A stretch of DNA of 59,757 nt, from positions 1 to 59,757 of the forward strand of contig REDR01000032.1 in the NCBI GenBank assembly GCA_007693385.1, written 5' to 3'. The notes under the pieces are model-generated. The model saw nothing but the letters and a program-made list of their open reading frames with translations, did no database searches and was not told the DNA's origin. Below, one piece after another: positions 1 through 59,757 of this stretch; the first letter of the stretch is position 1, and each line of letters begins with the position of its first letter. The translations under genes were made by a program, and so were the position numbers. The stretch is from Anaerolineaceae bacterium (lineage in GTDB: Bacteria; Chloroflexota; Anaerolineae; Aggregatilineales; Phototrophicaceae).

Positions 1-235
1 CGGCTTGCGCGTCAGCAGTCGCCTGCGCGTCTAACTCAGCCTGTGCGCGGACTTCGGCGACGACGGTCTGCGTGGCGCGGATGTTGTCGAGCGCGGCCTG
101 TCGTTCGGCTTCGCGTTGCGCGTCGATTTCGGCCTGCGCATCGGCTGTGGCTTGCGCGTCTAACTCGGCCTGTGCGTCAGTTGTCGCCTGTGCTTGTTGG
201 GTTGCGCTGAATGCGCCGATGTTGTCCAGCGCCGA
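1..235. repeat. Imperfect tandem repeat encoding Ala/Asp/Gln-rich coiled coil
   Basis: Imperfect repeats on the minus strand encode AQAELDAQATADAQ units. The stretch near 20-58 closely matches that near 138-200. It lies in the C-terminal part of the VWA protein and continues off the window. Confidence 0.7.
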
Positions 236-1975
236 TTGAATCGCGGGCGCTCCGGCCTGCACGGTGGCGGCGATGTCGGGCGTCGGCGGCGGGGTATCGG
301 TTGGCGGCAGAGTCGGTGTCGCGGTGGATGTCGCCGTCGGTAGCGGCGTGAATGTGGTTGTCGGCGTCGCCGTCGGTTCGGTTGTCGGTGTCGGCGTGAA
401 TGTCACCGTCGGGGATGGTGTGGCGGTGGGTGGTAACGAGATCGACACATCGAACGGAATTTCCAGCGTGGTTGATTCACCGCTTGCCATCTCCACGCGC
501 ACGCCGAGCGTCTGCTCACCTTGCGGCGCGAAGGTGTCAAACAACGGCAGATCAACCGCATAGGGCGCCTCGGCCACTGTCGCCACCGTCTCGCCGTCCA
601 CCGTGTACACCACACGCTCGACCGGCGTCTGTGCGTATTGCAGATCAACGCTAAGCGGCAAAGTCGCCGTCTCGTCGAAGATGCCGGATAGCTGGCCGCC
701 TTCCGGCACGCCGATCACGCCGAACTCCGCCGGAAATGCCGCCACATCAAAGCGCAGTTCCGCCGATGTCGCGTCGCCGGTGTTGTCGGTGGCGTCCACA
801 CGCAGGAGCGCTTCGCCGGGCGGCAGGTCACGCGGATCAAATGTGATGCTCAGCGTGTCCTCGTCGCGGGCTTCGGTGAATAGTTCGGCGGGGCGCGAAT
901 AGACGACATCCACCGCTAGCGGCTGGTCGTCGCCGAGAATCTCGAACGTGAACGTCGTCAGGTCGTCCAGTGGCGCGTCCGGTGCGGGCGGCGTGCGGAC
1001 GATGGGCACCGGAATCGGGGCGCGGAGCGTGGTACTGGCGACATTGCTCGCGCCGAGTGGCGTCGTCGCGCTCAAATCCAGCGTGTACTCGGTGCCGTCT
1101 AGCGGCACATCAGCATCTATTGTGATGATGTATTGTGTGCGTAGGCGGGCGGCGATTTCGTCGTAGATTTCCTCTAGCGTCTCCGGCGTCGGGCTTTCGT
1201 AGTAGCGCCCGTTTGTCGCTGAGGCTAGCGCTTCCAGATACGAGCGATCCGCGCCGAAGCCTAGCCCGATGGTATACACCGGCACGCCGCGAACCCCCGC
1301 CAATCGCAAGGACTCGGCGCGTGATGTGGCGCTGGCGGGCAGGATAGTGCCGGTTTCGCTGACGCCGCCATACTCCGCGCCATCACCTAGCAGAACCACC
1401 ATGCGGCGCTCGGATGGGGCGTTCAGCGCTTGCTCGATGCCGAGTACCGCGCCATCATACAGCGCGGTCTGCCCGCCGAAGCGGAACGTGGCGATGATCT
1501 CGCGCATCAGCGCTTTGTCGTCGGTGAAGTCCTGCACCAGCGTCACGCGGTTGTCGAATGTCATCAGCGATACGGTGTCGTTTTCGCCCAGCGCATCGAC
1601 GAAGCGCGTCGCGGCACGGCGCGCGGTGTCAATTGGCGTGCCGGTCATGCTACTGCTGGTATCAATCACCAGCACCACCGATAGCGGCAGATCGTCGTCG
1701 GTGATGTTGTCCACCGCGATGATGCGGGCGAATTCCGCCAGATCGCCGTCCAGCGTGAAATCATCGACTCCCAGACCGCCGACATGCTGGCCGAATGCGT
1801 CCTGTACGTTGGCGTTTAAGATGATGGTCGGTGCGTCAGTGGTACTCAGTCCACTGATAGTTAATTGCGGTTCGGGTGGGGTGATGTCGCCATCGTCGGA
1901 CTGTTCCGACGTGATCGCGGCGATGGGTATGACGATGAAGAGGGCAAAGAAGATGAAGAAAACGCGCTTTCTCAC
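1..1975 (-). CDS. Secreted VWA-domain protein with C-terminal Ala/Gln/Asp repeats (3' end off window)
   Basis: The reading frame stays open from a GTG start at 1973-1975 to the left edge, so the C-terminus is missing. AGGGGG lies just upstream of the GTG. The N-terminus is positively charged then hydrophobic (RKRVFFIFFALFIVIPIAA), a likely signal peptide or anchor. A VWA domain follows, with the MIDAS motif DTSSS (about residue 105) and later GDGAEYGG. After it come Ig-like beta-rich segments (about residues 290-490), then a Thr/Pro-rich linker (TPTPTTEPTATPT). The visible end is a repetitive, probably coiled-coil region built of ATADAQAELDAQ-like units. VWA domains usually bind protein ligands through a metal ion. 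I infer an extracellular or envelope adhesion/scaffold role; the ligand is unknown. Confidence 0.85.
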   Translation of the reverse strand, partial: MRKRVFFIFFALFIVIPIAAITSEQSDDGDITPPEPQLTISGLSTTDAPTIILNANVQDAFGQHVGGLGVDDFTLDGDLAEFARIIAVDNITDDDLPLSVVLVIDTSSSMTGTPIDTARRAATRFVDALGENDTVSLMTFDNRVTLVQDFTDDKALMREIIATFRFGGQTALYDGAVLGIEQALNAPSERRMVVLLGDGAEYGGVSETGTILPASATSRAESLRLAGVRGVPVYTIGLGFGADRSYLEALASATNGRYYESPTPETLEEIYDEIAARLRTQYIITIDADVPLDGTEYTLDLSATTPLGASNVASTTLRAPIPVPIVRTPPAPDAPLDDLTTFTFEILGDDQPLAVDVVYSRPAELFTEARDEDTLSITFDPRDLPPGEALLRVDATDNTGDATSAELRFDVAAFPAEFGVIGVPEGGQLSGIFDETATLPLSVDLQYAQTPVERVVYTVDGETVATVAEAPYAVDLPLFDTFAPQGEQTLGVRVEMASGESTTLEIPFDVSISLPPTATPSPTVTFTPTPTTEPTATPTTTFTPLPTATSTATPTLPPTDTPPPTPDIAATVQAGAPAIQSALDNIGAFSATQQAQATTDAQAELDAQATADAQAEIDAQREAERQAALDNIRATQTVVAEVRAQAELDAQATADAQA

Positions 1976-2207
1976 GTGAATCCCCCTGATAAGAATCTAA
2001 CTTACGCTATTTTCAAAAAAGACCGCGCCGCGCCGTCAATCGGTGCGGCGTCGTGATGTATACAGTGTAACGCGAATCCGTCACAAACAAAAATTTTACC
2101 TTCGGCGGGGCGTCATTTTCGGACGTTACGCATTGCGCCCCTACCGTGACGGGTTGCGCTTGATTTGCTATAGAGTAATATAAAGAGATTGTTATTGTTA
2201 GAGACGG

Positions 2208-2235
2208 TGTAAAGGATGTTTACATCGTTTATAAT
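2208..2235 (+). promoter_or_regulatory. Candidate operator and -10 box upstream of the hydrolase
   Basis: A perfect inverted repeat TGTAAA-GGATG-TTTACA (2208-2224) sits directly upstream of a consensus -10 TATAAT (2230-2235). The inverted repeat covers where the -35 should be, which is the layout of a repressor or activator site. No good -35 is visible. The rest of the 1976-2271 gap holds a half copy of the GCATTGCGCCCC palindrome family (about 2129-2143). Confidence 0.45.
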
Positions 2236-2271
2236 CGGTATGGATTACACGACAAATAAGGAGAGTAACAG

Positions 2272-3069
2272 ATGCCTGTAGCCAGTGTGAACGGTCAGGA
2301 AGTGCATTATTCGGATAGCGGCGGTGATGGCCCGGCTATCGTGTTCTTGCACGGCTTCCTGTTTGACGAGAGCATGTTTGCACCGCAATTTGAGGCGTTG
2401 TCGCCGCAATATCGTTGTATCGCCTTCGATGCGCGGGGCTTCGGCCAGACTAAATGGGACGGCGAGAAATTCACGTTGTACGACACGGTGGCCGACTGCA
2501 TCGCGCTATTGGATGAACTAGGCGTCGAGAAGGCGTCTTTCGTCGGCATGTCACAGGGCGGTTATGCGACTCTGCGGCTGGCGATCAAGCATCCGGAGCG
2601 CGTCAATTCGCTGGTGTTCCTCAGCACCTATAACGGCGTCGATACCGACGATGTGAAATCAATCTATCTTTCGATGCGCGATACATGGCGCGAACACGGC
2701 CCGGCGCCGGTGGTCGGTTCATTGCTCGATCTGTTTTTGGGTACGGTGGATGTCGCCGGTGATCTGCGGGCGGAATGGGAGCCGAAATGGTCGGCGCGTA
2801 CCGGCGATGAAATCTTCCACACCATCAATAACCTGATTGAGCGCGACGCCATCGACGCCGAGCAGGTGGCGACGGTCACAGCGCCCGCCATGGTCATTCA
2901 CAGTGAGGGCGATCAGGGTATCCCCATCGTACTCGGCGAGACGTTGTTCAATTCGTTGCCCAACGGCAAGCAGATGATCCGGATTCCCGACGCGCCGCAC
3001 GCCGTCAACCTGACCCATCCGGAGCCGGTCAACGACGCGCTGAAGCGCTTCTTCGGTGAGTTCGCGTAG
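2272..3069 (+). CDS. Alpha/beta-fold hydrolase
   Basis: A 265-residue single-domain hydrolase. The likely triad is Ser94 in GMSQGG, Asp214 (SEGDQG) and His243 (DAPHAV); the oxyanion-hole motif HGF is at 27-29. No signal peptide is seen, so it is probably cytoplasmic. The length and motifs fit the family of 3-oxoadipate enol-lactonase-like and other small esterases, but the substrate cannot be assigned from sequence. An AAGGAG ribosome binding site precedes the ATG. It appears monocistronic, between a palindrome-rich gap and tRNA-Gly. Confidence 0.85.
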   Translation: MPVASVNGQEVHYSDSGGDGPAIVFLHGFLFDESMFAPQFEALSPQYRCIAFDARGFGQTKWDGEKFTLYDTVADCIALLDELGVEKASFVGMSQGGYATLRLAIKHPERVNSLVFLSTYNGVDTDDVKSIYLSMRDTWREHGPAPVVGSLLDLFLGTVDVAGDLRAEWEPKWSARTGDEIFHTINNLIERDAIDAEQVATVTAPAMVIHSEGDQGIPIVLGETLFNSLPNGKQMIRIPDAPHAVNLTHPEPVNDALKRFFGEFA

Positions 3070-3077
3070 AGAAAATC

Positions 3078-3103
3078 GGGGCGCGATGCATTGCGCCCCT
3101 ACA
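3078..3103. repeat. Dispersed palindrome, GGGGCGC...GCGCCCC family
   Basis: GGGGCGCGATGCATTGCGCC plus CC forms a near-perfect palindrome directly after the hydrolase stop codon. Copies with the same core occur at about 2129-2143 (half), 3957-3978 and 5938-5961. It may act as a hairpin terminator, but the spread of copies points to a repeat family. Confidence 0.7.
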
Positions 3104-3125
3104 ACACAAAACATAAAATTACCCC

Positions 3126-3155
3126 TTGCCAATCGGTGACGGTGTATGATATATT
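3126..3155 (+). promoter_or_regulatory. Candidate promoter for tRNA-Gly
   Basis: -35 TTGCCA (3126-3131), an 18-bp spacer and -10 TATATT (3150-3155), ending 11 bases before the mature tRNA start. Confidence 0.5.
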
Positions 3156-3166
3156 GTCGTCACCCT

Positions 3167-3238
<72 letters not shown>

Positions 3239-3245
3239 ACGGCGA

Positions 3246-3276
3246 AAGTCACAGTGCAAACTGTGGCTTTTTTTAT
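3246..3276 (+). terminator. Rho-independent terminator after tRNA-Gly
   Basis: Hairpin AGTCACAGT / ACTGTGGCT with loop GCAA, followed by a run of T. Confidence 0.85.
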
Positions 3277-3335
3277 TCCCCGCGCCCAAAAATTTAACCG
3301 CAGTGAAAACTATTTTCAGCAAAAATGAAAATCAT

Positions 3336-3364
3336 GTGACAAAATCGGAAAATGGTTTTATAAT
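3336..3364 (+). promoter_or_regulatory. Promoter for the ferredoxin gene
   Basis: -35 GTGACA (3336-3341), a 17-bp spacer and a consensus -10 TATAAT (3359-3364). A second possible -10, TATACT, lies near 3410 inside an inverted repeat GTATAG...CTATAC. Confidence 0.6.
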
Positions 3365-3452
3365 CCAACAAAAGTCACAGTATAGGCTGGTAAAGTCCGC
3401 TATACTGCGAGCATCAAACATCGACTAAAGCGATCTTAAAGGAAATCAAATC

Positions 3453-3803
3453 ATGACTCATATTATCACCAGCCTGTGTTTGCGCGACGGCGCGTGCGTG
3501 GAAGTTTGTCCGGTGGAGTGCATCGTGCCCGGCCAGCCGGAAAACGAATGGCCGTGGTATTACATTGATCCCGATACCTGCATCGACTGCGGCGCGTGCA
3601 TCCCGGAATGTCCGTATGAGGCGATTTTCGTTGAGGAAGAAGTCCCGGCGGATTACGAGATGGCCGAAGGGCAGGAGCGCGTCACGCCGGACACCAAAGA
3701 GCATGTCACCCATAGCAAGGGCGATGTCGTGGATTTGACCGAAGATATTCAGCCGAATTACGATTTCTTCTCCGATGGTCCCGGCTACGACGCGATGGAC
3801 TAG
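3453..3803 (+). CDS. Bacterial-type ferredoxin with two Fe-S clusters
   Basis: A 116-residue soluble electron carrier. Eight cysteines fall in two groups: C9, C15, C19 (CP), C23 and C43, C46, C49, C53 (CP). The second group is a standard CxxCxxCxxxCP 4Fe-4S motif; the first has C-x5-C-x3-CP spacing, so its cluster could be 3Fe-4S or 4Fe-4S. The sequence resembles Thermus/actinobacterial ferredoxins that start MxxxITxxC. An acidic tail of about 50 residues follows. AAAGGA precedes the ATG. The partner enzyme is not visible in the neighbourhood. Confidence 0.93.
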   Translation: MTHIITSLCLRDGACVEVCPVECIVPGQPENEWPWYYIDPDTCIDCGACIPECPYEAIFVEEEVPADYEMAEGQERVTPDTKEHVTHSKGDVVDLTEDIQPNYDFFSDGPGYDAMD

Positions 3804-3820
3804 CCATGTTCCGCTGATAT

Positions 3821-3880
3821 TCTGGCCAGACGCTGAAAGCGTCCGGCTAAGCCTTTTTTAAGCCCCCTTAAGGGGGCTTT
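3821..3880. terminator. Hairpins after ferredoxin, including a 20-bp perfect palindrome
   Basis: GACGCTGAAAGCGTC forms a short hairpin near 3830. A perfect palindrome at 3860-3879 (AAGCCCCCTT/AAGGGGGCTT) follows a T run, so it could stop transcription from either side. Confidence 0.55.
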
Positions 3881-3902
3881 CGGGGCGATTTTGCGAGTGA
3901 TT

Positions 3903-3978
3903 GCCGCCGTAGGCTTTTAGCCTGCGGCGAGGAATACAGCGGGTATTAAAACGATAGGGGCGCAATTCATTGCGCCCC
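3903..3978. repeat. Two further dispersed-type hairpins between ferredoxin and thioredoxin
   Basis: CGCCGTAGGC-TTTTA-GCCTGCGGCG lies at about 3905-3930, and the palindrome GGGGCGCAAT-TC-ATTGCGCCCC at 3957-3978. The second matches copies at 3078 and 5938. No coding sequence is seen in 3804-4010. Confidence 0.65.
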
Positions 3979-4010
3979 GGAATTTATCGTAACGATATGC
4001 GCCGATTTTT

Positions 4011-4394
4011 TTAGTCGGCGTTTTCGCTTTGCGGGTCGGCTTGCTCGGCTTCGTCGCGCGGCGGGATTTCTAGCTCGACAAGCTGATTGAGCAGGTCGCG
4101 CAGGGCAGGCTCGGGCAATGCGCCAGCCTGATTAAACACGACGGTTTGCTCTTTGAACATCATCATCGTCGGGATGCTCATGATCTGGAAATACTGCGAT
4201 AGGCCGGGGTTCTCATCGACGTTGACTTTGGCGATCCGTACCTTACCGGCGTATTCTTCGGCCAGTTTATCCAGCACCGGCGCGACGGCACGGCACGGCC
4301 CGCACCACTCCGCCCAGAAATCTACCAGTACCGGCAATTCATGGTCGATCACTTCTTGTTGAAACGAGTTATCTGTGACGTTGACAGGCGCCAT
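4011..4394 (-). CDS. trxA: Thioredoxin
   Basis: A 127-residue thiol-disulfide reductant of the cytoplasm. The active site is W30-C31-G32-P33-C34, and the cis-proline loop is SIPTMM. It matches the usual thioredoxin length plus an acidic tail of about 20 residues (DEAEQADPQSENAD). An AAGGAG site sits 10 bases before the ATG. Confidence 0.95.
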   Translation of the reverse strand: MAPVNVTDNSFQQEVIDHELPVLVDFWAEWCGPCRAVAPVLDKLAEEYAGKVRIAKVNVDENPGLSQYFQIMSIPTMMMFKEQTVVFNQAGALPEPALRDLLNQLVELEIPPRDEAEQADPQSENAD

Positions 4395-4471
4395 CGTGTG
4401 TTTGCTCCTTGATTTTCATATCATTCATACCACTCTGACGCCGGATGAAGTGCAGACCTTACGCGATTCGT

Positions 4472-5077
4472 CTAATCGGATTTTCGGCGCTGTTTATCGT
4501 AGTACCGCGCCTCATCATGGATGAAATCTACCGCGCCGGAAATGGTGGCGTCGGGGAGCGTCTCCGGCGTTAGCGGCGCGAAATCATATATCACCATATC
4601 ATCGTAAATCATCGTGATACCGACTCCGGTCTGCGCGTTCGTCTTGAGGTAAACGCAATCCGTCGTAGACCGACGCTGATCGTCCGGCGTCACCACCACA
4701 TGGCGCAGGCCATCCGGTGCGGGCGGCGGCTGATGCTCGGCGGTGAAGATCAGATCATCGCGCCGATGTACGCTCCCGCGCCGCACCAGCCCCATCATCA
4801 CGGTATCGGCTAGCTTGGCGTAGTTGGCTTCATCCAGCGCCCCGCCGACATAGGCGGCATCATAGCCCATCGCATCCAGCGCGATCAAAACCGCCCGCCC
4901 GCCGGTCACATCGCACGGCCACACATCCGGGGCGCACGACTCGCCGCTATCGACCAGATAATGCGGGGCATCCGCCCGCGCCCGCACGCGCTTGATGAGC
5001 GTATACAGGCGCGGCAAAATCGCCAGCCGCCCGCCGATGCCGTGCGTGTGCAGGATGACGATTAGCGGTTCTTCCAT
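4472..5077 (-). CDS. Degenerate UshA/5'-nucleotidase-like phosphoesterase protein
   Basis: 201 residues with no clear database name from memory. The N-terminal half follows the pattern of the UshA-type calcineurin phosphoesterase fold: ILHTHGIGGRL in place of LHTNDxHGRL, LVDSGES (41-46) in place of LLDAGD, and ALDAMGYDAAYVGGALDE in place of ALNxMGYDAxTxGNHEFD. The metal ligands of that family (Asp/His, Asp, Asn-His) are therefore mostly absent. There is no signal peptide. The gene overlaps the 3' end of the enoyl-CoA hydratase by 16 bases, so the two are likely co-transcribed. I infer a non-catalytic or repurposed paralogue. Confidence 0.7.
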   Translation of the reverse strand: MEEPLIVILHTHGIGGRLAILPRLYTLIKRVRARADAPHYLVDSGESCAPDVWPCDVTGGRAVLIALDAMGYDAAYVGGALDEANYAKLADTVMMGLVRRGSVHRRDDLIFTAEHQPPPAPDGLRHVVVTPDDQRRSTTDCVYLKTNAQTGVGITMIYDDMVIYDFAPLTPETLPDATISGAVDFIHDEARYYDKQRRKSD

Positions 5078-5838
5078 GTTGGCTTGCGCTTCTCGATGAA
5101 GGCGTTCATGCCCTCTTGCCGGTCTTCCGTGCCGAACAGCAGATAGAAATTCTTCTTCTCGTAGTTCAGGCCGTCGTTCAGGCTCAACTCGAACGATTGA
5201 TTGATCGCCTCTTTGGTCAGGCGGGCGGCCACCTGTGACATACCGGCCACTTTCCGCGCCAGCGCCAGCGTCTCATCCATGTAGCGCTCGACGGGGAAAA
5301 CGTGGTTGACCAGCCCGTAACGCGCCGCTTCTTCGGCGTTCAGGCGGCGATCTGCCAGACACATCTCCATCGCTATCGCCTTGCCGACGGCGCGTGTCAG
5401 CCGTTGTGTGCCGCCCGCGCCGGGCAAGATGCCCAGATTGATCTCCGGCTGGCCGAATTGCGCGGTTTCGCTGGCGACGATCATATCGCACATCATGGCG
5501 ATCTCACAGCCGCCGCCCAGCGCATAGCCACTCACCGCCGCGATGATCGGCTTGTTGATGCGCGACATCCGCGACCAGTCGGTGAAGTCGTCGCCCAGCA
5601 TCATATCTGTCGCGCTGGAATCGGCCATCTGTTTGATGTCGGCACCGGCGGCGAAGACGCGATCACTGCCGGTCAGCACGATACAGCCGATGTTCTCGTC
5701 GGCGTCGAAGGCTTCCATCGCGGTGAATATCTCGTCGGTGATTTGCCCGTTGAGCGCGTTGAGCGCCTTCGGGCGGTTCATGCGGATCACCCCGACGCCG
5801 CCTTCGGCTGTTTCTACAATGATAGTCTGGTAAGTCAT
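5062..5838 (-). CDS. Enoyl-CoA hydratase/isomerase family protein
   Basis: 258 residues, the full length of a crotonase. It hydrates 2-enoyl-CoA in fatty-acid beta-oxidation or related acyl-CoA pathways. The two catalytic glutamates of true hydratases are present 20 residues apart: Glu112 in GGGCE and Glu132 in GQPEINLGILPGAGG. The oxyanion region AAGADIK is at 63-69. The substrate chain length cannot be told. It overlaps the next gene, which encodes the degenerate phosphoesterase. Confidence 0.93.
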   Translation of the reverse strand: MTYQTIIVETAEGGVGVIRMNRPKALNALNGQITDEIFTAMEAFDADENIGCIVLTGSDRVFAAGADIKQMADSSATDMMLGDDFTDWSRMSRINKPIIAAVSGYALGGGCEIAMMCDMIVASETAQFGQPEINLGILPGAGGTQRLTRAVGKAIAMEMCLADRRLNAEEAARYGLVNHVFPVERYMDETLALARKVAGMSQVAARLTKEAINQSFELSLNDGLNYEKKNFYLLFGTEDRQEGMNAFIEKRKPTWKNR

Positions 5839-5937
5839 TTTTCAAAGTCACTTTCTATTGAGATAAAACGGTCAAAAATGTGCGATTGTCAGTCGCGTTT
5901 GCAGGTTAAAAATAAAACGTATATTAGACGATGGGTT

Positions 5938-6002
5938 GTAGGGGCGCAATGCATTGTGCCCGATGTTTCGCGCCGTGTCGGGCGTAGCACAGTACGTCCC
6001 CG
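5938..6002. repeat. Two tandem dispersed palindromes
   Basis: Copy one (5938-5961) is GTAGGGGCGCAATGCATTG plus TGCCC. Copy two (about 5975-6002) is GTCGGGCGTAGCACAGTACG plus TCCCC. The second type recurs at 46784-46818. Nothing coding is seen in 5839-6006. Confidence 0.65.
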
Positions 6003-6006
6003 CAGA

Positions 6007-6867
6007 TCATAGCGATAAATTGTCGATGATCTCTTCAATGATCTTCTTGAACGTTTCCAGACGGGCGGCGGAATCCAACGCGCTCAACGGGATAGTCGGG
6101 GCGCGGTCTGCCTGATCGGGCAGGAGGCCATCATCAGCCAGCGCGTCCAACGAAGCCAGCAGAGAGCGCCGCATCGCCCGCGAGTCGTACGGCGGGTACG
6201 GTAGCAGGTTGTTGAAATATACCTGCGCCGATGGCCGCCGCCGGTACGCCCACACCGAAAGCACGGTCACGGTTTCCGCGTCCGGCGCATCGACGGCGGC
6301 GCGTACATGAAAGCCGGGCGTCAGCCTGCCGCCGAAGTCCACAACCGCCACGCGCCGCCCCCAGTCGTATAGATCGCGGGCGATCATCGCCGCCGTCGCG
6401 CCATCCGGCAACTGCGCCATGTACTTGAAGAAATTGCGCTTATCCGGCACTTCGGGCAGGGTGCGCGGGCGCGGTGGGGACTGGCGCCCGCCGGTGCGCC
6501 GCAGATTGGCGACCAGTCGCCGGATGCCGCCGTCTTGATCGGTGGTCAGGTCGATATGTTGCACATCGACAATCGCCAGCCCGAGCGGTTCGTCGTCCAC
6601 GCGCACCACGCGCAGAGGCTTGTTCTGCTCTATCGCGCTGAGCATCTCTTTTCGCACCCAGCGCGAACGCCGCGCCGCATGTGACCACACCAGCAGGAAC
6701 ACGTCACAATCGCGGATGCGCGTCTCGATCTGGTCGTACCAGCTATCGCCGGGCGTCACGCCGTCGAAATCCACCCACACGCGCAGGTCGGCGGCGGTCA
6801 GCGAGTCGGCGATTTCGGCGGTGATCGCGTTGTCGTCGGAGCTATGGCTGATGAAGATGTGCGTCAT
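6007..6867 (-). CDS. TIR-domain protein
   Basis: 286 residues. The N-terminal TIR domain (about 1-130) starts with IFISHSSDD and carries a box resembling WVDFDGVTPGDSW. The helix SRWVRKE places Glu74 where NADase-type TIR domains have their catalytic glutamate. The C-terminal part (about 150-286) has PSAQVYFNNL, YPPYD and APTIPLSAL. This recalls an accessory module seen at the end of other prokaryotic stress or restriction-related proteins, but that is from memory and not a firm match. The gene lies 13 bases downstream of the exported HExxH gene and is probably in its operon. TIR proteins act in signalling or antiviral NAD+ depletion; which applies here is unknown. Confidence 0.85.
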   Translation of the reverse strand: MTHIFISHSSDDNAITAEIADSLTAADLRVWVDFDGVTPGDSWYDQIETRIRDCDVFLLVWSHAARRSRWVRKEMLSAIEQNKPLRVVRVDDEPLGLAIVDVQHIDLTTDQDGGIRRLVANLRRTGGRQSPPRPRTLPEVPDKRNFFKYMAQLPDGATAAMIARDLYDWGRRVAVVDFGGRLTPGFHVRAAVDAPDAETVTVLSVWAYRRRPSAQVYFNNLLPYPPYDSRAMRRSLLASLDALADDGLLPDQADRAPTIPLSALDSAARLETFKKIIEEIIDNLSL

Positions 6868-6880
6868 GCTGGCTACGCTC

Positions 6881-8143
6881 TCATCGTTGGGAGTCGATCA
6901 ACTGCGCGGCGGCCTCTTTCGTCGGCCCCGCCGCGATCAGCGTGTCGCGCTCGCCTATCGCGCTGATGCACACCACACCGGCCACATCATCGCCGCACGT
7001 CAGCGCGTCCGCGCCATCTTCGCGCAGATAGTCGGTGATGAACACGCGCTCGAACTCATCGCGGGCGGATTCATCGTGCCATGTGATGCGCCCCAGCCAC
7101 GCCACATCATCATCCGCGCCTTGATACAGCGCGTAGCGATCACCCATCCAACCATCGAGCGCGTTCATCGCGGCGCGCTGGCTGAGGCGGTGGCCGAGAT
7201 ATTCCGACAGGTAAAAGACGCCCAGCGTGCGCTCAAAAGCGGGCGTCCAATCGTCGAGTGCGTCGGCTTCGCGCAGGATGACCGGACGCGGCACGATGCC
7301 GTCGATGTACTTTTGCACGTCGAAAATCTGCGCCATCGACATCGGCGGATCGGCGAAGGCGGCGTCTACCAGCTCCCAGCCACCGATCAAGCGCAGGCGA
7401 CTGACGAAATTCTGCCCGGCCAGATACGGCGTCAGCAGTTCGGCCTCCATGATGGGCGGCACGCTGGCCGGTAATTGCGCCGCGTCGGTGTCGATAGCCA
7501 GCGCTTCGATCAACAGGCGCGGATCATCGCGCACCGCCGCCAGCATGAAATCGGTCATCATCACAACCGCGTCGCCTTCGATCAAAGACAATAGCGCCAT
7601 GCCCTGATCGATCTCGCCTTCCGGGACGGCGCTCCGTAGCGCTTCCAGATCAAAATGCTGATCCTGTAGCGCGTGGACGTATTCATGCACATACGTCACC
7701 TGCTCCAGAAGCGGCAATCTATCGCCCAACGGCTCGCCGCCCATCAAGATAACGTGCATGGCGCGGGATTCGGTGTCGTAGAATCCGGCCACCTGATCGC
7801 TGAGCAGGTCGATATAGGCCGTCCGCAGGTCGAAATCGTCATCCACAAAACCGAAAGCGCGATAGAATAATTCGACTGCGGCGACTTCTTCCGGCGTGAC
7901 TTGCTCATCGAATAGCGCCTGAATGATGTCGCGCACTTCGTCGGCAGTCGGGAACACGCGCACCACATCGCGCAACGGCTCTAGCCCGCGCAATTCGACG
8001 GTTCGCGCCTCTAAATCTTCCAGATGGGCGACCAGCGCCGGGCTGATGTCGGGCGCGTCGGTTTCTTCTTCGCTCGCGTTGGTGGTGTGCGTCATCAGTA
8101 GAGCGATCAAGGCGATGAAAAGGGTGGTTAACAGTCGGTTCAC
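6881..8143 (-). CDS. Exported HExxH putative metalloprotease
   Basis: 420 residues with a signal peptide (about 1-23, ending near NASEEE). The zinc motif is H153-E-Y-V-H157 followed by ALQDQHFDLE. A downstream Glu189 in SLIEGDA is a likely third ligand, as in gluzincins. This resembles the haloarchaeal/chloroflexal HExxHALQDQ surface-protein family (Hvo_1808-like, from memory). The rest is helical and C-terminally unremarkable, with a Cys pair in LTCGDDVAGVVC. It probably acts outside the membrane; the substrate is unknown. The TIR gene follows 13 bases later. Confidence 0.75.
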   Translation of the reverse strand: MNRLLTTLFIALIALLMTHTTNASEEETDAPDISPALVAHLEDLEARTVELRGLEPLRDVVRVFPTADEVRDIIQALFDEQVTPEEVAAVELFYRAFGFVDDDFDLRTAYIDLLSDQVAGFYDTESRAMHVILMGGEPLGDRLPLLEQVTYVHEYVHALQDQHFDLEALRSAVPEGEIDQGMALLSLIEGDAVVMMTDFMLAAVRDDPRLLIEALAIDTDAAQLPASVPPIMEAELLTPYLAGQNFVSRLRLIGGWELVDAAFADPPMSMAQIFDVQKYIDGIVPRPVILREADALDDWTPAFERTLGVFYLSEYLGHRLSQRAAMNALDGWMGDRYALYQGADDDVAWLGRITWHDESARDEFERVFITDYLREDGADALTCGDDVAGVVCISAIGERDTLIAAGPTKEAAAQLIDSQR

Positions 8144-8171
8144 GTCGTTATCTTCTCCGGTAGAAAGGTCG

Positions 8172-8235
8172 CGCCAAAAAACTTCAAAATAAAGCTTGTT
8201 GGCTGATTGAAAGCGAAAAGGTCAAAAGTTTTTTG
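8172..8235 (+). repeat. A/T-rich dispersed repeat, copy 1
   Basis: This stretch matches the reverse complement of 37471-37534 at about 53 of 64 positions by eye. The shared core includes CCAAAAAACTTC and TTGGCTGATTGAAA. It lies between the exported HExxH gene and the lipoprotein gene. Confidence 0.7.
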
Positions 8236-8273
8236 GTTCTTTTTTACGAAAAAGAGCAAGAATCTTTACCACA

Positions 8274-9206
8274 TCAACCAGACGGGACGCTCTGCCATCT
8301 GCCGGAAGGCAACGCCAGCACATACACCACGCCGCGCCCGCCAACATGCACCATGCGCCCCAGTGTGAAGCCCTGCACGCTGACGCTATACGGCGTTTCG
8401 TCGGCCACCGCCCAGCCCAGCGCGTTCTGTATGTCGGGATTGTCGCGCCATAGCTTGCCGAAGCCGCGAATCGGTTCTTGCAAGCCTGACGGCGGCGATA
8501 GGTTGCCGCGTTCGGGGTCGGCGCTCTCGTTGAACGTATCGTTATAGCGTGCCAGCCGCCCATCATCGTACAGCACGTAGATGACGCCGCCGGACGACTC
8601 GCCCAGCCATAGCATCGTGCCGCGCTCGAACGTCTGCACCGCGCCGGATAGCTGAGTCGGATTGGGCGGCGTGCCCAGCGCACAGCCCACTAATGCGCCT
8701 ATCGTCGGGTACTGCGCGACCACACCGCCGAACACGCCGGGCGCGTCATACTGGCAGGTGGTCGGCATGGATTGGCCGGAGCCGGACGGGGCGCGGGTGC
8801 GTGGCGGGCGGTCTGTCGGTAGCACGATGGTCACTTGCAACGCCATTTCCGCCAGCAGATTGACCGCCTGCGGTTCGGTGGTCTCGGTGGGCGTCAGGCT
8901 GGGCGGGCGCGTCGGCGTGTCGGTGATGGTGTTGCTCGGTGTTGGTGTCGGCGCGTCCGTTTCGCCGTTGGCGTCGGGCGTGGCGGTGATCGTCGTGCCG
9001 TTTTGCGTTGGCGCGGGCGTATCCGTCTCCACTACCGGCGCGGGCGGGATACTGGTCGGCGTTTGTTCTGCGGTGGGCGAAGGATCAGCCGGTATGGTGG
9101 CGATGACCACCCGCGTCGGCAGGGCTTCATCGGGCGCGGCATCGCACGCTGTCAGCAAGCCGACAAAGGCGATCAGCAAAATAAGCAGACGGCGCATCCT
9201 GTTCAA
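8274..9206 (-). CDS. Lipoprotein with Thr/Pro-rich stalk
   Basis: 310 residues. A signal peptide ends in the lipobox LLTAC (Cys21), so the protein is lipid-anchored. A Thr/Pro stalk (about 45-115) follows. The C-terminal domain (about 150-310) has FERGTMLWLG and VIYVLYDDGRLARY, a beta-rich pattern resembling LGFP-like repeats. It sits upstream of the HExxH and TIR genes on the same strand, with 130 bases between. I infer an envelope structural or binding role; function unknown. Confidence 0.8.
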   Translation of the reverse strand: MNRMRRLLILLIAFVGLLTACDAAPDEALPTRVVIATIPADPSPTAEQTPTSIPPAPVVETDTPAPTQNGTTITATPDANGETDAPTPTPSNTITDTPTRPPSLTPTETTEPQAVNLLAEMALQVTIVLPTDRPPRTRAPSGSGQSMPTTCQYDAPGVFGGVVAQYPTIGALVGCALGTPPNPTQLSGAVQTFERGTMLWLGESSGGVIYVLYDDGRLARYNDTFNESADPERGNLSPPSGLQEPIRGFGKLWRDNPDIQNALGWAVADETPYSVSVQGFTLGRMVHVGGRGVVYVLALPSGRWQSVPSG

Positions 9207-9257
9207 CCTTCCCTTATTGATCCGCTTTATTGAATACGGTTGGCGGGCGTCCCGCCT

Positions 9258-10088
9258 TCACGCGCTGGTCGGCTCTTTGACCTCCGATGAGAACGTCATG
9301 AAGGGGATGACCTCCTCATCTTTGCGCCCGGGATTGATGATTAGCCCGCCGTTATCGACATCGCCGAAAGCGTAAAAGGCGCGGGCGTCCTGCTCGAAGC
9401 GCTCTTTGATGACCGCATCTAGCGCGGCGGCGTCCGGCGAATGGGTGAGCAAGATGAACTCGTCGTCGGAAATGCCGATGAAATCATCCGGCGTGCCCAT
9501 CTCGGCGATCACCTTCTGGATCAAATTACCGGCGTAATTCAGCACGTCATTGGCGGCGACGAAGCCGTACACGTCATGATAGGCGCGGAAGCCCTCCACC
9601 GTGTAGCCGATGACGGTGATCTCCGCACCGGCGGCACGCGCCAGCCGGATTTCTTCCTGCACCAGTGAGCCAGTCGGCAGGCCGGTGCGGACTTCGTGCA
9701 GGTTTTCCCGCGTGGCGCGGTTGATCGCGCCTTGCACGCGCAGTCTTAGCTCGTCGATGTCGAACGGCTTGGTGATGTAATCATCCGCGCCCAGTTCCAG
9801 ACCGCGCACCTTGCTGGCGCGTTCGTCGCGCTGTGTCAGGAACAGGATCGGGATGAACTTGGTCAGCGCCATGCGCCGCAAGCGCAAGCACACGTCGTAG
9901 CCGTCCATATCGGGCAACATCACATCCAGCAAGATCAAATTGGGAAAACCGGCGCGGGCATGGGCGACCCCGTCCGCCCCGTTGTCGGCATGGACGACCT
10001 CATAGCCCTGTGATTCAAAATACATGACCAGCATTTCCGCCACGTCGTAATCATCTTCGATCAATAAAAGGCGCTGGTTGACCATCAT
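9258..10088 (-). CDS. Response regulator with degenerate GGDEF domain
   Basis: 276 residues. The receiver domain (about 5-125) has acidic residues D12/D13, the phospho-acceptor Asp55 (LLDVMLPDMDGYD), and the conserved Thr and Lys (FLTQR, YITKPFD). The second domain has the layout of a diguanylate cyclase (TGLPTG at its start), but the GGDEF signature reads ISDDEF and catalytic residues are missing, so cyclic-di-GMP synthesis is unlikely. It may be a regulatory or binding domain. gatC lies 15 bases upstream on the same strand. Confidence 0.88.
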   Translation of the reverse strand: MMVNQRLLLIEDDYDVAEMLVMYFESQGYEVVHADNGADGVAHARAGFPNLILLDVMLPDMDGYDVCLRLRRMALTKFIPILFLTQRDERASKVRGLELGADDYITKPFDIDELRLRVQGAINRATRENLHEVRTGLPTGSLVQEEIRLARAAGAEITVIGYTVEGFRAYHDVYGFVAANDVLNYAGNLIQKVIAEMGTPDDFIGISDDEFILLTHSPDAAALDAVIKERFEQDARAFYAFGDVDNGGLIINPGRKDEEVIPFMTFSSEVKEPTSA

Positions 10089-10103
10089 CTCCCCCTTGTG
10101 GTT

Positions 10104-10394
10104 TTATTCGTCCAGCACAGCGCGGACGCGGAATTGGTCATCGCGGGATTGCGGCGCGTTCGCGGTGGCCGCCTCCGCCCCGAGTGGCTCGGCGGGTGCA
10201 TCCTCACGCCACACATTGCTCAACGGTAGCACCGACGCAATCGCCGGTACGCCGGAAGTATCCACGCCTTGCAGATGTTCGAAATATTCCAGAATGTCGG
10301 AAAGTTGCTGGGCGTATGTACTGATTTCTTCTTCGGTTAATTCTAGCTTGGCGAGTTCCGCGATGTCGCGGACTTCCTCTAAAGAAACGGCCAC
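10104..10394 (-). CDS. gatC: Asp/Glu-tRNA amidotransferase subunit C
   Basis: 96 residues, typical of GatC, the small subunit that stabilises GatA in the GatCAB complex converting Glu-tRNA(Gln) and Asp-tRNA(Asn) to the amidated forms. The N-terminal helix AELAKLELTEEEI and the segment VLPLSNVWREDAP match the family. gatA and gatB are not in the window. The next gene on the strand is the response regulator. Confidence 0.92.
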   Translation of the reverse strand: MAVSLEEVRDIAELAKLELTEEEISTYAQQLSDILEYFEHLQGVDTSGVPAIASVLPLSNVWREDAPAEPLGAEAATANAPQSRDDQFRVRAVLDE

Positions 10395-10540
10395 AGGTCT
10401 ACATCCTTCTAGTTGTACGACTGATCGGTATTCAGCGTGTCGCGGACACTATCCGGCCACGATACACCAACATTATAGCGTAAACAACCCAAACCGAAAA
10501 TTAACGACTGGCGGCGGGACGCCTCGCATCCGCCGCAAAC

Positions 10541-11443
10541 TCACGGCGCGGCGGTGTCGATGACGGCGAATTGCTCGCGGGCGAATCCCCATAGCGTCTC
10601 GCTGGCGTCGATGGCGTCGTTCGGTGGACGCACGACACGCGCCGTCTGTTGGCCGCCGTACCATTCATGACGCCCGTCAGCGACAGTGTACAATAGCACA
10701 TCCGCCGCGCAATCGGTATAAATCGTCCGTTCGATCTGCGCTGAAATCGTCTGTATCTGCGGCGACGGCTCGCAGTCATTGCGCGCCGCCCAGCTTTCGA
10801 TCCAGCGCCCGATGTCGGGTAGGCGCAGGCCATCAACGTTGATGCCGCGATAAGGCACGATGCTATCGCGCAGGCCGTGAATTGCGATCAACGGCACCGG
10901 CGCAGATGCCGCGACATCCGCCGCGCAAGCATCGAAGTTCGCTTCCACCGCGCCGCCGACGATGCCCACCGCCGCCACGCGCTCCGGCGCAGAACACGCG
11001 AAGCGCTCCGCCATGCCGCCGCCGTTGGAGAATCCATTGATGAAGACTCGTGCCGCGTCGTAGCAGGTCAGCGCGGCTAATTCGTCGAGTAGGTCATGCA
11101 AGAATAGCACGTCGTCAATATCATTCCGCCCGAATACGTTGACGTGCCAGCGCCCGCGAAAGCCCGCCGGAAACACCAGAATTGCGCCGTCGCGGTCAGC
11201 GATGGCCGCCCAATCGCTCAGTTGCATGAAGTTCTCCACAGTATCACCCAGCCCGTGCAGGGCGACGATCAACGGGGCGGGGGTGTCCTCTGCGATGTTG
11301 GGCGGGATGTACAGCGTATAGTCGCGCAGGATGTCGTCGGAGATGAGCGTGTGTTGGTGCGTGCCGGGTGGCGGGTTCTCCGTTGGGCAGATGGGCGGCG
11401 CATCGCCCAGAAGCAATAACAACGTGATCCACAAACCAAGCAT
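10541..11443 (-). CDS. Secreted PHB-depolymerase/feruloyl-esterase-like hydrolase
   Basis: 300 residues with a hydrophobic N-terminus (signal peptide). Alpha/beta-hydrolase of the LpqC/PHB depolymerase type: ALHGLGDT is the oxyanion region, Ser139 lies in GFSNGGG, Asp in HGLRDSIVPY, and the catalytic His in GRHEWYGG. Several cysteines suggest an extracytoplasmic, disulfide-bearing enzyme. Likely substrates are polyester or acyl-sugar esters; not resolvable further. It diverges from the gene at 11509, and a TATAAT at 11462-11467 lies in the shared 65-bp gap. Confidence 0.85.
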   Translation of the reverse strand: MLGLWITLLLLLGDAPPICPTENPPPGTHQHTLISDDILRDYTLYIPPNIAEDTPAPLIVALHGLGDTVENFMQLSDWAAIADRDGAILVFPAGFRGRWHVNVFGRNDIDDVLFLHDLLDELAALTCYDAARVFINGFSNGGGMAERFACSAPERVAAVGIVGGAVEANFDACAADVAASAPVPLIAIHGLRDSIVPYRGINVDGLRLPDIGRWIESWAARNDCEPSPQIQTISAQIERTIYTDCAADVLLYTVADGRHEWYGGQQTARVVRPPNDAIDASETLWGFAREQFAVIDTAAP

Positions 11444-11508
11444 AAAGCGATCCTCGTATGTTATAATCGCCTGTCGGTAATTGTAGCGTTAGGAAGAAAC
11501 GGCGACAG

Positions 11509-12309
11509 ATGGCGATTGATTACATCATTGATTACGATTGTATCCCTAAACAGACTATCGGCACAGACGGCATATTGCAACGCTTAAAAGCCCGCGAACG
11601 CGCCTATACCGTGATTAAGCTGTTCCGCGATCATGGCGACGAGCGCCCACCGTCAGAAATGGGCTTCGAGTTCGTGCGGCGCACGCCGGAAGGCGAAGAA
11701 GAGACGCAGGTCATCGTGGTGCAAGACCTATTAGACGAAGCGCAGGCGCTAACCCCGCTTGAGCCGCATTGCGCCGGATGTCCGGCCAATCGCACCGGCC
11801 AGCCGTTCGGCTGTATGGGCTTCGTCAGCTATCCGATCTCCGAGCAGGGCGAAAGCTGGCTATTGGATCGCCTGCCGGTGCCGGATGAACCGCTTGTGTG
11901 GTTGTTGTTGCGGCAGGTTGTCAAAGAATTTGAGTATGACGGGGCGAGCGTGCGCGAATGGCGCGAGACCGCCAACACGTTCTTTGAAGCGGCGGACGTT
12001 AAGGTGCGGCGTCTGGGCGAAGTGAAAGTCGATGCGAACCAGATGTTCGAGATTCTATTCGGGCGGCGTCCGTACATCATTCCCAAGCAGGCGGCGCTGT
12101 TGTTGCTGGTGTTGCGCGTCATCGAGCGTGATCTGGAAGCGGACGAAATCCGCGCTTTGAACCCCGCCCCCGCCGATGCGCTGGCACGCTATCCCATCAC
12201 CATCACCGACGATGAGACCGACGACCAGACCGTGCGCGAACTGAAGGACTTCTTGCGGGCACTGTATACCGCATGGGCGCTGGATGTCAATTTGCTGATC
12301 GACGCATAA
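11509..12309 (+). CDS. Conserved-looking protein with four-cysteine motif, function unknown
   Basis: 266 residues, not recognised. Cysteines are at 11 (YDCIPK), 88 and 91 (HCAGCPANRTGQ) and 102 (FGCMG). This arrangement could hold a zinc ion or an Fe-S cluster. A helical C-terminal half follows, rich in Leu and acidic residues. There are no signal peptide or membrane helices, so it is probably cytoplasmic. It precedes a methyltransferase gene by 24 bases and is likely in the same transcript. Confidence 0.75.
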   Translation: MAIDYIIDYDCIPKQTIGTDGILQRLKARERAYTVIKLFRDHGDERPPSEMGFEFVRRTPEGEEETQVIVVQDLLDEAQALTPLEPHCAGCPANRTGQPFGCMGFVSYPISEQGESWLLDRLPVPDEPLVWLLLRQVVKEFEYDGASVREWRETANTFFEAADVKVRRLGEVKVDANQMFEILFGRRPYIIPKQAALLLLVLRVIERDLEADEIRALNPAPADALARYPITITDDETDDQTVRELKDFLRALYTAWALDVNLLIDA

Positions 12310-12333
12310 GCCGATGAGAGGATTGAGCCGACG

Positions 12334-13137
12334 ATGAACGATAACAAGCGTAACCACCGCCCATCACGCCGCCGCCGTCCGTCCGGTTGGGATGGCGTGG
12401 CTGACTGGTACGATGGCTGGGTGGGTAAGGGCGGCAGTATTCACCATCGCAAGCTGGCGATTCCGTCTTTGCTGGCTTTGCTGGCGGCGCAGAAGGGCGA
12501 GCGCGTGCTGGACATCGGCGCGGGGCAGGGCGTTCTCGCGCCGGACATCGCCCGCGCTGGCGCGGCATACGTCGGCGTCGATGTCAGCGCCAGACTATTG
12601 GCCTACGCCCGCCAGCATCACGGGGCGCACGGTGAATTCATCGAAGCGGACGCCGCCCACCTCAGCCAATCGCCCGCCCTGCAAGCGGCCAGTTTCGACG
12701 CGGTGACGTTCCTGCTCAGCATTCAAGACATGGATCCGCTAGACGATGTGTTGCAATCTGCGGCGTGGGCGTTAAAATCAGGGGGACGCGCCGTTCTGTT
12801 GATGACGCATCCGGCCTTCCGCGTGCCGCGTCAAAGCGGGTGGGGCTTTGATGAAGGGCGCAAGTTGCAATATCGCCGCGTGGATCGCTACCTGACGCCG
12901 CTTCCGGTGCCGATGAAGCAACATCCGGGCAAGCAATCCGGCGTGACGATCAGCTTTCACCGCGCCATCAGCGATTACGTCAACGGGCTGGCCGCGCATA
13001 ACCTGTTGATTGACCGCATGGAAGAAATTCCGCTAGGCGATCATAGCTTGAACAAAAAACGCGGCAAAGCGGAAAAACTGGCCGATGCCGAGATTCCGTT
13101 ATTTATGGCTTTACGCGCCCGCAAGATAAGCGCTTGA
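12334..13137 (+). CDS. Class I SAM-dependent methyltransferase
   Basis: 267 residues. Motif I is VLDIGAGQGVL (about 55-65), with VGVDVS for the ribose-binding acidic residue and the post-motif region FDAVTFLLSIQDMD. A basic N-terminus (KRNHRPSRRRR) precedes the fold. The segment THPAFRVPRQSGWGF is common in this subfamily of unassigned methyltransferases. The substrate is unknown. Confidence 0.85.
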   Translation: MNDNKRNHRPSRRRRPSGWDGVADWYDGWVGKGGSIHHRKLAIPSLLALLAAQKGERVLDIGAGQGVLAPDIARAGAAYVGVDVSARLLAYARQHHGAHGEFIEADAAHLSQSPALQAASFDAVTFLLSIQDMDPLDDVLQSAAWALKSGGRAVLLMTHPAFRVPRQSGWGFDEGRKLQYRRVDRYLTPLPVPMKQHPGKQSGVTISFHRAISDYVNGLAAHNLLIDRMEEIPLGDHSLNKKRGKAEKLADAEIPLFMALRARKISA

Positions 13138-13176
13138 GATCGACAATTGAAACGTGACTTTACGTGCGCGGCGTTT

Positions 13177-13194
13177 TGCGTTAAATTTAACGCA
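13177..13194. promoter_or_regulatory. 18-bp palindrome upstream of nuo operon
   Basis: TGCGTTAAATTTAACGCA is a perfect palindrome in the 188-bp gap before nuoA. It may be an operator or a methyltransferase-gene terminator; no T run follows. Confidence 0.4.
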
Positions 13195-13244
13195 CTCCCG
13201 ATTCGAGTTGACTCTGTTTAACTTTCTGTTCATACAGGGTTTAT

Positions 13245-13305
13245 TTGACAACTAATCGGGGGCTATGTTAACCTTATCGTGCGCCAATTGTTCATTTTTG
13301 AACAA
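13245..13305 (+). promoter_or_regulatory. nuo promoter region with second palindrome
   Basis: A consensus -35 TTGACA (13245-13250) is present, but the -10 at the right distance is poor (TTAACC, 13268). A palindrome TTGTTCA-TTTT-TGAACAA (13288-13305) lies between it and nuoA, at a position where a bound repressor would block transcription. Confidence 0.4.
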
Positions 13306-13325
13306 ACATCTGTGAGGTTTTTTTC

Positions 13326-13685
13326 ATGGCTCTACAACAGTTTGCGCCCATCGCGGCGTTGATTATATTGGCGGTTGTTTTAACGTTCATCATCAGCAAC
13401 ATCTCGACCATCTTCGGCCCTAGCAATAACACATCGCGCAAGACCGCCCCGTATGAAAGCGGTATGCAACCGATTGGCGTAGGTATGCGCCGGATGCCGG
13501 TCAAATTTTACTTGATTGGCGTGCTTTTCATCCTATTCGACATTGAAGTGATCTTCTTCTTGCCGTGGGCGGTGGTCTTTCGTGATCTCGGGTTCTACGG
13601 ATTGGCTGTAATGGGTTTATTCTTTTTCATACTGACTATTGGCTTAATATATGAGTGGAAGAAGGGTGCGTTGGAATGGGAGTAA
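13326..13685 (+). CDS. nuoA: NADH-quinone oxidoreductase subunit A
   Basis: 119 residues with three membrane helices. It is part of the membrane arm of complex I at the quinone-site junction. The family segments YESGMQPIG and the acidic [12 protein letters not shown] are present. First gene of the nuo operon; its 3' end overlaps nuoB by 10 bases. Confidence 0.97.
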
Positions 13686-14161
13686 CACCGAAATTAGGCA
13701 ATATGGGCGTCGTCACATCGACGGTTGAGGAAGCGGTGAACTGGGCGCGGACGGGCGCGACGTGGCCGCTTTTGTTCGGTTTGGCTTGCTGTGCAATTGA
13801 GTACATGAGTACACAGGCCGGTAATTATGATCTGGCACGCTTCGGCATGGAGTTGAACCGCGCCAGCCCGCGTCAGGCCGATTTGATGATTGTGGCCGGG
13901 CGCGTCACGCGCAAGATGGCGCCGGTGGTGCGCCAGCTCTATGACCAGATGGCCGACCCCAAGTGGGTGATTTCGATGGGAGACTGTGCATCGTGTGGCG
14001 GGGTTTATAACAATTACGCCATCGTGCAGGGGGTAGACGAGATCATACCGGTTGATGTGTACGTGGCCGGATGTCCGCCGCGCCCGGAACAGTTGATGCA
14101 CGGCATCCTGACATTGCACGAGAAGATTCGCGGCGAGCGCATCTCCGACTGGGCGAGCTAA
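13676..14161 (+). CDS. nuoB: NADH-quinone oxidoreductase subunit B
   Basis: 161 residues from the ATG at 13676; an in-frame start at 13655 would add MEEGCVG and is less likely. NuoB holds cluster N2, the last Fe-S centre before quinone. The ligands are visible as the tandem Cys-Cys in [16 protein letters not shown] and AGCPPRPE. The gene overlaps nuoA, consistent with translational coupling. Confidence 0.97.
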
Positions 14162-14230
14162 TTCAACGAAATTGACCTGTAGCTGGCCGCCTGCTGGCCG
14201 GCTGTGAGGGTTTTAAGGATAGAGAAGCCG

Positions 14231-14764
14231 ATGCAAATTCCAACACCATTAGACGCGGTAGAACATCTCAAAGCGCAGATGCCGGATGCGGTAGACGATG
14301 TACACATTTTCCGCGACGAGACGACCATCATCATCTTGCCGGAGAACGTGCCCGCCGTCCTGCGCTTCCTGCGCGATACGCCCGGACTGGTTTATAATTA
14401 CCTGTCCGACATCAGCGCGGTAGACTATTATCCAGATTACAGCCGTCCGGCGCGTTTCGGCGTGTCCTATCATCTGTATGCCCTGCTATATAGCCGCCGC
14501 TTGCGCGTCAAGACATTTGTCGATGAGGACGAGAGCATCCCGACGGTCACGAGCATCTGGCCGGGCGCTAACTGGCTAGAGCGCGAGATCATCGACATGA
14601 TGGGGATTCCGTTTGCGGATCATCCCGACCCGCGCCGCGTGCTGATGCCGAAGGACTGGGACGGCCACCCCCACCGCCGCGATTACCCGCTCGGTTACGA
14701 GACGGTGCAGTTCTCCTTTAACATCGAGGAGATCATGAAGCACAAGCCGTTCGCAAAAGAATAG
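14231..14764 (+). CDS. nuoC: NADH-quinone oxidoreductase subunit C
   Basis: 177 residues from the ATG at 14231 (MQIPTPL); a GTG at 14204 is a possible longer start. Peripheral-arm subunit next to NuoD. The family signature W-L-E-R-E-I-x-D-M-x-G-I and HPDPRRVLMPKDWDGHPHRRDYPL are present. NuoC and NuoD are separate genes, not fused. Confidence 0.96.
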   Translation: MQIPTPLDAVEHLKAQMPDAVDDVHIFRDETTIIILPENVPAVLRFLRDTPGLVYNYLSDISAVDYYPDYSRPARFGVSYHLYALLYSRRLRVKTFVDEDESIPTVTSIWPGANWLEREIIDMMGIPFADHPDPRRVLMPKDWDGHPHRRDYPLGYETVQFSFNIEEIMKHKPFAKE

Positions 14765-14785
14765 AGTGATTGAGGATTTAACGTT

Positions 14786-16039
14786 ATGACGGATATGATC
14801 GTAGGCGAAGAAACCCGCAAGATCGAGGCCAGTCTGGAAGAATTGCGCGGCCTTGTCACCGAACGCGCGATGACCGGCGAGACGATGCTCCTCAACATGG
14901 GGCCGCATCACCCCTCCACGCACGGCGTCTTGCGTCTTCTGCTGGAACTGGACGGCGAAGAGATCGTGACTTGCTTGCCCGATGTCGGCTTTTTGCATAC
15001 CGGCATCGAGAAGAACATCGAAGATAAGACATACGAAAAAGGCGTCACGCTGACTGACCGCATGGACTATCTATCGCCGATGTCGAACAACATGGTTTTC
15101 TGCATGGCGATTGAAAAGCTGGTTGATCTGGATGTGCCGGAACGCGGGCAGGTGATCCGCGTCATCTGTCTGGAACTATCGCGCATCGCCAGCCATCTGG
15201 TGTGGCTGGGCACGCAGGCGATTGACTTAGGCGCGATGAGCGTGTTTCTGTATTGCTTCCGTGAGCGCGAGAAAATTCTCGATATGTTCGAGATGCTCTC
15301 CGGCCAGCGCATGATGGGGTCTTACTTCCGTCCGGGCGGCGTCTGGCGCGACCTGCGCCCCGAATTTCTGCCCGCGCTGGAAGCGTTCCTTGAGGACTTC
15401 CCGCGCCGCGTAGACGACTACGAAGCGCTATTGACCAAAAACCCGATCTGGCTGGATCGCACGCAGGGCATCGGCATCATCGAGCCGGACATGGCCTTAG
15501 CGCTGGGTTTGAGTGGCGCGAGCTTGCGCGGTAGCGGCGTTAACTGGGACATCCGCAAGGCGACGCCATATAGCGGCTACGAGAAATATCAATTCAACGT
15601 GCCATTAGGCGAACACGGCGACGTGTATGATCGCTTCCTGTGTCGCATCTACGAGATGCGCGAGTGCATGAAGATCATCCGGCAGGCGGTCGATAATCTG
15701 CCCGACGGCGCGTTCCGTTCCGATGATCGCAAGTTCGTGCCGCCGCCCCGCCGTGAACTGGGGCAGAGCATGGAAGCGGTGATCCATCACTTCAAATTGT
15801 GGACGGAGGGCTTCAGCGCTCCCGACGAAGAAGTGTATGTCGCCATTGAAAGCCCGCGTGGAGAGATCGGCTGTTACCTGCACGGCACCGGCGGCAATAA
15901 GCCGCGTCGCGTCCGCTTCAAGACGCCATCTTTCATGCACATTCAAGCGCTGGAACACATGGCGCCCGGCCACTTCATCGCCGACTTGGTGGCGATGATC
16001 GGCAGTGTGGACATCGTACTCGGCGACTGTGACCGCTAG
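14786..16039 (+). CDS. nuoD: NADH-quinone oxidoreductase subunit D
   Basis: 417 residues. NuoD forms the quinone pocket with NuoB. The pocket motifs are present: GPHHPSTHG with the conserved His, and the Tyr in DRMDYLSPMSNN. The C-terminal SVDIVLGDCDR ends like the family. It starts 21 bases after nuoC. Confidence 0.97.
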   Translation: MTDMIVGEETRKIEASLEELRGLVTERAMTGETMLLNMGPHHPSTHGVLRLLLELDGEEIVTCLPDVGFLHTGIEKNIEDKTYEKGVTLTDRMDYLSPMSNNMVFCMAIEKLVDLDVPERGQVIRVICLELSRIASHLVWLGTQAIDLGAMSVFLYCFREREKILDMFEMLSGQRMMGSYFRPGGVWRDLRPEFLPALEAFLEDFPRRVDDYEALLTKNPIWLDRTQGIGIIEPDMALALGLSGASLRGSGVNWDIRKATPYSGYEKYQFNVPLGEHGDVYDRFLCRIYEMRECMKIIRQAVDNLPDGAFRSDDRKFVPPPRRELGQSMEAVIHHFKLWTEGFSAPDEEVYVAIESPRGEIGCYLHGTGGNKPRRVRFKTPSFMHIQALEHMAPGHFIADLVAMIGSVDIVLGDCDR

Positions 16040-16093
16040 GGCGCGTCGCCATCAAACAACGTATTGACGTTTGACCGGAGACAAGAAGATCGG

Positions 16094-16606
16094 ATGAGTG
16101 GTATGGCAAATCCATTAGCGGACAAATACGCGGATCGCATCCAGAAACACATGAGCAAATACCCCGACAAGCGCTCGGCGGTGATGCCTTTGCTGTACAT
16201 CGCACAGGAAGAATACGGCTGGCTATCGCCGGACGCTATCGTGCAGGTCGCTGAAATCTGCGAGATGGACCCGACGCAGGTCAAATCCATCGCCGGTTTT
16301 TATACCATGTACCGCGAATCGCCGAAGGGCAAATACTGGCTTCAGGTTTGCACCGACCTGCCCTGTGCGTTGAAGGGTGCTGACCAATTTCATCACGATC
16401 TGCTGGCGCATCTGGGCATCGAAGAAGGCGGCACGACCGATGACGGCATGTTCACCGTCGAGCATGTGATGTGTTTGGCCGCCTGTGACCGTGCGCCGAT
16501 GTTGCAGTGTAATTTTGGCTATGTCGAGAATCTGGACATGGACAAGATGAAGGAACTGCTGGACAAATGGCGCAAAGAGGCCGAAGCCTACGCTAACGCC
16601 GACTGA
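16094..16606 (+). CDS. nuoE: NADH-quinone oxidoreductase subunit E
   Basis: 170 residues from the ATG at 16094 (MSGMANPLA); an upstream TTG at 16064 is less likely. It is the thioredoxin-like subunit that binds the 2Fe-2S cluster N1a. The four ligands are in VCTDLPC and CLAACDRAP. It is part of the NADH dehydrogenase module with NuoF and NuoG. Confidence 0.95.
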   Translation: MSGMANPLADKYADRIQKHMSKYPDKRSAVMPLLYIAQEEYGWLSPDAIVQVAEICEMDPTQVKSIAGFYTMYRESPKGKYWLQVCTDLPCALKGADQFHHDLLAHLGIEEGGTTDDGMFTVEHVMCLAACDRAPMLQCNFGYVENLDMDKMKELLDKWRKEAEAYANAD

Positions 16607-16647
16607 GACACGGATTTATCGTAATTTTTTGAGAGAGAGAACCCGAC

Positions 16648-17937
16648 ATGACCCATATCATCTTACGTGAAAAAGATGTGCCCAATATCCGCGAGCTAGA
16701 CGTGTATCTGGCGAACGAAGGCTTCGACGGGCTGAAGAAAGCGGTCAGCATGAAACCGTCGGAGGTGATCGACGAAATGAAGCGCTCCAACCTGCGCGGG
16801 CGCGGCGGCGCGGGCTTCCCCACCGGCATCAAGTGGAGCTTCATCCCGCAGAGTGAGCCGGTCAAGTACGTGGTGGTCAACGCTGACGAGAGCGAGACCG
16901 GCACGTTCAAAGATCGCCAGATCATGGAGAATAACCCGTACCAGATGATCGAAGGCGCGTTGATCTGCGCTTACGCGATTCAGGCGACGGCGGTCTATAT
17001 CTATCTGCGCGGCGAATTCTGGGACATCGCGCATGATCTGGACGAGCGTATCGAAGCCGCCCGCGCTCAAAATCTGGTCGGCGATGACATTCTAGGCAGT
17101 GGCTATTCCTGCGAAGTGTATACGCATCTGGGCGCGGGCGCGTACATCTGCGGCGAGGAGAGCGCCTTGCTCAACAGTCTGGAAGGCTTGCTCGGTCAGC
17201 CGCGTGTGCGCCCGCCATTCCCCGCGCAGAAGGGCGGCGGCCTGTACAAAGAGCCGACAGTCGTCAACAACGTGGAGACGCTGGCGAATGCGCCGTATAT
17301 CCTGCGCGTCGGTGGCGAAAAATTCGCTGAACTGGGCACGCAACAAAGTACCGGCACCAAGGTCATCTGCGTGAGCGGCCACGTCAACAAGCCGGGCAAT
17401 TACGAGCTAGAGATGGGCAAGCACACCTTCCGCGACTTGATCTTCGAGATGGCGGGCGGCATCCCGGACGGCAAGGGCATCAAAGCGATTTTGCCTTCCG
17501 GCGGCTCCGGGCCGATTGTTCCGGCGACGGATGAAGTGCTGGACACTAAATTGACATACGAGGATTGCCAGAGCATCGACACCATTCTCGGCTCGGCGTC
17601 GGTGATGATTCTGGATGAGACCGTCGATATTACGTGGGCGGCGTCTAAGATGACCAAGTTCTTCAAGCATGAGAGCTGTGGCAAGTGTACGCCGTGCCGC
17701 GAGGGGACGTTCTGGCTGGATAAAGTGATTGACCGCATCCTGCGCGGGGAGGGCAAGCGGAGCGATGTAGAACTCATCAATAACGTGGCCGCCAACATGC
17801 AGGGCACGACGTTGTGCGCGTTGGGCGACTTCGCCGCCAATCCAATTCTGGCGACGATCCGCCACTTCCCCGAAGACTTTTACGCCCACGTAGACGGCGA
17901 CGACGAAAAAGCGCCGGTCAAGGCGGCGGGCGATTAA
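16648..17937 (+). CDS. nuoF: NADH-quinone oxidoreductase subunit F
   Basis: 429 residues. NuoF binds NADH, FMN and 4Fe-4S cluster N3. GRGGAGFPTG (nucleotide binding), NADESETGTFKDR (FMN region) and the cluster motif SCGKCTPCREG with a later Cys in GTTLCALGD are all present. A GAGAGAGAA-rich leader precedes the ATG. Confidence 0.97.
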   Translation: MTHIILREKDVPNIRELDVYLANEGFDGLKKAVSMKPSEVIDEMKRSNLRGRGGAGFPTGIKWSFIPQSEPVKYVVVNADESETGTFKDRQIMENNPYQMIEGALICAYAIQATAVYIYLRGEFWDIAHDLDERIEAARAQNLVGDDILGSGYSCEVYTHLGAGAYICGEESALLNSLEGLLGQPRVRPPFPAQKGGGLYKEPTVVNNVETLANAPYILRVGGEKFAELGTQQSTGTKVICVSGHVNKPGNYELEMGKHTFRDLIFEMAGGIPDGKGIKAILPSGGSGPIVPATDEVLDTKLTYEDCQSIDTILGSASVMILDETVDITWAASKMTKFFKHESCGKCTPCREGTFWLDKVIDRILRGEGKRSDVELINNVAANMQGTTLCALGDFAANPILATIRHFPEDFYAHVDGDDEKAPVKAAGD

Positions 17938-17955
17938 TCGTGCTAGCGCGGCGAT

Positions 17956-18294
17956 ATGATGACTGATTCTGCGGACGAAAAGCCGACGGAAACGGTTGCA
18001 GAACGGGGAATGTGGGGAAACTTCCGGCGATGGCTCGGACGGGGCGAGGACGACCTGCAAGATCGGCTCTTCGCGCTGGATGACGCCATCGCGCACCATC
18101 CCTCCACAGCGATCAATTACGTTTTAAGGGGTGAATGTTACCTGCAAATCGGGTATAACCAACTGGCCGAACGTGATTTTGAGCAGGCGCTCGAATTGGG
18201 GCGGTCTGCGTTAGCGCGTTCAGCGTGGGGCTTCGGCGCACAGGTCGCGCAGGATCGCGCCGTGCGCGGGCTACGAATCGCCCGTCGCCGTTAA
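17956..18294 (+). CDS. Small TPR-like protein inside the nuo operon
   Basis: 112 residues, not a known complex I subunit. The central segment INYVLRGECYLQIGYNQLAERDFEQALEL fits about one and a half tetratricopeptide repeats; a basic tail GLRIARRR ends it. It lies 18 bases after nuoF and 77 bases before nuoG, on the same strand. TPR units mediate protein contacts, so a role as an assembly factor or accessory subunit is inferred. Its codon use looks like that of the neighbours. Confidence 0.75.
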   Translation: MMTDSADEKPTETVAERGMWGNFRRWLGRGEDDLQDRLFALDDAIAHHPSTAINYVLRGECYLQIGYNQLAERDFEQALELGRSALARSAWGFGAQVAQDRAVRGLRIARRR

Positions 18295-18371
18295 TCGTCA
18301 ATCTGCTAGCGCATTGTGAAGGTGTTTAGTCTGGCTTTGGACGCAGATAAAATTGTGTGGAGAGACTGTAA

Positions 18372-20840
18372 ATGTCCGACAACATGGTGAAAATCATCAT
18401 TGATGATGTAGAGTATGAAGTCCCCGCCGGTATGAACGTGGTGGATGCCGCTAAGTGGCACGCCAGCAACGACATTCCGGTATTTTGTTATCATCCCAAG
18501 ATGGAACCGGTGGGCATGTGTCGCATGTGTCTGGTAGAGATGGGCACGCTCCAGCGCAACCCGGAAACCGGCGCGGTGATGACCGACGAAGACGGCAACC
18601 CGCTAGTGCGCTGGTTCCCCAAGTTGCAGACCGCCTGCACGCAGGTCGCTACCGATGGCATGGTGTTCCGCACCAATACGCAAGCCGTCGTGGATGCCCG
18701 CGAGAATGTGCTGGAATTTCTGCTGACCAGCCACCCGCTTGACTGCCCGATTTGCGATAAGGGCGGCGAGTGCCCGTTGCAGAATTTGACGATGGCGCAC
18801 GGTCCCGGCGAAAGCCGCATGAATTTCTCCGACAAGATGAAACTGGATAAGCACGTCCCGCTTGGCGATTTGATCTTCCTTGACGAAGAGCGCTGTATCC
18901 AGTGTGGGCGCTGTGTGCGCTTTCAGGATGAACTGGTCGGCGATGACGTGCTGGCCTTCCATGAACGCGGGCGCACGTTACAGATCATCACCAACAGCGA
19001 CCCCGGCTTCGATACGTATTTCTCCGGCAACACCACCGACATCTGTCCGGTGGGGGCGCTGACGACTGCCGACTTCCGCTTCGGGGCGCGGCCATGGGAA
19101 CTGACCGAAGTGCCCAGCATCGACCCGCACGACGCCGCCGGTTCGAACATCAGCCTGAGCGTGCGCCTTGACCGCGATTTCGGCGGGCGGGCGATGATTA
19201 AGCGCGTGATGCCGCGCCAGAACGAATATGTCAATGAGTTGTGGATTTCTGACAAGGCGCGTTTCGGCCATCACTTCACCCGTAGCGAAGACCGCCTGCA
19301 AAAGCCGGTGGTCGATGGCAAAGATAGCGACTGGGCGACGGCGATCAGCACGATTGCCGGTCTGCTGGAAGGCGCGGACGGCGACATCGCGGCGATTGCC
19401 GGTAGCGGCATGAGCAACGAAGACCTATTCGCCCTGCGGTCACTGGTGACCGCCAACGGCGGCAAGCGTCTGGGCGCGTGGCCGACCACCCACACCGGCG
19501 CTGATCTGGTGGCGGCGGTGGGCGTCGGCGTCGGCACGAATTTGAGCGATCTGGGCGCGGGCGATGCGGTGTTGATCGTCGCCAGCGACCTCGAAGAAGA
19601 AGTCCCGATCTGGCGTCTACGGCTGAAGGGGGCGCATGATCGCGGCGCGTATGTGGTCGTCGCCAACGCCCGCAAGACGCGCATGGACGATTTCGCGTCT
19701 GCTACGCCGCGCTATCAGGCGGGCAAGGCCGCCCACTGGCTGGACGGCATCGACAAGGCCGATCCCGAAGTCGCCAAAGCGCTCAAAGCGGCGCAGAACC
19801 TCGTCATCGTGGCCGGTGCGGAGGGCTTGACGCTGGACGGTAGCCGCGCCCTGATGCAATCCGCCGCGAACTTCCTGATCGATTCCGGACACTACGGCAA
19901 GGCCAACAACGGCCTGATGTCGCCGCTTCCGGGTCCGAATGGCATGGGCTTGCATTATGTCGGCTTCACGCCGGAAGTCACCGCCGACATCGCGCAGAAC
20001 CCGCCGAAGGTGTTGATCGTCGCGCAGGCCGAAATCCTGTCCGATGATCCGTATGCGCGGGCGTGGCTGGATAAAGTGGAGACCATCATCAGCCTGAATC
20101 TATTCCCCGATGCGGTGGCGGATATGGCCGCTATCGCGCTCCCGATTCAGAGCTTCGCGGAGCGTGACGGCACGTTCACCAACGGCGAGCGCCGCGTCCA
20201 GCGCTTCTACACCGCGCAGGGGCCGATGGGCGATGCCCTCCCCGCGTGGCAGGCGCTTTCGCGCATCAGCGAACACATGGGGCAGGGCAAAGCCAAAGCA
20301 TCCGCCGCCGCCGTCATGGTGATGATGAGCAATGAGCTTCCCGCCTTCGAGGGGATGCGCTACCGCGAACTATCCCGCACGGAGCGCCAGTTCCCCGACA
20401 TTAGCGGCGATGATATGTACTACGGCGGCACCGCCTATCAGAACAAGGGCGGTCTGGGTAAGGTCATCCCGACGACGGCGGAGCAGGGCGAGACGCCCGC
20501 CCGCGCTGATGTCAGCTTGCCGCCGGTGCTGGAAGTCGGTAAGGGGCAATTTGTGGTATTACCGGCCACCCGCCTATATAATCTGGAAAGTACGTTCCGC
20601 CCGTCCACGCTGGTACACCCGCGCATCATGTCGCCCTTTGTGGAAGTCAACGCGGCGGATGCCGCCCGTCTGGACATCAACAACGGCGATGTGGTCGAGG
20701 TCAAGTTGCCGGATGTGTCGGTACGGGTGCGGGCGTCGGTGAATGGCGGTGCGCCGGAGGGCGCTCTGGTATTGCCGCGCCATTTGACGGACGACCCCAC
20801 GCCGATGACCGTGGCCGTCGGCGAGATCGCCAAAGTATAG
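18372..20840 (+). CDS. nuoG: NADH-quinone oxidoreductase subunit G
   Basis: 822 residues. The N-terminal 2Fe-2S domain has CYHPKMEPVGMCRMC and a later TACTQV. The His-Cys cluster motif is HPLDCPICDKGGEC, and a 4Fe-4S motif CIQCGRC with CPVGALT follows. The molybdopterin-oxidoreductase-like domain fills the rest, as in other NuoG. The region that in several bacteria carries cluster N7 (pattern CxHCxxGC) reads VPSIDPHDAAGSNISL (residues about 244-259), so N7 is absent. The TPR-like gene precedes it. Confidence 0.96.
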   Translation: MSDNMVKIIIDDVEYEVPAGMNVVDAAKWHASNDIPVFCYHPKMEPVGMCRMCLVEMGTLQRNPETGAVMTDEDGNPLVRWFPKLQTACTQVATDGMVFRTNTQAVVDARENVLEFLLTSHPLDCPICDKGGECPLQNLTMAHGPGESRMNFSDKMKLDKHVPLGDLIFLDEERCIQCGRCVRFQDELVGDDVLAFHERGRTLQIITNSDPGFDTYFSGNTTDICPVGALTTADFRFGARPWELTEVPSIDPHDAAGSNISLSVRLDRDFGGRAMIKRVMPRQNEYVNELWISDKARFGHHFTRSEDRLQKPVVDGKDSDWATAISTIAGLLEGADGDIAAIAGSGMSNEDLFALRSLVTANGGKRLGAWPTTHTGADLVAAVGVGVGTNLSDLGAGDAVLIVASDLEEEVPIWRLRLKGAHDRGAYVVVANARKTRMDDFASATPRYQAGKAAHWLDGIDKADPEVAKALKAAQNLVIVAGAEGLTLDGSRALMQSAANFLIDSGHYGKANNGLMSPLPGPNGMGLHYVGFTPEVTADIAQNPPKVLIVAQAEILSDDPYARAWLDKVETIISLNLFPDAVADMAAIALPIQSFAERDGTFTNGERRVQRFYTAQGPMGDALPAWQALSRISEHMGQGKAKASAAAVMVMMSNELPAFEGMRYRELSRTERQFPDISGDDMYYGGTAYQNKGGLGKVIPTTAEQGETPARADVSLPPVLEVGKGQFVVLPATRLYNLESTFRPSTLVHPRIMSPFVEVNAADAARLDINNGDVVEVKLPDVSVRVRASVNGGAPEGALVLPRHLTDDPTPMTVAVGEIAKV

Positions 20841-20916
20841 CATGTAGTGGCGGGTGATCGGTCATGACGATCCATCACCCGTATCGGTTGGTTTGAACTG
20901 TGTCGAGGATATAAAC

Positions 20917-23079
20917 ATGCAAGATGCCGTACAGCAAAGCACGACAAATCGCGTATCGACTATCGACATCACCGTGTTTCTGGTCGCCGCGTTGTTACCA
21001 GTATTTTTCATCTTCATGCCGTGGTTCGAGGGGTATCCGGCCATCAGCTATCTGGTAGACCTCGCCGCGCCGGAGGGCTTCGGCTTCGACACAGCGTTGA
21101 TGTGGCTGTTGCCGTTGTCGATCACCGGCATTGTCACGTTTGCCCTGTGGGGGGCGGCGGATGTCCACGCGACCAGCTTCACGCCGCGTTTTGTGGCGGG
21201 CTTCGCCGGTCTGGGATTGCTCTATTTCGTGTCCGTCCTGCTGGGGCTGGGCTTCGATTCCATCGGGCGCTTCTCCCAGTTCACGCTGATCCCCATCAAC
21301 ACATTTGACAGCATCACCACCATACGCGGCGGGGCGAGCTTCCTGCCGTTGATGATCTTGATGATCTTTCTGGTGTTGCAGGTCGCCTATCCGCGAGAGG
21401 TCGGCGAGCGTCCGGCGGGCGAAGAACCGCCCCTGATGCTGGGCTTCATCCCGATGTTGCCGTTCTCGGTGGGCTTCTTCATCGCTAATTTCGTGCTGTT
21501 CTTCATTCTGGCGAACTGGGGCGCGGTGCTGAACGCGGGCGACAGCGTGCTGTCATTCGCTTTTGATCGCAACCGTGTGATTGATCCGGTGATGTGTGCG
21601 GATTCGACGGGCTGTTCGTTCGCCCATCCCATCGTGTTCACGCTGATCGTGCTGGCGGTGGTGATTACCGGCTTCGCCTACACCACGCTGTTAGAGCGCA
21701 AGCTGATCGCGTGGTTCCAACAGCGCTCCGGGCCGAATCGTGTCGGGCCGGGCGGCTTCCTGCAACCGGCGGCGGACGGCCTGAAGCTGATCTTCAAGGA
21801 GAACATCCTGCCATCACAGGCCGACAAGGGCGTTTATCGCATCGCGCCGATGCTGAAAGCGATCCCGACGCTGGTCGTGTTAGCGGTTATCCCGATGGGG
21901 CCGGATATTGTCATCCCGTGGTTTGATGGCAACTGGTATCAAGTGCCGCTAGTGCTGGCTAATCCTAGCGTCGGCGTGTTGTTCCTGCTGGCCGTGACCA
22001 GTATTTCGACTTACGGCGTGGTGCTGGCGGGCTGGGCGAGCAACAATAAATATTCGATGCTAGGCGGGATGCGTGCCGCGTCGCAGATGGTCAGCTACGA
22101 GCTGAGCATGGGCATCACCTTCGCCGTGCCGGTGCTGATCGCCGGTTCGATGTCGCTGGTGACTATCGTGCAAGATCAGGGCGGCCTGTTCGTCAACTGG
22201 TACGTCTTCCAGAACCCGTTAGCCGCGTTAATCCTGCTGGTTGCGCTGGTGGCGGAGACTAACCGCGCCCCGTTCGATCTGCCGGAAGCGGAACAAGAAT
22301 TGACCGCCGGTTACATGACCGAATATAGCGGTATGAAATTCGCGCTGTTCATGATGGCCGAATATCTCGGCATGATCGCGGTGAGCTTCATCGCGGTGAC
22401 GCTGTTCTTCGGCGGGTATCATGACGGCTTCGGGCTGGTGGACTACATCCCGATTTTGGGGCCGCTGGTCATTGGCGGTAAGGTCATCCTGTGCTTGATC
22501 GGCTTCGTGTGGTTGCGTGCGACTTTGCCGCGCCTGCGCTATGATCGCCTGATGATGCTGGGCTGGAAGGTCTTGCTTCCGTTGGCGTTGCTCAGCGTGG
22601 TGTGGACGGCGGTAGCGGTGGTCGTCGGCGAGACATTCGGCACGACGGCTTACCTGATCGCCTCAAACGGTCTGGCGTTGCTCGTCCTGCTCGGCTCGAT
22701 CATCTTCTTAGGCCGTCCGCAACCGGAAGACGAAGGCGACGACATCGAAGATGATGCGGTCATCACCGGCGAGCGTGACGGGCTGGCTTGGGGTATCCTG
22801 ACGCTGATCGGCGGGCTGATCGCCGTGCCGATGGCGCTATATAACCTGACCGCGCCGTTGATCGGCCTGCTGTGGGCGGTGGTCACGGTGCCGGTGCTGG
22901 CCTTGTTCAACATCGGCGAGAACCGCGAGCGCTTCCGCAGTGGTCTGTTGACCGTCGTCGAGCCGCTAGCCGAACTCGGCCCGCCGGAGGAAGAAGCGCC
23001 CGCGCTGACCGCCGGTGACGATCCGCAGATCGAGGCGGGCGAGGACGCCGACGCGCCGCAGTTACAAGACGGTGAGTAA
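20917..23079 (+). CDS. nuoH: NADH-quinone oxidoreductase subunit H with large N- and C-terminal extensions
   Basis: 720 residues from the ATG at 20917, chosen because GAGGAT lies at the right distance; usual NuoH is about 320-420. The core (about 237-560) is intact: LLERKLIAWFQQRSGPNRVGP and ETNRAPFDLPEAEQEL. Ahead of it are about 235 residues with roughly five or six hydrophobic helices (VFLVAALLPVFFIFMPW, TALMWLLPLSITGIV and others). After it come about 150 residues with about three more helices, an acidic linker EDEGDDIEDD and an acidic tail. I see no frameshift, so this is a genuine long subunit. Confidence 0.95.
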   Translation: MQDAVQQSTTNRVSTIDITVFLVAALLPVFFIFMPWFEGYPAISYLVDLAAPEGFGFDTALMWLLPLSITGIVTFALWGAADVHATSFTPRFVAGFAGLGLLYFVSVLLGLGFDSIGRFSQFTLIPINTFDSITTIRGGASFLPLMILMIFLVLQVAYPREVGERPAGEEPPLMLGFIPMLPFSVGFFIANFVLFFILANWGAVLNAGDSVLSFAFDRNRVIDPVMCADSTGCSFAHPIVFTLIVLAVVITGFAYTTLLERKLIAWFQQRSGPNRVGPGGFLQPAADGLKLIFKENILPSQADKGVYRIAPMLKAIPTLVVLAVIPMGPDIVIPWFDGNWYQVPLVLANPSVGVLFLLAVTSISTYGVVLAGWASNNKYSMLGGMRAASQMVSYELSMGITFAVPVLIAGSMSLVTIVQDQGGLFVNWYVFQNPLAALILLVALVAETNRAPFDLPEAEQELTAGYMTEYSGMKFALFMMAEYLGMIAVSFIAVTLFFGGYHDGFGLVDYIPILGPLVIGGKVILCLIGFVWLRATLPRLRYDRLMMLGWKVLLPLALLSVVWTAVAVVVGETFGTTAYLIASNGLALLVLLGSIIFLGRPQPEDEGDDIEDDAVITGERDGLAWGILTLIGGLIAVPMALYNLTAPLIGLLWAVVTVPVLALFNIGENRERFRSGLLTVVEPLAELGPPEEEAPALTAGDDPQIEAGEDADAPQLQDGE

Positions 23080-23100
23080 TTCAAGAAGGGTTGTAATTTT

Positions 23101-23595
23101 ATGAACATCATCAAGGGATTTGCCACAACGTTCAAACATCTCCGCGAGGAGAGCATCACCTTGCAATATCCGGAGCAGGTGCGCCCGTTTCAGGAGCGCT
23201 TCAAAGGGCGGCATCACCTGCGCCGTTACGACAACGGGCTGGAGAAGTGCATCGGCTGTTCGCTGTGTTCCGCCGCGTGTCCGGCGGACGCTATCTGGGT
23301 AGAGGCCGCCGAGAACAACGACGAACAGCGCTTCAGTCCGGGTGAGCGTTACGCCAAGACGTATGAGATCAACATGCTTCGTTGTATCTTCTGCGGCTAT
23401 TGCGAAGACGCCTGCCCGACGCAGGCCATCGAACTCGGCCACGAGCATCAAATGAGCTTCACGGATCGGCGCGATTCGATCTTCACTAAAGAGATGTTGA
23501 TCGACGCGGTGCCGGAAGGCGGCCAACCGACGCCGCAAAAAGTCGAGGCGGGCGCGTTTGATCGCGCCATCCCGGACATGCCTGATCCGAAGTAG
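23101..23595 (+). CDS. nuoI: NADH-quinone oxidoreductase subunit I
   Basis: 164 residues. It carries 4Fe-4S clusters N6a and N6b through CIGCSLCSAACP and CIFCGYCEDACP. It relays electrons from NuoG to NuoB. The N-terminal amphipathic helix (IIKGFATTFKHL) rests on the membrane arm. Confidence 0.97.
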   Translation: MNIIKGFATTFKHLREESITLQYPEQVRPFQERFKGRHHLRRYDNGLEKCIGCSLCSAACPADAIWVEAAENNDEQRFSPGERYAKTYEINMLRCIFCGYCEDACPTQAIELGHEHQMSFTDRRDSIFTKEMLIDAVPEGGQPTPQKVEAGAFDRAIPDMPDPK

Positions 23596-23615
23596 TTTTA
23601 CCTTTTTTTGGGGGA

Positions 23616-23650
23616 AACGCCGGAGTCATTGTACTCTGGCGTTGTTTGTG
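23616..23650 (+). terminator. Terminator-like hairpin between nuoI and nuoJ
   Basis: Stem AACGCCGGAGT / ACTCTGGCGTT with loop CATTGT, followed by GTTTGTGTT rather than a clean T run. It could attenuate or separate transcription of nuoA-I from nuoJ-N. No clear promoter is seen in the 100-bp gap. Confidence 0.55.
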
Positions 23651-23696
23651 TTAAACTGCACAACCGTTAAGCGAACACCCGATAGGACATGCACAA

Positions 23697-25004
23697 ATGT
23701 CGATAGAAGTCGTTTTGTTCATCGTTATTGGACTGGTTGCCCTGTTTTCTGCGGGGATGATGGTCGTCGTGACCAACGCGGTACACAGTGCGCTGTACCT
23801 CATCTTGAACTTCGCCTGTGTCGCGTTCCTTTACCTGTTGCTGGATGCGCCATTTCTGGCGCTGGTGCAGGTCGCCGTGTATGCCGGTGCGATCATGGTT
23901 TTATTCCTGTTCGTCATCATGTTGCTTGGCGCGGAACGTACCTTCCGTGAGATGCGTCAATTCAAGTGGCTCGCGCCGCTAACGCTGACGCTCTCGATCT
24001 CATTTTTCATCGTGTTATTTCTGGTGATGGATCGTGGCGGCATGGATGACCTGACCGTGCCACCGGACGCGCCGATGTTGCGCGTCGTCAATACCACGCC
24101 GGACTTCGTGGAGGCGGATTTCTTCCTCAATGGCGAATTATTCGCTGAGGGCGTGCCGTTTGGCGGCACGACAGACCGCCACAACGCGCATTTCCGCGAG
24201 GTAGAACCCGGCGACTATACGCTGGGCATCGCGCAGGCGGGCGGGGAGGGGCGTCCGTTGCCATTGGGGACATTCAGCATCGCGCCCGACGAAGCGCTGA
24301 CCTTGCTGACCTATGGCATCATCGGTAGCGGCATCAACCCCACTTTCTTGACCATTCCCGAAGACATCAACTATTACACCGAAAGCGGCGGGCGGACGGT
24401 CATCGTCAACGCCTTCGCCGATCAACCGGTGAGCGTGGTCGATGCCGGATCGAACCGACGGCTAGAATCCGGCGAAGCGGCGAACGCGCCGTTGATCGTC
24501 GCCGGTCTGGGCGTGGGTGAGGCCACCGAGATGGCGCTGGAGCGTACCGGAAACCGGAATTGGGTCTTTGTCGATACCGCCGCCGACGGCACGCCGACAG
24601 ATCGCATCATCGGGCGCACCGATCAGGCGTTCAACATCCAGCAAGGGCACACGAACCTGTTCATTCTGGCGCGTGATCGTGATGGCGACACGCTGACGCC
24701 GGTTGTGGTCACGGTGCAAACGCGCACCCTGCCGCAGTTCGGTAGCGCGGAGGCCATCGGCCAGACGCTATTCACCGATTACCTGCTACCGTTCCAGCTG
24801 GTGGCGGTGCTGTTGCTGGCGGCGATGGTGGGCGCTATTGTGCTGACGCAACGGGCGGACATCAAACCGAAGCCCGGACGCCCGACGCGCCGCAAGGTGA
24901 GCCGTCCGCTGACCAGCGTCATCGCGGCGCAGACAGGCCACTCTATCGCCGCTAGCGATGACGACGAACCACAGGTCGAAGTTCCGCCCGCGACGGGTGA
25001 CTAA
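23697..25004 (+). CDS. nuoJ: NADH-quinone oxidoreductase subunit J with inserted DUF4397-like domain
   Basis: 435 residues; usual NuoJ is about 165-200. Helices 1-4 are at the N-terminus (VVLFIVIGLVALFSA through SFFIVLFLVM, about 1-118). The last helix (LPFQLVAVLLLAAMVGAIVL) is at about 364-383. Between them lie about 230 residues that are not part of the family. They contain MLRVVNTTPDFVEADFFLNG and later TVIVNAFADQPVSVVDAGS, a pattern matching DUF4397 beta-sandwich domains in secreted proteins. NuoJ topology puts this loop on the outer face. A basic then acidic tail (about 390-435) follows the last helix. Confidence 0.93.
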   Translation: MSIEVVLFIVIGLVALFSAGMMVVVTNAVHSALYLILNFACVAFLYLLLDAPFLALVQVAVYAGAIMVLFLFVIMLLGAERTFREMRQFKWLAPLTLTLSISFFIVLFLVMDRGGMDDLTVPPDAPMLRVVNTTPDFVEADFFLNGELFAEGVPFGGTTDRHNAHFREVEPGDYTLGIAQAGGEGRPLPLGTFSIAPDEALTLLTYGIIGSGINPTFLTIPEDINYYTESGGRTVIVNAFADQPVSVVDAGSNRRLESGEAANAPLIVAGLGVGEATEMALERTGNRNWVFVDTAADGTPTDRIIGRTDQAFNIQQGHTNLFILARDRDGDTLTPVVVTVQTRTLPQFGSAEAIGQTLFTDYLLPFQLVAVLLLAAMVGAIVLTQRADIKPKPGRPTRRKVSRPLTSVIAAQTGHSIAASDDDEPQVEVPPATGD

Positions 25005-25028
25005 TGCAAGCCAGAGAGGAAAGTTCGC

Positions 25029-25331
25029 ATGGTCGAAGTTGAAGCCTTTATTGTCCTCAGTGCCGCCCTTTTCATTCTGGGCGCGATGGGCGTGGTGCTA
25101 CGCCGGAACGCGATTCTGGTCTTCATGTCGGTGGAGTTGATGCTGAACGCCGCGAATCTCGCGCTGGTGGCGTTCGCGTGGCACTGGGGCGGCATGGATG
25201 GGCACATTTTCGTTTTCTTTGTGATTACAGTTGCGGCGGCAGAGGTGGCGGTCGGTCTGGCGCTGATTGTGGCGATCTTCCGCTCCCGTCAAAGTATCAA
25301 CATTGACGAATTACACTTGATGGAAGGGTAA
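25029..25331 (+). CDS. nuoK: NADH-quinone oxidoreductase subunit K
   Basis: 100 residues, three membrane helices, standard length. The two buried glutamates of the proton path are present in VELMLNAANLAL and AAAEVAVGLAL. Starts 24 bases after nuoJ. Confidence 0.97.
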   Translation: MVEVEAFIVLSAALFILGAMGVVLRRNAILVFMSVELMLNAANLALVAFAWHWGGMDGHIFVFFVITVAAAEVAVGLALIVAIFRSRQSINIDELHLMEG

Positions 25332-25380
25332 TGTCGGCGCGACATAACCGACAAGGCATCTCGTTGAAGGGCTTGATCTT

Positions 25381-27834
25381 ATGGAGAATCTAGCGCAAAT
25401 CGCACCGTTGATTATCCTGTTCCCGGCTATCGGCGCGTTCATCAATTTCTTCTGGGGCGCGAAGATGGGAGAAGGTGCGTCCGCGATGGTGGGGACGGTG
25501 GCTTCGGGGTCGTCATTTCTGGTGGCGCTCGGCCTGCTGGCCTACTTGACCGGCAACGGATTTAACCCGGCGGTCATCAATCCGCCCCTGCTGGATAGCT
25601 GGATACGGATTGATTCAGTCGGATTAGATATATCGTGGCAAACGCGGGTGGATACGCTCAGCGTCAGCATGACGTTATTCGTGACGTTCGTCGGCACGCT
25701 GATCCACATTTACGCGGCGGGTTATATGCACGGCGACCCGCGCTTTTCGCGTTTCTTCGCTTATCTCAATATGTTTTTGGCCTTCATGCTCATCCTCGTG
25801 ATGGGCAATAACCTGCTGATGATGTTCGTCGGCTGGGAAGGCGTTGGATTGTGTTCTTATCTGCTGATTAGCTTCTGGTGGGATAAGCCGGGCGGCGAAG
25901 GCATCGCCAACAGCAACGCCGGACGCAAAGCGTTCATCGCTAACCGCGTCGGCGACTTCGGCGTGCTGATAGCGATTTTCCTGTCGTTCTGGGCGTTTGG
26001 CACGCTGGATTATTACAAGCCGAACGAAATCCCCAACCCGCAAGTGAGCGCGGCGCATCTCGAAGAAGAGACCGACTCCAGTCGGGTGTTCTACTCCTTC
26101 GCGGATGAAGATGTGGAGATGTCGCAGTTGGGCATGTTCGGGCAGGTGGCGCGTTACGTCCGCATCGACGAAGCGGCGTCCGTGTCGCTGGATAACGCCC
26201 GCACCATCCTGAATCAAGCACGCGGCACCGGCGATGAGCAACTGATCGCGCAGGCCGAAGCCTTGCTAGAGACCACCCGCGCCGAAGCGGACGCCAACCG
26301 GCCACAGTTCAACATCGGCCCGGCGACGTTCGGCATCGGCACACTGTTGACGCTCATCACGCTGTTCATGCTGTTAGGCGTGACCGGCAAATCCGCGCAG
26401 ATACCGCTTTTCGTGTGGTTGCCGGATGCGATGGCCGGGCCGACTCCGGTCAGCGCCCTCATCCACGCCGCGACGATGGTCACGGCGGGCGTCTATATGA
26501 TGGTGCGCTCTAATATCATGTTCCATCATGCGGAACTGACATCGATCATCGTGGCGCTGATCGGCGCGACGACGGCGCTGGTGGCGGGGTTCATCGCCAT
26601 CGGCCAATTCGACATCAAGCGCGTGCTGGCCTACAGTACCATCAGCCAGCTTGGTTTCATGGTGGCGGCGGTGGGCTTGGGTGCGTATGTGGCGGCGATG
26701 TTCCACATGATAACCCACGCCTTCTTTAAGGCTCTGCTGTTTTTGGGTAGCGGCTCGGTCATTCACGGCATGGAACACGGACATCATCACGTCCACCTGC
26801 ACGACGCCGACCATCCCGAAGCGGTCACGCATGACTCGCACGACGACGACGGCTTCGACCCGCAAGATATGCGCTATATGGGCGGTCTGCGCGAGAAGAT
26901 GCCGGTTACGTACTGGACATATCTATTCGGCACGATTGCGCTGGCCGGTATCTGGCCGTTCGCCGGTTTCTGGTCGAAAGACGAAATTCTGCTGGATGCG
27001 TGGTATGTCGGCTTCGAGAAGGGGCTGTTTCAAGGCTTCATCGTGCTAGGCTTGCTGTTCGCGGCGGCGGCGTTCACCGCGTTCTATATGTGGCGTCAGA
27101 TCGAGATGGTATTTCATGGCAAACCACGCCACGAAGCCGCCGAACACGCCAGCGAAAGCTCCCGCTCTATGACGATCCCGCTTGTCATTCTGGCATTCTT
27201 CGCGCTGTTCGTCGGCTTTATCAACATCCCGAGCGGCATCGGCTTCCCGTTCACGTTCGGATTAGAAGGCGTGCTGGGCGTGCATCTGCTGGGTGACTTC
27301 CTTGAGTACAGCATCTTCGCGGAGGCGTTCAACCTGTTGACGTTCAACGCGCTGATCGCGATTCCGGCGCTGGCCGTCGGCATCGGCGGCATTCTGGCCG
27401 CGCGTTCGGTCTACGGCGGCGGTAAGGCGATTGACGCGAGCGGGCAAGACCCGCTACAGGCCGACCCGAACACCGCGTTGGTGTGGAACGTGGCCTATGC
27501 GCGGATGTACTGGGACGAGATTTACTTTGCGCTGATTATCAATCCGTATATCCGGATTGCTGATTTCCTGTACGAAGTGGTCGATTGGGGTTTCCTGCAC
27601 GACTACTTCCACGATTCCGTACTGATACGCGGCTATCGCTCGATGGGCGATCTGCTAGCCCGTCCGTTTGATCTGGGTATCATTGACGGGGCGGTGAACG
27701 GTCTGGGGTGGTTGGCTGGCCGCATCGGTGGCGGCCTGCGCCTGACGCAGACCGGTTATGTTCGTACTTACGCCGTTGCGTTGTTGCTTGGTGTCGTAGC
27801 GGTCATCATTTTGATGCTACTGCCACTGATTTAA
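25381..27834 (+). CDS. nuoL: NADH-quinone oxidoreductase subunit L, long form
   Basis: 817 residues; usual NuoL is about 600-700. It is the distal antiporter-like proton-channel subunit. GWEGVGLCSYLLI (with the key Glu) and GKSAQIPLFVWLPDAM are present. Two additions stand out: a hydrophilic loop of about 110 residues (about 205-316, with IDEAASVSLDNARTIL), of which some 65 are extra by my estimate, and a His/Asp-rich stretch near 462-492 (GHHHVHLHDADH, HDSHDDDG). The C-terminal lateral-helix and final helix region is present. Confidence 0.95.
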   Translation: MENLAQIAPLIILFPAIGAFINFFWGAKMGEGASAMVGTVASGSSFLVALGLLAYLTGNGFNPAVINPPLLDSWIRIDSVGLDISWQTRVDTLSVSMTLFVTFVGTLIHIYAAGYMHGDPRFSRFFAYLNMFLAFMLILVMGNNLLMMFVGWEGVGLCSYLLISFWWDKPGGEGIANSNAGRKAFIANRVGDFGVLIAIFLSFWAFGTLDYYKPNEIPNPQVSAAHLEEETDSSRVFYSFADEDVEMSQLGMFGQVARYVRIDEAASVSLDNARTILNQARGTGDEQLIAQAEALLETTRAEADANRPQFNIGPATFGIGTLLTLITLFMLLGVTGKSAQIPLFVWLPDAMAGPTPVSALIHAATMVTAGVYMMVRSNIMFHHAELTSIIVALIGATTALVAGFIAIGQFDIKRVLAYSTISQLGFMVAAVGLGAYVAAMFHMITHAFFKALLFLGSGSVIHGMEHGHHHVHLHDADHPEAVTHDSHDDDGFDPQDMRYMGGLREKMPVTYWTYLFGTIALAGIWPFAGFWSKDEILLDAWYVGFEKGLFQGFIVLGLLFAAAAFTAFYMWRQIEMVFHGKPRHEAAEHASESSRSMTIPLVILAFFALFVGFINIPSGIGFPFTFGLEGVLGVHLLGDFLEYSIFAEAFNLLTFNALIAIPALAVGIGGILAARSVYGGGKAIDASGQDPLQADPNTALVWNVAYARMYWDEIYFALIINPYIRIADFLYEVVDWGFLHDYFHDSVLIRGYRSMGDLLARPFDLGIIDGAVNGLGWLAGRIGGGLRLTQTGYVRTYAVALLLGVVAVIILMLLPLI

Positions 27835-27850
27835 TTGGGGAGCAAAAAAC

Positions 27851-29425
27851 ATGCCTGAAGCACTCTCAGTTGGTTCGAGCTTATCCTTGACCACCATCAC
27901 GCTTTTCTTGCCGATGGTGGGTTTGACTATCCTGCTCTTTATGAACGAAGAGAAGGATAAAGACGCGATCAAGTGGACGGCGTTCGGCTTCACGATTGCC
28001 ACGTTCATCGCTTCGCTGTTGATGGCCTTTAACTTCGATGTCAACGATGCCGGTTTGCAGATGGCACAGCGCAACGACTGGTTGCCGCAACTGGGCATCA
28101 GCTACTTCGTCGGCGTTGATGGCCTTAGTATGTTGATGGTGTTGCTATCGACGATCATCATGCCGATTGCGGTGATGGCTTCTTTCCGCGCTGGCGTGCT
28201 GGAAGAACGCGGACGTAGCAAGCTGTACTATATCTTCATGCTGTTGCTGGAATGGGCGATGATCGGCGTCTTTGTGGTGCAAGACCTCATCATCTTCTAC
28301 ATCTTCTGGGAAGTGACGCTGGTGCCCATGTACTTCTTGATCGGCATCTGGGGCGCGGAGAACCGCGTGTATGCCGCCGTCAAGTTCTTCCTGTACACGA
28401 TGGCCGGTTCGATTTTGATGTTGCTGGCGATCCTGTACGTCGGCAACGCGGCGGGCACGTTCGCCGTGCCGGAAATCATCGCCGGTGTCCAGAGCGGGCA
28501 ATTGACCTTCGTCATGGACGGCGTATTCAGCGAGCAATCGTTCCTGTTCCTCGGCTTCTTGATCGCGTTCGCTATTAAAGTCCCGATCTGGCCGCTTCAT
28601 AGCTGGTTGCCGGACGCACACGTGCAAGCGCCGACGGCTGGCTCGGTTGTTCTGGCCGGTGTCCTGCTGAAGATGGGTACGTACGCGATGATCCGCTTCA
28701 ACCTGCCGATGTTCCCCGAAGCGTCCGTCACATGGGCGCCGGTGGTGGCCGGTCTCGGTGTCATCGGCATCATTTACGGCGCGTGGGTGTGCTACGCGCA
28801 GACCGACATGAAGAAGCTGGTCGCGTATTCATCGGTCAGCCATCTCGGTTTTGTGGTGCTGGGTATCTTCTCGCTGACGCCGCAGGGCATTCAGGGCGCG
28901 ACGATCCAGATGATTAGTCACGGTATCAGCACCGGCGGCTTGTTCTTGATGGTCGGTATGCTGTACGAGCGCCGCCATACCAAGCTGATGGCGGCCTATG
29001 GCGGCATCTGGAAGGCGATGCCGGTATTCGGCGGTATCGGCCTGATTATCTCGCTATCGAGCATGGGCTTGCCCGGCTTGAATGGCTTCGTCGGCGAATT
29101 CACCATCTTGCTCGGCGCGATTGGTAGCGGCGTGCTGGGGATCGGCTTCGCGCTGGTCGCCACCGTCGGCGTCATTCTGGCGGCGGTCTACATCCTCAAG
29201 ATGTTTCAGGCGATTTTCATGGGCGAGCTAGACAAAGAAGAGAACATGAACCTGCCGGACCTACACTGGCAAGAGATCGCGGTGCTGGTGCCCATCCTGC
29301 TGTTGATCTTCTGGATCGGCCTACAGCCGTCGGCATGGTTCGATATGCTGGACGCGACGACGGCCAGTTTGATCGCAGGGATTGCCGACTTTGCGCCGGA
29401 GATCATCGTTCAGGCCGGTTCATAA
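27851..29425 (+). CDS. nuoM: NADH-quinone oxidoreductase subunit M
   Basis: 524 residues, standard antiporter-like subunit. The channel residues are visible: Glu in FWEVTLVPMYFLIG, Lys in AIKVPIWPLHSWLPDAH, and Lys in VLLKMGTY. It starts 16 bases after nuoL. Confidence 0.97.
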   Translation: MPEALSVGSSLSLTTITLFLPMVGLTILLFMNEEKDKDAIKWTAFGFTIATFIASLLMAFNFDVNDAGLQMAQRNDWLPQLGISYFVGVDGLSMLMVLLSTIIMPIAVMASFRAGVLEERGRSKLYYIFMLLLEWAMIGVFVVQDLIIFYIFWEVTLVPMYFLIGIWGAENRVYAAVKFFLYTMAGSILMLLAILYVGNAAGTFAVPEIIAGVQSGQLTFVMDGVFSEQSFLFLGFLIAFAIKVPIWPLHSWLPDAHVQAPTAGSVVLAGVLLKMGTYAMIRFNLPMFPEASVTWAPVVAGLGVIGIIYGAWVCYAQTDMKKLVAYSSVSHLGFVVLGIFSLTPQGIQGATIQMISHGISTGGLFLMVGMLYERRHTKLMAAYGGIWKAMPVFGGIGLIISLSSMGLPGLNGFVGEFTILLGAIGSGVLGIGFALVATVGVILAAVYILKMFQAIFMGELDKEENMNLPDLHWQEIAVLVPILLLIFWIGLQPSAWFDMLDATTASLIAGIADFAPEIIVQAGS

Positions 29426-29445
29426 GCGCGGCATAGGGGAGTCTC

Positions 29446-30951
29446 ATGATTGATGTTCCAAGTATTGCAGACCTGAACCTGACCGTTACGTTTCCGGCGG
29501 TGTTTCTGGCGCTGTTCACGATGGTTGTGCTGATCGTTGATCTGTTCATCCCGAAGGATCGCAAAATCCGCACCGCGCACCTGACGCTCGGTGGGCTGGT
29601 GGTCGCCTTCGTGTGGAATGTGCTGGTCTTCGATAGTAACCAGACCGCGCTAGGCGGCATGTACATCGCGGATTCGTTCAGCGGGTTTATCAACTTCATC
29701 GCGTTGACGGCGGCCATCATCACCTGCTTCCTGAGCGTGGACTACCTCAAGCGCACCGGCATCGAGCAGGGCGAGTTTTACTCGTTGTTGCTGTTCTCGA
29801 CGGCGGGCGTGATGTTCATGGGCGCGGCCAGCGATTTGATCGTGGTATTCATCGCGCTGGAAATCCTCAGCATCCCGCTTTACGTCATGGCCGCTATGCG
29901 CTACCGTGACGCGAAATCAGAAGAAAGCGGTTTGAAGTATTTCATTCTCGGCGCGTTCGCCAGCGCGTTCTTCCTGTATGGCGCGGCGCTGGTCTACGGC
30001 GCGACGGGCACAACCTCCCTGCCGGAAATCTTCGCATCAGTGGAGGGCATCGTCGCCACCGATAGCGGGGCGCGGTTGTATCTGGTATTGGGCGCGGCCT
30101 TGATCTTCGTCGGGCTGGGCTTCAAAGTGGCGGTTGTACCGTTCCATATGTGGACGCCGGACGTTTACGAAGGCGCACCGACTCCGGTCACCGCGTTCAT
30201 GAGCGTGGCGGCGAAGGCGGGCGGTTTCGCCGCGCTGTTGCGTCTGATGGTCATCGCCTTGCCGGAACTGACGGCCAATATCGGCGACACCATCGCCATC
30301 TGGCAGACCACTATCGCCATTGTCGCCGCCGCGACGATGATCTTAGGTAATTTCGTCGCCATCGTGCAGACCAACGTCAAGCGTATGCTGGCGTATTCGT
30401 CCATCGCGCACGCCGGTTACATCCTGATGGGTGTGGCGGCGGTGGGCACAATCGGCGTCGCAGAAGAAGCCACCCGCGCCGCGTTGATCTACATGCTGGC
30501 GTATACCTTCACCAATCTCGGCGCGTTCGCGGTGGTGATGGCGCTGGAAAAGGACGACGGAAGCGGCACGCAGATTGCAGACTTCAAAGGACTCAGCCGC
30601 AGTCGGCCTTTGCTGGCGGTGATGATGGCCTTCTTCATGCTCAGCTTGACCGGCGTGCCGACCACTGCCGGATTCATCGGCAAATTCTTGCTGTTCGGCG
30701 CGGCGCTGGAGGCCGGTCTGGTTCTGCTGACGATCATCGGTGTGCTGACGAGTGTGGTCAGCGCGTACTACTATGTGCGGATTATCGTCAATATGTATCT
30801 GGAAGACGGCGAAGGCGATCCGGCGGAGGGCGCGACGCAATATCTGAATTACGCGACCTATGCCGCGTTTGCCGGTACGCTCATCATCGGCCTGTTCCCG
30901 TTCCTAGCGGTCAATCTGCTGGATACGATGATGATTGCCGGTCTGTTTTAG
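29446..30951 (+). CDS. nuoN: NADH-quinone oxidoreductase subunit N
   Basis: 501 residues. Third antiporter-like subunit; ALEILSIPLYVMAAM and KVAVVPFHMWTPDVYEGAPTP are diagnostic. Standard length. Last gene of the nuo operon. Confidence 0.97.
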   Translation: MIDVPSIADLNLTVTFPAVFLALFTMVVLIVDLFIPKDRKIRTAHLTLGGLVVAFVWNVLVFDSNQTALGGMYIADSFSGFINFIALTAAIITCFLSVDYLKRTGIEQGEFYSLLLFSTAGVMFMGAASDLIVVFIALEILSIPLYVMAAMRYRDAKSEESGLKYFILGAFASAFFLYGAALVYGATGTTSLPEIFASVEGIVATDSGARLYLVLGAALIFVGLGFKVAVVPFHMWTPDVYEGAPTPVTAFMSVAAKAGGFAALLRLMVIALPELTANIGDTIAIWQTTIAIVAAATMILGNFVAIVQTNVKRMLAYSSIAHAGYILMGVAAVGTIGVAEEATRAALIYMLAYTFTNLGAFAVVMALEKDDGSGTQIADFKGLSRSRPLLAVMMAFFMLSLTGVPTTAGFIGKFLLFGAALEAGLVLLTIIGVLTSVVSAYYYVRIIVNMYLEDGEGDPAEGATQYLNYATYAAFAGTLIIGLFPFLAVNLLDTMMIAGLF

Positions 30952-30986
30952 CGGCGGCTGATAAACACTTTCTCATGCTATACCCG

Positions 30987-31030
30987 AATCCCCTCCTGTT
31001 GCCCCGTCGGGTAGCGAAGGGGATTTTGTT
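30987..31030 (+). terminator. Weak terminator-like hairpin after nuoN
   Basis: AATCCCCT (30987-30994) pairs with AGGGGATT (31018-31025) across a GC-rich loop and is followed by TTGTTGATT. The long loop makes it a weak call. Confidence 0.35.
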
Positions 31031-31056
31031 GATTGATGGATTGATGATTTTTCTTC

Positions 31057-31156
31057 GTTCTTTTTTCTGTAGAAAAAAGAACCAAAAAAGACTTTTGCAT
31101 TTGTTCAAAAGTCCCTGCCAAAAGTTTTTGGTCTCACCTTTTTTCAAAAAGGTGAG
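31057..31156. repeat. Array of four A/T-rich hairpins
   Basis: In 100 bases there are: GTTCTTTTTTCT/AGAAAAAAGAAC (31057-31082), GACTTTTG/CAAAAGTC (31090-31113), CCAAAA/TTTTTGG (about 31118-31131) and CTCACCTTTTT/AAAAAGGTGAG (31133-31156). Parts resemble the sequences near 8221-8250 and 37545-37575, so this is probably a repeat family. It lies between nuoN and the glycosyltransferase. Confidence 0.6.
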
Positions 31157-31185
31157 AAAAAAGTGACAAGAATCCTGTCTAATGT

Positions 31186-33936
31186 ATGATGACGCTTGAT
31201 CGCCATACGTATATCGGCTGTGCGTTGCTGGTGTTGCTGGTCGCCGCTTGCCTGCGCCTGTACGGGCTGGGCACGTACCCGCCCGGCCCGCACTACGACG
31301 AAGCCGCCAACATCCTCATCACGCGCAGTATCGCGCTGGACGGCGCGAATATGTTCCCCATCGCCCCCAGCTATCAAGGCCGCGAGAGCCTGTATTTTTA
31401 CATGGCCGCGCCGCTATTTCGCGCTGTGCAGGCCGGTGATTTCACCCTGCGCGTGACCAGCGCCTTCAGCAATCTCATCACCATAGCCGCCGCGATGACG
31501 CTGGGGCGGCTGATGTTTGGTGGGCGGCGCGGGCTGGTCATCGGGCTGGCGGTGGGCGTCAGCATGGCGATCTCATTTCACATGATGTTCATGGGGCGGC
31601 AGGCGTACCGCGCCGTCACCCTGCCGATGATGCAGGCGCTCGGCTTGCTGTTCCTGTGGCGCGGATTGTATGCGCGGCGCATGACGTTCAGCGCGTTGTG
31701 GCTGGCGCTGGGCGGCGCGTTCAGCGCGGGGGCGCTTTACACGTATATGTCGTCGCGCCTGTTCCCGTTGTGGCTGGTGCTGGCCGCGCTGGTCTTGCTG
31801 TGGGCGGATCGTCATTTGTGGCGGCTGAGACTGGCGCAGGGGGCGGTCTTTTTCGCGGCGCTGGCGCTGTTCGCCGTGCCGATGGCGTCCTATGCGCTGG
31901 ATAACCCCGACATCTTCCTGCAACGGCTGACCGAAGTGCAGGACGGCGAAGTGACGGTCACGCTGGCGGAGAGCGTCCGCCGCCATGCGCTGATGTTCTT
32001 CATTGAGGGCGATTACGGCAATCTGCGCTATAACATCCCGGGCAGGCCGTACTTCACATGGATCGAAGCGCCGCTATTGCTGATCGGCGGCTGGTTGGCG
32101 GTGCGCGGGGCATTCACGGCGCGGGATGGGCGGCGACGGGCGGCGTATGCGTTGATCGCGCTATCGCCGTTGATGATCGCGCCGAGCGTGGTGGCGGTGG
32201 CCGGATTCCCGCCCAGTCACATGCGTTCGCTGGGCATGGTGCCGCTCATCTTCTTGATGGTTGGCGTCGGCGCGGCGTTCGTGCTGGAGCGCATCAAACC
32301 GCGCTGGATTCTGCCCGCGTTGCTGGCTGGCTTGCTGATCGGCGGCGGCGCGGTGGGCTGGCAATACGCGCATTGGGCGCGGGGCGCGGAATTATTCCGG
32401 CAGGCTGACGCCGATCTCGCAGAGGCGGCGCGCTGGCTTGACGAAAACGCGGCGGATCGTCCGGTTTATGTGGCCGCGTTTCATCGTCAGCACCCGACGA
32501 TCATCGCGCTGTATGATGGCGCGGTGACGTGGTTGGGGGCGGATAGCTTGATCTTGCCGCCGCCCGATGTCGAAGGCGTGGTCATCTTCGCGCAGGCGAT
32601 CACGCCGCCCGCCGCGTGGCGCGACTATCTGCAACCGATCCCCGCCGACACGATACCGTCCGCCAGCGATGGCGTGACTCCGGCCTTCGGCGCGTATACC
32701 GTGCGCGGCACGCCGCCGGAAATCCCGCCCTCTGCGCCGTCTAATCGCTACATCACGCTGTTGTCGGCGTCTGCTCCGGCGATCACGGCGGGCGAAAGCG
32801 GGGCGCTGACGTTAGTCTGGCACATTAACGCCGACGTGCCGTTCTATAGTTTGCGTCCGGTGGTGCGCCTGCGCGATCCGTCCGGCGTTGAACTCGCGCT
32901 GACTGACCCCTTCCTGCTGGATACGCAGACATGGCGGGCAGGGGAGACGATCATCCAGAATATCCGGCTAGATGTGCCATCGGCCACGCCGCCCGCCGAC
33001 TACGCCATCGAAATCACATGGGTGGATCGGGCGACGGATACATTCTTGAACAGCGTCAACCCGGATGGCACGTCCGCCGGTATCGTGATGACCCTGCCGG
33101 ACGTGGTGCGAGTCGTCGCGTCCGACATCGCCCCGAACATCCGCCCGCCACGCGGCGAAATGGTGACGGTGGCTGACGGCGTGACGTTGCTCGGCTGGGG
33201 TGGCTTCGTCGGGCGCGATGGCGACATGCCACAGTATCGCGGTGGTGAGCGCCTGACCGTGCCGCTTTACTGGCAGGCCAGCCCCGCGTCGGGTGAACGC
33301 GCCGACGTGACCGTGACGGCGCGGCTAGGCGACGACATCCCATTGCCAGCGCTGACGTGGGCGCATCCGCCCGCCCGTTGGCGCGATGGTGAAATCAACC
33401 GCGTATATGCTAGCTGGTCGCTTCCGCGTGATTTAGCGGCGGGCGATTATGCGCTGGTGCTGGAAGCCGGAACATTAACGCTGACACTCGGTTCTATCCG
33501 CGTGGACGGCCAGCCGCGCCTGTTGACGCCGCCGCCGGTGGCGGAAAGAGTCGGCGCGGTGTATGGTGACGAGATCGCGTTATATGGTTATACATGGACA
33601 CAGAACGGCGATTCGTTTACGCTAGAATTGGTGTGGCACGCGCTCCGGCCACCACAAACCAGCTACACTGTATTTGTGCATCTGGTGGATTCGGCGGGGC
33701 AGATTCTTGACCAGCGGGACGCCATCCCGCAAAACTACGATTACCCTACGGATTTATGGGAATCTGATGAGTATGTGCGCGATGTATACGTATTTGACCG
33801 CCTGCCCGATGATTTAGACGCCGTGTTAATCGGTTTATATGACCAATTAACAGGGGGGCGGCTCTATGTTTCGCCGACGCCGGATGGCATAATACATGAC
33901 TACATACCAATTAAGATTCCTATGAGAGAACGTTAA
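31186..33936 (+). CDS. Large membrane glycosyltransferase (GT39/ArnT-like) with extracytoplasmic C-terminal domain
   Basis: 916 residues. The N-terminal half has about 10-11 membrane helices. The first outer loop has PPGPHYDEAANIL, whose Asp-Glu pair matches the acidic residues of dolichyl-phosphate-mannose mannosyltransferase-like enzymes. The second half (about 510-916) is soluble, beta-rich, with repeated segments (TLVWHINADVPFYSL, LELVWHALRPPQTSYTVFVHLVD). It probably transfers a lipid-linked sugar on the outer face. Donor and acceptor are unknown. Confidence 0.82.
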   Translation: MMTLDRHTYIGCALLVLLVAACLRLYGLGTYPPGPHYDEAANILITRSIALDGANMFPIAPSYQGRESLYFYMAAPLFRAVQAGDFTLRVTSAFSNLITIAAAMTLGRLMFGGRRGLVIGLAVGVSMAISFHMMFMGRQAYRAVTLPMMQALGLLFLWRGLYARRMTFSALWLALGGAFSAGALYTYMSSRLFPLWLVLAALVLLWADRHLWRLRLAQGAVFFAALALFAVPMASYALDNPDIFLQRLTEVQDGEVTVTLAESVRRHALMFFIEGDYGNLRYNIPGRPYFTWIEAPLLLIGGWLAVRGAFTARDGRRRAAYALIALSPLMIAPSVVAVAGFPPSHMRSLGMVPLIFLMVGVGAAFVLERIKPRWILPALLAGLLIGGGAVGWQYAHWARGAELFRQADADLAEAARWLDENAADRPVYVAAFHRQHPTIIALYDGAVTWLGADSLILPPPDVEGVVIFAQAITPPAAWRDYLQPIPADTIPSASDGVTPAFGAYTVRGTPPEIPPSAPSNRYITLLSASAPAITAGESGALTLVWHINADVPFYSLRPVVRLRDPSGVELALTDPFLLDTQTWRAGETIIQNIRLDVPSATPPADYAIEITWVDRATDTFLNSVNPDGTSAGIVMTLPDVVRVVASDIAPNIRPPRGEMVTVADGVTLLGWGGFVGRDGDMPQYRGGERLTVPLYWQASPASGERADVTVTARLGDDIPLPALTWAHPPARWRDGEINRVYASWSLPRDLAAGDYALVLEAGTLTLTLGSIRVDGQPRLLTPPPVAERVGAVYGDEIALYGYTWTQNGDSFTLELVWHALRPPQTSYTVFVHLVDSAGQILDQRDAIPQNYDYPTDLWESDEYVRDVYVFDRLPDDLDAVLIGLYDQLTGGRLYVSPTPDGIIHDYIPIKIPMRER

Positions 33937-33937
33937 C

Positions 33938-33965
33938 TTGTTAAACTTAAATCATCTGTTATAAT
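33938..33965 (+). promoter_or_regulatory. Promoter for FHA/MarR genes
   Basis: -35 TTGTTA (33938-33943), a 16-bp spacer and -10 TATAAT (33960-33965), followed by the palindrome AATAACGTTATT. Confidence 0.6.
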
Positions 33966-34005
33966 AACGTTATTGTGAAATTCCCAACAAAGGTCAGAAA
34001 AAACT

Positions 34006-34356
34006 TTGCGTAAAAGTATCCAGGTGGATGGTGATATTCATATCAGTTTAGCGGGTGAAGATGCGGAAGATTGGACTTTGCAAGCGCCCCGCGTCGAAGG
34101 TTACGTCATCGGGCGTTCTGACCCTGATAGCGAGTACGCCCCCGACATCGACCTGACGCCGCATCACGGCCTGGATTATGGTATTTCGCGCCGTCATGCC
34201 GCACTCGTCGCTTATCGCGGCGTGGTGCATGTGGTTGATTTAGGCTCGATGAATGGCACTTACATCAACGGTGAGCGCCTGTCGGTCAATAGCGCTTATC
34301 CACTTCATGAGGGCGACCGTTTGAGTATCGCAAATTTAGATTTGTTAATCATATAG
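34006..34356 (+). CDS. FHA-domain protein
   Basis: 116 residues starting with TTG (RKSIQVDGDI...), about 12 bases after AAAGG. It is almost entirely one forkhead-associated domain, with IGRSDP, ISRRHAAL and LGSMNGTYINGERL, the phosphothreonine-binding core. It reads phosphorylated partner proteins; no kinase gene is in the window. The MarR gene follows 29 bases later. Confidence 0.9.
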   Translation: MRKSIQVDGDIHISLAGEDAEDWTLQAPRVEGYVIGRSDPDSEYAPDIDLTPHHGLDYGISRRHAALVAYRGVVHVVDLGSMNGTYINGERLSVNSAYPLHEGDRLSIANLDLLII

Positions 34357-34385
34357 TAAGTTAGCATTAGATTGAGAGTGGTAAC

Positions 34386-34844
34386 ATGATGCAAGACAAG
34401 ATTCAACAAGACAATGACCTGCTGTTTGACGGTTCGGTGTGGTGCAACCTTGATGTTGCGTTACGCAGTGTAGATCAAGCTCTGCGGCGACGTATTCGCC
34501 CCTCAGAGCTGACCGTCATCGAGTGGTATATCCTGCGAGCGCTGTACGAAGAAGACGGTCGGCACGCTTCGGAACTGGCGCGGGCTGTTGGTCGGGCGGC
34601 TACGTCCTTCACGCCTAATCTGGACAAGTTGCAGTCCAAGGACTACATCGAACGCCGTCCGGATGCCGCAGACCGTCGCGCCGTGCGTATCTTCCTGACG
34701 CAAAAAGGCCACGATGCCCGCGAGGAAGTGCTGGAAAATGCGGTGAAAGTAGACCGTGAAATGCGTGAATTGTTCGACGCGGGCGAATTCGCCGGTTTCG
34801 AGACGGTAGTGCGCGGTCTGCAAATATTGGATAATTTGGGTTGA
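34386..34844 (+). CDS. MarR-family transcriptional regulator
   Basis: 152 residues, winged helix-turn-helix. The recognition region is ASELARAVGRAATSFTPNLDKLQSKDYIERRPDAADRRA-like (about 60-98). The wing is DAADRRAVRIFLTQKG. Ligand and targets are unknown. Co-transcribed with the FHA gene. Confidence 0.9.
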   Translation: MMQDKIQQDNDLLFDGSVWCNLDVALRSVDQALRRRIRPSELTVIEWYILRALYEEDGRHASELARAVGRAATSFTPNLDKLQSKDYIERRPDAADRRAVRIFLTQKGHDAREEVLENAVKVDREMRELFDAGEFAGFETVVRGLQILDNLG

Positions 34845-34875
34845 AAGAAACCCTGACGAGCAACAATCGCAAAGA

Positions 34876-34906
34876 GGGGGACGGCGGTAGTCGTCCCCGT
34901 TTTTTG
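34876..34906. terminator. Terminator after MarR gene
   Basis: GGGGACG / CGTCCCC hairpin followed by GTTTTTT. It serves the + strand genes; the convergent oxidoreductase gene starts its 3' end just after. Confidence 0.8.
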
Positions 34907-34912
34907 TATCTG

Positions 34913-35926
34913 CTACCCCAGCATTTCGACCATCTTCTTGCCGGTATACAGCCCGCTTAGATAAGCGCCTTCGACACGCGGCCCGCCGAACGCATCCCCG
35001 GCCAACAGAAGCGGCGCTTCTGCCTGTGCGTGCATGTAGCGGTCAGGGTATGTGACCAGTGGCCGCGAATAACGCCAGCGCTTCAGTTGGCGCTCTTTGA
35101 TCTCGGTATCGTCAGTGATGAATATTTGTAGCTCGGTCTGTAGCGAATTCAGAATGCGCTCGTCGGGTGCTGTCCACATCTGGCGGCTGAACTGCTCACC
35201 CGCCTGCAAGGTGATGAGCGTCGCGTCCTTGCTGATGCCCTTCTGCTGGTTATCGCCCACCCAGATCACGTTGGCATTGCGGCGCTGGATCGCGCCGGGG
35301 GAGGGTAGCGTGGCGCGTCCTTCCACCCAGAACAGCCCGCACAGACATTCGGCGTAGGTGATGCGTGCCAGTTGCTCGAAATCTTTGTCGCTCAACGCTG
35401 TGGCGCCCGCGTCCAATATCGCCATGGATTGCGGCACCGGCGCGGTGATAATCAGCGCGTTACTGGTGTAGATGTCGCCTTCTGAATCCTGAAAAATCCA
35501 GCCCTTTTCGTCGCAGGTGGCGGTGACGATGCGCGTATTGACGCGGACATCCTGCAACGGCTCGGCGATGCGTTTCGCCAGCGCGTTCATGCCGCCGCGT
35601 GTCGCATAGCGCGGGTTGCCTTCGGCGGGTTCGGCTAGCAGACTGCCGTCGCTGAAGCCCTTCGACCACTCAAACACCAGACCAGAACGTACCCAGTTAT
35701 CGACTTTTTCCTGAAATTCGGCTTCGCGCACGGTGAAGAACTGTGCGCCATGATCGGCGACGCCCGGCCCGACGCGCCGTGTCGCTAGCCGTCCGCCGAC
35801 GCTACGCCCCTTGTCGATGACTGTTACGCGCTTTCCGGCAGATTCTAGTTCGTTGGCCGCCGTCAATCCGGCAATACCGGCTCCGATGATAATGACTTCG
35901 GCGGTTAAATTTTCTCTATCGCTCAT
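34913..35926 (-). CDS. FAD-dependent (renalase-like) amine oxidase family protein
   Basis: 337 residues. Rossmann FAD motif GAGIAGL (16-22), then GRSVGGRLATRR, the family's second FAD motif, and the C-terminal LLLAGDAFGGPRVEGAYLSG. The shape matches renalase-like NAD(P)/FAD-dependent oxidoreductases in bacteria. The substrate is unknown. Convergent with the MarR gene. Confidence 0.88.
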   Translation of the reverse strand: MSDRENLTAEVIIIGAGIAGLTAANELESAGKRVTVIDKGRSVGGRLATRRVGPGVADHGAQFFTVREAEFQEKVDNWVRSGLVFEWSKGFSDGSLLAEPAEGNPRYATRGGMNALAKRIAEPLQDVRVNTRIVTATCDEKGWIFQDSEGDIYTSNALIITAPVPQSMAILDAGATALSDKDFEQLARITYAECLCGLFWVEGRATLPSPGAIQRRNANVIWVGDNQQKGISKDATLITLQAGEQFSRQMWTAPDERILNSLQTELQIFITDDTEIKERQLKRWRYSRPLVTYPDRYMHAQAEAPLLLAGDAFGGPRVEGAYLSGLYTGKKMVEMLG

Positions 35927-36088
35927 CTTCTGTCCTCTGCTACTGATGTCTGGATGAATCCCAATGTTTCAGCGCTTGCTCGTCTATTCGTGGCTGTCGC
36001 CTGTTTTGCGGTCAGCACGTCCGCGTTCCGCCGTGATATGTGCGGCGGTTCGCTTATTCTCGCACAAAAATCGTCAGAATCCAAAATA

Positions 36089-36119
36089 TTGGCGTGTAGT
36101 CCAGTGACCTTAATATACT
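36089..36119 (+). promoter_or_regulatory. Candidate ssrA promoter
   Basis: -35 TTGGCG (36089-36094), a 19-bp spacer and -10 TATACT (36114-36119). A second -10-like TAAAAT lies at 36142-36147, 12 bases before the mature RNA. The region 35927-36159 has no other feature. Confidence 0.35.
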
Positions 36120-36159
36120 ATACAATCGGTCGAACTTCTGCTAAAATATGTCATATAAA

Positions 36160-36549
36160 GGGAGTGACATGGGTTCGACATGCAGGGCTGATGTCACACT
36201 GCAAGTCGCGGCGCCTGTCCGCGTTAACAATGGGCTAGCACAAGATAAGTGCCAACAACAATACTCCGGCTTATGCCTACGCCGCGTAAAAGCGGTTAAG
36301 CTAAGTCGCTAGCCCAGAAGAGGCTAGCCGTCCGCTCCAGCCGTCGTTACTCGGGTGGTTAAACGGGCGTCATAAAAGGTAACGTGCGACCTCGCTTACG
36401 CCGATAAGGTGGGGCCAAGACTTTCTCGGCTAGCGTCCGGCGTACCGCGTCAGTTGGGGCTACCGGATAGCGAAATTGAACAATTGACTAAGCTTGTAGA
36501 CGTGTGTCGTCGATCTGTGTGGACCCCGGTTCGATTCCGGGCACTTCCA
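36160..36549 (+). ncRNA. ssrA: Transfer-messenger RNA (tmRNA)
   Basis: 390 nt. It rescues stalled ribosomes by trans-translation. The tRNA-like ends pair (GGGAGTG with CACTTCC) and the 5' end has the tmRNA hallmark GGGTTCGAC. The 3' end carries the T arm CCCCGGTTCGATTCCGGG. The tag frame starts at GCC 36251 and reads ANNNTPAYAYAA before TAA (36287-36289). CCA is not encoded. A one-piece, not permuted, gene. Confidence 0.97.
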
Positions 36550-36559
36550 CAAATCTCAC

Positions 36560-36588
36560 AGACCTTGCCTTGTGCGAGGTCTTTTTTT
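36560..36588 (+). terminator. Terminator after ssrA
   Basis: Stem AGACCTTGC / GCGAGGTCT with loop CTTGT, followed by TTTTTT. Confidence 0.85.
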
Positions 36589-36606
36589 GTGCGACCATAC
36601 CGCATT

Positions 36607-37434
36607 ATGATGAGACACTTGATGATATTCCCACTGTTGATGATGATGGCGTTGGCCGCCTGCGATAATGTCGCCACCGGCCAGCAGACGCTGGTCGCGT
36701 TTGAAGAAGGCATGGAGACGCGCCGCGCTAACTTGAACGCCACCGGCACCGCCGAGATCGAAAGCGTCCTGCTGACGCTGGACGTATCGCAGACGCGGCT
36801 CGCCCGTGCTCGTTCACAGGGCGGCTTGCTAGCGGCCACGCTCAGCGAACGCGGCATCGAAAATCAGGTGATCGCCACCGCCACGCCGGTTGAATTTCGC
36901 GTTGAGGCGGCGGACCCGTTCGGCGACCTTATGCGCCAGCGTGAGGCGACGCAATCCGCCCCCCTAGCCGCGCCACCGGCCACGCCTGACCCCGCCGCCG
37001 CGCCGACGGATGTACAGGTGACGCCATTCGCTACCGAGACGCTAGAACCGGCCAGCCAACCAACGCCGCCGCCCACCACACCGCCGAGCTTCCCCGACAA
37101 TCTGCGTGATGTGGTGCTGGCTTCGTCGCTGGCCGATAACGACTGCGCCGCGCAAACCGTGACCGCCTTCGACACTACCGCGCCGCGCCTGTACGTGGTC
37201 GCCCGCGCCTTCGACATCACGCCGGGCACGCGCATCTCGTCTGTGTGGCTACGCGGCGATGAAGTGCTAGCCAGCTTCGATTTCACGCCGGATTTCACCA
37301 TCGACAATGCTTGCATCTGGTTCTTCGCCGATCCATCCGACTTCGACTTCACGCCCGGCGATTACACCGTGCAACTGCAAATAGACGGTGAATTAGCCGC
37401 GCCGCCCGTCGATTTCCCGATTCAAGCGCCGTAA
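36607..37434 (+). CDS. Lipoprotein of unknown function
   Basis: 275 residues from the ATG at 36607 (MMRHLMIF), where the reading frame leaves the tmRNA. The signal peptide ends in the lipobox LAAC. A helical stretch with two RxNLNATGTAEIES-like segments, a Pro/Thr/Ala-rich linker (about 118-165) and a beta-rich C-terminal domain (about 170-275) follow. That last part, with ISSVWLRGDEVLASFDFTPD, suggests an Ig-like fold. Function unknown. Confidence 0.8.
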   Translation: MMRHLMIFPLLMMMALAACDNVATGQQTLVAFEEGMETRRANLNATGTAEIESVLLTLDVSQTRLARARSQGGLLAATLSERGIENQVIATATPVEFRVEAADPFGDLMRQREATQSAPLAAPPATPDPAAAPTDVQVTPFATETLEPASQPTPPPTTPPSFPDNLRDVVLASSLADNDCAAQTVTAFDTTAPRLYVVARAFDITPGTRISSVWLRGDEVLASFDFTPDFTIDNACIWFFADPSDFDFTPGDYTVQLQIDGELAAPPVDFPIQAP

Positions 37435-37470
37435 TGGGCGCATCTTGTAACGATGCAGGCAGGGCAAAAG

Positions 37471-37534
37471 CGAAAAGATTCTGATCTTTTCATTTTCAAT
37501 CAGCCAATAAGCGCTATTCTGAAGTTTTTTGGCG
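37471..37534 (-). repeat. A/T-rich dispersed repeat, copy 2 (inverted)
   Basis: Reverse complement of the stretch at 8172-8235 at about 53 of 64 positions. It contains a perfect hairpin GAAAAGAT-TCTG-ATCTTTTC at 37472-37491. It overlaps an alternative TTG start of the ABC transporter frame. Confidence 0.7.
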
Positions 37535-37603
37535 ACCTCTACGAATCAGAGACCCTTTTTCAAAAAAGGTAGTAAAAGAAATCTAGCAGAAAGCAAAACC
37601 AGC

Positions 37604-39511
37604 ATGATAGGTAACGGTAATTGGTGGCGTTATATCCACGCCGACCCCAACAGCAAAAAACCGCAGGTGACGTGGCCGCTAATCCGCCGCGTGATGGGCT
37701 ATGCGCGGCCATACCGCCGCCAGATCATCGGCCTGCTGGTGTTGATCTTGCTGACCACCGGACTCGGCTTGATTACGCCGTTGATCTTCCGCGACTTGAT
37801 CGACACCACGCTACCGCAAGGCGACACCACCCGCTTGAACTGGCTGGCGCTGGGGCTGGTGGCGATCCCGATTATGACCGGCGCTCTGCGCGTGGTACAG
37901 CGCCGCCTCAACGCGGCGGTGGGCGAAGGCGTCATCTACGATTTGCGCGTGGCGCTGTACGATCATCTGCAAAAATTATCTCTGCGCTTCTTCACCAACA
38001 CGCGCACCGGCGAGCTAGTCAGCCGCCTGAATAACGACGTGATCGACGCGCAACGCGCTATCAGCAACACGATTGTCGAGATCGTCACCAACATCATCAC
38101 CGTCGCCGCGACGCTGGCCGTCATGCTGGCGTTGGAATGGCGCTTGACGATATTGGGCATTCTGGTTCTGCCGTTCTTCATCGTGCTGGCGCGACGGGTG
38201 GGCGCTGTCCTGCGCGAGATCGCCCGCGATCAGATGCGCTATAACGCGCAGATGAACGCCATGATGAACGAGACGCTCAACATTAGCGGTAGCCTGCTGG
38301 TGAAGCTGTTCGGGCGGCGACGCTTAGAGGTCAGCCGCTTCGATGATCGCTCCGCGAAGGTGCGCGACATCGGCGTTCAACGGGCGGTGATCGGCGCTCA
38401 ATTTCTGGTGATCGTCGGCCTGATCGCCGCCGTCGGTACCGCGCTGGTCTACTGGGTGGGCGGCCATCTGGTACTCAGTGGCGAATTCACTATCGGGACG
38501 ATTGTCGCCTTCGGCACGTATCTGACGCAACTTTACGGCCCGTTGCAGGCGTTGACCAATGCGCCGGTGGAATTCGCTACATCGGTGGTCAGCTTCGAGC
38601 GCGTGTTTGAAGTGATTGACCTGCCGCTAGAGATCGACGAGAAGCCGGACGCGCAAGCGCTGGGCGACGTGCGCGGCAAGCTGGAATTCGACGGCGTGAC
38701 GTTCGCCTACAGTGTCGATCCGGCGCTGTTGCTGAGCGACGTGGAGCGCTACGCGGAGGACGAGATCACGCTGGACGGCCAGCAGAGCGCGGGGACGGTC
38801 AAGACGCAGGCGCGAGAAACCGCGCTAGAGGATGTGTCGTTCGTCATCCAGCCCGGCCAACTGGTGGCGCTAGTCGGGCCGAGTGGCGCGGGCAAGACCA
38901 CCACGACCTACTTAATCCCGCGCCTGTACGATCCGACGCAAGGCCGCGTGTTGATCGACGACATCGACATCCGCGATGTGACGCTGGAATCGCTGGCGGA
39001 GCAGATCGGCATGGTGACGCAGGAGACGTATCTATTTCACGACACGGTGAAGAATAACATGCTGTACGCCCGCATGGACGCCACAGCAGAGCAGATCGAA
39101 GCGGCGTGTCGGGCGGCCAACATCCACGACTTCATCGCCGCTTTGCCGGAAGGCTATAACACGGTTGTCGGTGAGCGCGGGTATCGTTTGAGTGGCGGCG
39201 AGAAGCAACGGCTGGCGCTCGCCCGCGTCATCCTCAAAGACCCGCGCATTCTGGTTCTGGATGAGGCCACATCTAGCCTTGATAGCCAGTCCGAAGCGTT
39301 GATCCAGCAAGCGATGAAGGCGGTCATGGCCGGACGTACCAGCATCGTCATCGCGCATCGCCTGAGTACCATCCTCGCGGCGGATACCATTCTGGTGATG
39401 GATCGCGGGCGCATCGTGGAGCGCGGCACGCATCAGGAATTAATGGCACAGGATGGCATCTACGCCGAATTATACGAGACGCAATTCAACAGCCAGCGCG
39501 AAATATTGTAG
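37604..39511 (+). CDS. ABC transporter, fused permease and ATPase (exporter type)
   Basis: 635 residues from the ATG at 37604 (MIGNGNWW); the frame is open from a TTG at 37529, but that lies in repeat DNA. Six-helix membrane domain (about 35-330), then an ATPase domain with Walker A GPSGAGKTT, signature LSGGEKQRLALARV and Walker B ILVLDEATSS, and the H-loop IAHRLST. Between them is an unusual stretch (about 375-420) with DVERYAEDEITLDGQQ inside the nucleotide-binding domain. Works as a dimer exporting lipid, drug or peptide; the substrate cannot be told. Confidence 0.93.
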   Translation: MIGNGNWWRYIHADPNSKKPQVTWPLIRRVMGYARPYRRQIIGLLVLILLTTGLGLITPLIFRDLIDTTLPQGDTTRLNWLALGLVAIPIMTGALRVVQRRLNAAVGEGVIYDLRVALYDHLQKLSLRFFTNTRTGELVSRLNNDVIDAQRAISNTIVEIVTNIITVAATLAVMLALEWRLTILGILVLPFFIVLARRVGAVLREIARDQMRYNAQMNAMMNETLNISGSLLVKLFGRRRLEVSRFDDRSAKVRDIGVQRAVIGAQFLVIVGLIAAVGTALVYWVGGHLVLSGEFTIGTIVAFGTYLTQLYGPLQALTNAPVEFATSVVSFERVFEVIDLPLEIDEKPDAQALGDVRGKLEFDGVTFAYSVDPALLLSDVERYAEDEITLDGQQSAGTVKTQARETALEDVSFVIQPGQLVALVGPSGAGKTTTTYLIPRLYDPTQGRVLIDDIDIRDVTLESLAEQIGMVTQETYLFHDTVKNNMLYARMDATAEQIEAACRAANIHDFIAALPEGYNTVVGERGYRLSGGEKQRLALARVILKDPRILVLDEATSSLDSQSEALIQQAMKAVMAGRTSIVIAHRLSTILAADTILVMDRGRIVERGTHQELMAQDGIYAELYETQFNSQREIL

Positions 39512-39516
39512 CAGTC

Positions 39517-39695
39517 GGCGGGATTCAATTGTGTGGCCTCTTGCCCTCATCCCCTGCCCCCTTCTCCCAAACGCTACGCTGGGAGAAGGGGAGAAAACCA
39601 TGCTTTGAAGTCCCTCTCCCAGCCGCACAGCGGCGCTTGAGAGAGGGATTTAGGGTGAGGGCAACGGCGACGCGGGCGGGATTCAATTGTGTGGC
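39517..39695. mobile_element. MITE-like palindromic element flanked by a 21-bp direct repeat
   Basis: The direct repeat GGCGGGATTCAATTGTGTGG plus C is present at 39517-39537 and again at 39675-39695. Between them lie terminal inverted repeats TTGCCCTCA and TGAGGGCAA and two inner hairpins, CCCCTTCTCCCA/TGGGAGAAGGGG and AGTCCCTCTCCCA with TGAGAGAGGGATTT. The layout is that of a short non-autonomous insertion with a duplicated target. No protein is encoded. Confidence 0.75.
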
Positions 39696-39831
39696 GGCAT
39701 CTGGTACAATAATCGCAATCTGATAGATGGATTGGTTGACCGGCCTTATGTCTTATTTTAAGCGCATCCGCGACGCGGTATTGAACGCCCTCAGCATACA
39801 AGCATCCCAGCCAGAACCGGAGATTGACCCT

Positions 39832-40422
39832 ATGGTGAAACGTGCTTTAATCGTCGGATTGGGGAATCCGGGCAAGAAATACGAGAATACACGCCACAAT
39901 TTCGGCTTCTGGGTGGTGGACGAACTCGCCCGTCGCTGGGGCGCGGAATCCGCCAAGAAGGAGCGCAAGGCGATCATCGCCGACGCCACCATCCGCGAAC
40001 GGCGCGTCTTGCTCGCCAAGCCGCAAACCTTCATGAATTTGAGTGGGGAGGCGGTGCGGGCGCTGATGGATTTCTATAAGATCGACGTGCAAGACCTGAT
40101 CGTGATTCACGATGATCTGGATACGCCATTGGGCGCGTTGCGCCTGCGTAAGACCGGCGGCGCGGGCGGTCAAAATGGCGTGCGCAACATCATCCAGCAC
40201 ACCGGCACACAGGACTTTCATCGCGTGCGCTGTGGTATCGACAGGCCGCCGGGACGGATGCAACCATCGGCTTACGTATTGCAACCGTTTCACGGCGACG
40301 ACATCATCACCGCCCGCAACATCGTAGACCGCGCCGCCGACGCGGTGGAGACGTGGCTGACCGACGGCATCGACATCGCCATGAACCGTTACAACGGCAC
40401 ATTAGACGAAATCCCCCGCTAG
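39832..40422 (+). CDS. pth: Peptidyl-tRNA hydrolase
   Basis: 196 residues from the ATG at 39832 (MVKRALIVGLGNPG), which has GGAG nine bases upstream. An upstream ATG at 39727 would add 35 residues that the family lacks. Pth releases peptides from peptidyl-tRNA dropped by ribosomes. The catalytic His is in NTRHNFGF, with VIHDDLDTPLG and GGAGGQNGVRNII also present. The upstream region holds a MITE-like insertion. Confidence 0.95.
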   Translation: MVKRALIVGLGNPGKKYENTRHNFGFWVVDELARRWGAESAKKERKAIIADATIRERRVLLAKPQTFMNLSGEAVRALMDFYKIDVQDLIVIHDDLDTPLGALRLRKTGGAGGQNGVRNIIQHTGTQDFHRVRCGIDRPPGRMQPSAYVLQPFHGDDIITARNIVDRAADAVETWLTDGIDIAMNRYNGTLDEIPR

Positions 40423-40438
40423 CAGAGAGCGCCCGCCC

Positions 40439-40843
40439 ATGCCCGACGATGACCGCACGGAAAAAATGCTGGTGATGGCCGTCGATGACGACTGGCTGAA
40501 CCGTGAGCTACTGGAAGGTCTGCTGACTGTCGGCGGCTGGCGTCCGTTGCTGGTGGCCGCCAGCGTTGAGGCGGAGGCGATAGCCGTCCGCGATCAGCCC
40601 GCCGTCATCCTGCTCGATGTGCGGATGCCGGAGCTAGACGGCTACGCGCTGTGCGCCGCGTTGCGGGCGAATCCGGCGACGCGGGCGACGCCAATCATCC
40701 TGATGAGCGCGGGCGCGGTCACGGCGGAGAGCCGCCAACAGGCGCAAGTCGTCGGCGCACAGGCCATCATTGAACGGCCATCAGACGCCGACACGCTGAC
40801 CGCGTGCATCCGTCAGGCAATCAATCCGCATGAGGTGACATGA
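40439..40843 (+). CDS. Stand-alone response regulator receiver protein
   Basis: 134 residues, one receiver domain. The acidic pair is in AVDDDW, the phospho-acceptor Asp60 in LLDVRMPELDGY, and the Ser in LMSAGAV. The usual conserved Lys before Pro is Arg (IIERPSD), so signalling may be altered. No histidine kinase is nearby. Overlaps the next gene by 4 bases. Confidence 0.88.
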   Translation: MPDDDRTEKMLVMAVDDDWLNRELLEGLLTVGGWRPLLVAASVEAEAIAVRDQPAVILLDVRMPELDGYALCAALRANPATRATPIILMSAGAVTAESRQQAQVVGAQAIIERPSDADTLTACIRQAINPHEVT

Positions 40844-41556
40844 TGCTGGGCAGAAGTTCGAGTATGTCATCGCGCCCGCGCCCATCCGGGGGCGGCACGC
40901 CGTCATGGTTGGTGTTCCTGCTGGGGATGGCGCTGGTCTTCGGCGCGTATTACCTGTATCAAGGTCTGCGTGATTACGCGGCGGCCACCGGCATTAGCGG
41001 GCAAGCCACCCGCGAAGCGGCGACGCAGGCCGCCATTCTGGAGCGCCCCAGCCCCACCCGCGCCAGTGGCGCATCGACGGGCGGCAACACCCAGCGCAAT
41101 ACCGGCGACGCCTCTCAGCCGCAATCGGTGGTCGAACAGCCGGTCATCACGCTGACGCCGGTGCCGGAATGTCAGGATTTCATGATTACCGAACGCGCCA
41201 ACGTGCGCGACGCGCCCAACACATCCGCCGGTGTGGTAGACATCTACGAGCCGGGCACGACGGTCTGTGTGCTGGGCGTCGCTGATGAAAACGCCGACTG
41301 GTACTTGATCGACATGAACCCGATCAGCCGTCGTGTGGTGGCGGTGTACATCTTCAAGGATTTACTGCGTGCCCTCAACCCGACGGCGACGCCGACACGC
41401 ACCTTCACGCCCGCGCCCACCGTCACACCACTGCCAACCGAGACGCCGAGCATCACGCCATCACCGCGCCCGACCCAAACGCCCGATCCCGACGCGACGG
41501 ACACCCCGACGCCGACGCCCACCATCACGCCGACGATCAGCTATCAGAGCGCGTGA
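40840..41556 (+). CDS. Membrane-anchored SH3-like protein with Pro/Thr tail
   Basis: 238 residues. One membrane helix (about 24-43, WLVFLLGMALVFGAYYLY) anchors a Thr/Ser/Gly linker. The middle domain (about 108-180) has TERANVRDAPNTSAGVVDIYEPGTT, the pattern of a bacterial SH3 domain. A Pro/Thr-rich stalk (TPTRTFTPAPTVTP) ends the protein. It probably sits outside the membrane and binds envelope polymers. Overlaps the receiver gene. Confidence 0.82.
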   Translation: MMLGRSSSMSSRPRPSGGGTPSWLVFLLGMALVFGAYYLYQGLRDYAAATGISGQATREAATQAAILERPSPTRASGASTGGNTQRNTGDASQPQSVVEQPVITLTPVPECQDFMITERANVRDAPNTSAGVVDIYEPGTTVCVLGVADENADWYLIDMNPISRRVVAVYIFKDLLRALNPTATPTRTFTPAPTVTPLPTETPSITPSPRPTQTPDPDATDTPTPTPTITPTISYQSA

Positions 41557-41564
41557 CGCGGCGC

Positions 41565-42065
41565 TTAACCGCCGGTGATTTCGTCCAGCAGGGCGCGGCA
41601 TCCGCGTTCGACCAGATCATACACCTCATCGAAGCGGCCATCGTAGTACGGATCAGGCACTTCGATCTCGCGCACCGTGCCCGCCTCATGCGCGTAATGC
41701 AGGAACATAGCGACTTGCGCCCCGTCGTCCAGCGTGTAGTGGGTGCGCCCGCGTTCGGTCTGGATGTCGGCCATCCGCAGGATGTTGGCGAAATTGCTGT
41801 TGTCCATCGCCAGCACATAATCGAACGTTTGCAAATCGGCGGCGCGAAATTGACGCGCACGGCCATCATAATCAACATCATGCTTCTTCAGCACGTTCAG
41901 CGTGCCACGATGGGCGCGTTCGCCGGTATGATAGCCCGCCGTACCTGCCGAATCGACGCGGATTTTATCCGCTAAACCGGCCTGTTTGACCATGTGGGCG
42001 AACAGGCCATCGGCCATCGGTGAACGGCAAATATTACCCAGACATACGAATAAAACGCTGGTCAT
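41565..42065 (-). CDS. Low-molecular-weight protein-tyrosine phosphatase
   Basis: 166 residues. The P-loop is CLGNICRS with nucleophile Cys8 and Arg14, and the acid motif is PDPYYDG. Full length for the family. It overlaps the bactofilin gene by 4 bases (ATGA), so translation is coupled. In many bacteria such enzymes act on tyrosine kinases of polysaccharide export, or on arsenate; here the partner suggests an envelope or cytoskeletal link, which is inference. Confidence 0.92.
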   Translation of the reverse strand: MTSVLFVCLGNICRSPMADGLFAHMVKQAGLADKIRVDSAGTAGYHTGERAHRGTLNVLKKHDVDYDGRARQFRAADLQTFDYVLAMDNSNFANILRMADIQTERGRTHYTLDDGAQVAMFLHYAHEAGTVREIEVPDPYYDGRFDEVYDLVERGCRALLDEITGG

Positions 42066-42739
42066 TCGTCTTTTTCCTTTTTCTCGTCCTGCTCATCTTC
42101 ATCTTCGTTTTGATCTGCTTGATCGGCTGTGGCTGTCGCGGTTTCCTCCGCCGTCGTGCTGATGCTATCTTCCGGCCTGTCGTCGTCCGCATCCGCATCC
42201 GTAGGGGGGGCGGCGTCTTCTGGTGCGGATTCTGGCGGCGCATCGTCGGTGCTGACCGGCGCGGGTGTGATCGCTACCGGCGGGGCGGCGGGCGCTGGCT
42301 CTGTCGTCCGCATGGAGATTTTACCGTCGATGAACGCGCCTTCCTCCGTCGTCAACGTGGTGGCGGTGATGTCGCCCCAGACGCGGCCAGAACGTAGTAA
42401 TTGCACCTTGTTGCCGGTGACATTGCCGCGCACCGCCCCCGCGATGGAGATATTTTGCCCGTCGATGTCGGCGTAGATGTTGGCCGTCTCCCCGACCAGC
42501 ACATTGCCGGAGATTTCCAGCGTGCCGGTGAACGTGCCATCCAGCCGCAGGTTGCCGTCGCTTTTCAGCTTGCCTTCTAATATCGAGCTAGGCCCTAACA
42601 CCGTCTCGAAGCCTAGCGGTTGCTGGGTGATTGCCGTCGGGCGCGGTGAGATATGCACCGGCGGCGGATTGGGCGCTTTTTGCGCTTCTTCTTCGGCTTT
42701 GCCACGATTGCCGAACGGATTACCGAATAGTGATGTCAT
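42062..42739 (-). CDS. Bactofilin
   Basis: 225 residues from the ATG at 42739 (MTSLFGNPFGNRG); the frame extends upstream to 42820 but without family match. The polymer-forming core (about 45-145) has TVLGPSSILEGKL, LRLDGTFTGTLEISGNVLVGE and GNVTGNKVQLLRSGRVWGDI. A long acidic Pro/Ala tail (about 145-225) ends in KKEKDE. Bactofilins form membrane-bound filaments for cell shape and polar sites. Coupled to the phosphatase gene. Confidence 0.92.
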   Translation of the reverse strand: MTSLFGNPFGNRGKAEEEAQKAPNPPPVHISPRPTAITQQPLGFETVLGPSSILEGKLKSDGNLRLDGTFTGTLEISGNVLVGETANIYADIDGQNISIAGAVRGNVTGNKVQLLRSGRVWGDITATTLTTEEGAFIDGKISMRTTEPAPAAPPVAITPAPVSTDDAPPESAPEDAAPPTDADADDDRPEDSISTTAEETATATADQADQNEDEDEQDEKKEKDE

Positions 42740-42867
42740 CTCAAACTCTCTCCTGACATGATCTCTTGCGGGGTACGTCCGGCATCGGCGCGGCGCTATT
42801 CCCCCCGATTGTCCGCACACCAGCGTACACCCTTTCTGGTATTCAGAACACTGTGCGGCTAAAATGG

Positions 42868-42896
42868 TTGTGCGGCGTCAATCGCTAAACTATGTT
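42868..42896 (+). promoter_or_regulatory. Candidate promoter for dehydrogenase-like gene
   Basis: -35 TTGTGC (42868-42873), a 17-bp spacer and -10 TATGTT (42891-42896). Confidence 0.45.
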
Positions 42897-42944
42897 AATA
42901 TGATACCGCAACTGGATCAAATCATTGGATCGGGACGGTAAGCT

Positions 42945-43964
42945 ATGACTACTATCTGGAATTTGCCACGCATTGAGATACGTTCACTTTCGGAGATCAA
43001 AGAATCACGCCCGACGGCGCTATTGACGGGCAAGACAGCATGGGGGCGGGTCCATTCATATCTGGGATTGCCGCTTGTCGTACAGGCCGAGCCGACCAAC
43101 GCTCGCCGCAATTACATGGATAAATTGGCGGAAGGTCTGCCGGAGCAGGCCGAAGTCGTGTACGGGGTGGGCGGCGGTCTGGTGGCCGATGTCGCCAAGT
43201 ATATCGGCTGGCGGCGCGGGTTGCCGGTTGTGCTGGTGCCGACGGTGTTGAGCGTAGATGGCTTCTTCACCGCGCTGGTCGCGGTGCGCGAAGAGGGCAC
43301 CGTCGGTTATGAGATCACCGGCCCGGTGGATCGCGTGGTGATTGATTGGGATGTGGTCAGCACCGCACCGGCGCACTTTCGCGGGACGGGCATCGCTGAA
43401 ATCCTGAGCATGGTGACCGGCTTGATGGATTGGCGCTACGCCGCCGAGCGCAACATGAACACCGCGCAAGAGCGCTTTCAGCAATGGGCGGCGAGTCTGG
43501 CGGCGGGCATCGCGCAACAGGCGTTCAAGATCGCGCCCGGCGTCGGCGAAGGCCGCGTCGATGCATTGCGTAACCTGCTCGACTTGATCTGCGTGGAGGT
43601 GCAGTTGACCAATCAGCTCGGCCACAACCGCCCGCAAGAAGGCAGTGAGCAATATTTCGCCTACGCGATTGAGCCGCGAGTGGCGCGGAATGATCGCGGT
43701 GTGCCGTATGCCGACTTGATCGGCCCCGGCATCATGCTGGCGGCGGCCTTGCACGGGCAGGACGTGCGCCCCATCCGCCAGACATTGCTGGCCGCCGGTA
43801 TCCGGCTGGGGCAATTACGCACCACCGACATCATCGACACCTTGCAGATGCTACCGAATTACGTTCAGCGCCATGACCTGCCGTATAGCATCCTGCACAA
43901 TACCGAAATCTCACGCGAACGCGCCGAAGCGCTGGTCGCACAGACCGGCCTCGATAGCGCCTGA
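42945..43964 (+). CDS. Glycerol-1-phosphate dehydrogenase-like protein, metal site altered
   Basis: 339 residues with the fold and NAD-binding pattern of the glycerol-1-phosphate dehydrogenase/AraM group: GVGGGLVADVAKY (74-86) and VPTVLSVDGFFTA (98-110). The metal-ligand positions differ. The usual Asp is Glu152 (GIAEIL), and the usual SGSEHxxxH reads EGSEQYFAY with Gln236 and Tyr240. The last ligand His270 (LHGQDV) is kept. Catalysis on glycerol phosphate is therefore uncertain. It lies upstream of a phosphohexomutase gene. Confidence 0.8.
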   Translation: MTTIWNLPRIEIRSLSEIKESRPTALLTGKTAWGRVHSYLGLPLVVQAEPTNARRNYMDKLAEGLPEQAEVVYGVGGGLVADVAKYIGWRRGLPVVLVPTVLSVDGFFTALVAVREEGTVGYEITGPVDRVVIDWDVVSTAPAHFRGTGIAEILSMVTGLMDWRYAAERNMNTAQERFQQWAASLAAGIAQQAFKIAPGVGEGRVDALRNLLDLICVEVQLTNQLGHNRPQEGSEQYFAYAIEPRVARNDRGVPYADLIGPGIMLAAALHGQDVRPIRQTLLAAGIRLGQLRTTDIIDTLQMLPNYVQRHDLPYSILHNTEISRERAEALVAQTGLDSA

Positions 43965-44026
43965 GCGCTGACACCGCAACACGCATAAACGGCATCATCA
44001 ACGCATAATGAACAGGGGGCAACAAT

Positions 44027-45472
44027 ATGATTCACTTCGGGACAGATGGCTGGCGAGCCGTCATCGCGGATACGTTCACGTTTGAAAATGTGCGCTTTGT
44101 ATCGCAAGCAGTGGCGAACTGGGTGTTGAAGATGCCCGACGCCGCCTCCGGCACGCCGGCGATGGTGGTCGGGCATGATACGCGCTTTTTGTCGGATCGC
44201 TTCGCGGCGGAGACCGCCCGCGTGCTGGCCGCCAACGGCATCACCGTCTGGCTGACGCGCACCGACGCGCCGACTCCGGCCATCTCGTACAATGTGCTGG
44301 AGAAAAACGCGCTGGCCGGGGTGGTCATCACCGCCAGCCACAACCCGCCGCGCTACAATGGCTTTAAGGTCAAGGCGCGTTATGGTGGTAGCGCCACGCC
44401 GGAGCAATGCAACCAGATTGAGGACGAGCTACAGCGCATCTACGACGACGAGAACGCGGTCAAGATCATGGATTTTGAGGCGGGCGTTTCCGCCGGTCAA
44501 ATCCGCGTGTTTGATCCGTCATGGCTGTATTACCAGCACCTAACCGAACTGGTCGATTTAGACCGCATCTCACGCGGGGAGCTATCCGTCGTGGCCGATG
44601 CGATGTGGGGATCGGGGCGCGGGGCGATCACCAGCATCTTAGCCCGCACACGCTGTCGCGCATACGGCATCCGCGACGTGTTGAACCCGGGCTTCGGCGG
44701 CATCCACCCGGAGCCGATGTTGCGCTACCTCAACGATCTGGTGGCGACGGTTCAGCGCTTGCAGGCGCATGTCGGGCTGGCGACGGATGGCGACGCGGAT
44801 CGCATCGGCGCGATTGACGCGCAAGGCCATTACATCGACCCGCACCATATCTTCGCGCTGGTCTTGCGCCATCTGGTCGAGAATAAGGGCTTGCGCGGCG
44901 AAGTCGTCAAGACCATCTCCACCACGTACATGATCGACGCCATCGCCAGCAGACACAACCTGCCCCTGCACGAGACGCCAGTCGGCTTCAACCACATCGC
45001 CGACTTGATGCTCTCCCGCGATATTCTGATGGGCGGTGAGGAAAGTGGCGGCATGAGCATTCGCGGCCACATCCCCGAAGGTGACGGAATCCTGATGGGC
45101 TTACTGTTGCTGGAGGTGATGGCTTTTTGTGAAGCGCCGCTTCATGAGCTGGTCGCCGATTTACAGGCCACCTATGGCCCGGCGCATTATGAGCGCGTGG
45201 ACGCCCACCTTGAGCGCCAACTGCCCAAGAAGACCGTCGTCGGGCGGCTGGCGGATAGCGCCCCGCCGGTCATCGCGGGGGAAACCGTCGAGCGTGTGGA
45301 CACACTCGACGGCGTGAAGTTTTATCTGCGTGATGGCGGCTGGTTGCTCATCCGGCCAAGCGGCACCGAGCCGACGCTTCGCATCTATGCGGAGGCCGCC
45401 GCGCCGGAATACGTCCGCGCCCTGATCGACGCGGGGCGGCAGATGGGTGAGGCCGCCGTCGCCGACGATTAG
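44027..45472 (+). CDS. Phosphoglucomutase/phosphomannomutase family protein
   Basis: 481 residues. The phosphoserine loop is TASHNPPRYNGFK, the metal-binding loop DGDADRIG, and the sugar-binding loop GGEESGGMSIRGHIPEGDGI. The phosphate-binding loop is RPSGTEPTLRIY. It interconverts sugar-1- and sugar-6-phosphates, feeding nucleotide-sugar synthesis. Sugar preference is not determined. It meets the next, convergent gene with a 4-base overlap. Confidence 0.94.
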   Translation: MIHFGTDGWRAVIADTFTFENVRFVSQAVANWVLKMPDAASGTPAMVVGHDTRFLSDRFAAETARVLAANGITVWLTRTDAPTPAISYNVLEKNALAGVVITASHNPPRYNGFKVKARYGGSATPEQCNQIEDELQRIYDDENAVKIMDFEAGVSAGQIRVFDPSWLYYQHLTELVDLDRISRGELSVVADAMWGSGRGAITSILARTRCRAYGIRDVLNPGFGGIHPEPMLRYLNDLVATVQRLQAHVGLATDGDADRIGAIDAQGHYIDPHHIFALVLRHLVENKGLRGEVVKTISTTYMIDAIASRHNLPLHETPVGFNHIADLMLSRDILMGGEESGGMSIRGHIPEGDGILMGLLLLEVMAFCEAPLHELVADLQATYGPAHYERVDAHLERQLPKKTVVGRLADSAPPVIAGETVERVDTLDGVKFYLRDGGWLLIRPSGTEPTLRIYAEAAAPEYVRALIDAGRQMGEAAVADD

Positions 45473-46710
45473 CGTCCGTTTGTGATCCGCCGCAACAGGC
45501 TAAACCAGAATGGCGCTCCCTGTGCGGCGGCGATCACCGTCACGCCTAGCCCCATCAGCTTGGCGATGATGAGTACCAGCGTCTCGTCGAATGGCCCGTT
45601 GAAGAAATTCCACAGATTGCGCGAGTTGCGGTACGGATCAGCCATGCCCAGAGCGCGGTGACGTTCGGCCATTTCCGGCGTCACCGCCTGCCATGACCAT
45701 GTGATCGGCAAGCCGAGACTGAGTAGTTCGCTTGCTGTCTGCTGAACGGAGGCGGCAGACTCCGCGATGTCGTCCGGCGTCGCGTCCTCCGGCAGTAAGA
45801 TCGGCGCATCGGCTTCAGCCTCAAATTCCAGCGCGGCCATCACCACCGCTTGCCGCAGGTCGTCATCCTGATATAGCACGTTGGCGATGTGCAGGGTGTC
45901 CACGTTGAATAGCAACGTCAGCACGATAGCGACTACCACCGAGATTCGCGCCATCTGCCGCGAGAAGGCTTCGGTCAGCCGTGCCATGCCGTCATCGAAC
46001 CAGTCCATCAGGCGATTCTCGGCATCCTCAACATTTCTGGCGGTGATGAGTAGCGACTTCAGCGAGCCGCGCATGTGCGCGTTCTGAATCTGCTCGATGC
46101 CCTGCATCAACACCGCCAGATCGCCCTGATTGTAACGTAGCTGGGTGATGAGATGGTCGAAGTCTTCCAGCGCGCCGCGCAACTGTGCGGCTAAGTTCTC
46201 GTCGGGGATGCCGTCCACCAGCTTGAGTAATTCGCGGAATGATGCTTCGTTGAAGTTGGCGCGTAATTGCTGGAAGGCTTCCCGCGCTAGCGATTTAGCC
46301 TCCGAGTTGGGGATGCGCTCAAAAACCTGTTGGATGCCATCGAATAGCCGCTTTTCCGCTTCGCTGATTAAGATGCTTTTGATGGCCTGTACGAAAGTGG
46401 CGGGCGGAATGTGGCTAATCCGCTTGTCCTGCCCCTCCTCCAGATCGCGCAGGATGTCGCCTTCGTCGTTGCTCTGCGCGGTCAGTTTGTGCGGGTCTTT
46501 CGGGTCTACGATGCGGATGAGGGGATGCGACAATACGCGCCTCTGCATGTCCTCATCGACGATCAACTCGACCAACCCTTCGCGCAACATCCTTGAGCGC
46601 AGGCTGAACAGGCTGGCGATCAGATTGTTGATGAATGTCACCAGAATACCCATCAAGCTGTACACGAAAATCAGCGCGATCACCACACCGATCACGGATG
46701 AATCCAGCAT
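45469..46710 (-). CDS. Multi-helix membrane protein of unknown function
   Basis: 413 residues. An N-terminal membrane helix (VIGVVIALIFVYSLMGIL) is followed by a long helical soluble region with a RSRMLREGLVELIVDE segment. Two further membrane stretches are at about 255-270 (ISVVVAIVLTLLF) and near the C-terminus (LVLIIAKLMGLGVTVIAAA, FWFSLLRRI). I recall similar proteins as uncharacterised in several phyla. Convergent with the phosphohexomutase. Confidence 0.75.
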   Translation of the reverse strand: MLDSSVIGVVIALIFVYSLMGILVTFINNLIASLFSLRSRMLREGLVELIVDEDMQRRVLSHPLIRIVDPKDPHKLTAQSNDEGDILRDLEEGQDKRISHIPPATFVQAIKSILISEAEKRLFDGIQQVFERIPNSEAKSLAREAFQQLRANFNEASFRELLKLVDGIPDENLAAQLRGALEDFDHLITQLRYNQGDLAVLMQGIEQIQNAHMRGSLKSLLITARNVEDAENRLMDWFDDGMARLTEAFSRQMARISVVVAIVLTLLFNVDTLHIANVLYQDDDLRQAVVMAALEFEAEADAPILLPEDATPDDIAESAASVQQTASELLSLGLPITWSWQAVTPEMAERHRALGMADPYRNSRNLWNFFNGPFDETLVLIIAKLMGLGVTVIAAAQGAPFWFSLLRRITNGR

Positions 46711-47061
46711 AGAAGTTCCCCCCTTCGGTTATCACTGCGTTTGTCTATGTCTCCATTAAACAGCAAAGTGCCTGATCGCGCTAGTCGGGGCGCGGGCGGT
46801 AGCACGCTACGTCCCGACAGATTGCGCCCGCACCGCGCTGACGTGTGCCGCCGCTTGCGTCCGCCGGAAAGGATATGCTAAAATAACGTCAAGTAATCAT
46901 TTGGCCTACGGAATTGCCGTAATCGTGCAAGAAGACGTTCCCGAACGATCTCAGTATGTCCTCCCCACGCATGACCGCCTGTGCGGACTCGCGGCTTCGG
47001 CCTGTTCGCTTCTTTCATCTATCGCCCATATTGCCCATCATCAAAAAAGGAAGAAACGCGC
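46711..47061 (+). other. 351-bp gap with a palindrome and a candidate promoter
   Basis: At 46784-46818 is the palindrome GTCGGGGCGCG...CGTCCCGAC, of the type at 5975-6002. A candidate promoter is TTGCGT (46855-46860), an 18-bp spacer and TAAAAT (46879-46884). The frame of the next gene is open from a GTG at 46981, but I see no coding signal there. Confidence 0.45.
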
Positions 47062-48387
47062 TTGAATAGCTCGCTGATTATCCTTTTGTTGCTTCTATTT
47101 CTGGTCACGGTGCAAGCCGTCATCACTGGCTCGTATGCCGCGCTGATGAACGCACGTACCGGCGCTCTGCGTGATCTGGCCGCCGACGGCGATAAACGCG
47201 CCTTCCGCCTGCTGACGCTTCTGCAGGCCAACACCATCACCATCACCTACTACACCGCTAGCACCCTGCTGAAATTCGCATTGGCGGCGGTGGCATGGAC
47301 GGGAATCGACGTGCCGACAGTCGCCGGTTCCGTCGCTCTCCTGCTGTTACTGGCCTGCATCGTCATTGTGCTGGGCGATACCGTGCCGGAAGCCGTCGGC
47401 TCGACACATGCCGATACGTTGCTGTACGGCGCGGGGCGCGTCATGAACGCGGTGATGTGGCTGTTCAAGCCGCTTGTCAGCCTGCTCATCCGCTTTAGCC
47501 AGCTTATTTCAGCGCTGTTCAACAGTAACAATCTGGTGAACACCGTCACCGAAGAGGAAATCATGACGCTGGTCGATGCCGGACACACCGGCGGGACGAT
47601 TGAAGACGAAGAGAAAGAGATGATCTACTCCGTGCTTCAATTGAGCGAGACGCACGTCCGCGAGATGATGACGCCGCGCATCGACATCCGCGCGGTTGGC
47701 GTGCATCATACGCTCGATGAAGCGATGGACGTTTTCATCAGTACCGGCCTATCGCGCATTCCGGTTTATGAGGACAGCATCGACAACGTGCGCGGCCTGC
47801 TGTACGCGAAGGATATGTTATCGCGCTGGAAGCAAGATCAGGCGACCACGATCAGCGCGGTGATGCGTCAGGCGTACTTCGTGCCGGAGACCAAAAGCGC
47901 CGACGAGTTGCTCAAAGAACTGCAACAGCGCAAGGTTCACATGGCGATTGTCGTCGATGAATACGGCGGCACCGCCGGATTAGTCACCATTGAGGACATC
48001 ATCGAGGAGATCATCGGCGATATACAGGACGAGTACGACCTGTACGAAGAGGACGAATACGAGCAGACCGGCGAGCATGAATACATCGTCGATGCCGGTA
48101 TTGATCTGGATGACTTCAACGACCTGCTGGATTTGAACCTGCCCACCGAAGATAGCGACACGCTCGGCGGCTTCATCTACACGTATTTCGGGCGCGTGCC
48201 AGAAGTTGATGAGGAGATTGACGGCGATAAGCTATATCTGCGCGTGATGTCGGTGGATGGCCGCCGCATCCGCAAAGCGTATGTGCGCCGTAAGTTCGCC
48301 GGAGACGTTGAAATTGAGGACACGCCGCCCGCCGAGCCGGACGCCTTGCCGGAAACGTCAGAGGGGAAATCGCATGACGCCACATGA
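47062..48387 (+). CDS. CorC/HlyC-type protein (DUF21, CBS pair, transporter-associated domain)
   Basis: 441 residues from the TTG at 47062, with AAAGGAAG about 8 bases upstream; a GTG at 46981 is possible but adds non-conserved residues. A DUF21 membrane domain (about 1-150, starts SSLIILLLLLFLV) precedes two CBS domains (MMTPRIDIRAV, SRIPVYED, MAIVVDEYGGTAGLVTIEDI). The C-terminal CorC_HlyC domain has LGGFIYTYFGRVP. The family is linked to magnesium or cobalt export. Overlaps the cytidine deaminase gene. Confidence 0.9.
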   Translation: MNSSLIILLLLLFLVTVQAVITGSYAALMNARTGALRDLAADGDKRAFRLLTLLQANTITITYYTASTLLKFALAAVAWTGIDVPTVAGSVALLLLLACIVIVLGDTVPEAVGSTHADTLLYGAGRVMNAVMWLFKPLVSLLIRFSQLISALFNSNNLVNTVTEEEIMTLVDAGHTGGTIEDEEKEMIYSVLQLSETHVREMMTPRIDIRAVGVHHTLDEAMDVFISTGLSRIPVYEDSIDNVRGLLYAKDMLSRWKQDQATTISAVMRQAYFVPETKSADELLKELQQRKVHMAIVVDEYGGTAGLVTIEDIIEEIIGDIQDEYDLYEEDEYEQTGEHEYIVDAGIDLDDFNDLLDLNLPTEDSDTLGGFIYTYFGRVPEVDEEIDGDKLYLRVMSVDGRRIRKAYVRRKFAGDVEIEDTPPAEPDALPETSEGKSHDAT

Positions 48388-48778
48388 CGACATCGCCGGG
48401 TTGATACAGACAGCTATCGACGCCAGTAAAAACGCTTATGTGGTGTATTCCGGCTATGCGGTGGGGGCGGCGCTGGTGGCGGCGGATGGCCGCGTTTTCA
48501 CCGGTTGCAACGTGGAAAACGCCGCGTATCCGGCGGGCGTATGCGCGGAGCGCACCGCGCTGGTGAAGGCGGTCAGCGAAGGGTGCCGCGAATTCGTCGC
48601 GGTAATTGTCGTGACGCGGGGTGGCGGTGCGCCGTGCGGCATCTGCCGTCAGGCTCTGGCCGAATTTGCGCCGGATTTGCGCGTCGTCATCGCCGATATG
48701 GACGGGCGCGTGCATCACGATACCACCCTGCGCCATCTGTTGCCGTTGAGCTTCGGCCCGGCTGATCTGGAGGGCTGA
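48374..48778 (+). CDS. cdd: Cytidine deaminase
   Basis: 134 residues from the ATG at 48374, with GAGGGG upstream. It deaminates cytidine to uridine in pyrimidine salvage. Zinc and proton-shuttle motifs are Cys-Ala-Glu in VCAERTAL and PCGIC; NVENAAYP is the substrate region. The start overlaps the preceding gene by 14 bases, and the stop overlaps the recO start by 1 base, so the three are one operon. Confidence 0.94.
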   Translation: MTPHDDIAGLIQTAIDASKNAYVVYSGYAVGAALVAADGRVFTGCNVENAAYPAGVCAERTALVKAVSEGCREFVAVIVVTRGGGAPCGICRQALAEFAPDLRVVIADMDGRVHHDTTLRHLLPLSFGPADLEG

Positions 48779-49551
48779 TGTCGCGCTCGCCGCGCAGTTT
48801 TCAGACCGCCGCGCTGGTACTCAAGCGCCGCGATTTCGGCGAAGCGGATCGCCTGCTGACTCTGCTCACGCCTAAACACGGCAAATTGAGCGCCATCGCC
48901 AAAGGCGCACGCAAGCCAGCCAGCAAAAAGACCGGCCATGTGGAGCTATTCACCCGCGCCGAGATGCTGGTCAGTCGCGGGCGTGACCTGTTCATCGTGT
49001 CGCAAGCGGAGATGAGCCGCCCGTTTTTGTTCATGCGCGAAGACCTCACACGCGGCGCTTACGCCAACTACATCGCCGAATTGACCAACCGCCTGATATT
49101 GGACGACGAAGCGCAGACCGGCAATGCGTTTGATCTGCTGGAATCGGCGTTCGGCTGGCTGGATACGCCGGAAGATGAGCCGCGTCTGGCGGTGCGCTAC
49201 TTCGAGATGCACATGCTGGACGACGCCGGATTCCGCCCGCAGTTGACCGAGTGTGTCGTCACCCATCAGCCCATCGTGCCGCAAGATCAACATTTCAGTT
49301 TCGCGGCGGGCGGCGTGGTCAGTCCGGCGGGGGCGGCGGCGATGGCCGATGACCTGACGCCGGTCAGGGTGCGCTTGCTCAAGCTACTGCGTCACCTTCA
49401 GCGCAGTGATTACGCGGCGGTGCGCTCATTGACCATCCCCGAAGACCTGCACGCCGAAGCGGAGCGCTTCATGTACGATTACATCAGCTATCTGCTGGAA
49501 AGCCGCTTGCAGTCGGTGGACTTCATCCGGCGCGTGCGCCGCGCCCGTTGA
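48778..49551 (+). CDS. recO: DNA repair protein RecO
   Basis: 257 residues. OB-fold start (SFQTAALVLKRRDFGEADRLLTLLTPKHGKLSAIAKGARKP-like) then the helical domain with NYIAELTNRLILDDE. RecO with RecR loads RecA on SSB-coated DNA. The Zn-binding cysteines of some RecO proteins are not seen; only one Cys lies in LTECVV. TGATG links it to cdd. Confidence 0.92.
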   Translation: MSRSPRSFQTAALVLKRRDFGEADRLLTLLTPKHGKLSAIAKGARKPASKKTGHVELFTRAEMLVSRGRDLFIVSQAEMSRPFLFMREDLTRGAYANYIAELTNRLILDDEAQTGNAFDLLESAFGWLDTPEDEPRLAVRYFEMHMLDDAGFRPQLTECVVTHQPIVPQDQHFSFAAGGVVSPAGAAAMADDLTPVRVRLLKLLRHLQRSDYAAVRSLTIPEDLHAEAERFMYDYISYLLESRLQSVDFIRRVRRAR

Positions 49552-49558
49552 TCGCCCG

Positions 49559-50302
49559 CTAAATCCGTGAATCTTCGTCGGCGAATTCGCCCAGCATGTA
49601 TTGTTCTTCTTCGCTCAGTTCGGCCTTCAGCAGAAGATCGCGCCGCCTGTCCCATGTGCGCCGCAAAGCTGAACGCCGCCGCCAGCGCTCGATCCCGGCG
49701 TGGTTGCCGTCCTGTAGCGTCTGCGGCACGCCCAGCCCGCGATAGACCGCCGGACGGGTGTAATGAGCGCCTTCCAGCAGGCCGTCGGCGTGGCTGTCGC
49801 GCTCCTGTCCGCCCTCCGCGCCGAGTAAGCCGGGCACATGGCGCAACACCGCATCAATGACCACCATCGCCGCCAGCTCGCCACCGGTCAGCACATAGTC
49901 GCCGATGCTGATTTCGTCAGTGGCGGCCAACTGCCGGATGCGTTCGTCGAAGCCTTCATAGTGGCCGCAGACCAGCACGAGGCGCGGATGCGCGGCCAAT
50001 TCCACCGCGACATCGTGCGATAACAAGCGCCCCTGCGGTGACATCAGGATCACCGGCACGCCGGACTCGCCGCCCAGTACCGCCTCCACTGCGGGCACGA
50101 CCACATCGGCGCGGAGTACCATGCCGCCGCCGCCGCCATACGGCGTATCATCGACCTTGCGGTGTTTATCCGCCGAATAGTCGCGGATGTCGTGCGCGTG
50201 GAAGTCTAGCAGATTGTGGTGTCGTGCTTTCCACATCATGCTTTCACCCATCACGCCGTCGAACATACGCGGGAATAATGTCAATACGTCAATCTTCATC
50301 AA
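49559..50302 (-). CDS. trmD: tRNA (guanine-N1)-methyltransferase
   Basis: 247 residues. It methylates G37 of tRNAs. The SPOUT knot motifs are [13 protein letters not shown] and [14 protein letters not shown], and the start is [16 protein letters not shown]. Standard length. It is convergent with recO and not with the usual rimM/rplS neighbours. Confidence 0.95.
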
Positions 50303-50464
50303 CCGGTTAACCTCTCACTAGAAAAAAGCGCCGCGCTTGATATACCATTTTAGCAGGCGCGGAAAACATCGCGCCCGACGGAGCGCGTCCGATTAAATCG
50401 CGCCTGAATCAATTGCGTTTCAGGTGAACATAGCACGAATTCGTAGCCGGAGGATAAATTCATT

Positions 50465-52300
50465 TTGGACATCACACAGAGGCGTCTGCACGCGCTGGAA
50501 CGCCACATTCAACGGCTAGAGCGCGGCATCGAGCGCTATCAGGCGCGGAGCGAAGCGATCACACGCCAGCGCGTCACGGTGTTCATCGGCGGGGTGGTCG
50601 CGTTTGTGGCCGCCGGTGCGACGCTGGGGCAGACCGCCGCGTGGCTGTCGGCGCTGGTCGCGCTGATGATCTTCGGCGGGCTGGTGATTCAACACAATCG
50701 CATCAAGCGTATGCAGTCACTATTCGCGGCGATGCGCCGCCTGAAGCGTGACTATCGCGCCCGCGTGACGCTGGATTGGTCGGGATTGCCGCCGAGCATC
50801 GCCGACGCCAGCCGGACGCACCCCTTCGCGTGGGACATCGACATCACCGGCGATTACAGCCTGCATCGCCTGCTGGATACCTGCACCACACGCGGCGGCG
50901 CGGATCGTCTGCTGGGGTGGTTGCTGGCTTCAACGCCGGAACCGGACGCCATCGCCCGCCGTCAGGAACTGGTGCGCCATCTGATCCCCCTGCGCGGCTT
51001 CCGCGAACGGCTGGCGCTGAAATCCGTCGGACGTGATGGCCGCCACGCAGAGGCCACCGCGCAAAAATGGGACGGCCAGCCGTTGCAAACATGGCTAGAG
51101 GCGCACACCGCCGCGCCCACCGTGCCCGCGCTGACGGTGATCGTGCTGGCGGCGCTCGCCGTCGTCAATATCGCGCTGTTCATCCTCAGCAGTCGCGGGG
51201 TGATTCCGCCGTTGTGGTTGGCGTCTTTCGTGCTGTATGGTGCGCTCTCGGTGCGCGTGTGGTCGCGTTTTGGCGGCCTGTTCAGTCAGGCGATGGCGCT
51301 ACAATCGGCGCTCAGTCGCGTGCAATCGGCCTTCGCCCATCTGGAAACGTACCCGCACAACGGCGCGATGCGGACGCTGTGCCAGCCCTTGATCGCTGAC
51401 CGGCCATCGGCGCACCTGCGGCGCATCGCGTGGATCGTCAGCGCGACCAGCATCCAGCGCAATCCGGTTATATGGATCATGCTCAACCTGTTCATGCCGT
51501 ATGACGTATTCTTCGCGTACTGGCTGGGGCGGGCGCGTGGCGATCTGGCGGCGCATCTGCCGCGCTGGTTGGATGTGTGGTATCAGGTGGAGGCGCTGGG
51601 GGCGCTGGCGACGTTCGCCTATCTGCATCCGGCGTACACTTTCCCGCACATCAGCGACGCGCCGACGCTGACCGCGCAAGGGATCGGCCATCCGTTGATC
51701 CCGCCGGATGAGAAGATTTGCAACGATTTCACGCTGGACGGATTAGGGCAGGTGGTCGTCATCACCGGCTCGAATATGTCGGGCAAGAGTTCGTTTTTAC
51801 GCACATTGGGGCTGAATATGGCGCTGGCTTATGCGGGGAGCGTGACCGATACCGCCGAATTTCATCTCGGCCTGTTCCGGCTGTTCACCTGCATCCGCGT
51901 CACCGATTCAGTCGTGGATGGCATCTCGTATTTTTACGCGGAGGTCAAGCGGTTGAAGGCGTTGCTGGATGCGCTCCACGCGCCGCACGATTACCCGCTT
52001 TTCTTCCTGATTGACGAGATATTCAGGGGGACGAACAACCGCGAACGCTTGATCGGCAGTGAGGCGTTCATCCGGGCGCTGGTCGGCGCGGCCAGCATGG
52101 GACTGATCTCGACGCACGATTTAGAGCTGGTGCGGCTGGCCGACGACATCCCGCAGATTCACAACTACCATTTCCGCGAACACATCGAAGCGGATCGCAT
52201 GGCGTTTGATTATATCCTGCGTGATGGTCCCAGCCCGACGACGAACGCACTTAAAATAATGATGATAGAAGGCTTACCTGTGGGTGATAGTTCGTCCTAA
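50465..52300 (+). CDS. Membrane MutS-family ATPase
   Basis: 611 residues starting with TTG, about 10 bases after GGAGGA. Two hydrophobic regions occur: about 36-78 (VFIGGVVAFVAAGATL, SALVALMIFGGLVI) and about 217-262. The C-terminal MutS ATPase domain has Walker A GSNMSGKSSFL (about 435), the Walker B-like FFLIDEIFRGTNNRERL and STHDLEL. MutS mismatch-recognition domains are absent. This type of membrane-bound MutS relative is uncharacterised; a role in mismatch repair is unlikely. Confidence 0.88.
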   Translation: MDITQRRLHALERHIQRLERGIERYQARSEAITRQRVTVFIGGVVAFVAAGATLGQTAAWLSALVALMIFGGLVIQHNRIKRMQSLFAAMRRLKRDYRARVTLDWSGLPPSIADASRTHPFAWDIDITGDYSLHRLLDTCTTRGGADRLLGWLLASTPEPDAIARRQELVRHLIPLRGFRERLALKSVGRDGRHAEATAQKWDGQPLQTWLEAHTAAPTVPALTVIVLAALAVVNIALFILSSRGVIPPLWLASFVLYGALSVRVWSRFGGLFSQAMALQSALSRVQSAFAHLETYPHNGAMRTLCQPLIADRPSAHLRRIAWIVSATSIQRNPVIWIMLNLFMPYDVFFAYWLGRARGDLAAHLPRWLDVWYQVEALGALATFAYLHPAYTFPHISDAPTLTAQGIGHPLIPPDEKICNDFTLDGLGQVVVITGSNMSGKSSFLRTLGLNMALAYAGSVTDTAEFHLGLFRLFTCIRVTDSVVDGISYFYAEVKRLKALLDALHAPHDYPLFFLIDEIFRGTNNRERLIGSEAFIRALVGAASMGLISTHDLELVRLADDIPQIHNYHFREHIEADRMAFDYILRDGPSPTTNALKIMMIEGLPVGDSSS

Positions 52301-52356
52301 TTGCTTGAATTCCGCGTCGAACACCCCCATAATGAGATCAAAGGGACAGGACAAGC

Positions 52357-52773
52357 ATGATAACAGACATGATGGAAAAATACGCTGTTTGGGTGCTATT
52401 GTGTTGTTTCTGCGTCGGGATGACCTCAGCCTGTAACTTGACGGCCAGCGCCCCGCCGCCCACGCCCGACCTACCCACCGTTCGCTTCGTCGCACCGGCC
52501 AACAACGCCCGCATCTTGCAGGGCACGGATTTGACGGTAGACATCTTCGCGGAGGATACCGGCGTCGGCATCGCCCGCGTTGAGTTTCGCGTGGATGGCG
52601 TGCCCGTCGGTGACGGTGGCCCGCCGCATTTTGGCGTTGAGCATCGCTTCCGCGTGCAGATGAATTGGCTGGCGGGAGGCATCGGGGCGCATGTGCTATC
52701 CGCTATCGCCTACCGGCCAGATGGCACGCCCAGCGACGAGACGTTCATCGTCGTGGAAGTCGTCGAAGCATAA
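52357..52773 (+). CDS. Lipoprotein with Ig-like domain
   Basis: 138 residues. Signal peptide with lipobox TSAC (residues 23-26), a short Pro linker, then one beta-sandwich domain with VRFVAPANNARILQGTDLTVDIFAEDTGVGIARVEFRVDG, a bacterial Ig-like pattern (the run is split across 42-95). Function unknown; first of three envelope/unknown genes. Confidence 0.8.
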   Translation: MITDMMEKYAVWVLLCCFCVGMTSACNLTASAPPPTPDLPTVRFVAPANNARILQGTDLTVDIFAEDTGVGIARVEFRVDGVPVGDGGPPHFGVEHRFRVQMNWLAGGIGAHVLSAIAYRPDGTPSDETFIVVEVVEA

Positions 52774-52790
52774 TATGGAGCATAGAACTC

Positions 52791-53174
52791 ATGACTTACA
52801 TTCAGCGCATCGACCACCGCCCCAGCGCGGAAAATCTATCGTCCGATGAAGAGGCGCGGCTGGCGCGTATCTTCGACGCTTACGGCGCGGAGATGGTGGC
52901 TAGCGGCCAGACGATACGCTGGGAGCATCTGGAAGCGGTGGAAGTGGTGGTCGCGCCGCACATCGGCGGCGTTAGCGGTTGGTTCGTCAAGCGCGTTTTG
53001 ATGCGCGGCGAAGAACGCTATCACGTCGGCCTGTATTACGGCGCGGATGAGGCGGTATTGCCCAACATTAGCTGGGACATGGCGCGGTATGTCCTGCACA
53101 TCATCGCGTTTTACGCGCCGCAACCTGTTGAGTATACCGGGCCGGAAGGTCTGGTCGATCTGACGGAGATTTAA
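52791..53174 (+). CDS. Hypothetical protein
   Basis: 127 residues from the ATG at 52791; the frame is open upstream but has no start signal. Mixed alpha/beta, no signal peptide, with VEVVVAPHIGGVSGWFVKRVLMRGEERYHVGLYYG-like central strands (about 49-84). Not recognised. It lies 17 bases after the lipoprotein and 6 bases before the next gene. Confidence 0.7.
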   Translation: MTYIQRIDHRPSAENLSSDEEARLARIFDAYGAEMVASGQTIRWEHLEAVEVVVAPHIGGVSGWFVKRVLMRGEERYHVGLYYGADEAVLPNISWDMARYVLHIIAFYAPQPVEYTGPEGLVDLTEI

Positions 53175-53180
53175 CGCGAG

Positions 53181-54410
53181 ATGCGGCGGGCGTGGCTGTG
53201 TCTGGCGCTGTTCGGCGGATTGCTGGCCGCCTGTGCGCCTTTCATCGCGGCGGACTCCGCGCCGCAATCGCACGAAGAAGCGGTGATCGTCGCGCCGCGC
53301 TCCGAATGGGGGGCGGTCTATGCGTTAGGCGTCGCGGAGCAGGGCGACGCGCCCGCGTTGATCGTCGGCGCGGAGTCGATCATCGCGGTGTGGGTCAGCG
53401 CTGATGAGCGCGACACGTACCATACCCTGCGCCGCATCAATACCGCCGACGGGGCACCCGGCGCGGTCAATCGCCTGCCCATCGTCACCGCATTTCCACG
53501 ACACTATCAGGCCGCCCGCGCCGCACAGGGCTTTCATCATCTGCTGTGGCTGGATGCCGATCCACAAGAGCCGCTCGCCGGTATGCGTCTGTGGGCACTG
53601 CTGATCGACAACACGCCGGACGCCACACGCGGCGCATTCATCGCCAACGATCACACGATTTATCATCACGCCCTCCTGCCGGGAGATGACGGGACGCTAT
53701 GGGTGTTTTATAGCGCCGCGCCGATCTCCGAGCCGACCATCTACGCGCAATTCTTCGATTCGGTCAACCGTCCGCGTTCGCCGGTGGCGCTGGTCTCGGC
53801 GGGGGAGCGTCCGGCGGCGGTGCGCTTCGCTGATGGCACGCCGCGCCTGTTCTGGCAGAGCGTCACCGATGGCACATTGCGGAGCGCGGCGTTCGACGGC
53901 GACTCGCGCCCCTCTGCCGAACGCGGTGAAGTCGCTCTGCATGTGACCGCGCCCGCGCTTTCCGCCGGTGATTTTCTGGAACATTTGCACGTCGCCGTCG
54001 ATGCGACGCACGTTTACGCCTTCTGGAATATCAGCCACCATAGAGGCGCGTTCGCGGCGACGTGGTATGCTACCGCGCCACAATCCGCGCTCGATGACTG
54101 GACGACGCCGCGCCGCCTGACGTTGGATAGTGTGGCGGATGTGTCGCCGGATGTCGTGCTGTCGTGGGCGTCTCCGGCAGGGGGCGTCCCGTCGGCGGAT
54201 GGGTTGCCGGTGGCGGTGGCGGCGGGCGATGAACTGGGCGTCGTCACCCTGCGCGGCGGCGCAGTCGTCAGTTATGAGGCCGTCGCGCCGTTGGATGCGC
54301 CCGGCTTGATCGGCACGCCGACCTTGCACGCGGATTCCGCCGGACGGTTGACGCTGGCATGGGCACAGCCCGCGCCGGATGGCGCTCACTTATACATCGC
54401 GCAACAGTAA
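53181..54410 (+). CDS. Lipoprotein with beta-propeller-like domain
   Basis: 409 residues. Signal peptide with lipobox LAAC. The rest is beta-rich with repeated segments (DGTLWVFYSAAP, TPRLFWQSVTDGTLR, THVYAFWNISH, LTLAWAQPAPDG) spaced like blades of a sialidase-type propeller. No catalytic residues are assigned. Function unknown. Confidence 0.8.
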   Translation: MRRAWLCLALFGGLLAACAPFIAADSAPQSHEEAVIVAPRSEWGAVYALGVAEQGDAPALIVGAESIIAVWVSADERDTYHTLRRINTADGAPGAVNRLPIVTAFPRHYQAARAAQGFHHLLWLDADPQEPLAGMRLWALLIDNTPDATRGAFIANDHTIYHHALLPGDDGTLWVFYSAAPISEPTIYAQFFDSVNRPRSPVALVSAGERPAAVRFADGTPRLFWQSVTDGTLRSAAFDGDSRPSAERGEVALHVTAPALSAGDFLEHLHVAVDATHVYAFWNISHHRGAFAATWYATAPQSALDDWTTPRRLTLDSVADVSPDVVLSWASPAGGVPSADGLPVAVAAGDELGVVTLRGGAVVSYEAVAPLDAPGLIGTPTLHADSAGRLTLAWAQPAPDGAHLYIAQQ

Positions 54411-54431
54411 CCCGGCGCGGCATGTCTTCTA

Positions 54432-55295
54432 CTACACGAACAACGGCGCCATTTGCTGTTCCTCAATCATGGCCTGCATCACGTCATCGGATGGCCGTCC
54501 CTCAAATCGGGCGGCGGCGTCCAGCACTTTGGGGAGCAGGTGAATATCGCCCACCGTATTCAAGAAAATCCCCTCCTGCCCGAGTACCCAATGCACCGAT
54601 TTATCAATACTGCTCTGGTCGGTCAGTGGCTCGTACCATGTCGCATGTTGACTGCGCTCCTCAGGCGGGTAGGGGCGGCGCGTGATGGCTTTGATGGTCT
54701 GTACGGCGACATTGCGCTCCTGTGATAGGCGCAGGACTTCGGCGAATCCTTCGGCGTAGACCGGATTCTGCATCATCAGATAGTTGTAAGGCAGTAACAC
54801 GCTGTCGAAGTCGTAGCGGTCTAAGCTCTTGCGATGCATACGGGCAATCGCCACGTCATGCCCCGTCACGCCGATGTAGCGTACCAATCCCTGCTCGCGT
54901 GCTTCAATCAGATATTCCAGCGCACCGCCTTCACCCATAGCGATCTGCCATTCTTCTTCGCCAACCAGATAGTGCATTTGAATCAGGTCAACGGAATCAA
55001 CGCGCAGGCGTTCCAACGAACGCAAGAATTCTTCGCGTGCTTTGGCGTAGGTGCGTTCGCCGGTCTTGGTCGCTAAAAAGAATTGATCGCGGTATTGTGC
55101 CATCCACGGGCCGAGTCGCTCTTCAGCATGACCATAGCTCGCGGCGGTGTCGATATGATTGATGCCATATTCAAGCAGGACATCTAGCGTCTGGTCGGCT
55201 TCGGCTTGTGTGACTTCCCCCAGCGCGACAGCGCCGAAAATCAGTCGGCTACTGAGATGGTTGGTGCGGCCAAATGGTTGACGAACAATGCTCAT
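54432..55295 (-). CDS. Aldo/keto reductase
   Basis: 287 residues, TIM barrel NADPH-dependent oxidoreductase. The catalytic tetrad is visible: Asp49 and Tyr54 in [12 protein letters not shown], Lys77 in ATKTGE, and His108 in IQMHYL. The physiological substrate is unknown. It diverges from the S1 gene across a 280-bp gap that holds the S1 promoter. Confidence 0.92.
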
Positions 55296-55440
55296 GATGC
55301 GGCTCTTTCTCTACTGATAACTGTCAGACGGGTATTCCCGTGTGGTATACGCCATAGCGCATAGTCTCATTATATCTCATGTCGTCTTTCGACGGCACAA
55401 CAGTAATCAGAAATACCCCGCGTTTGCTTTCAAACGAGGT

Positions 55441-55468
55441 TTGATTATTATGTCGGGTAAGGTATAAT
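55441..55468 (+). promoter_or_regulatory. Promoter for the S1-domain gene
   Basis: -35 TTGATT (55441-55446), a 16-bp spacer and consensus -10 TATAAT (55463-55468). The 5' leader is then about 100 bases and includes AAAGGAGG (55524-55531). Confidence 0.65.
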
Positions 55469-55532
55469 TGATTTTCAAATGTATTTTTAGGCTTTATGCT
55501 GAATAGTCGCCCGACATTTTCGGAAAGGAGGC

Positions 55533-55580
55533 ATGTGCGGTCTGGTGAGGGGAAGCTGGACGGATGCACAACTTCTATGA
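55533..55580 (+). other. Possible short leader ORF overlapping the S1 start
   Basis: ATG TGC ... TGA encodes MCGLVRGSWTDAQLL; its stop overlaps the ATG at 55577 as ATGA. AAAGGAGG precedes, but only one base separates it from the ATG, which is too close for efficient initiation. So it is a doubtful leader peptide. Confidence 0.25.
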
Positions 55581-57001
55581 GCGCCAACACACAAGGGGCA
55601 GAGGGTAAGGACGAAATGGAACAACCGACACCATCTGCCGAAGAACAAGTGAACGCAACACCCCCCGTTGAAGCCGAAGCCACACCTGCTGAAGTCGAAG
55701 CGGAAGCCGTGCCTGCCGAGACTGAAGCCACATCTGCGGAAACTGAAGCGTCAGCCACGCCCGCCGAAACTGAAGCCGAAGCCGCGCCCGCCGAGACTGA
55801 GGCGTCAGCCGCGCCTGCTGAGATTGAAGCCGAATCCGTGCCCGCCGAGACTGAAGCGTCAGCCGTGTCTGCCGACGATCCGCCCGCACGCTTTAAGCGC
55901 GGCGATCTGCTGGAAGGCACGATCGTCAGCACCGCGCCCACGCTGATCGAAGTTGATCTGGGTGATGGTGCGCAAGGCATCGTTCCCGGCAAGGAGCTAG
56001 ACCGCCTGCAACGGGACGTTATCGGCGACCTGAACGAAGTCGGCGCGACGGTGACGGTCTACGTGGTTAATCCGCGTGACCATAACGGCAACGTCGTCCT
56101 GTCGATCAACCGTGCCATTGAAGAGCTAGACTGGCGCAAGGCGTCCGAATATAGCGGCAGTGGTCAGGTCTATGAGGGCAACATCGCCGGTTATAACAAG
56201 GGCGGCTTGATTGTCCGCTTTGGCCGTTTGCGCGGATTCGTCCCGCAGAGTCAGATTGGCGATGTCCGCCGCCGTCAAATTTCCGGCGAGACGCCCGAAG
56301 AGCGTTATAGCGGCATGGTCAACGATCCGATTTTCGTCAAGGTGATGGAAGTCGATCAGAAGCGTAACCGGCTGATCCTGTCGGAACGGGCGGCGGCGCG
56401 TGAAGTGCGCGAACAGCGTAAGAGCGAATTGATCGAAGAGTTGGAAGTCGGGCAGGTGATCGAGGGTAAGGTCGTCAGTCTGGAGGACTTCGGCGCGTTC
56501 GTCGATGTCGGCGGCGCTGAGGGGCTGGTGCATCTGACCGAGATCACATGGAAGCACATCACGCACCCACGCGAAGCGCTGAGCGTCGGCCAGACCGTCA
56601 AAGTCGAGGTCATCAGCGTAGACCGTGACCGTAAGCGCATCGGCTTGAGCGTGCGCCGTCAAGAGGCCGATCCGTGGGACGAGGTGGCGACGACTTATCA
56701 GGTCGGCGATCTGGTACAGGCGGTCATCACCAAGATGACCAAGTTCGGCGCGTTCGCCAGCTTGACCGACGCGGAGGAGATCGAAGGTCTGGTGCATATC
56801 TCCGAATTGTCGGAAGATCGCGTCGCGCATCCGCGTGACATGGTGACTGAAGGCGAAAAGCTAACCCTGCGCGTGGTCAAGATCGACGTGAAGAATCGCC
56901 GGCTAGGGTTGAGCTTGAAGCGCGTCAACTCTTCGGAGTATCTGGATCGTGACTTGCAAGCATTCGTGGGTGGCGATGCCACCGGTGACGACGAGTCGTA
57001 G
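55577..57001 (+). CDS. S1 RNA-binding protein with four S1 domains
   Basis: 474 residues from the ATG at 55577 (MSANTQG). Alternatives are 55496 (ATG), 55535 (GTG after AGGAGG) and 55616 (ATG with AAGGA nearby), so the start is unsure. An Ala/Glu/Pro/Thr repeat (ETEASAxPAE units, about 15-110) comes first. Four S1 domains follow, beginning near FKRGDLLEGTIV, GQVYEGNIAGYNKGGL, GQVIEGKVVSLEDFGAFVDV and GDLVQAVITKMTKFGAF. The third and fourth have the classic GLVHLTE/GLVHISEL. It is likely the ribosomal protein S1 homologue (rpsA-like), binding mRNA at the ribosome. Confidence 0.88.
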   Translation: MSANTQGAEGKDEMEQPTPSAEEQVNATPPVEAEATPAEVEAEAVPAETEATSAETEASATPAETEAEAAPAETEASAAPAEIEAESVPAETEASAVSADDPPARFKRGDLLEGTIVSTAPTLIEVDLGDGAQGIVPGKELDRLQRDVIGDLNEVGATVTVYVVNPRDHNGNVVLSINRAIEELDWRKASEYSGSGQVYEGNIAGYNKGGLIVRFGRLRGFVPQSQIGDVRRRQISGETPEERYSGMVNDPIFVKVMEVDQKRNRLILSERAAAREVREQRKSELIEELEVGQVIEGKVVSLEDFGAFVDVGGAEGLVHLTEITWKHITHPREALSVGQTVKVEVISVDRDRKRIGLSVRRQEADPWDEVATTYQVGDLVQAVITKMTKFGAFASLTDAEEIEGLVHISELSEDRVAHPRDMVTEGEKLTLRVVKIDVKNRRLGLSLKRVNSSEYLDRDLQAFVGGDATGDDES

Positions 57002-57046
57002 ATGCGGCCTGCGGTGCCGGTCAATTGCATATATTGAGGATAATAT

Positions 57047-57084
57047 CAGGGGGCGCGTGTTATTCGTTTGCCCCCTGTTTATTT
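57047..57084 (+). terminator. Terminator after the S1 gene
   Basis: CAGGGGGC / GCCCCCTG hairpin followed by TTTATTT. Confidence 0.75.
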
Positions 57085-57121
57085 CGCGTTTCTAACCAAG
57101 TGCTGATAGAAACGCAATGCG

Positions 57122-57150
57122 TTGTTCGGGCGTGTATGCTATGATAAGAT
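57122..57150 (+). promoter_or_regulatory. Candidate clpC promoter
   Basis: -35 TTGTTC (57122-57127), a 17-bp spacer and -10 TAAGAT (57145-57150), about 100 bases before the start. Confidence 0.4.
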
Positions 57151-57253
57151 CGTAAGTGTGTTCGTTTCTCGCCATGCTTCCCGCAGACGCGATAAACGGA
57201 CACGAACGACGAATAGACATGCAACGTCATAGTGGCGACGGAGGTAATCAACC

Positions 57254-59752
57254 GTGCCAAGCAAAATGGAAAGATTCACACAAAGAGCGCGACGTGTGCT
57301 GAGTCTGGCGCAAGAAGAAGCTGAACGGATGCAACACAACTATATCGGCACCGAGCATCTCCTGCTGGGGCTGATGCGTGAAGATGGTGGTGTTGCCGGG
57401 CGGGTACTGCGCGATCTTGGCCTTGACCCCAAACGGGTTGAGGAGCTGGTCGAACGCCTGACCCGTGCCGCGACGCGCACCGCGCCGGTACAGCTTGATC
57501 TGTCGCCGGGCACGAAGAAAGTGCTAGAGCTAGCCATCGACGAAGCCCGCCGCATGGGACATCATTACATCGGCACCGAGCATCTGTTACTCGGTCTGGT
57601 GCGGCAGTCGGAAGGCGTCGCCATTGATGTACTGAAGCGACTGGGCATCAGCCCGGAGGAAATCCGGCGGCAGACGCGCCGCGTCCTCAACGAAAGTCCG
57701 GTACAGCCGCAAAGCTCCGCTAGCGAAGAGAAGCGCCTGCCATCGCGCCCGCGTCCGGAAAAGACGCCGCTTGTCGATCAACTGGCGACGGATTTAACCG
57801 CGCTGGCGGCGGACGGCAAACTCGATCCGGTGGTTGGACGCGAGACGGAAATCGAGCGCGTGATTCAGGTGCTATCGCGCCGCCGCAAGAACAACCCCGC
57901 GCTGATCGGTGAACCCGGCGTCGGCAAGACCGCCATCGTCGAGGGACTCGCCCAGCGCATCATCAACGGCGACACGCCCAAGCCGCTTCTGAATAAGCGC
58001 GTGCTACAGCTTGATGTCGGCTCGTTGGTGGCCGGGACGATGTATCGCGGTCAATTCGAGGAACGCCTGAAGCGCGTGATCGAAGAACTCAAGTCTAGCG
58101 ACGCCATCCTGTTCATCGACGAAGTACACATGCTGGTCGGGGCGGGTTCCGCCGGTAGCAGTGTGGACGCGGCCAACATCCTCAAACCGGCGCTATCTCG
58201 CGGCGAATTGCAGTGCATCGGCGCGACCACGCTCGACGAGTACCGTAAGCACATCGAGAGCGACGCCGCGTTAGAGCGCCGCTTCCAGCAAATTCTGGTT
58301 GAAGAACCGTCCATCGAAGAGACGGTTGAAATCCTGCAAGGCATCAAACAGCCGTATCAGGATCACCACAACGTCGAAATTACCGACGACGCCATCCAGC
58401 AGGCTTCGCAACTGTCGGCGCGTTACGTGCCGGATCGCTTCCTGCCGGATAAGGCTATCGACTTGATCGACGAGGCCGCCGCCCGTCTACGGATGTACAA
58501 GAGTCCGGAAGCGGCACAGGTGCGCCGCGCCGAAGATGACCTGATGGACATTGAGGACGAGTTGAATCTGGCGGTTGAGAATGGCGAAAGCGAAGAGCGC
58601 CTGCAAAGCCTCAACACGCTGAAGCAGACGCTAGAGGAAACGCTGGCCGAACTCAAGTCTAACTGGAACGAAGAGACTAACCAGCCGCGACTCGGCGCGG
58701 AAGACATCGCCGAAGTCGTCGCCATGTGGACGGGCATTCCGGTCATGCGGATCGCTGGCGAAGAAACCGCCCGCCTGATGGAGATGGAAGGCGCTTTGCA
58801 TAAGCGCATCATCGGCCAGCACGAAGCCATCGTCGCCATTGCGAAAGCGGTACGCCGCGCCCGCGCCGGACTCAAAGACCCGCGCCGCCCGATTGGTTCA
58901 TTCATGTTTCTCGGGCCGACGGGCGTCGGCAAGACCGAGCTAACGAAGGCGCTGGCCGAATTCATGTTCGGCAGTGAGGACGCGCTGGTGCAACTGGACA
59001 TGAGCGAGTTCATGGAGCGTCACTCCGTCGCCCGTCTGGTCGGTGCGCCGCCCGGATACGTCGGCTATGAAGACGCCGGACAACTGACGGAGGCCATCCG
59101 CCGCCGCCCGTATAGCATCGTGGTCTTTGACGAGATCGAGAAGGCGCACCCCGAAGCGTTCAATATGCTGTTGCAGGTGATGGAAGAAGGCCAATTGACC
59201 GACGCTCGCGGGCGTCGCGTGGACTTCCGTAACGCGATCATCGTCATGACCAGCAACGTCGGCGCGGATACCATCAAGCGCGGGACGCAACTCGGCTTTA
59301 ACGTGCCGGTTGAAAAGAACGAAACCGAACGCGCCGAATACGATGAACTGCGTAAGAAGGTGATGGACCAACTGCGCCGCGCCTTCCGTCCGGAGTTCCT
59401 GAACCGTGTGGACGCTTCTATCGTGTTCCGCCCGCTATCGCAGGAAGAAATTCAGCACATCGTTGATCTGGAAATGAAGAAGGTCAGCGAGCGCTTGATC
59501 GAACACGCGATAGAACTGGATGTGACCGACGCGGCGCGTGCGTGGCTGGCGACCAAAGGCTATGACGCCGAATACGGCGCTCGTCCGCTACGCCGCTTGA
59601 TCCAGAACGAAGTCGAAGACCGGCTATCGGATGGCATCCTGTCGGAAGAATTCACCGTCGCTAGCGTCATCCGGCTGGACGTGGACGCCGAAAACGACGT
59701 GTTGACGTTCTCACAATTGACCGAAGACGAGTTAGAAGCGCCGGGCGTCTAA
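57254..59752 (+). CDS. clpC: ATP-dependent Clp protease ATPase subunit ClpC
   Basis: 832 residues starting with GTG; GGAGG is about 10 bases upstream. It unfolds proteins for ClpP. Two N-terminal Clp repeats ([26 protein letters not shown]) are followed by AAA domain 1 ([17 protein letters not shown]), a coiled middle domain (about 415-480) and AAA domain 2 ([21 protein letters not shown]). This is complete at the right edge. No mcsA/mcsB/ctsR genes are beside it. Confidence 0.96.
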
Positions 59753-59757
59753 GCGCA

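Follow-up and report, generated by a model that had tools for sequence, protein, structure and literature searches.

Background

Complex I is usually described as having 14 strongly conserved core subunits, to which mitochondria add complexity in the form of separate accessory proteins. The core subunit NuoJ has five transmembrane (TM) helices in an N-out/C-in orientation in E. coli (PMC4604451), which places its TM4-TM5 loop outside. In the mammalian form, ND6, the TMH4-5 loop is on the side of the intermembrane space; there ND6 is contacted by NDUFA1, NDUFA13 and NDUFS5, and NDUFA1 connects two subassemblies (PMC8762328). ND6-TMH4 and the loop vary among species, and ND6-TMH4 has been suggested to be functionally unimportant (PMC9977279). 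In the mammalian peptide transporters PepT1 and PepT2 (SLC15A1/A2), an outer loop contains an inserted extracellular domain of tandem Ig-like units that binds trypsin; transport persists when this domain is removed (PMC4597091). An earlier note on the DNA studied here proposed that a NuoJ carries a DUF4397-like domain in its outer loop and knew of no described complex I of this kind. No description of DUF4397 with complex I, or of a NuoJ with an accessory domain, was found in the searchable literature; the single paper combining NuoJ, Chloroflexus and insertion was a genome report.

An interrupted NuoJ in a complete operon

The window (the whole stretch of DNA analysed, 59,757 nucleotides from an Anaerolineaceae bacterium) contains a complete nuoA-N operon on the forward strand. 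The ORFs upstream of nuoJ, nuoA to nuoI, span 13326-23595, with starts at 13326 (nuoA), 13655 (nuoB), 14204 (nuoC), 14786 (nuoD), 16064 (nuoE) and 16648 (nuoF), all six named from sequence only, and at 18372 (nuoG), 20854 (nuoH) and 23101 (nuoI), assigned from ORFs and Pfam. A small TPR-like gene (17956-18294), identified in the same way, occupies the interval between nuoF and nuoG. Downstream, nuoK, nuoL, nuoM and nuoN (25029-30951, +) were likewise assigned from ORFs and Pfam. Flanked by nuoI and nuoK, nuoJ (23697-25004, +) is a single open frame of 435 aa with no stop and no frameshift.

The NuoJ family profile Oxidored_q3 (PF00499) matched this protein with 136.4 bits against a cut-off of 33.2, in two stretches, the best at residues 19-113. 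The pieces on either side of the interruption correspond to profile positions 2-96 and 104-146, indicating that the whole NuoJ is present and only interrupted. The NCBIfam NuoJ equivalogs also matched in two pieces and stayed below their whole-protein cut-offs (NF005165, 114.6 vs 192; NF005164, 113.1 vs 154), which places the protein outside these curated subfamilies. Similar to ordinary bacterial NuoJ/ND6 (PF00499), it has five TMs, the conserved TM3 and TM5 motifs and the expected position in a nuo operon; however, ordinary Chloroflexota NuoJ proteins (roughly 160-240 aa) have a short TM4-TM5 linker, where the window NuoJ has about 230 residues more.

An AlphaFold2 model built on an alignment of 43 relatives had a mean pLDDT of 81, with most of the insert above 90. 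Helices were predicted for TM1 (residues 3-24; 23703-23768, also seen in hydropathy), TM2 (28-48; 23778-23840), TM3 (52-78; 23850-23930, with the conserved YAGAIMVLFLFVIMLLGAE in the alignment), TM4 (92-113; 23970-24035) and TM5 (351-387; 24747-24857), a long helix with the conserved motif FGSPxxIGxxLFTxYLLPF. The model aligned over residues 1-390 with solved NuoJ/NdhG chains, but with a high rmsd. Since the helices at 92-113 and 351-387 flank an all-beta block, the insert (about 120-349) is predicted to form the TM4-TM5 loop, and together with the two Oxidored_q3 pieces this confirmed the proposed split of NuoJ between helices 4 and 5 by about 230 residues.

Apart from the unusual length of the protein, nothing suggested that the architecture is an artefact, that is, a frameshift, a chimeric assembly or a wrong start fusing two genes. 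Only two of the full-length relatives listed lacked an open long frame, and well over 100 separate assemblies shared the architecture, including a genome consisting of one contig of 5,631,885 bases, whose NuoJ has 482 aa (G027; L050). We therefore consider the probability of an artefact, which the earlier note had named as a possible refutation, to be negligible.

The insert as a tandem DUF4397 domain

DUF4397 (PF14344) was matched at residues 127-221 with 32.9 bits, above the gathering cut-off of 30.6. The match recurred in all 43 long relatives at E <= 0.01 (best E 1.5e-24) and reached 83.9 bits in the NuoJ of G039, so that the absence of any such match, the other refutation foreseen, did not materialise. 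This match lies in unit 1 (residues 120-226; 24054-24374), a predicted beta-sandwich. Unit 2 (227-349; 24375-24743) is predicted to be a diverged DUF4397-like beta-sandwich; taken alone it had no Pfam DUF4397 match above cut-off, and it is tied to unit 1 through profile-profile comparison only (hhalign 95.9%, E 6e-9). The two halves are thus homologous, and the insert is a tandem in which one unit is recognisable and the other has diverged. Where the earlier note had left open one or two DUF4397 units, two is the better count, with the Pfam match confined to unit 1. Folded in isolation, residues 120-349 again gave two beta-sandwiches (pLDDT 93.5, pTM 0.90). Insert length ranged from 215 to 301 residues in relatives.

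Among solved structures, the predicted insert by far best matched the extracellular domain of mammalian PepT2/PepT1 (Z 15.1; rmsd 3.1 A; 177 of 189 residues aligned, at about 10% identity), followed at lower scores by the single-domain matches HGSNAT and AlgF (Z 8.5-10.7) and by transthyretin-like proteins (Z about 7). Both the modelled insert and the PepT1/PepT2 domain are tandem Ig-like sandwiches set into an outer loop of a polytopic membrane protein, the outer side for NuoJ being taken from E. coli topology, whereas the hosts differ, a POT/MFS peptide transporter in one case and NuoJ in the other. The modelled likeness concerns the fold and the way in which the domain is inserted, from which common descent does not follow, and trypsin recruitment by the insert is not expected in these bacteria. 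The nearest structural relative of this domain in a bacterial respiratory subunit is one likewise inserted in an unrelated human transporter.

Free DUF4397 proteins encoded in the same genomes share the profile match and the tandem pairing of a strong with a weak unit, but they have signal-like N-termini and more units, whereas NuoJ embeds one pair between two TM helices. Two such proteins of the window's genome (L079, L080) carry signal-like N-termini and repeated tandem units, which in one of them are followed by repeats that by eye resemble SH3.

Distribution and history of the insert

By counts made by hand from the table, 135 of the 154 genomes of the order carried the long NuoJ, in five families and with some copies broken by contig ends; the conservation of the insert in relatives that the earlier note had anticipated was thereby confirmed. 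The remainder comprised ten genomes with an ordinary NuoJ (families f2, f5 and f6, and genome G439 of f3), three with weak matches only and six with none. A full-length match was absent from the other orders of the class (396 genomes drawn) and from the rest of the phylum as sampled (301 genomes). In the contig search, the best 14 loci of those listed (L084-L097) all belonged to Anaerolineae/Chloroflexi. The window's genome also encodes a second, ordinary NuoJ of 172 aa, and the insert is confined to the 14-subunit operon. This second copy belongs to another complex I-like cluster (L078; G000:C127:5000-24000), which had no match to the window NuoI.

On a tree of NuoH, NuoL and NuoM (55 rows, rooted on outgroup orders), the NuoJ lengths required two changes, one gain and one loss; the long branches (L109, L131) concerned the outgroup only. 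The loss occurred in G439, which has a normal 204-aa NuoJ (L166:3241-3855) with the FGSP junction kept. The insert was lost cleanly there, while related genera of its family retain it, and the otherwise normal nuo operon stretch indicates that the insert is dispensable in that lineage. G439 also had no COX1 match. Overall, we regard it as nearly certain that this NuoJ is functional and accommodates a tandem DUF4397 (Ig/transthyretin-like) domain in its outer TM4-TM5 loop, and that the domain was acquired a single time, by the ancestor of five families within one Anaerolineae order, and has been retained since. A bacterial lineage has put a folded domain into a core subunit, beside the connecting subdomain between NuoH and NuoN. 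The role of the domain is directly testable, given its single gain, its clean loss and the ordinary paralogue in the same genome.

Pairwise dN/dS (Nei-Gojobori style, own script, saturated pairs left out) was 0.055-0.60 in the insert, compared to 0.043-0.23 in the remainder of NuoJ (TM core), so the insert is constrained by purifying selection yet evolves faster than the core. The majority of the conserved insert columns were also typical of the free DUF4397 proteins in these genomes. N238 and D249 in unit 2 and the F348-G349 junction were specific to NuoJ, in a comparison in which only a modest number of free unit-2 sequences aligned.

Location and possible role of the insert

The location of the loop on the outer face, as proposed earlier, agreed with the E. 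coli NuoJ topology (PMC4604451) and with charge: among 43 sequences the insert was acidic (median net charge -24), while the C-terminal tail was slightly basic (+2). We infer from both that the insert lies on the outer face of the membrane.

The role that we rate most likely, although it stays on the tentative side, is that of a built-in accessory domain that braces or shields the outer face of the membrane arm. The tandem domain would rest on this face at the junction of NuoH/NuoA with NuoJ/NuoK, where mammals added the intermembrane-space subunits NDUFA1, NDUFA8, NDUFA13 and NDUFS5, and would take no part in electron transfer or proton pumping. These mitochondrial heel subunits share with the insert a position on the outer face near ND6, including the TMH4-5 loop (PMC8762328); however, they are separate helical or CX9C proteins, whereas the insert is all-beta with no CX9C pair and no cysteine in residues 120-349. 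The accessory reading is favoured by the contacts of the mammalian ND6 loop with separate subunits in the same area (PMC8762328), by the NuoJ-specific positions N238 and D249, and by the wide retention, the two tree changes and the purifying selection. It is weakened by the mostly generic DUF4397 nature of the conserved residues, by the faster evolution and variable length of the insert, and by the clean loss in G439.

An alternative explanation is that the outer TM4-TM5 loop is simply permissive, and that a self-folding domain there is harmless or adds solubility with no specific task. In another Chloroflexota class, two loci (L164:1225-2220, -; L165:1597-2592, +) encode a 331-aa NuoJ whose TM4-TM5 loop carries an unrelated insert of roughly 125 residues, which suggests that this loop has received domains repeatedly. 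In Pfam, this protein weakly matched the P2 response regulator binding domain. The one clean loss and the variability of the ND6-TMH4 position, suggested to be functionally unimportant (PMC9977279), are also consistent with mere tolerance. However, retention in five families with a single documented loss, under purifying selection, and the NuoJ-specific conserved positions of unit 2 make this explanation unlikely.

The main rival of the accessory domain is docking, in which the exposed tandem sandwich would bind a cell-wall polymer, a secreted protein or another respiratory complex in a PepT-like manner. Its fold and mode of insertion are those of the PepT1/PepT2 extracellular domain, a trypsin binder dispensable for transport (PMC4597091), the insert is strongly acidic and fast-evolving, and the free DUF4397 proteins encoded in the window's genome appear to be secreted. 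However, the conservation analysis of the insert found no conserved surface site, and as the conserved residues are mostly generic for DUF4397, no docking site is evident. ActD, a marker of alternative complex III (ACIII), was present in only 3 of the 17 genomes tested that carry the insert, compared to 3 of 7 insert-free ones, and Phototrophicus methaneseepsis has been reported to lack ACIII (PMC8941918); docking to ACIII was therefore not supported. COX1 was found in 131 of the 135 genomes with the insert and in 5 of the 10 without it (Fisher p 6e-5), an association that is confounded by ancestry and not strict, as four insert-bearing genomes lacked COX1, and an aerobic link was rejected on these grounds. 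With ActD absent from most insert-bearing genomes and the conserved residues mostly generic, the external docking or supercomplex stabilisation offered by the earlier note could not be established, and we consider docking possible at best. It is improbable, at about the level of mere tolerance, that NuoJ acts as a surface receptor whose tandem DUF4397 anchors or positions complex I at a specific partner in the cell wall or outside the cell. To our knowledge, a core subunit with such a role has been found in no complex I.

Neighbouring subunits

No consistent partner emerged among the candidates ActD, COX1 and NuoH helices. NuoH of the window (20854-23079, 741 aa) has about 250 extra N-terminal residues with five further predicted TM helices and no Pfam match in this part, and a C-terminal extension that adds extra helices; the versions in relatives are smaller. 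An obligate pairing of the insert with extra NuoH helices was rejected, as family f3 carries the insert but no tenth helix, and the ninth is already present in insert-free relatives. Similarly, the N-terminal extension is large in f1 only and is thus not required by the insert. In NuoL (25381-27834, 817 aa), residues from about 214 to 306 form an additional hydrophilic stretch, whose length varies in relatives. In family f4 (L071:3754-4893, L073:3602-4765), a gene of about 380 aa, by eye similar to D-Ala-D-Ala ligase (ATP-grasp), lies between nuoI and nuoJ.
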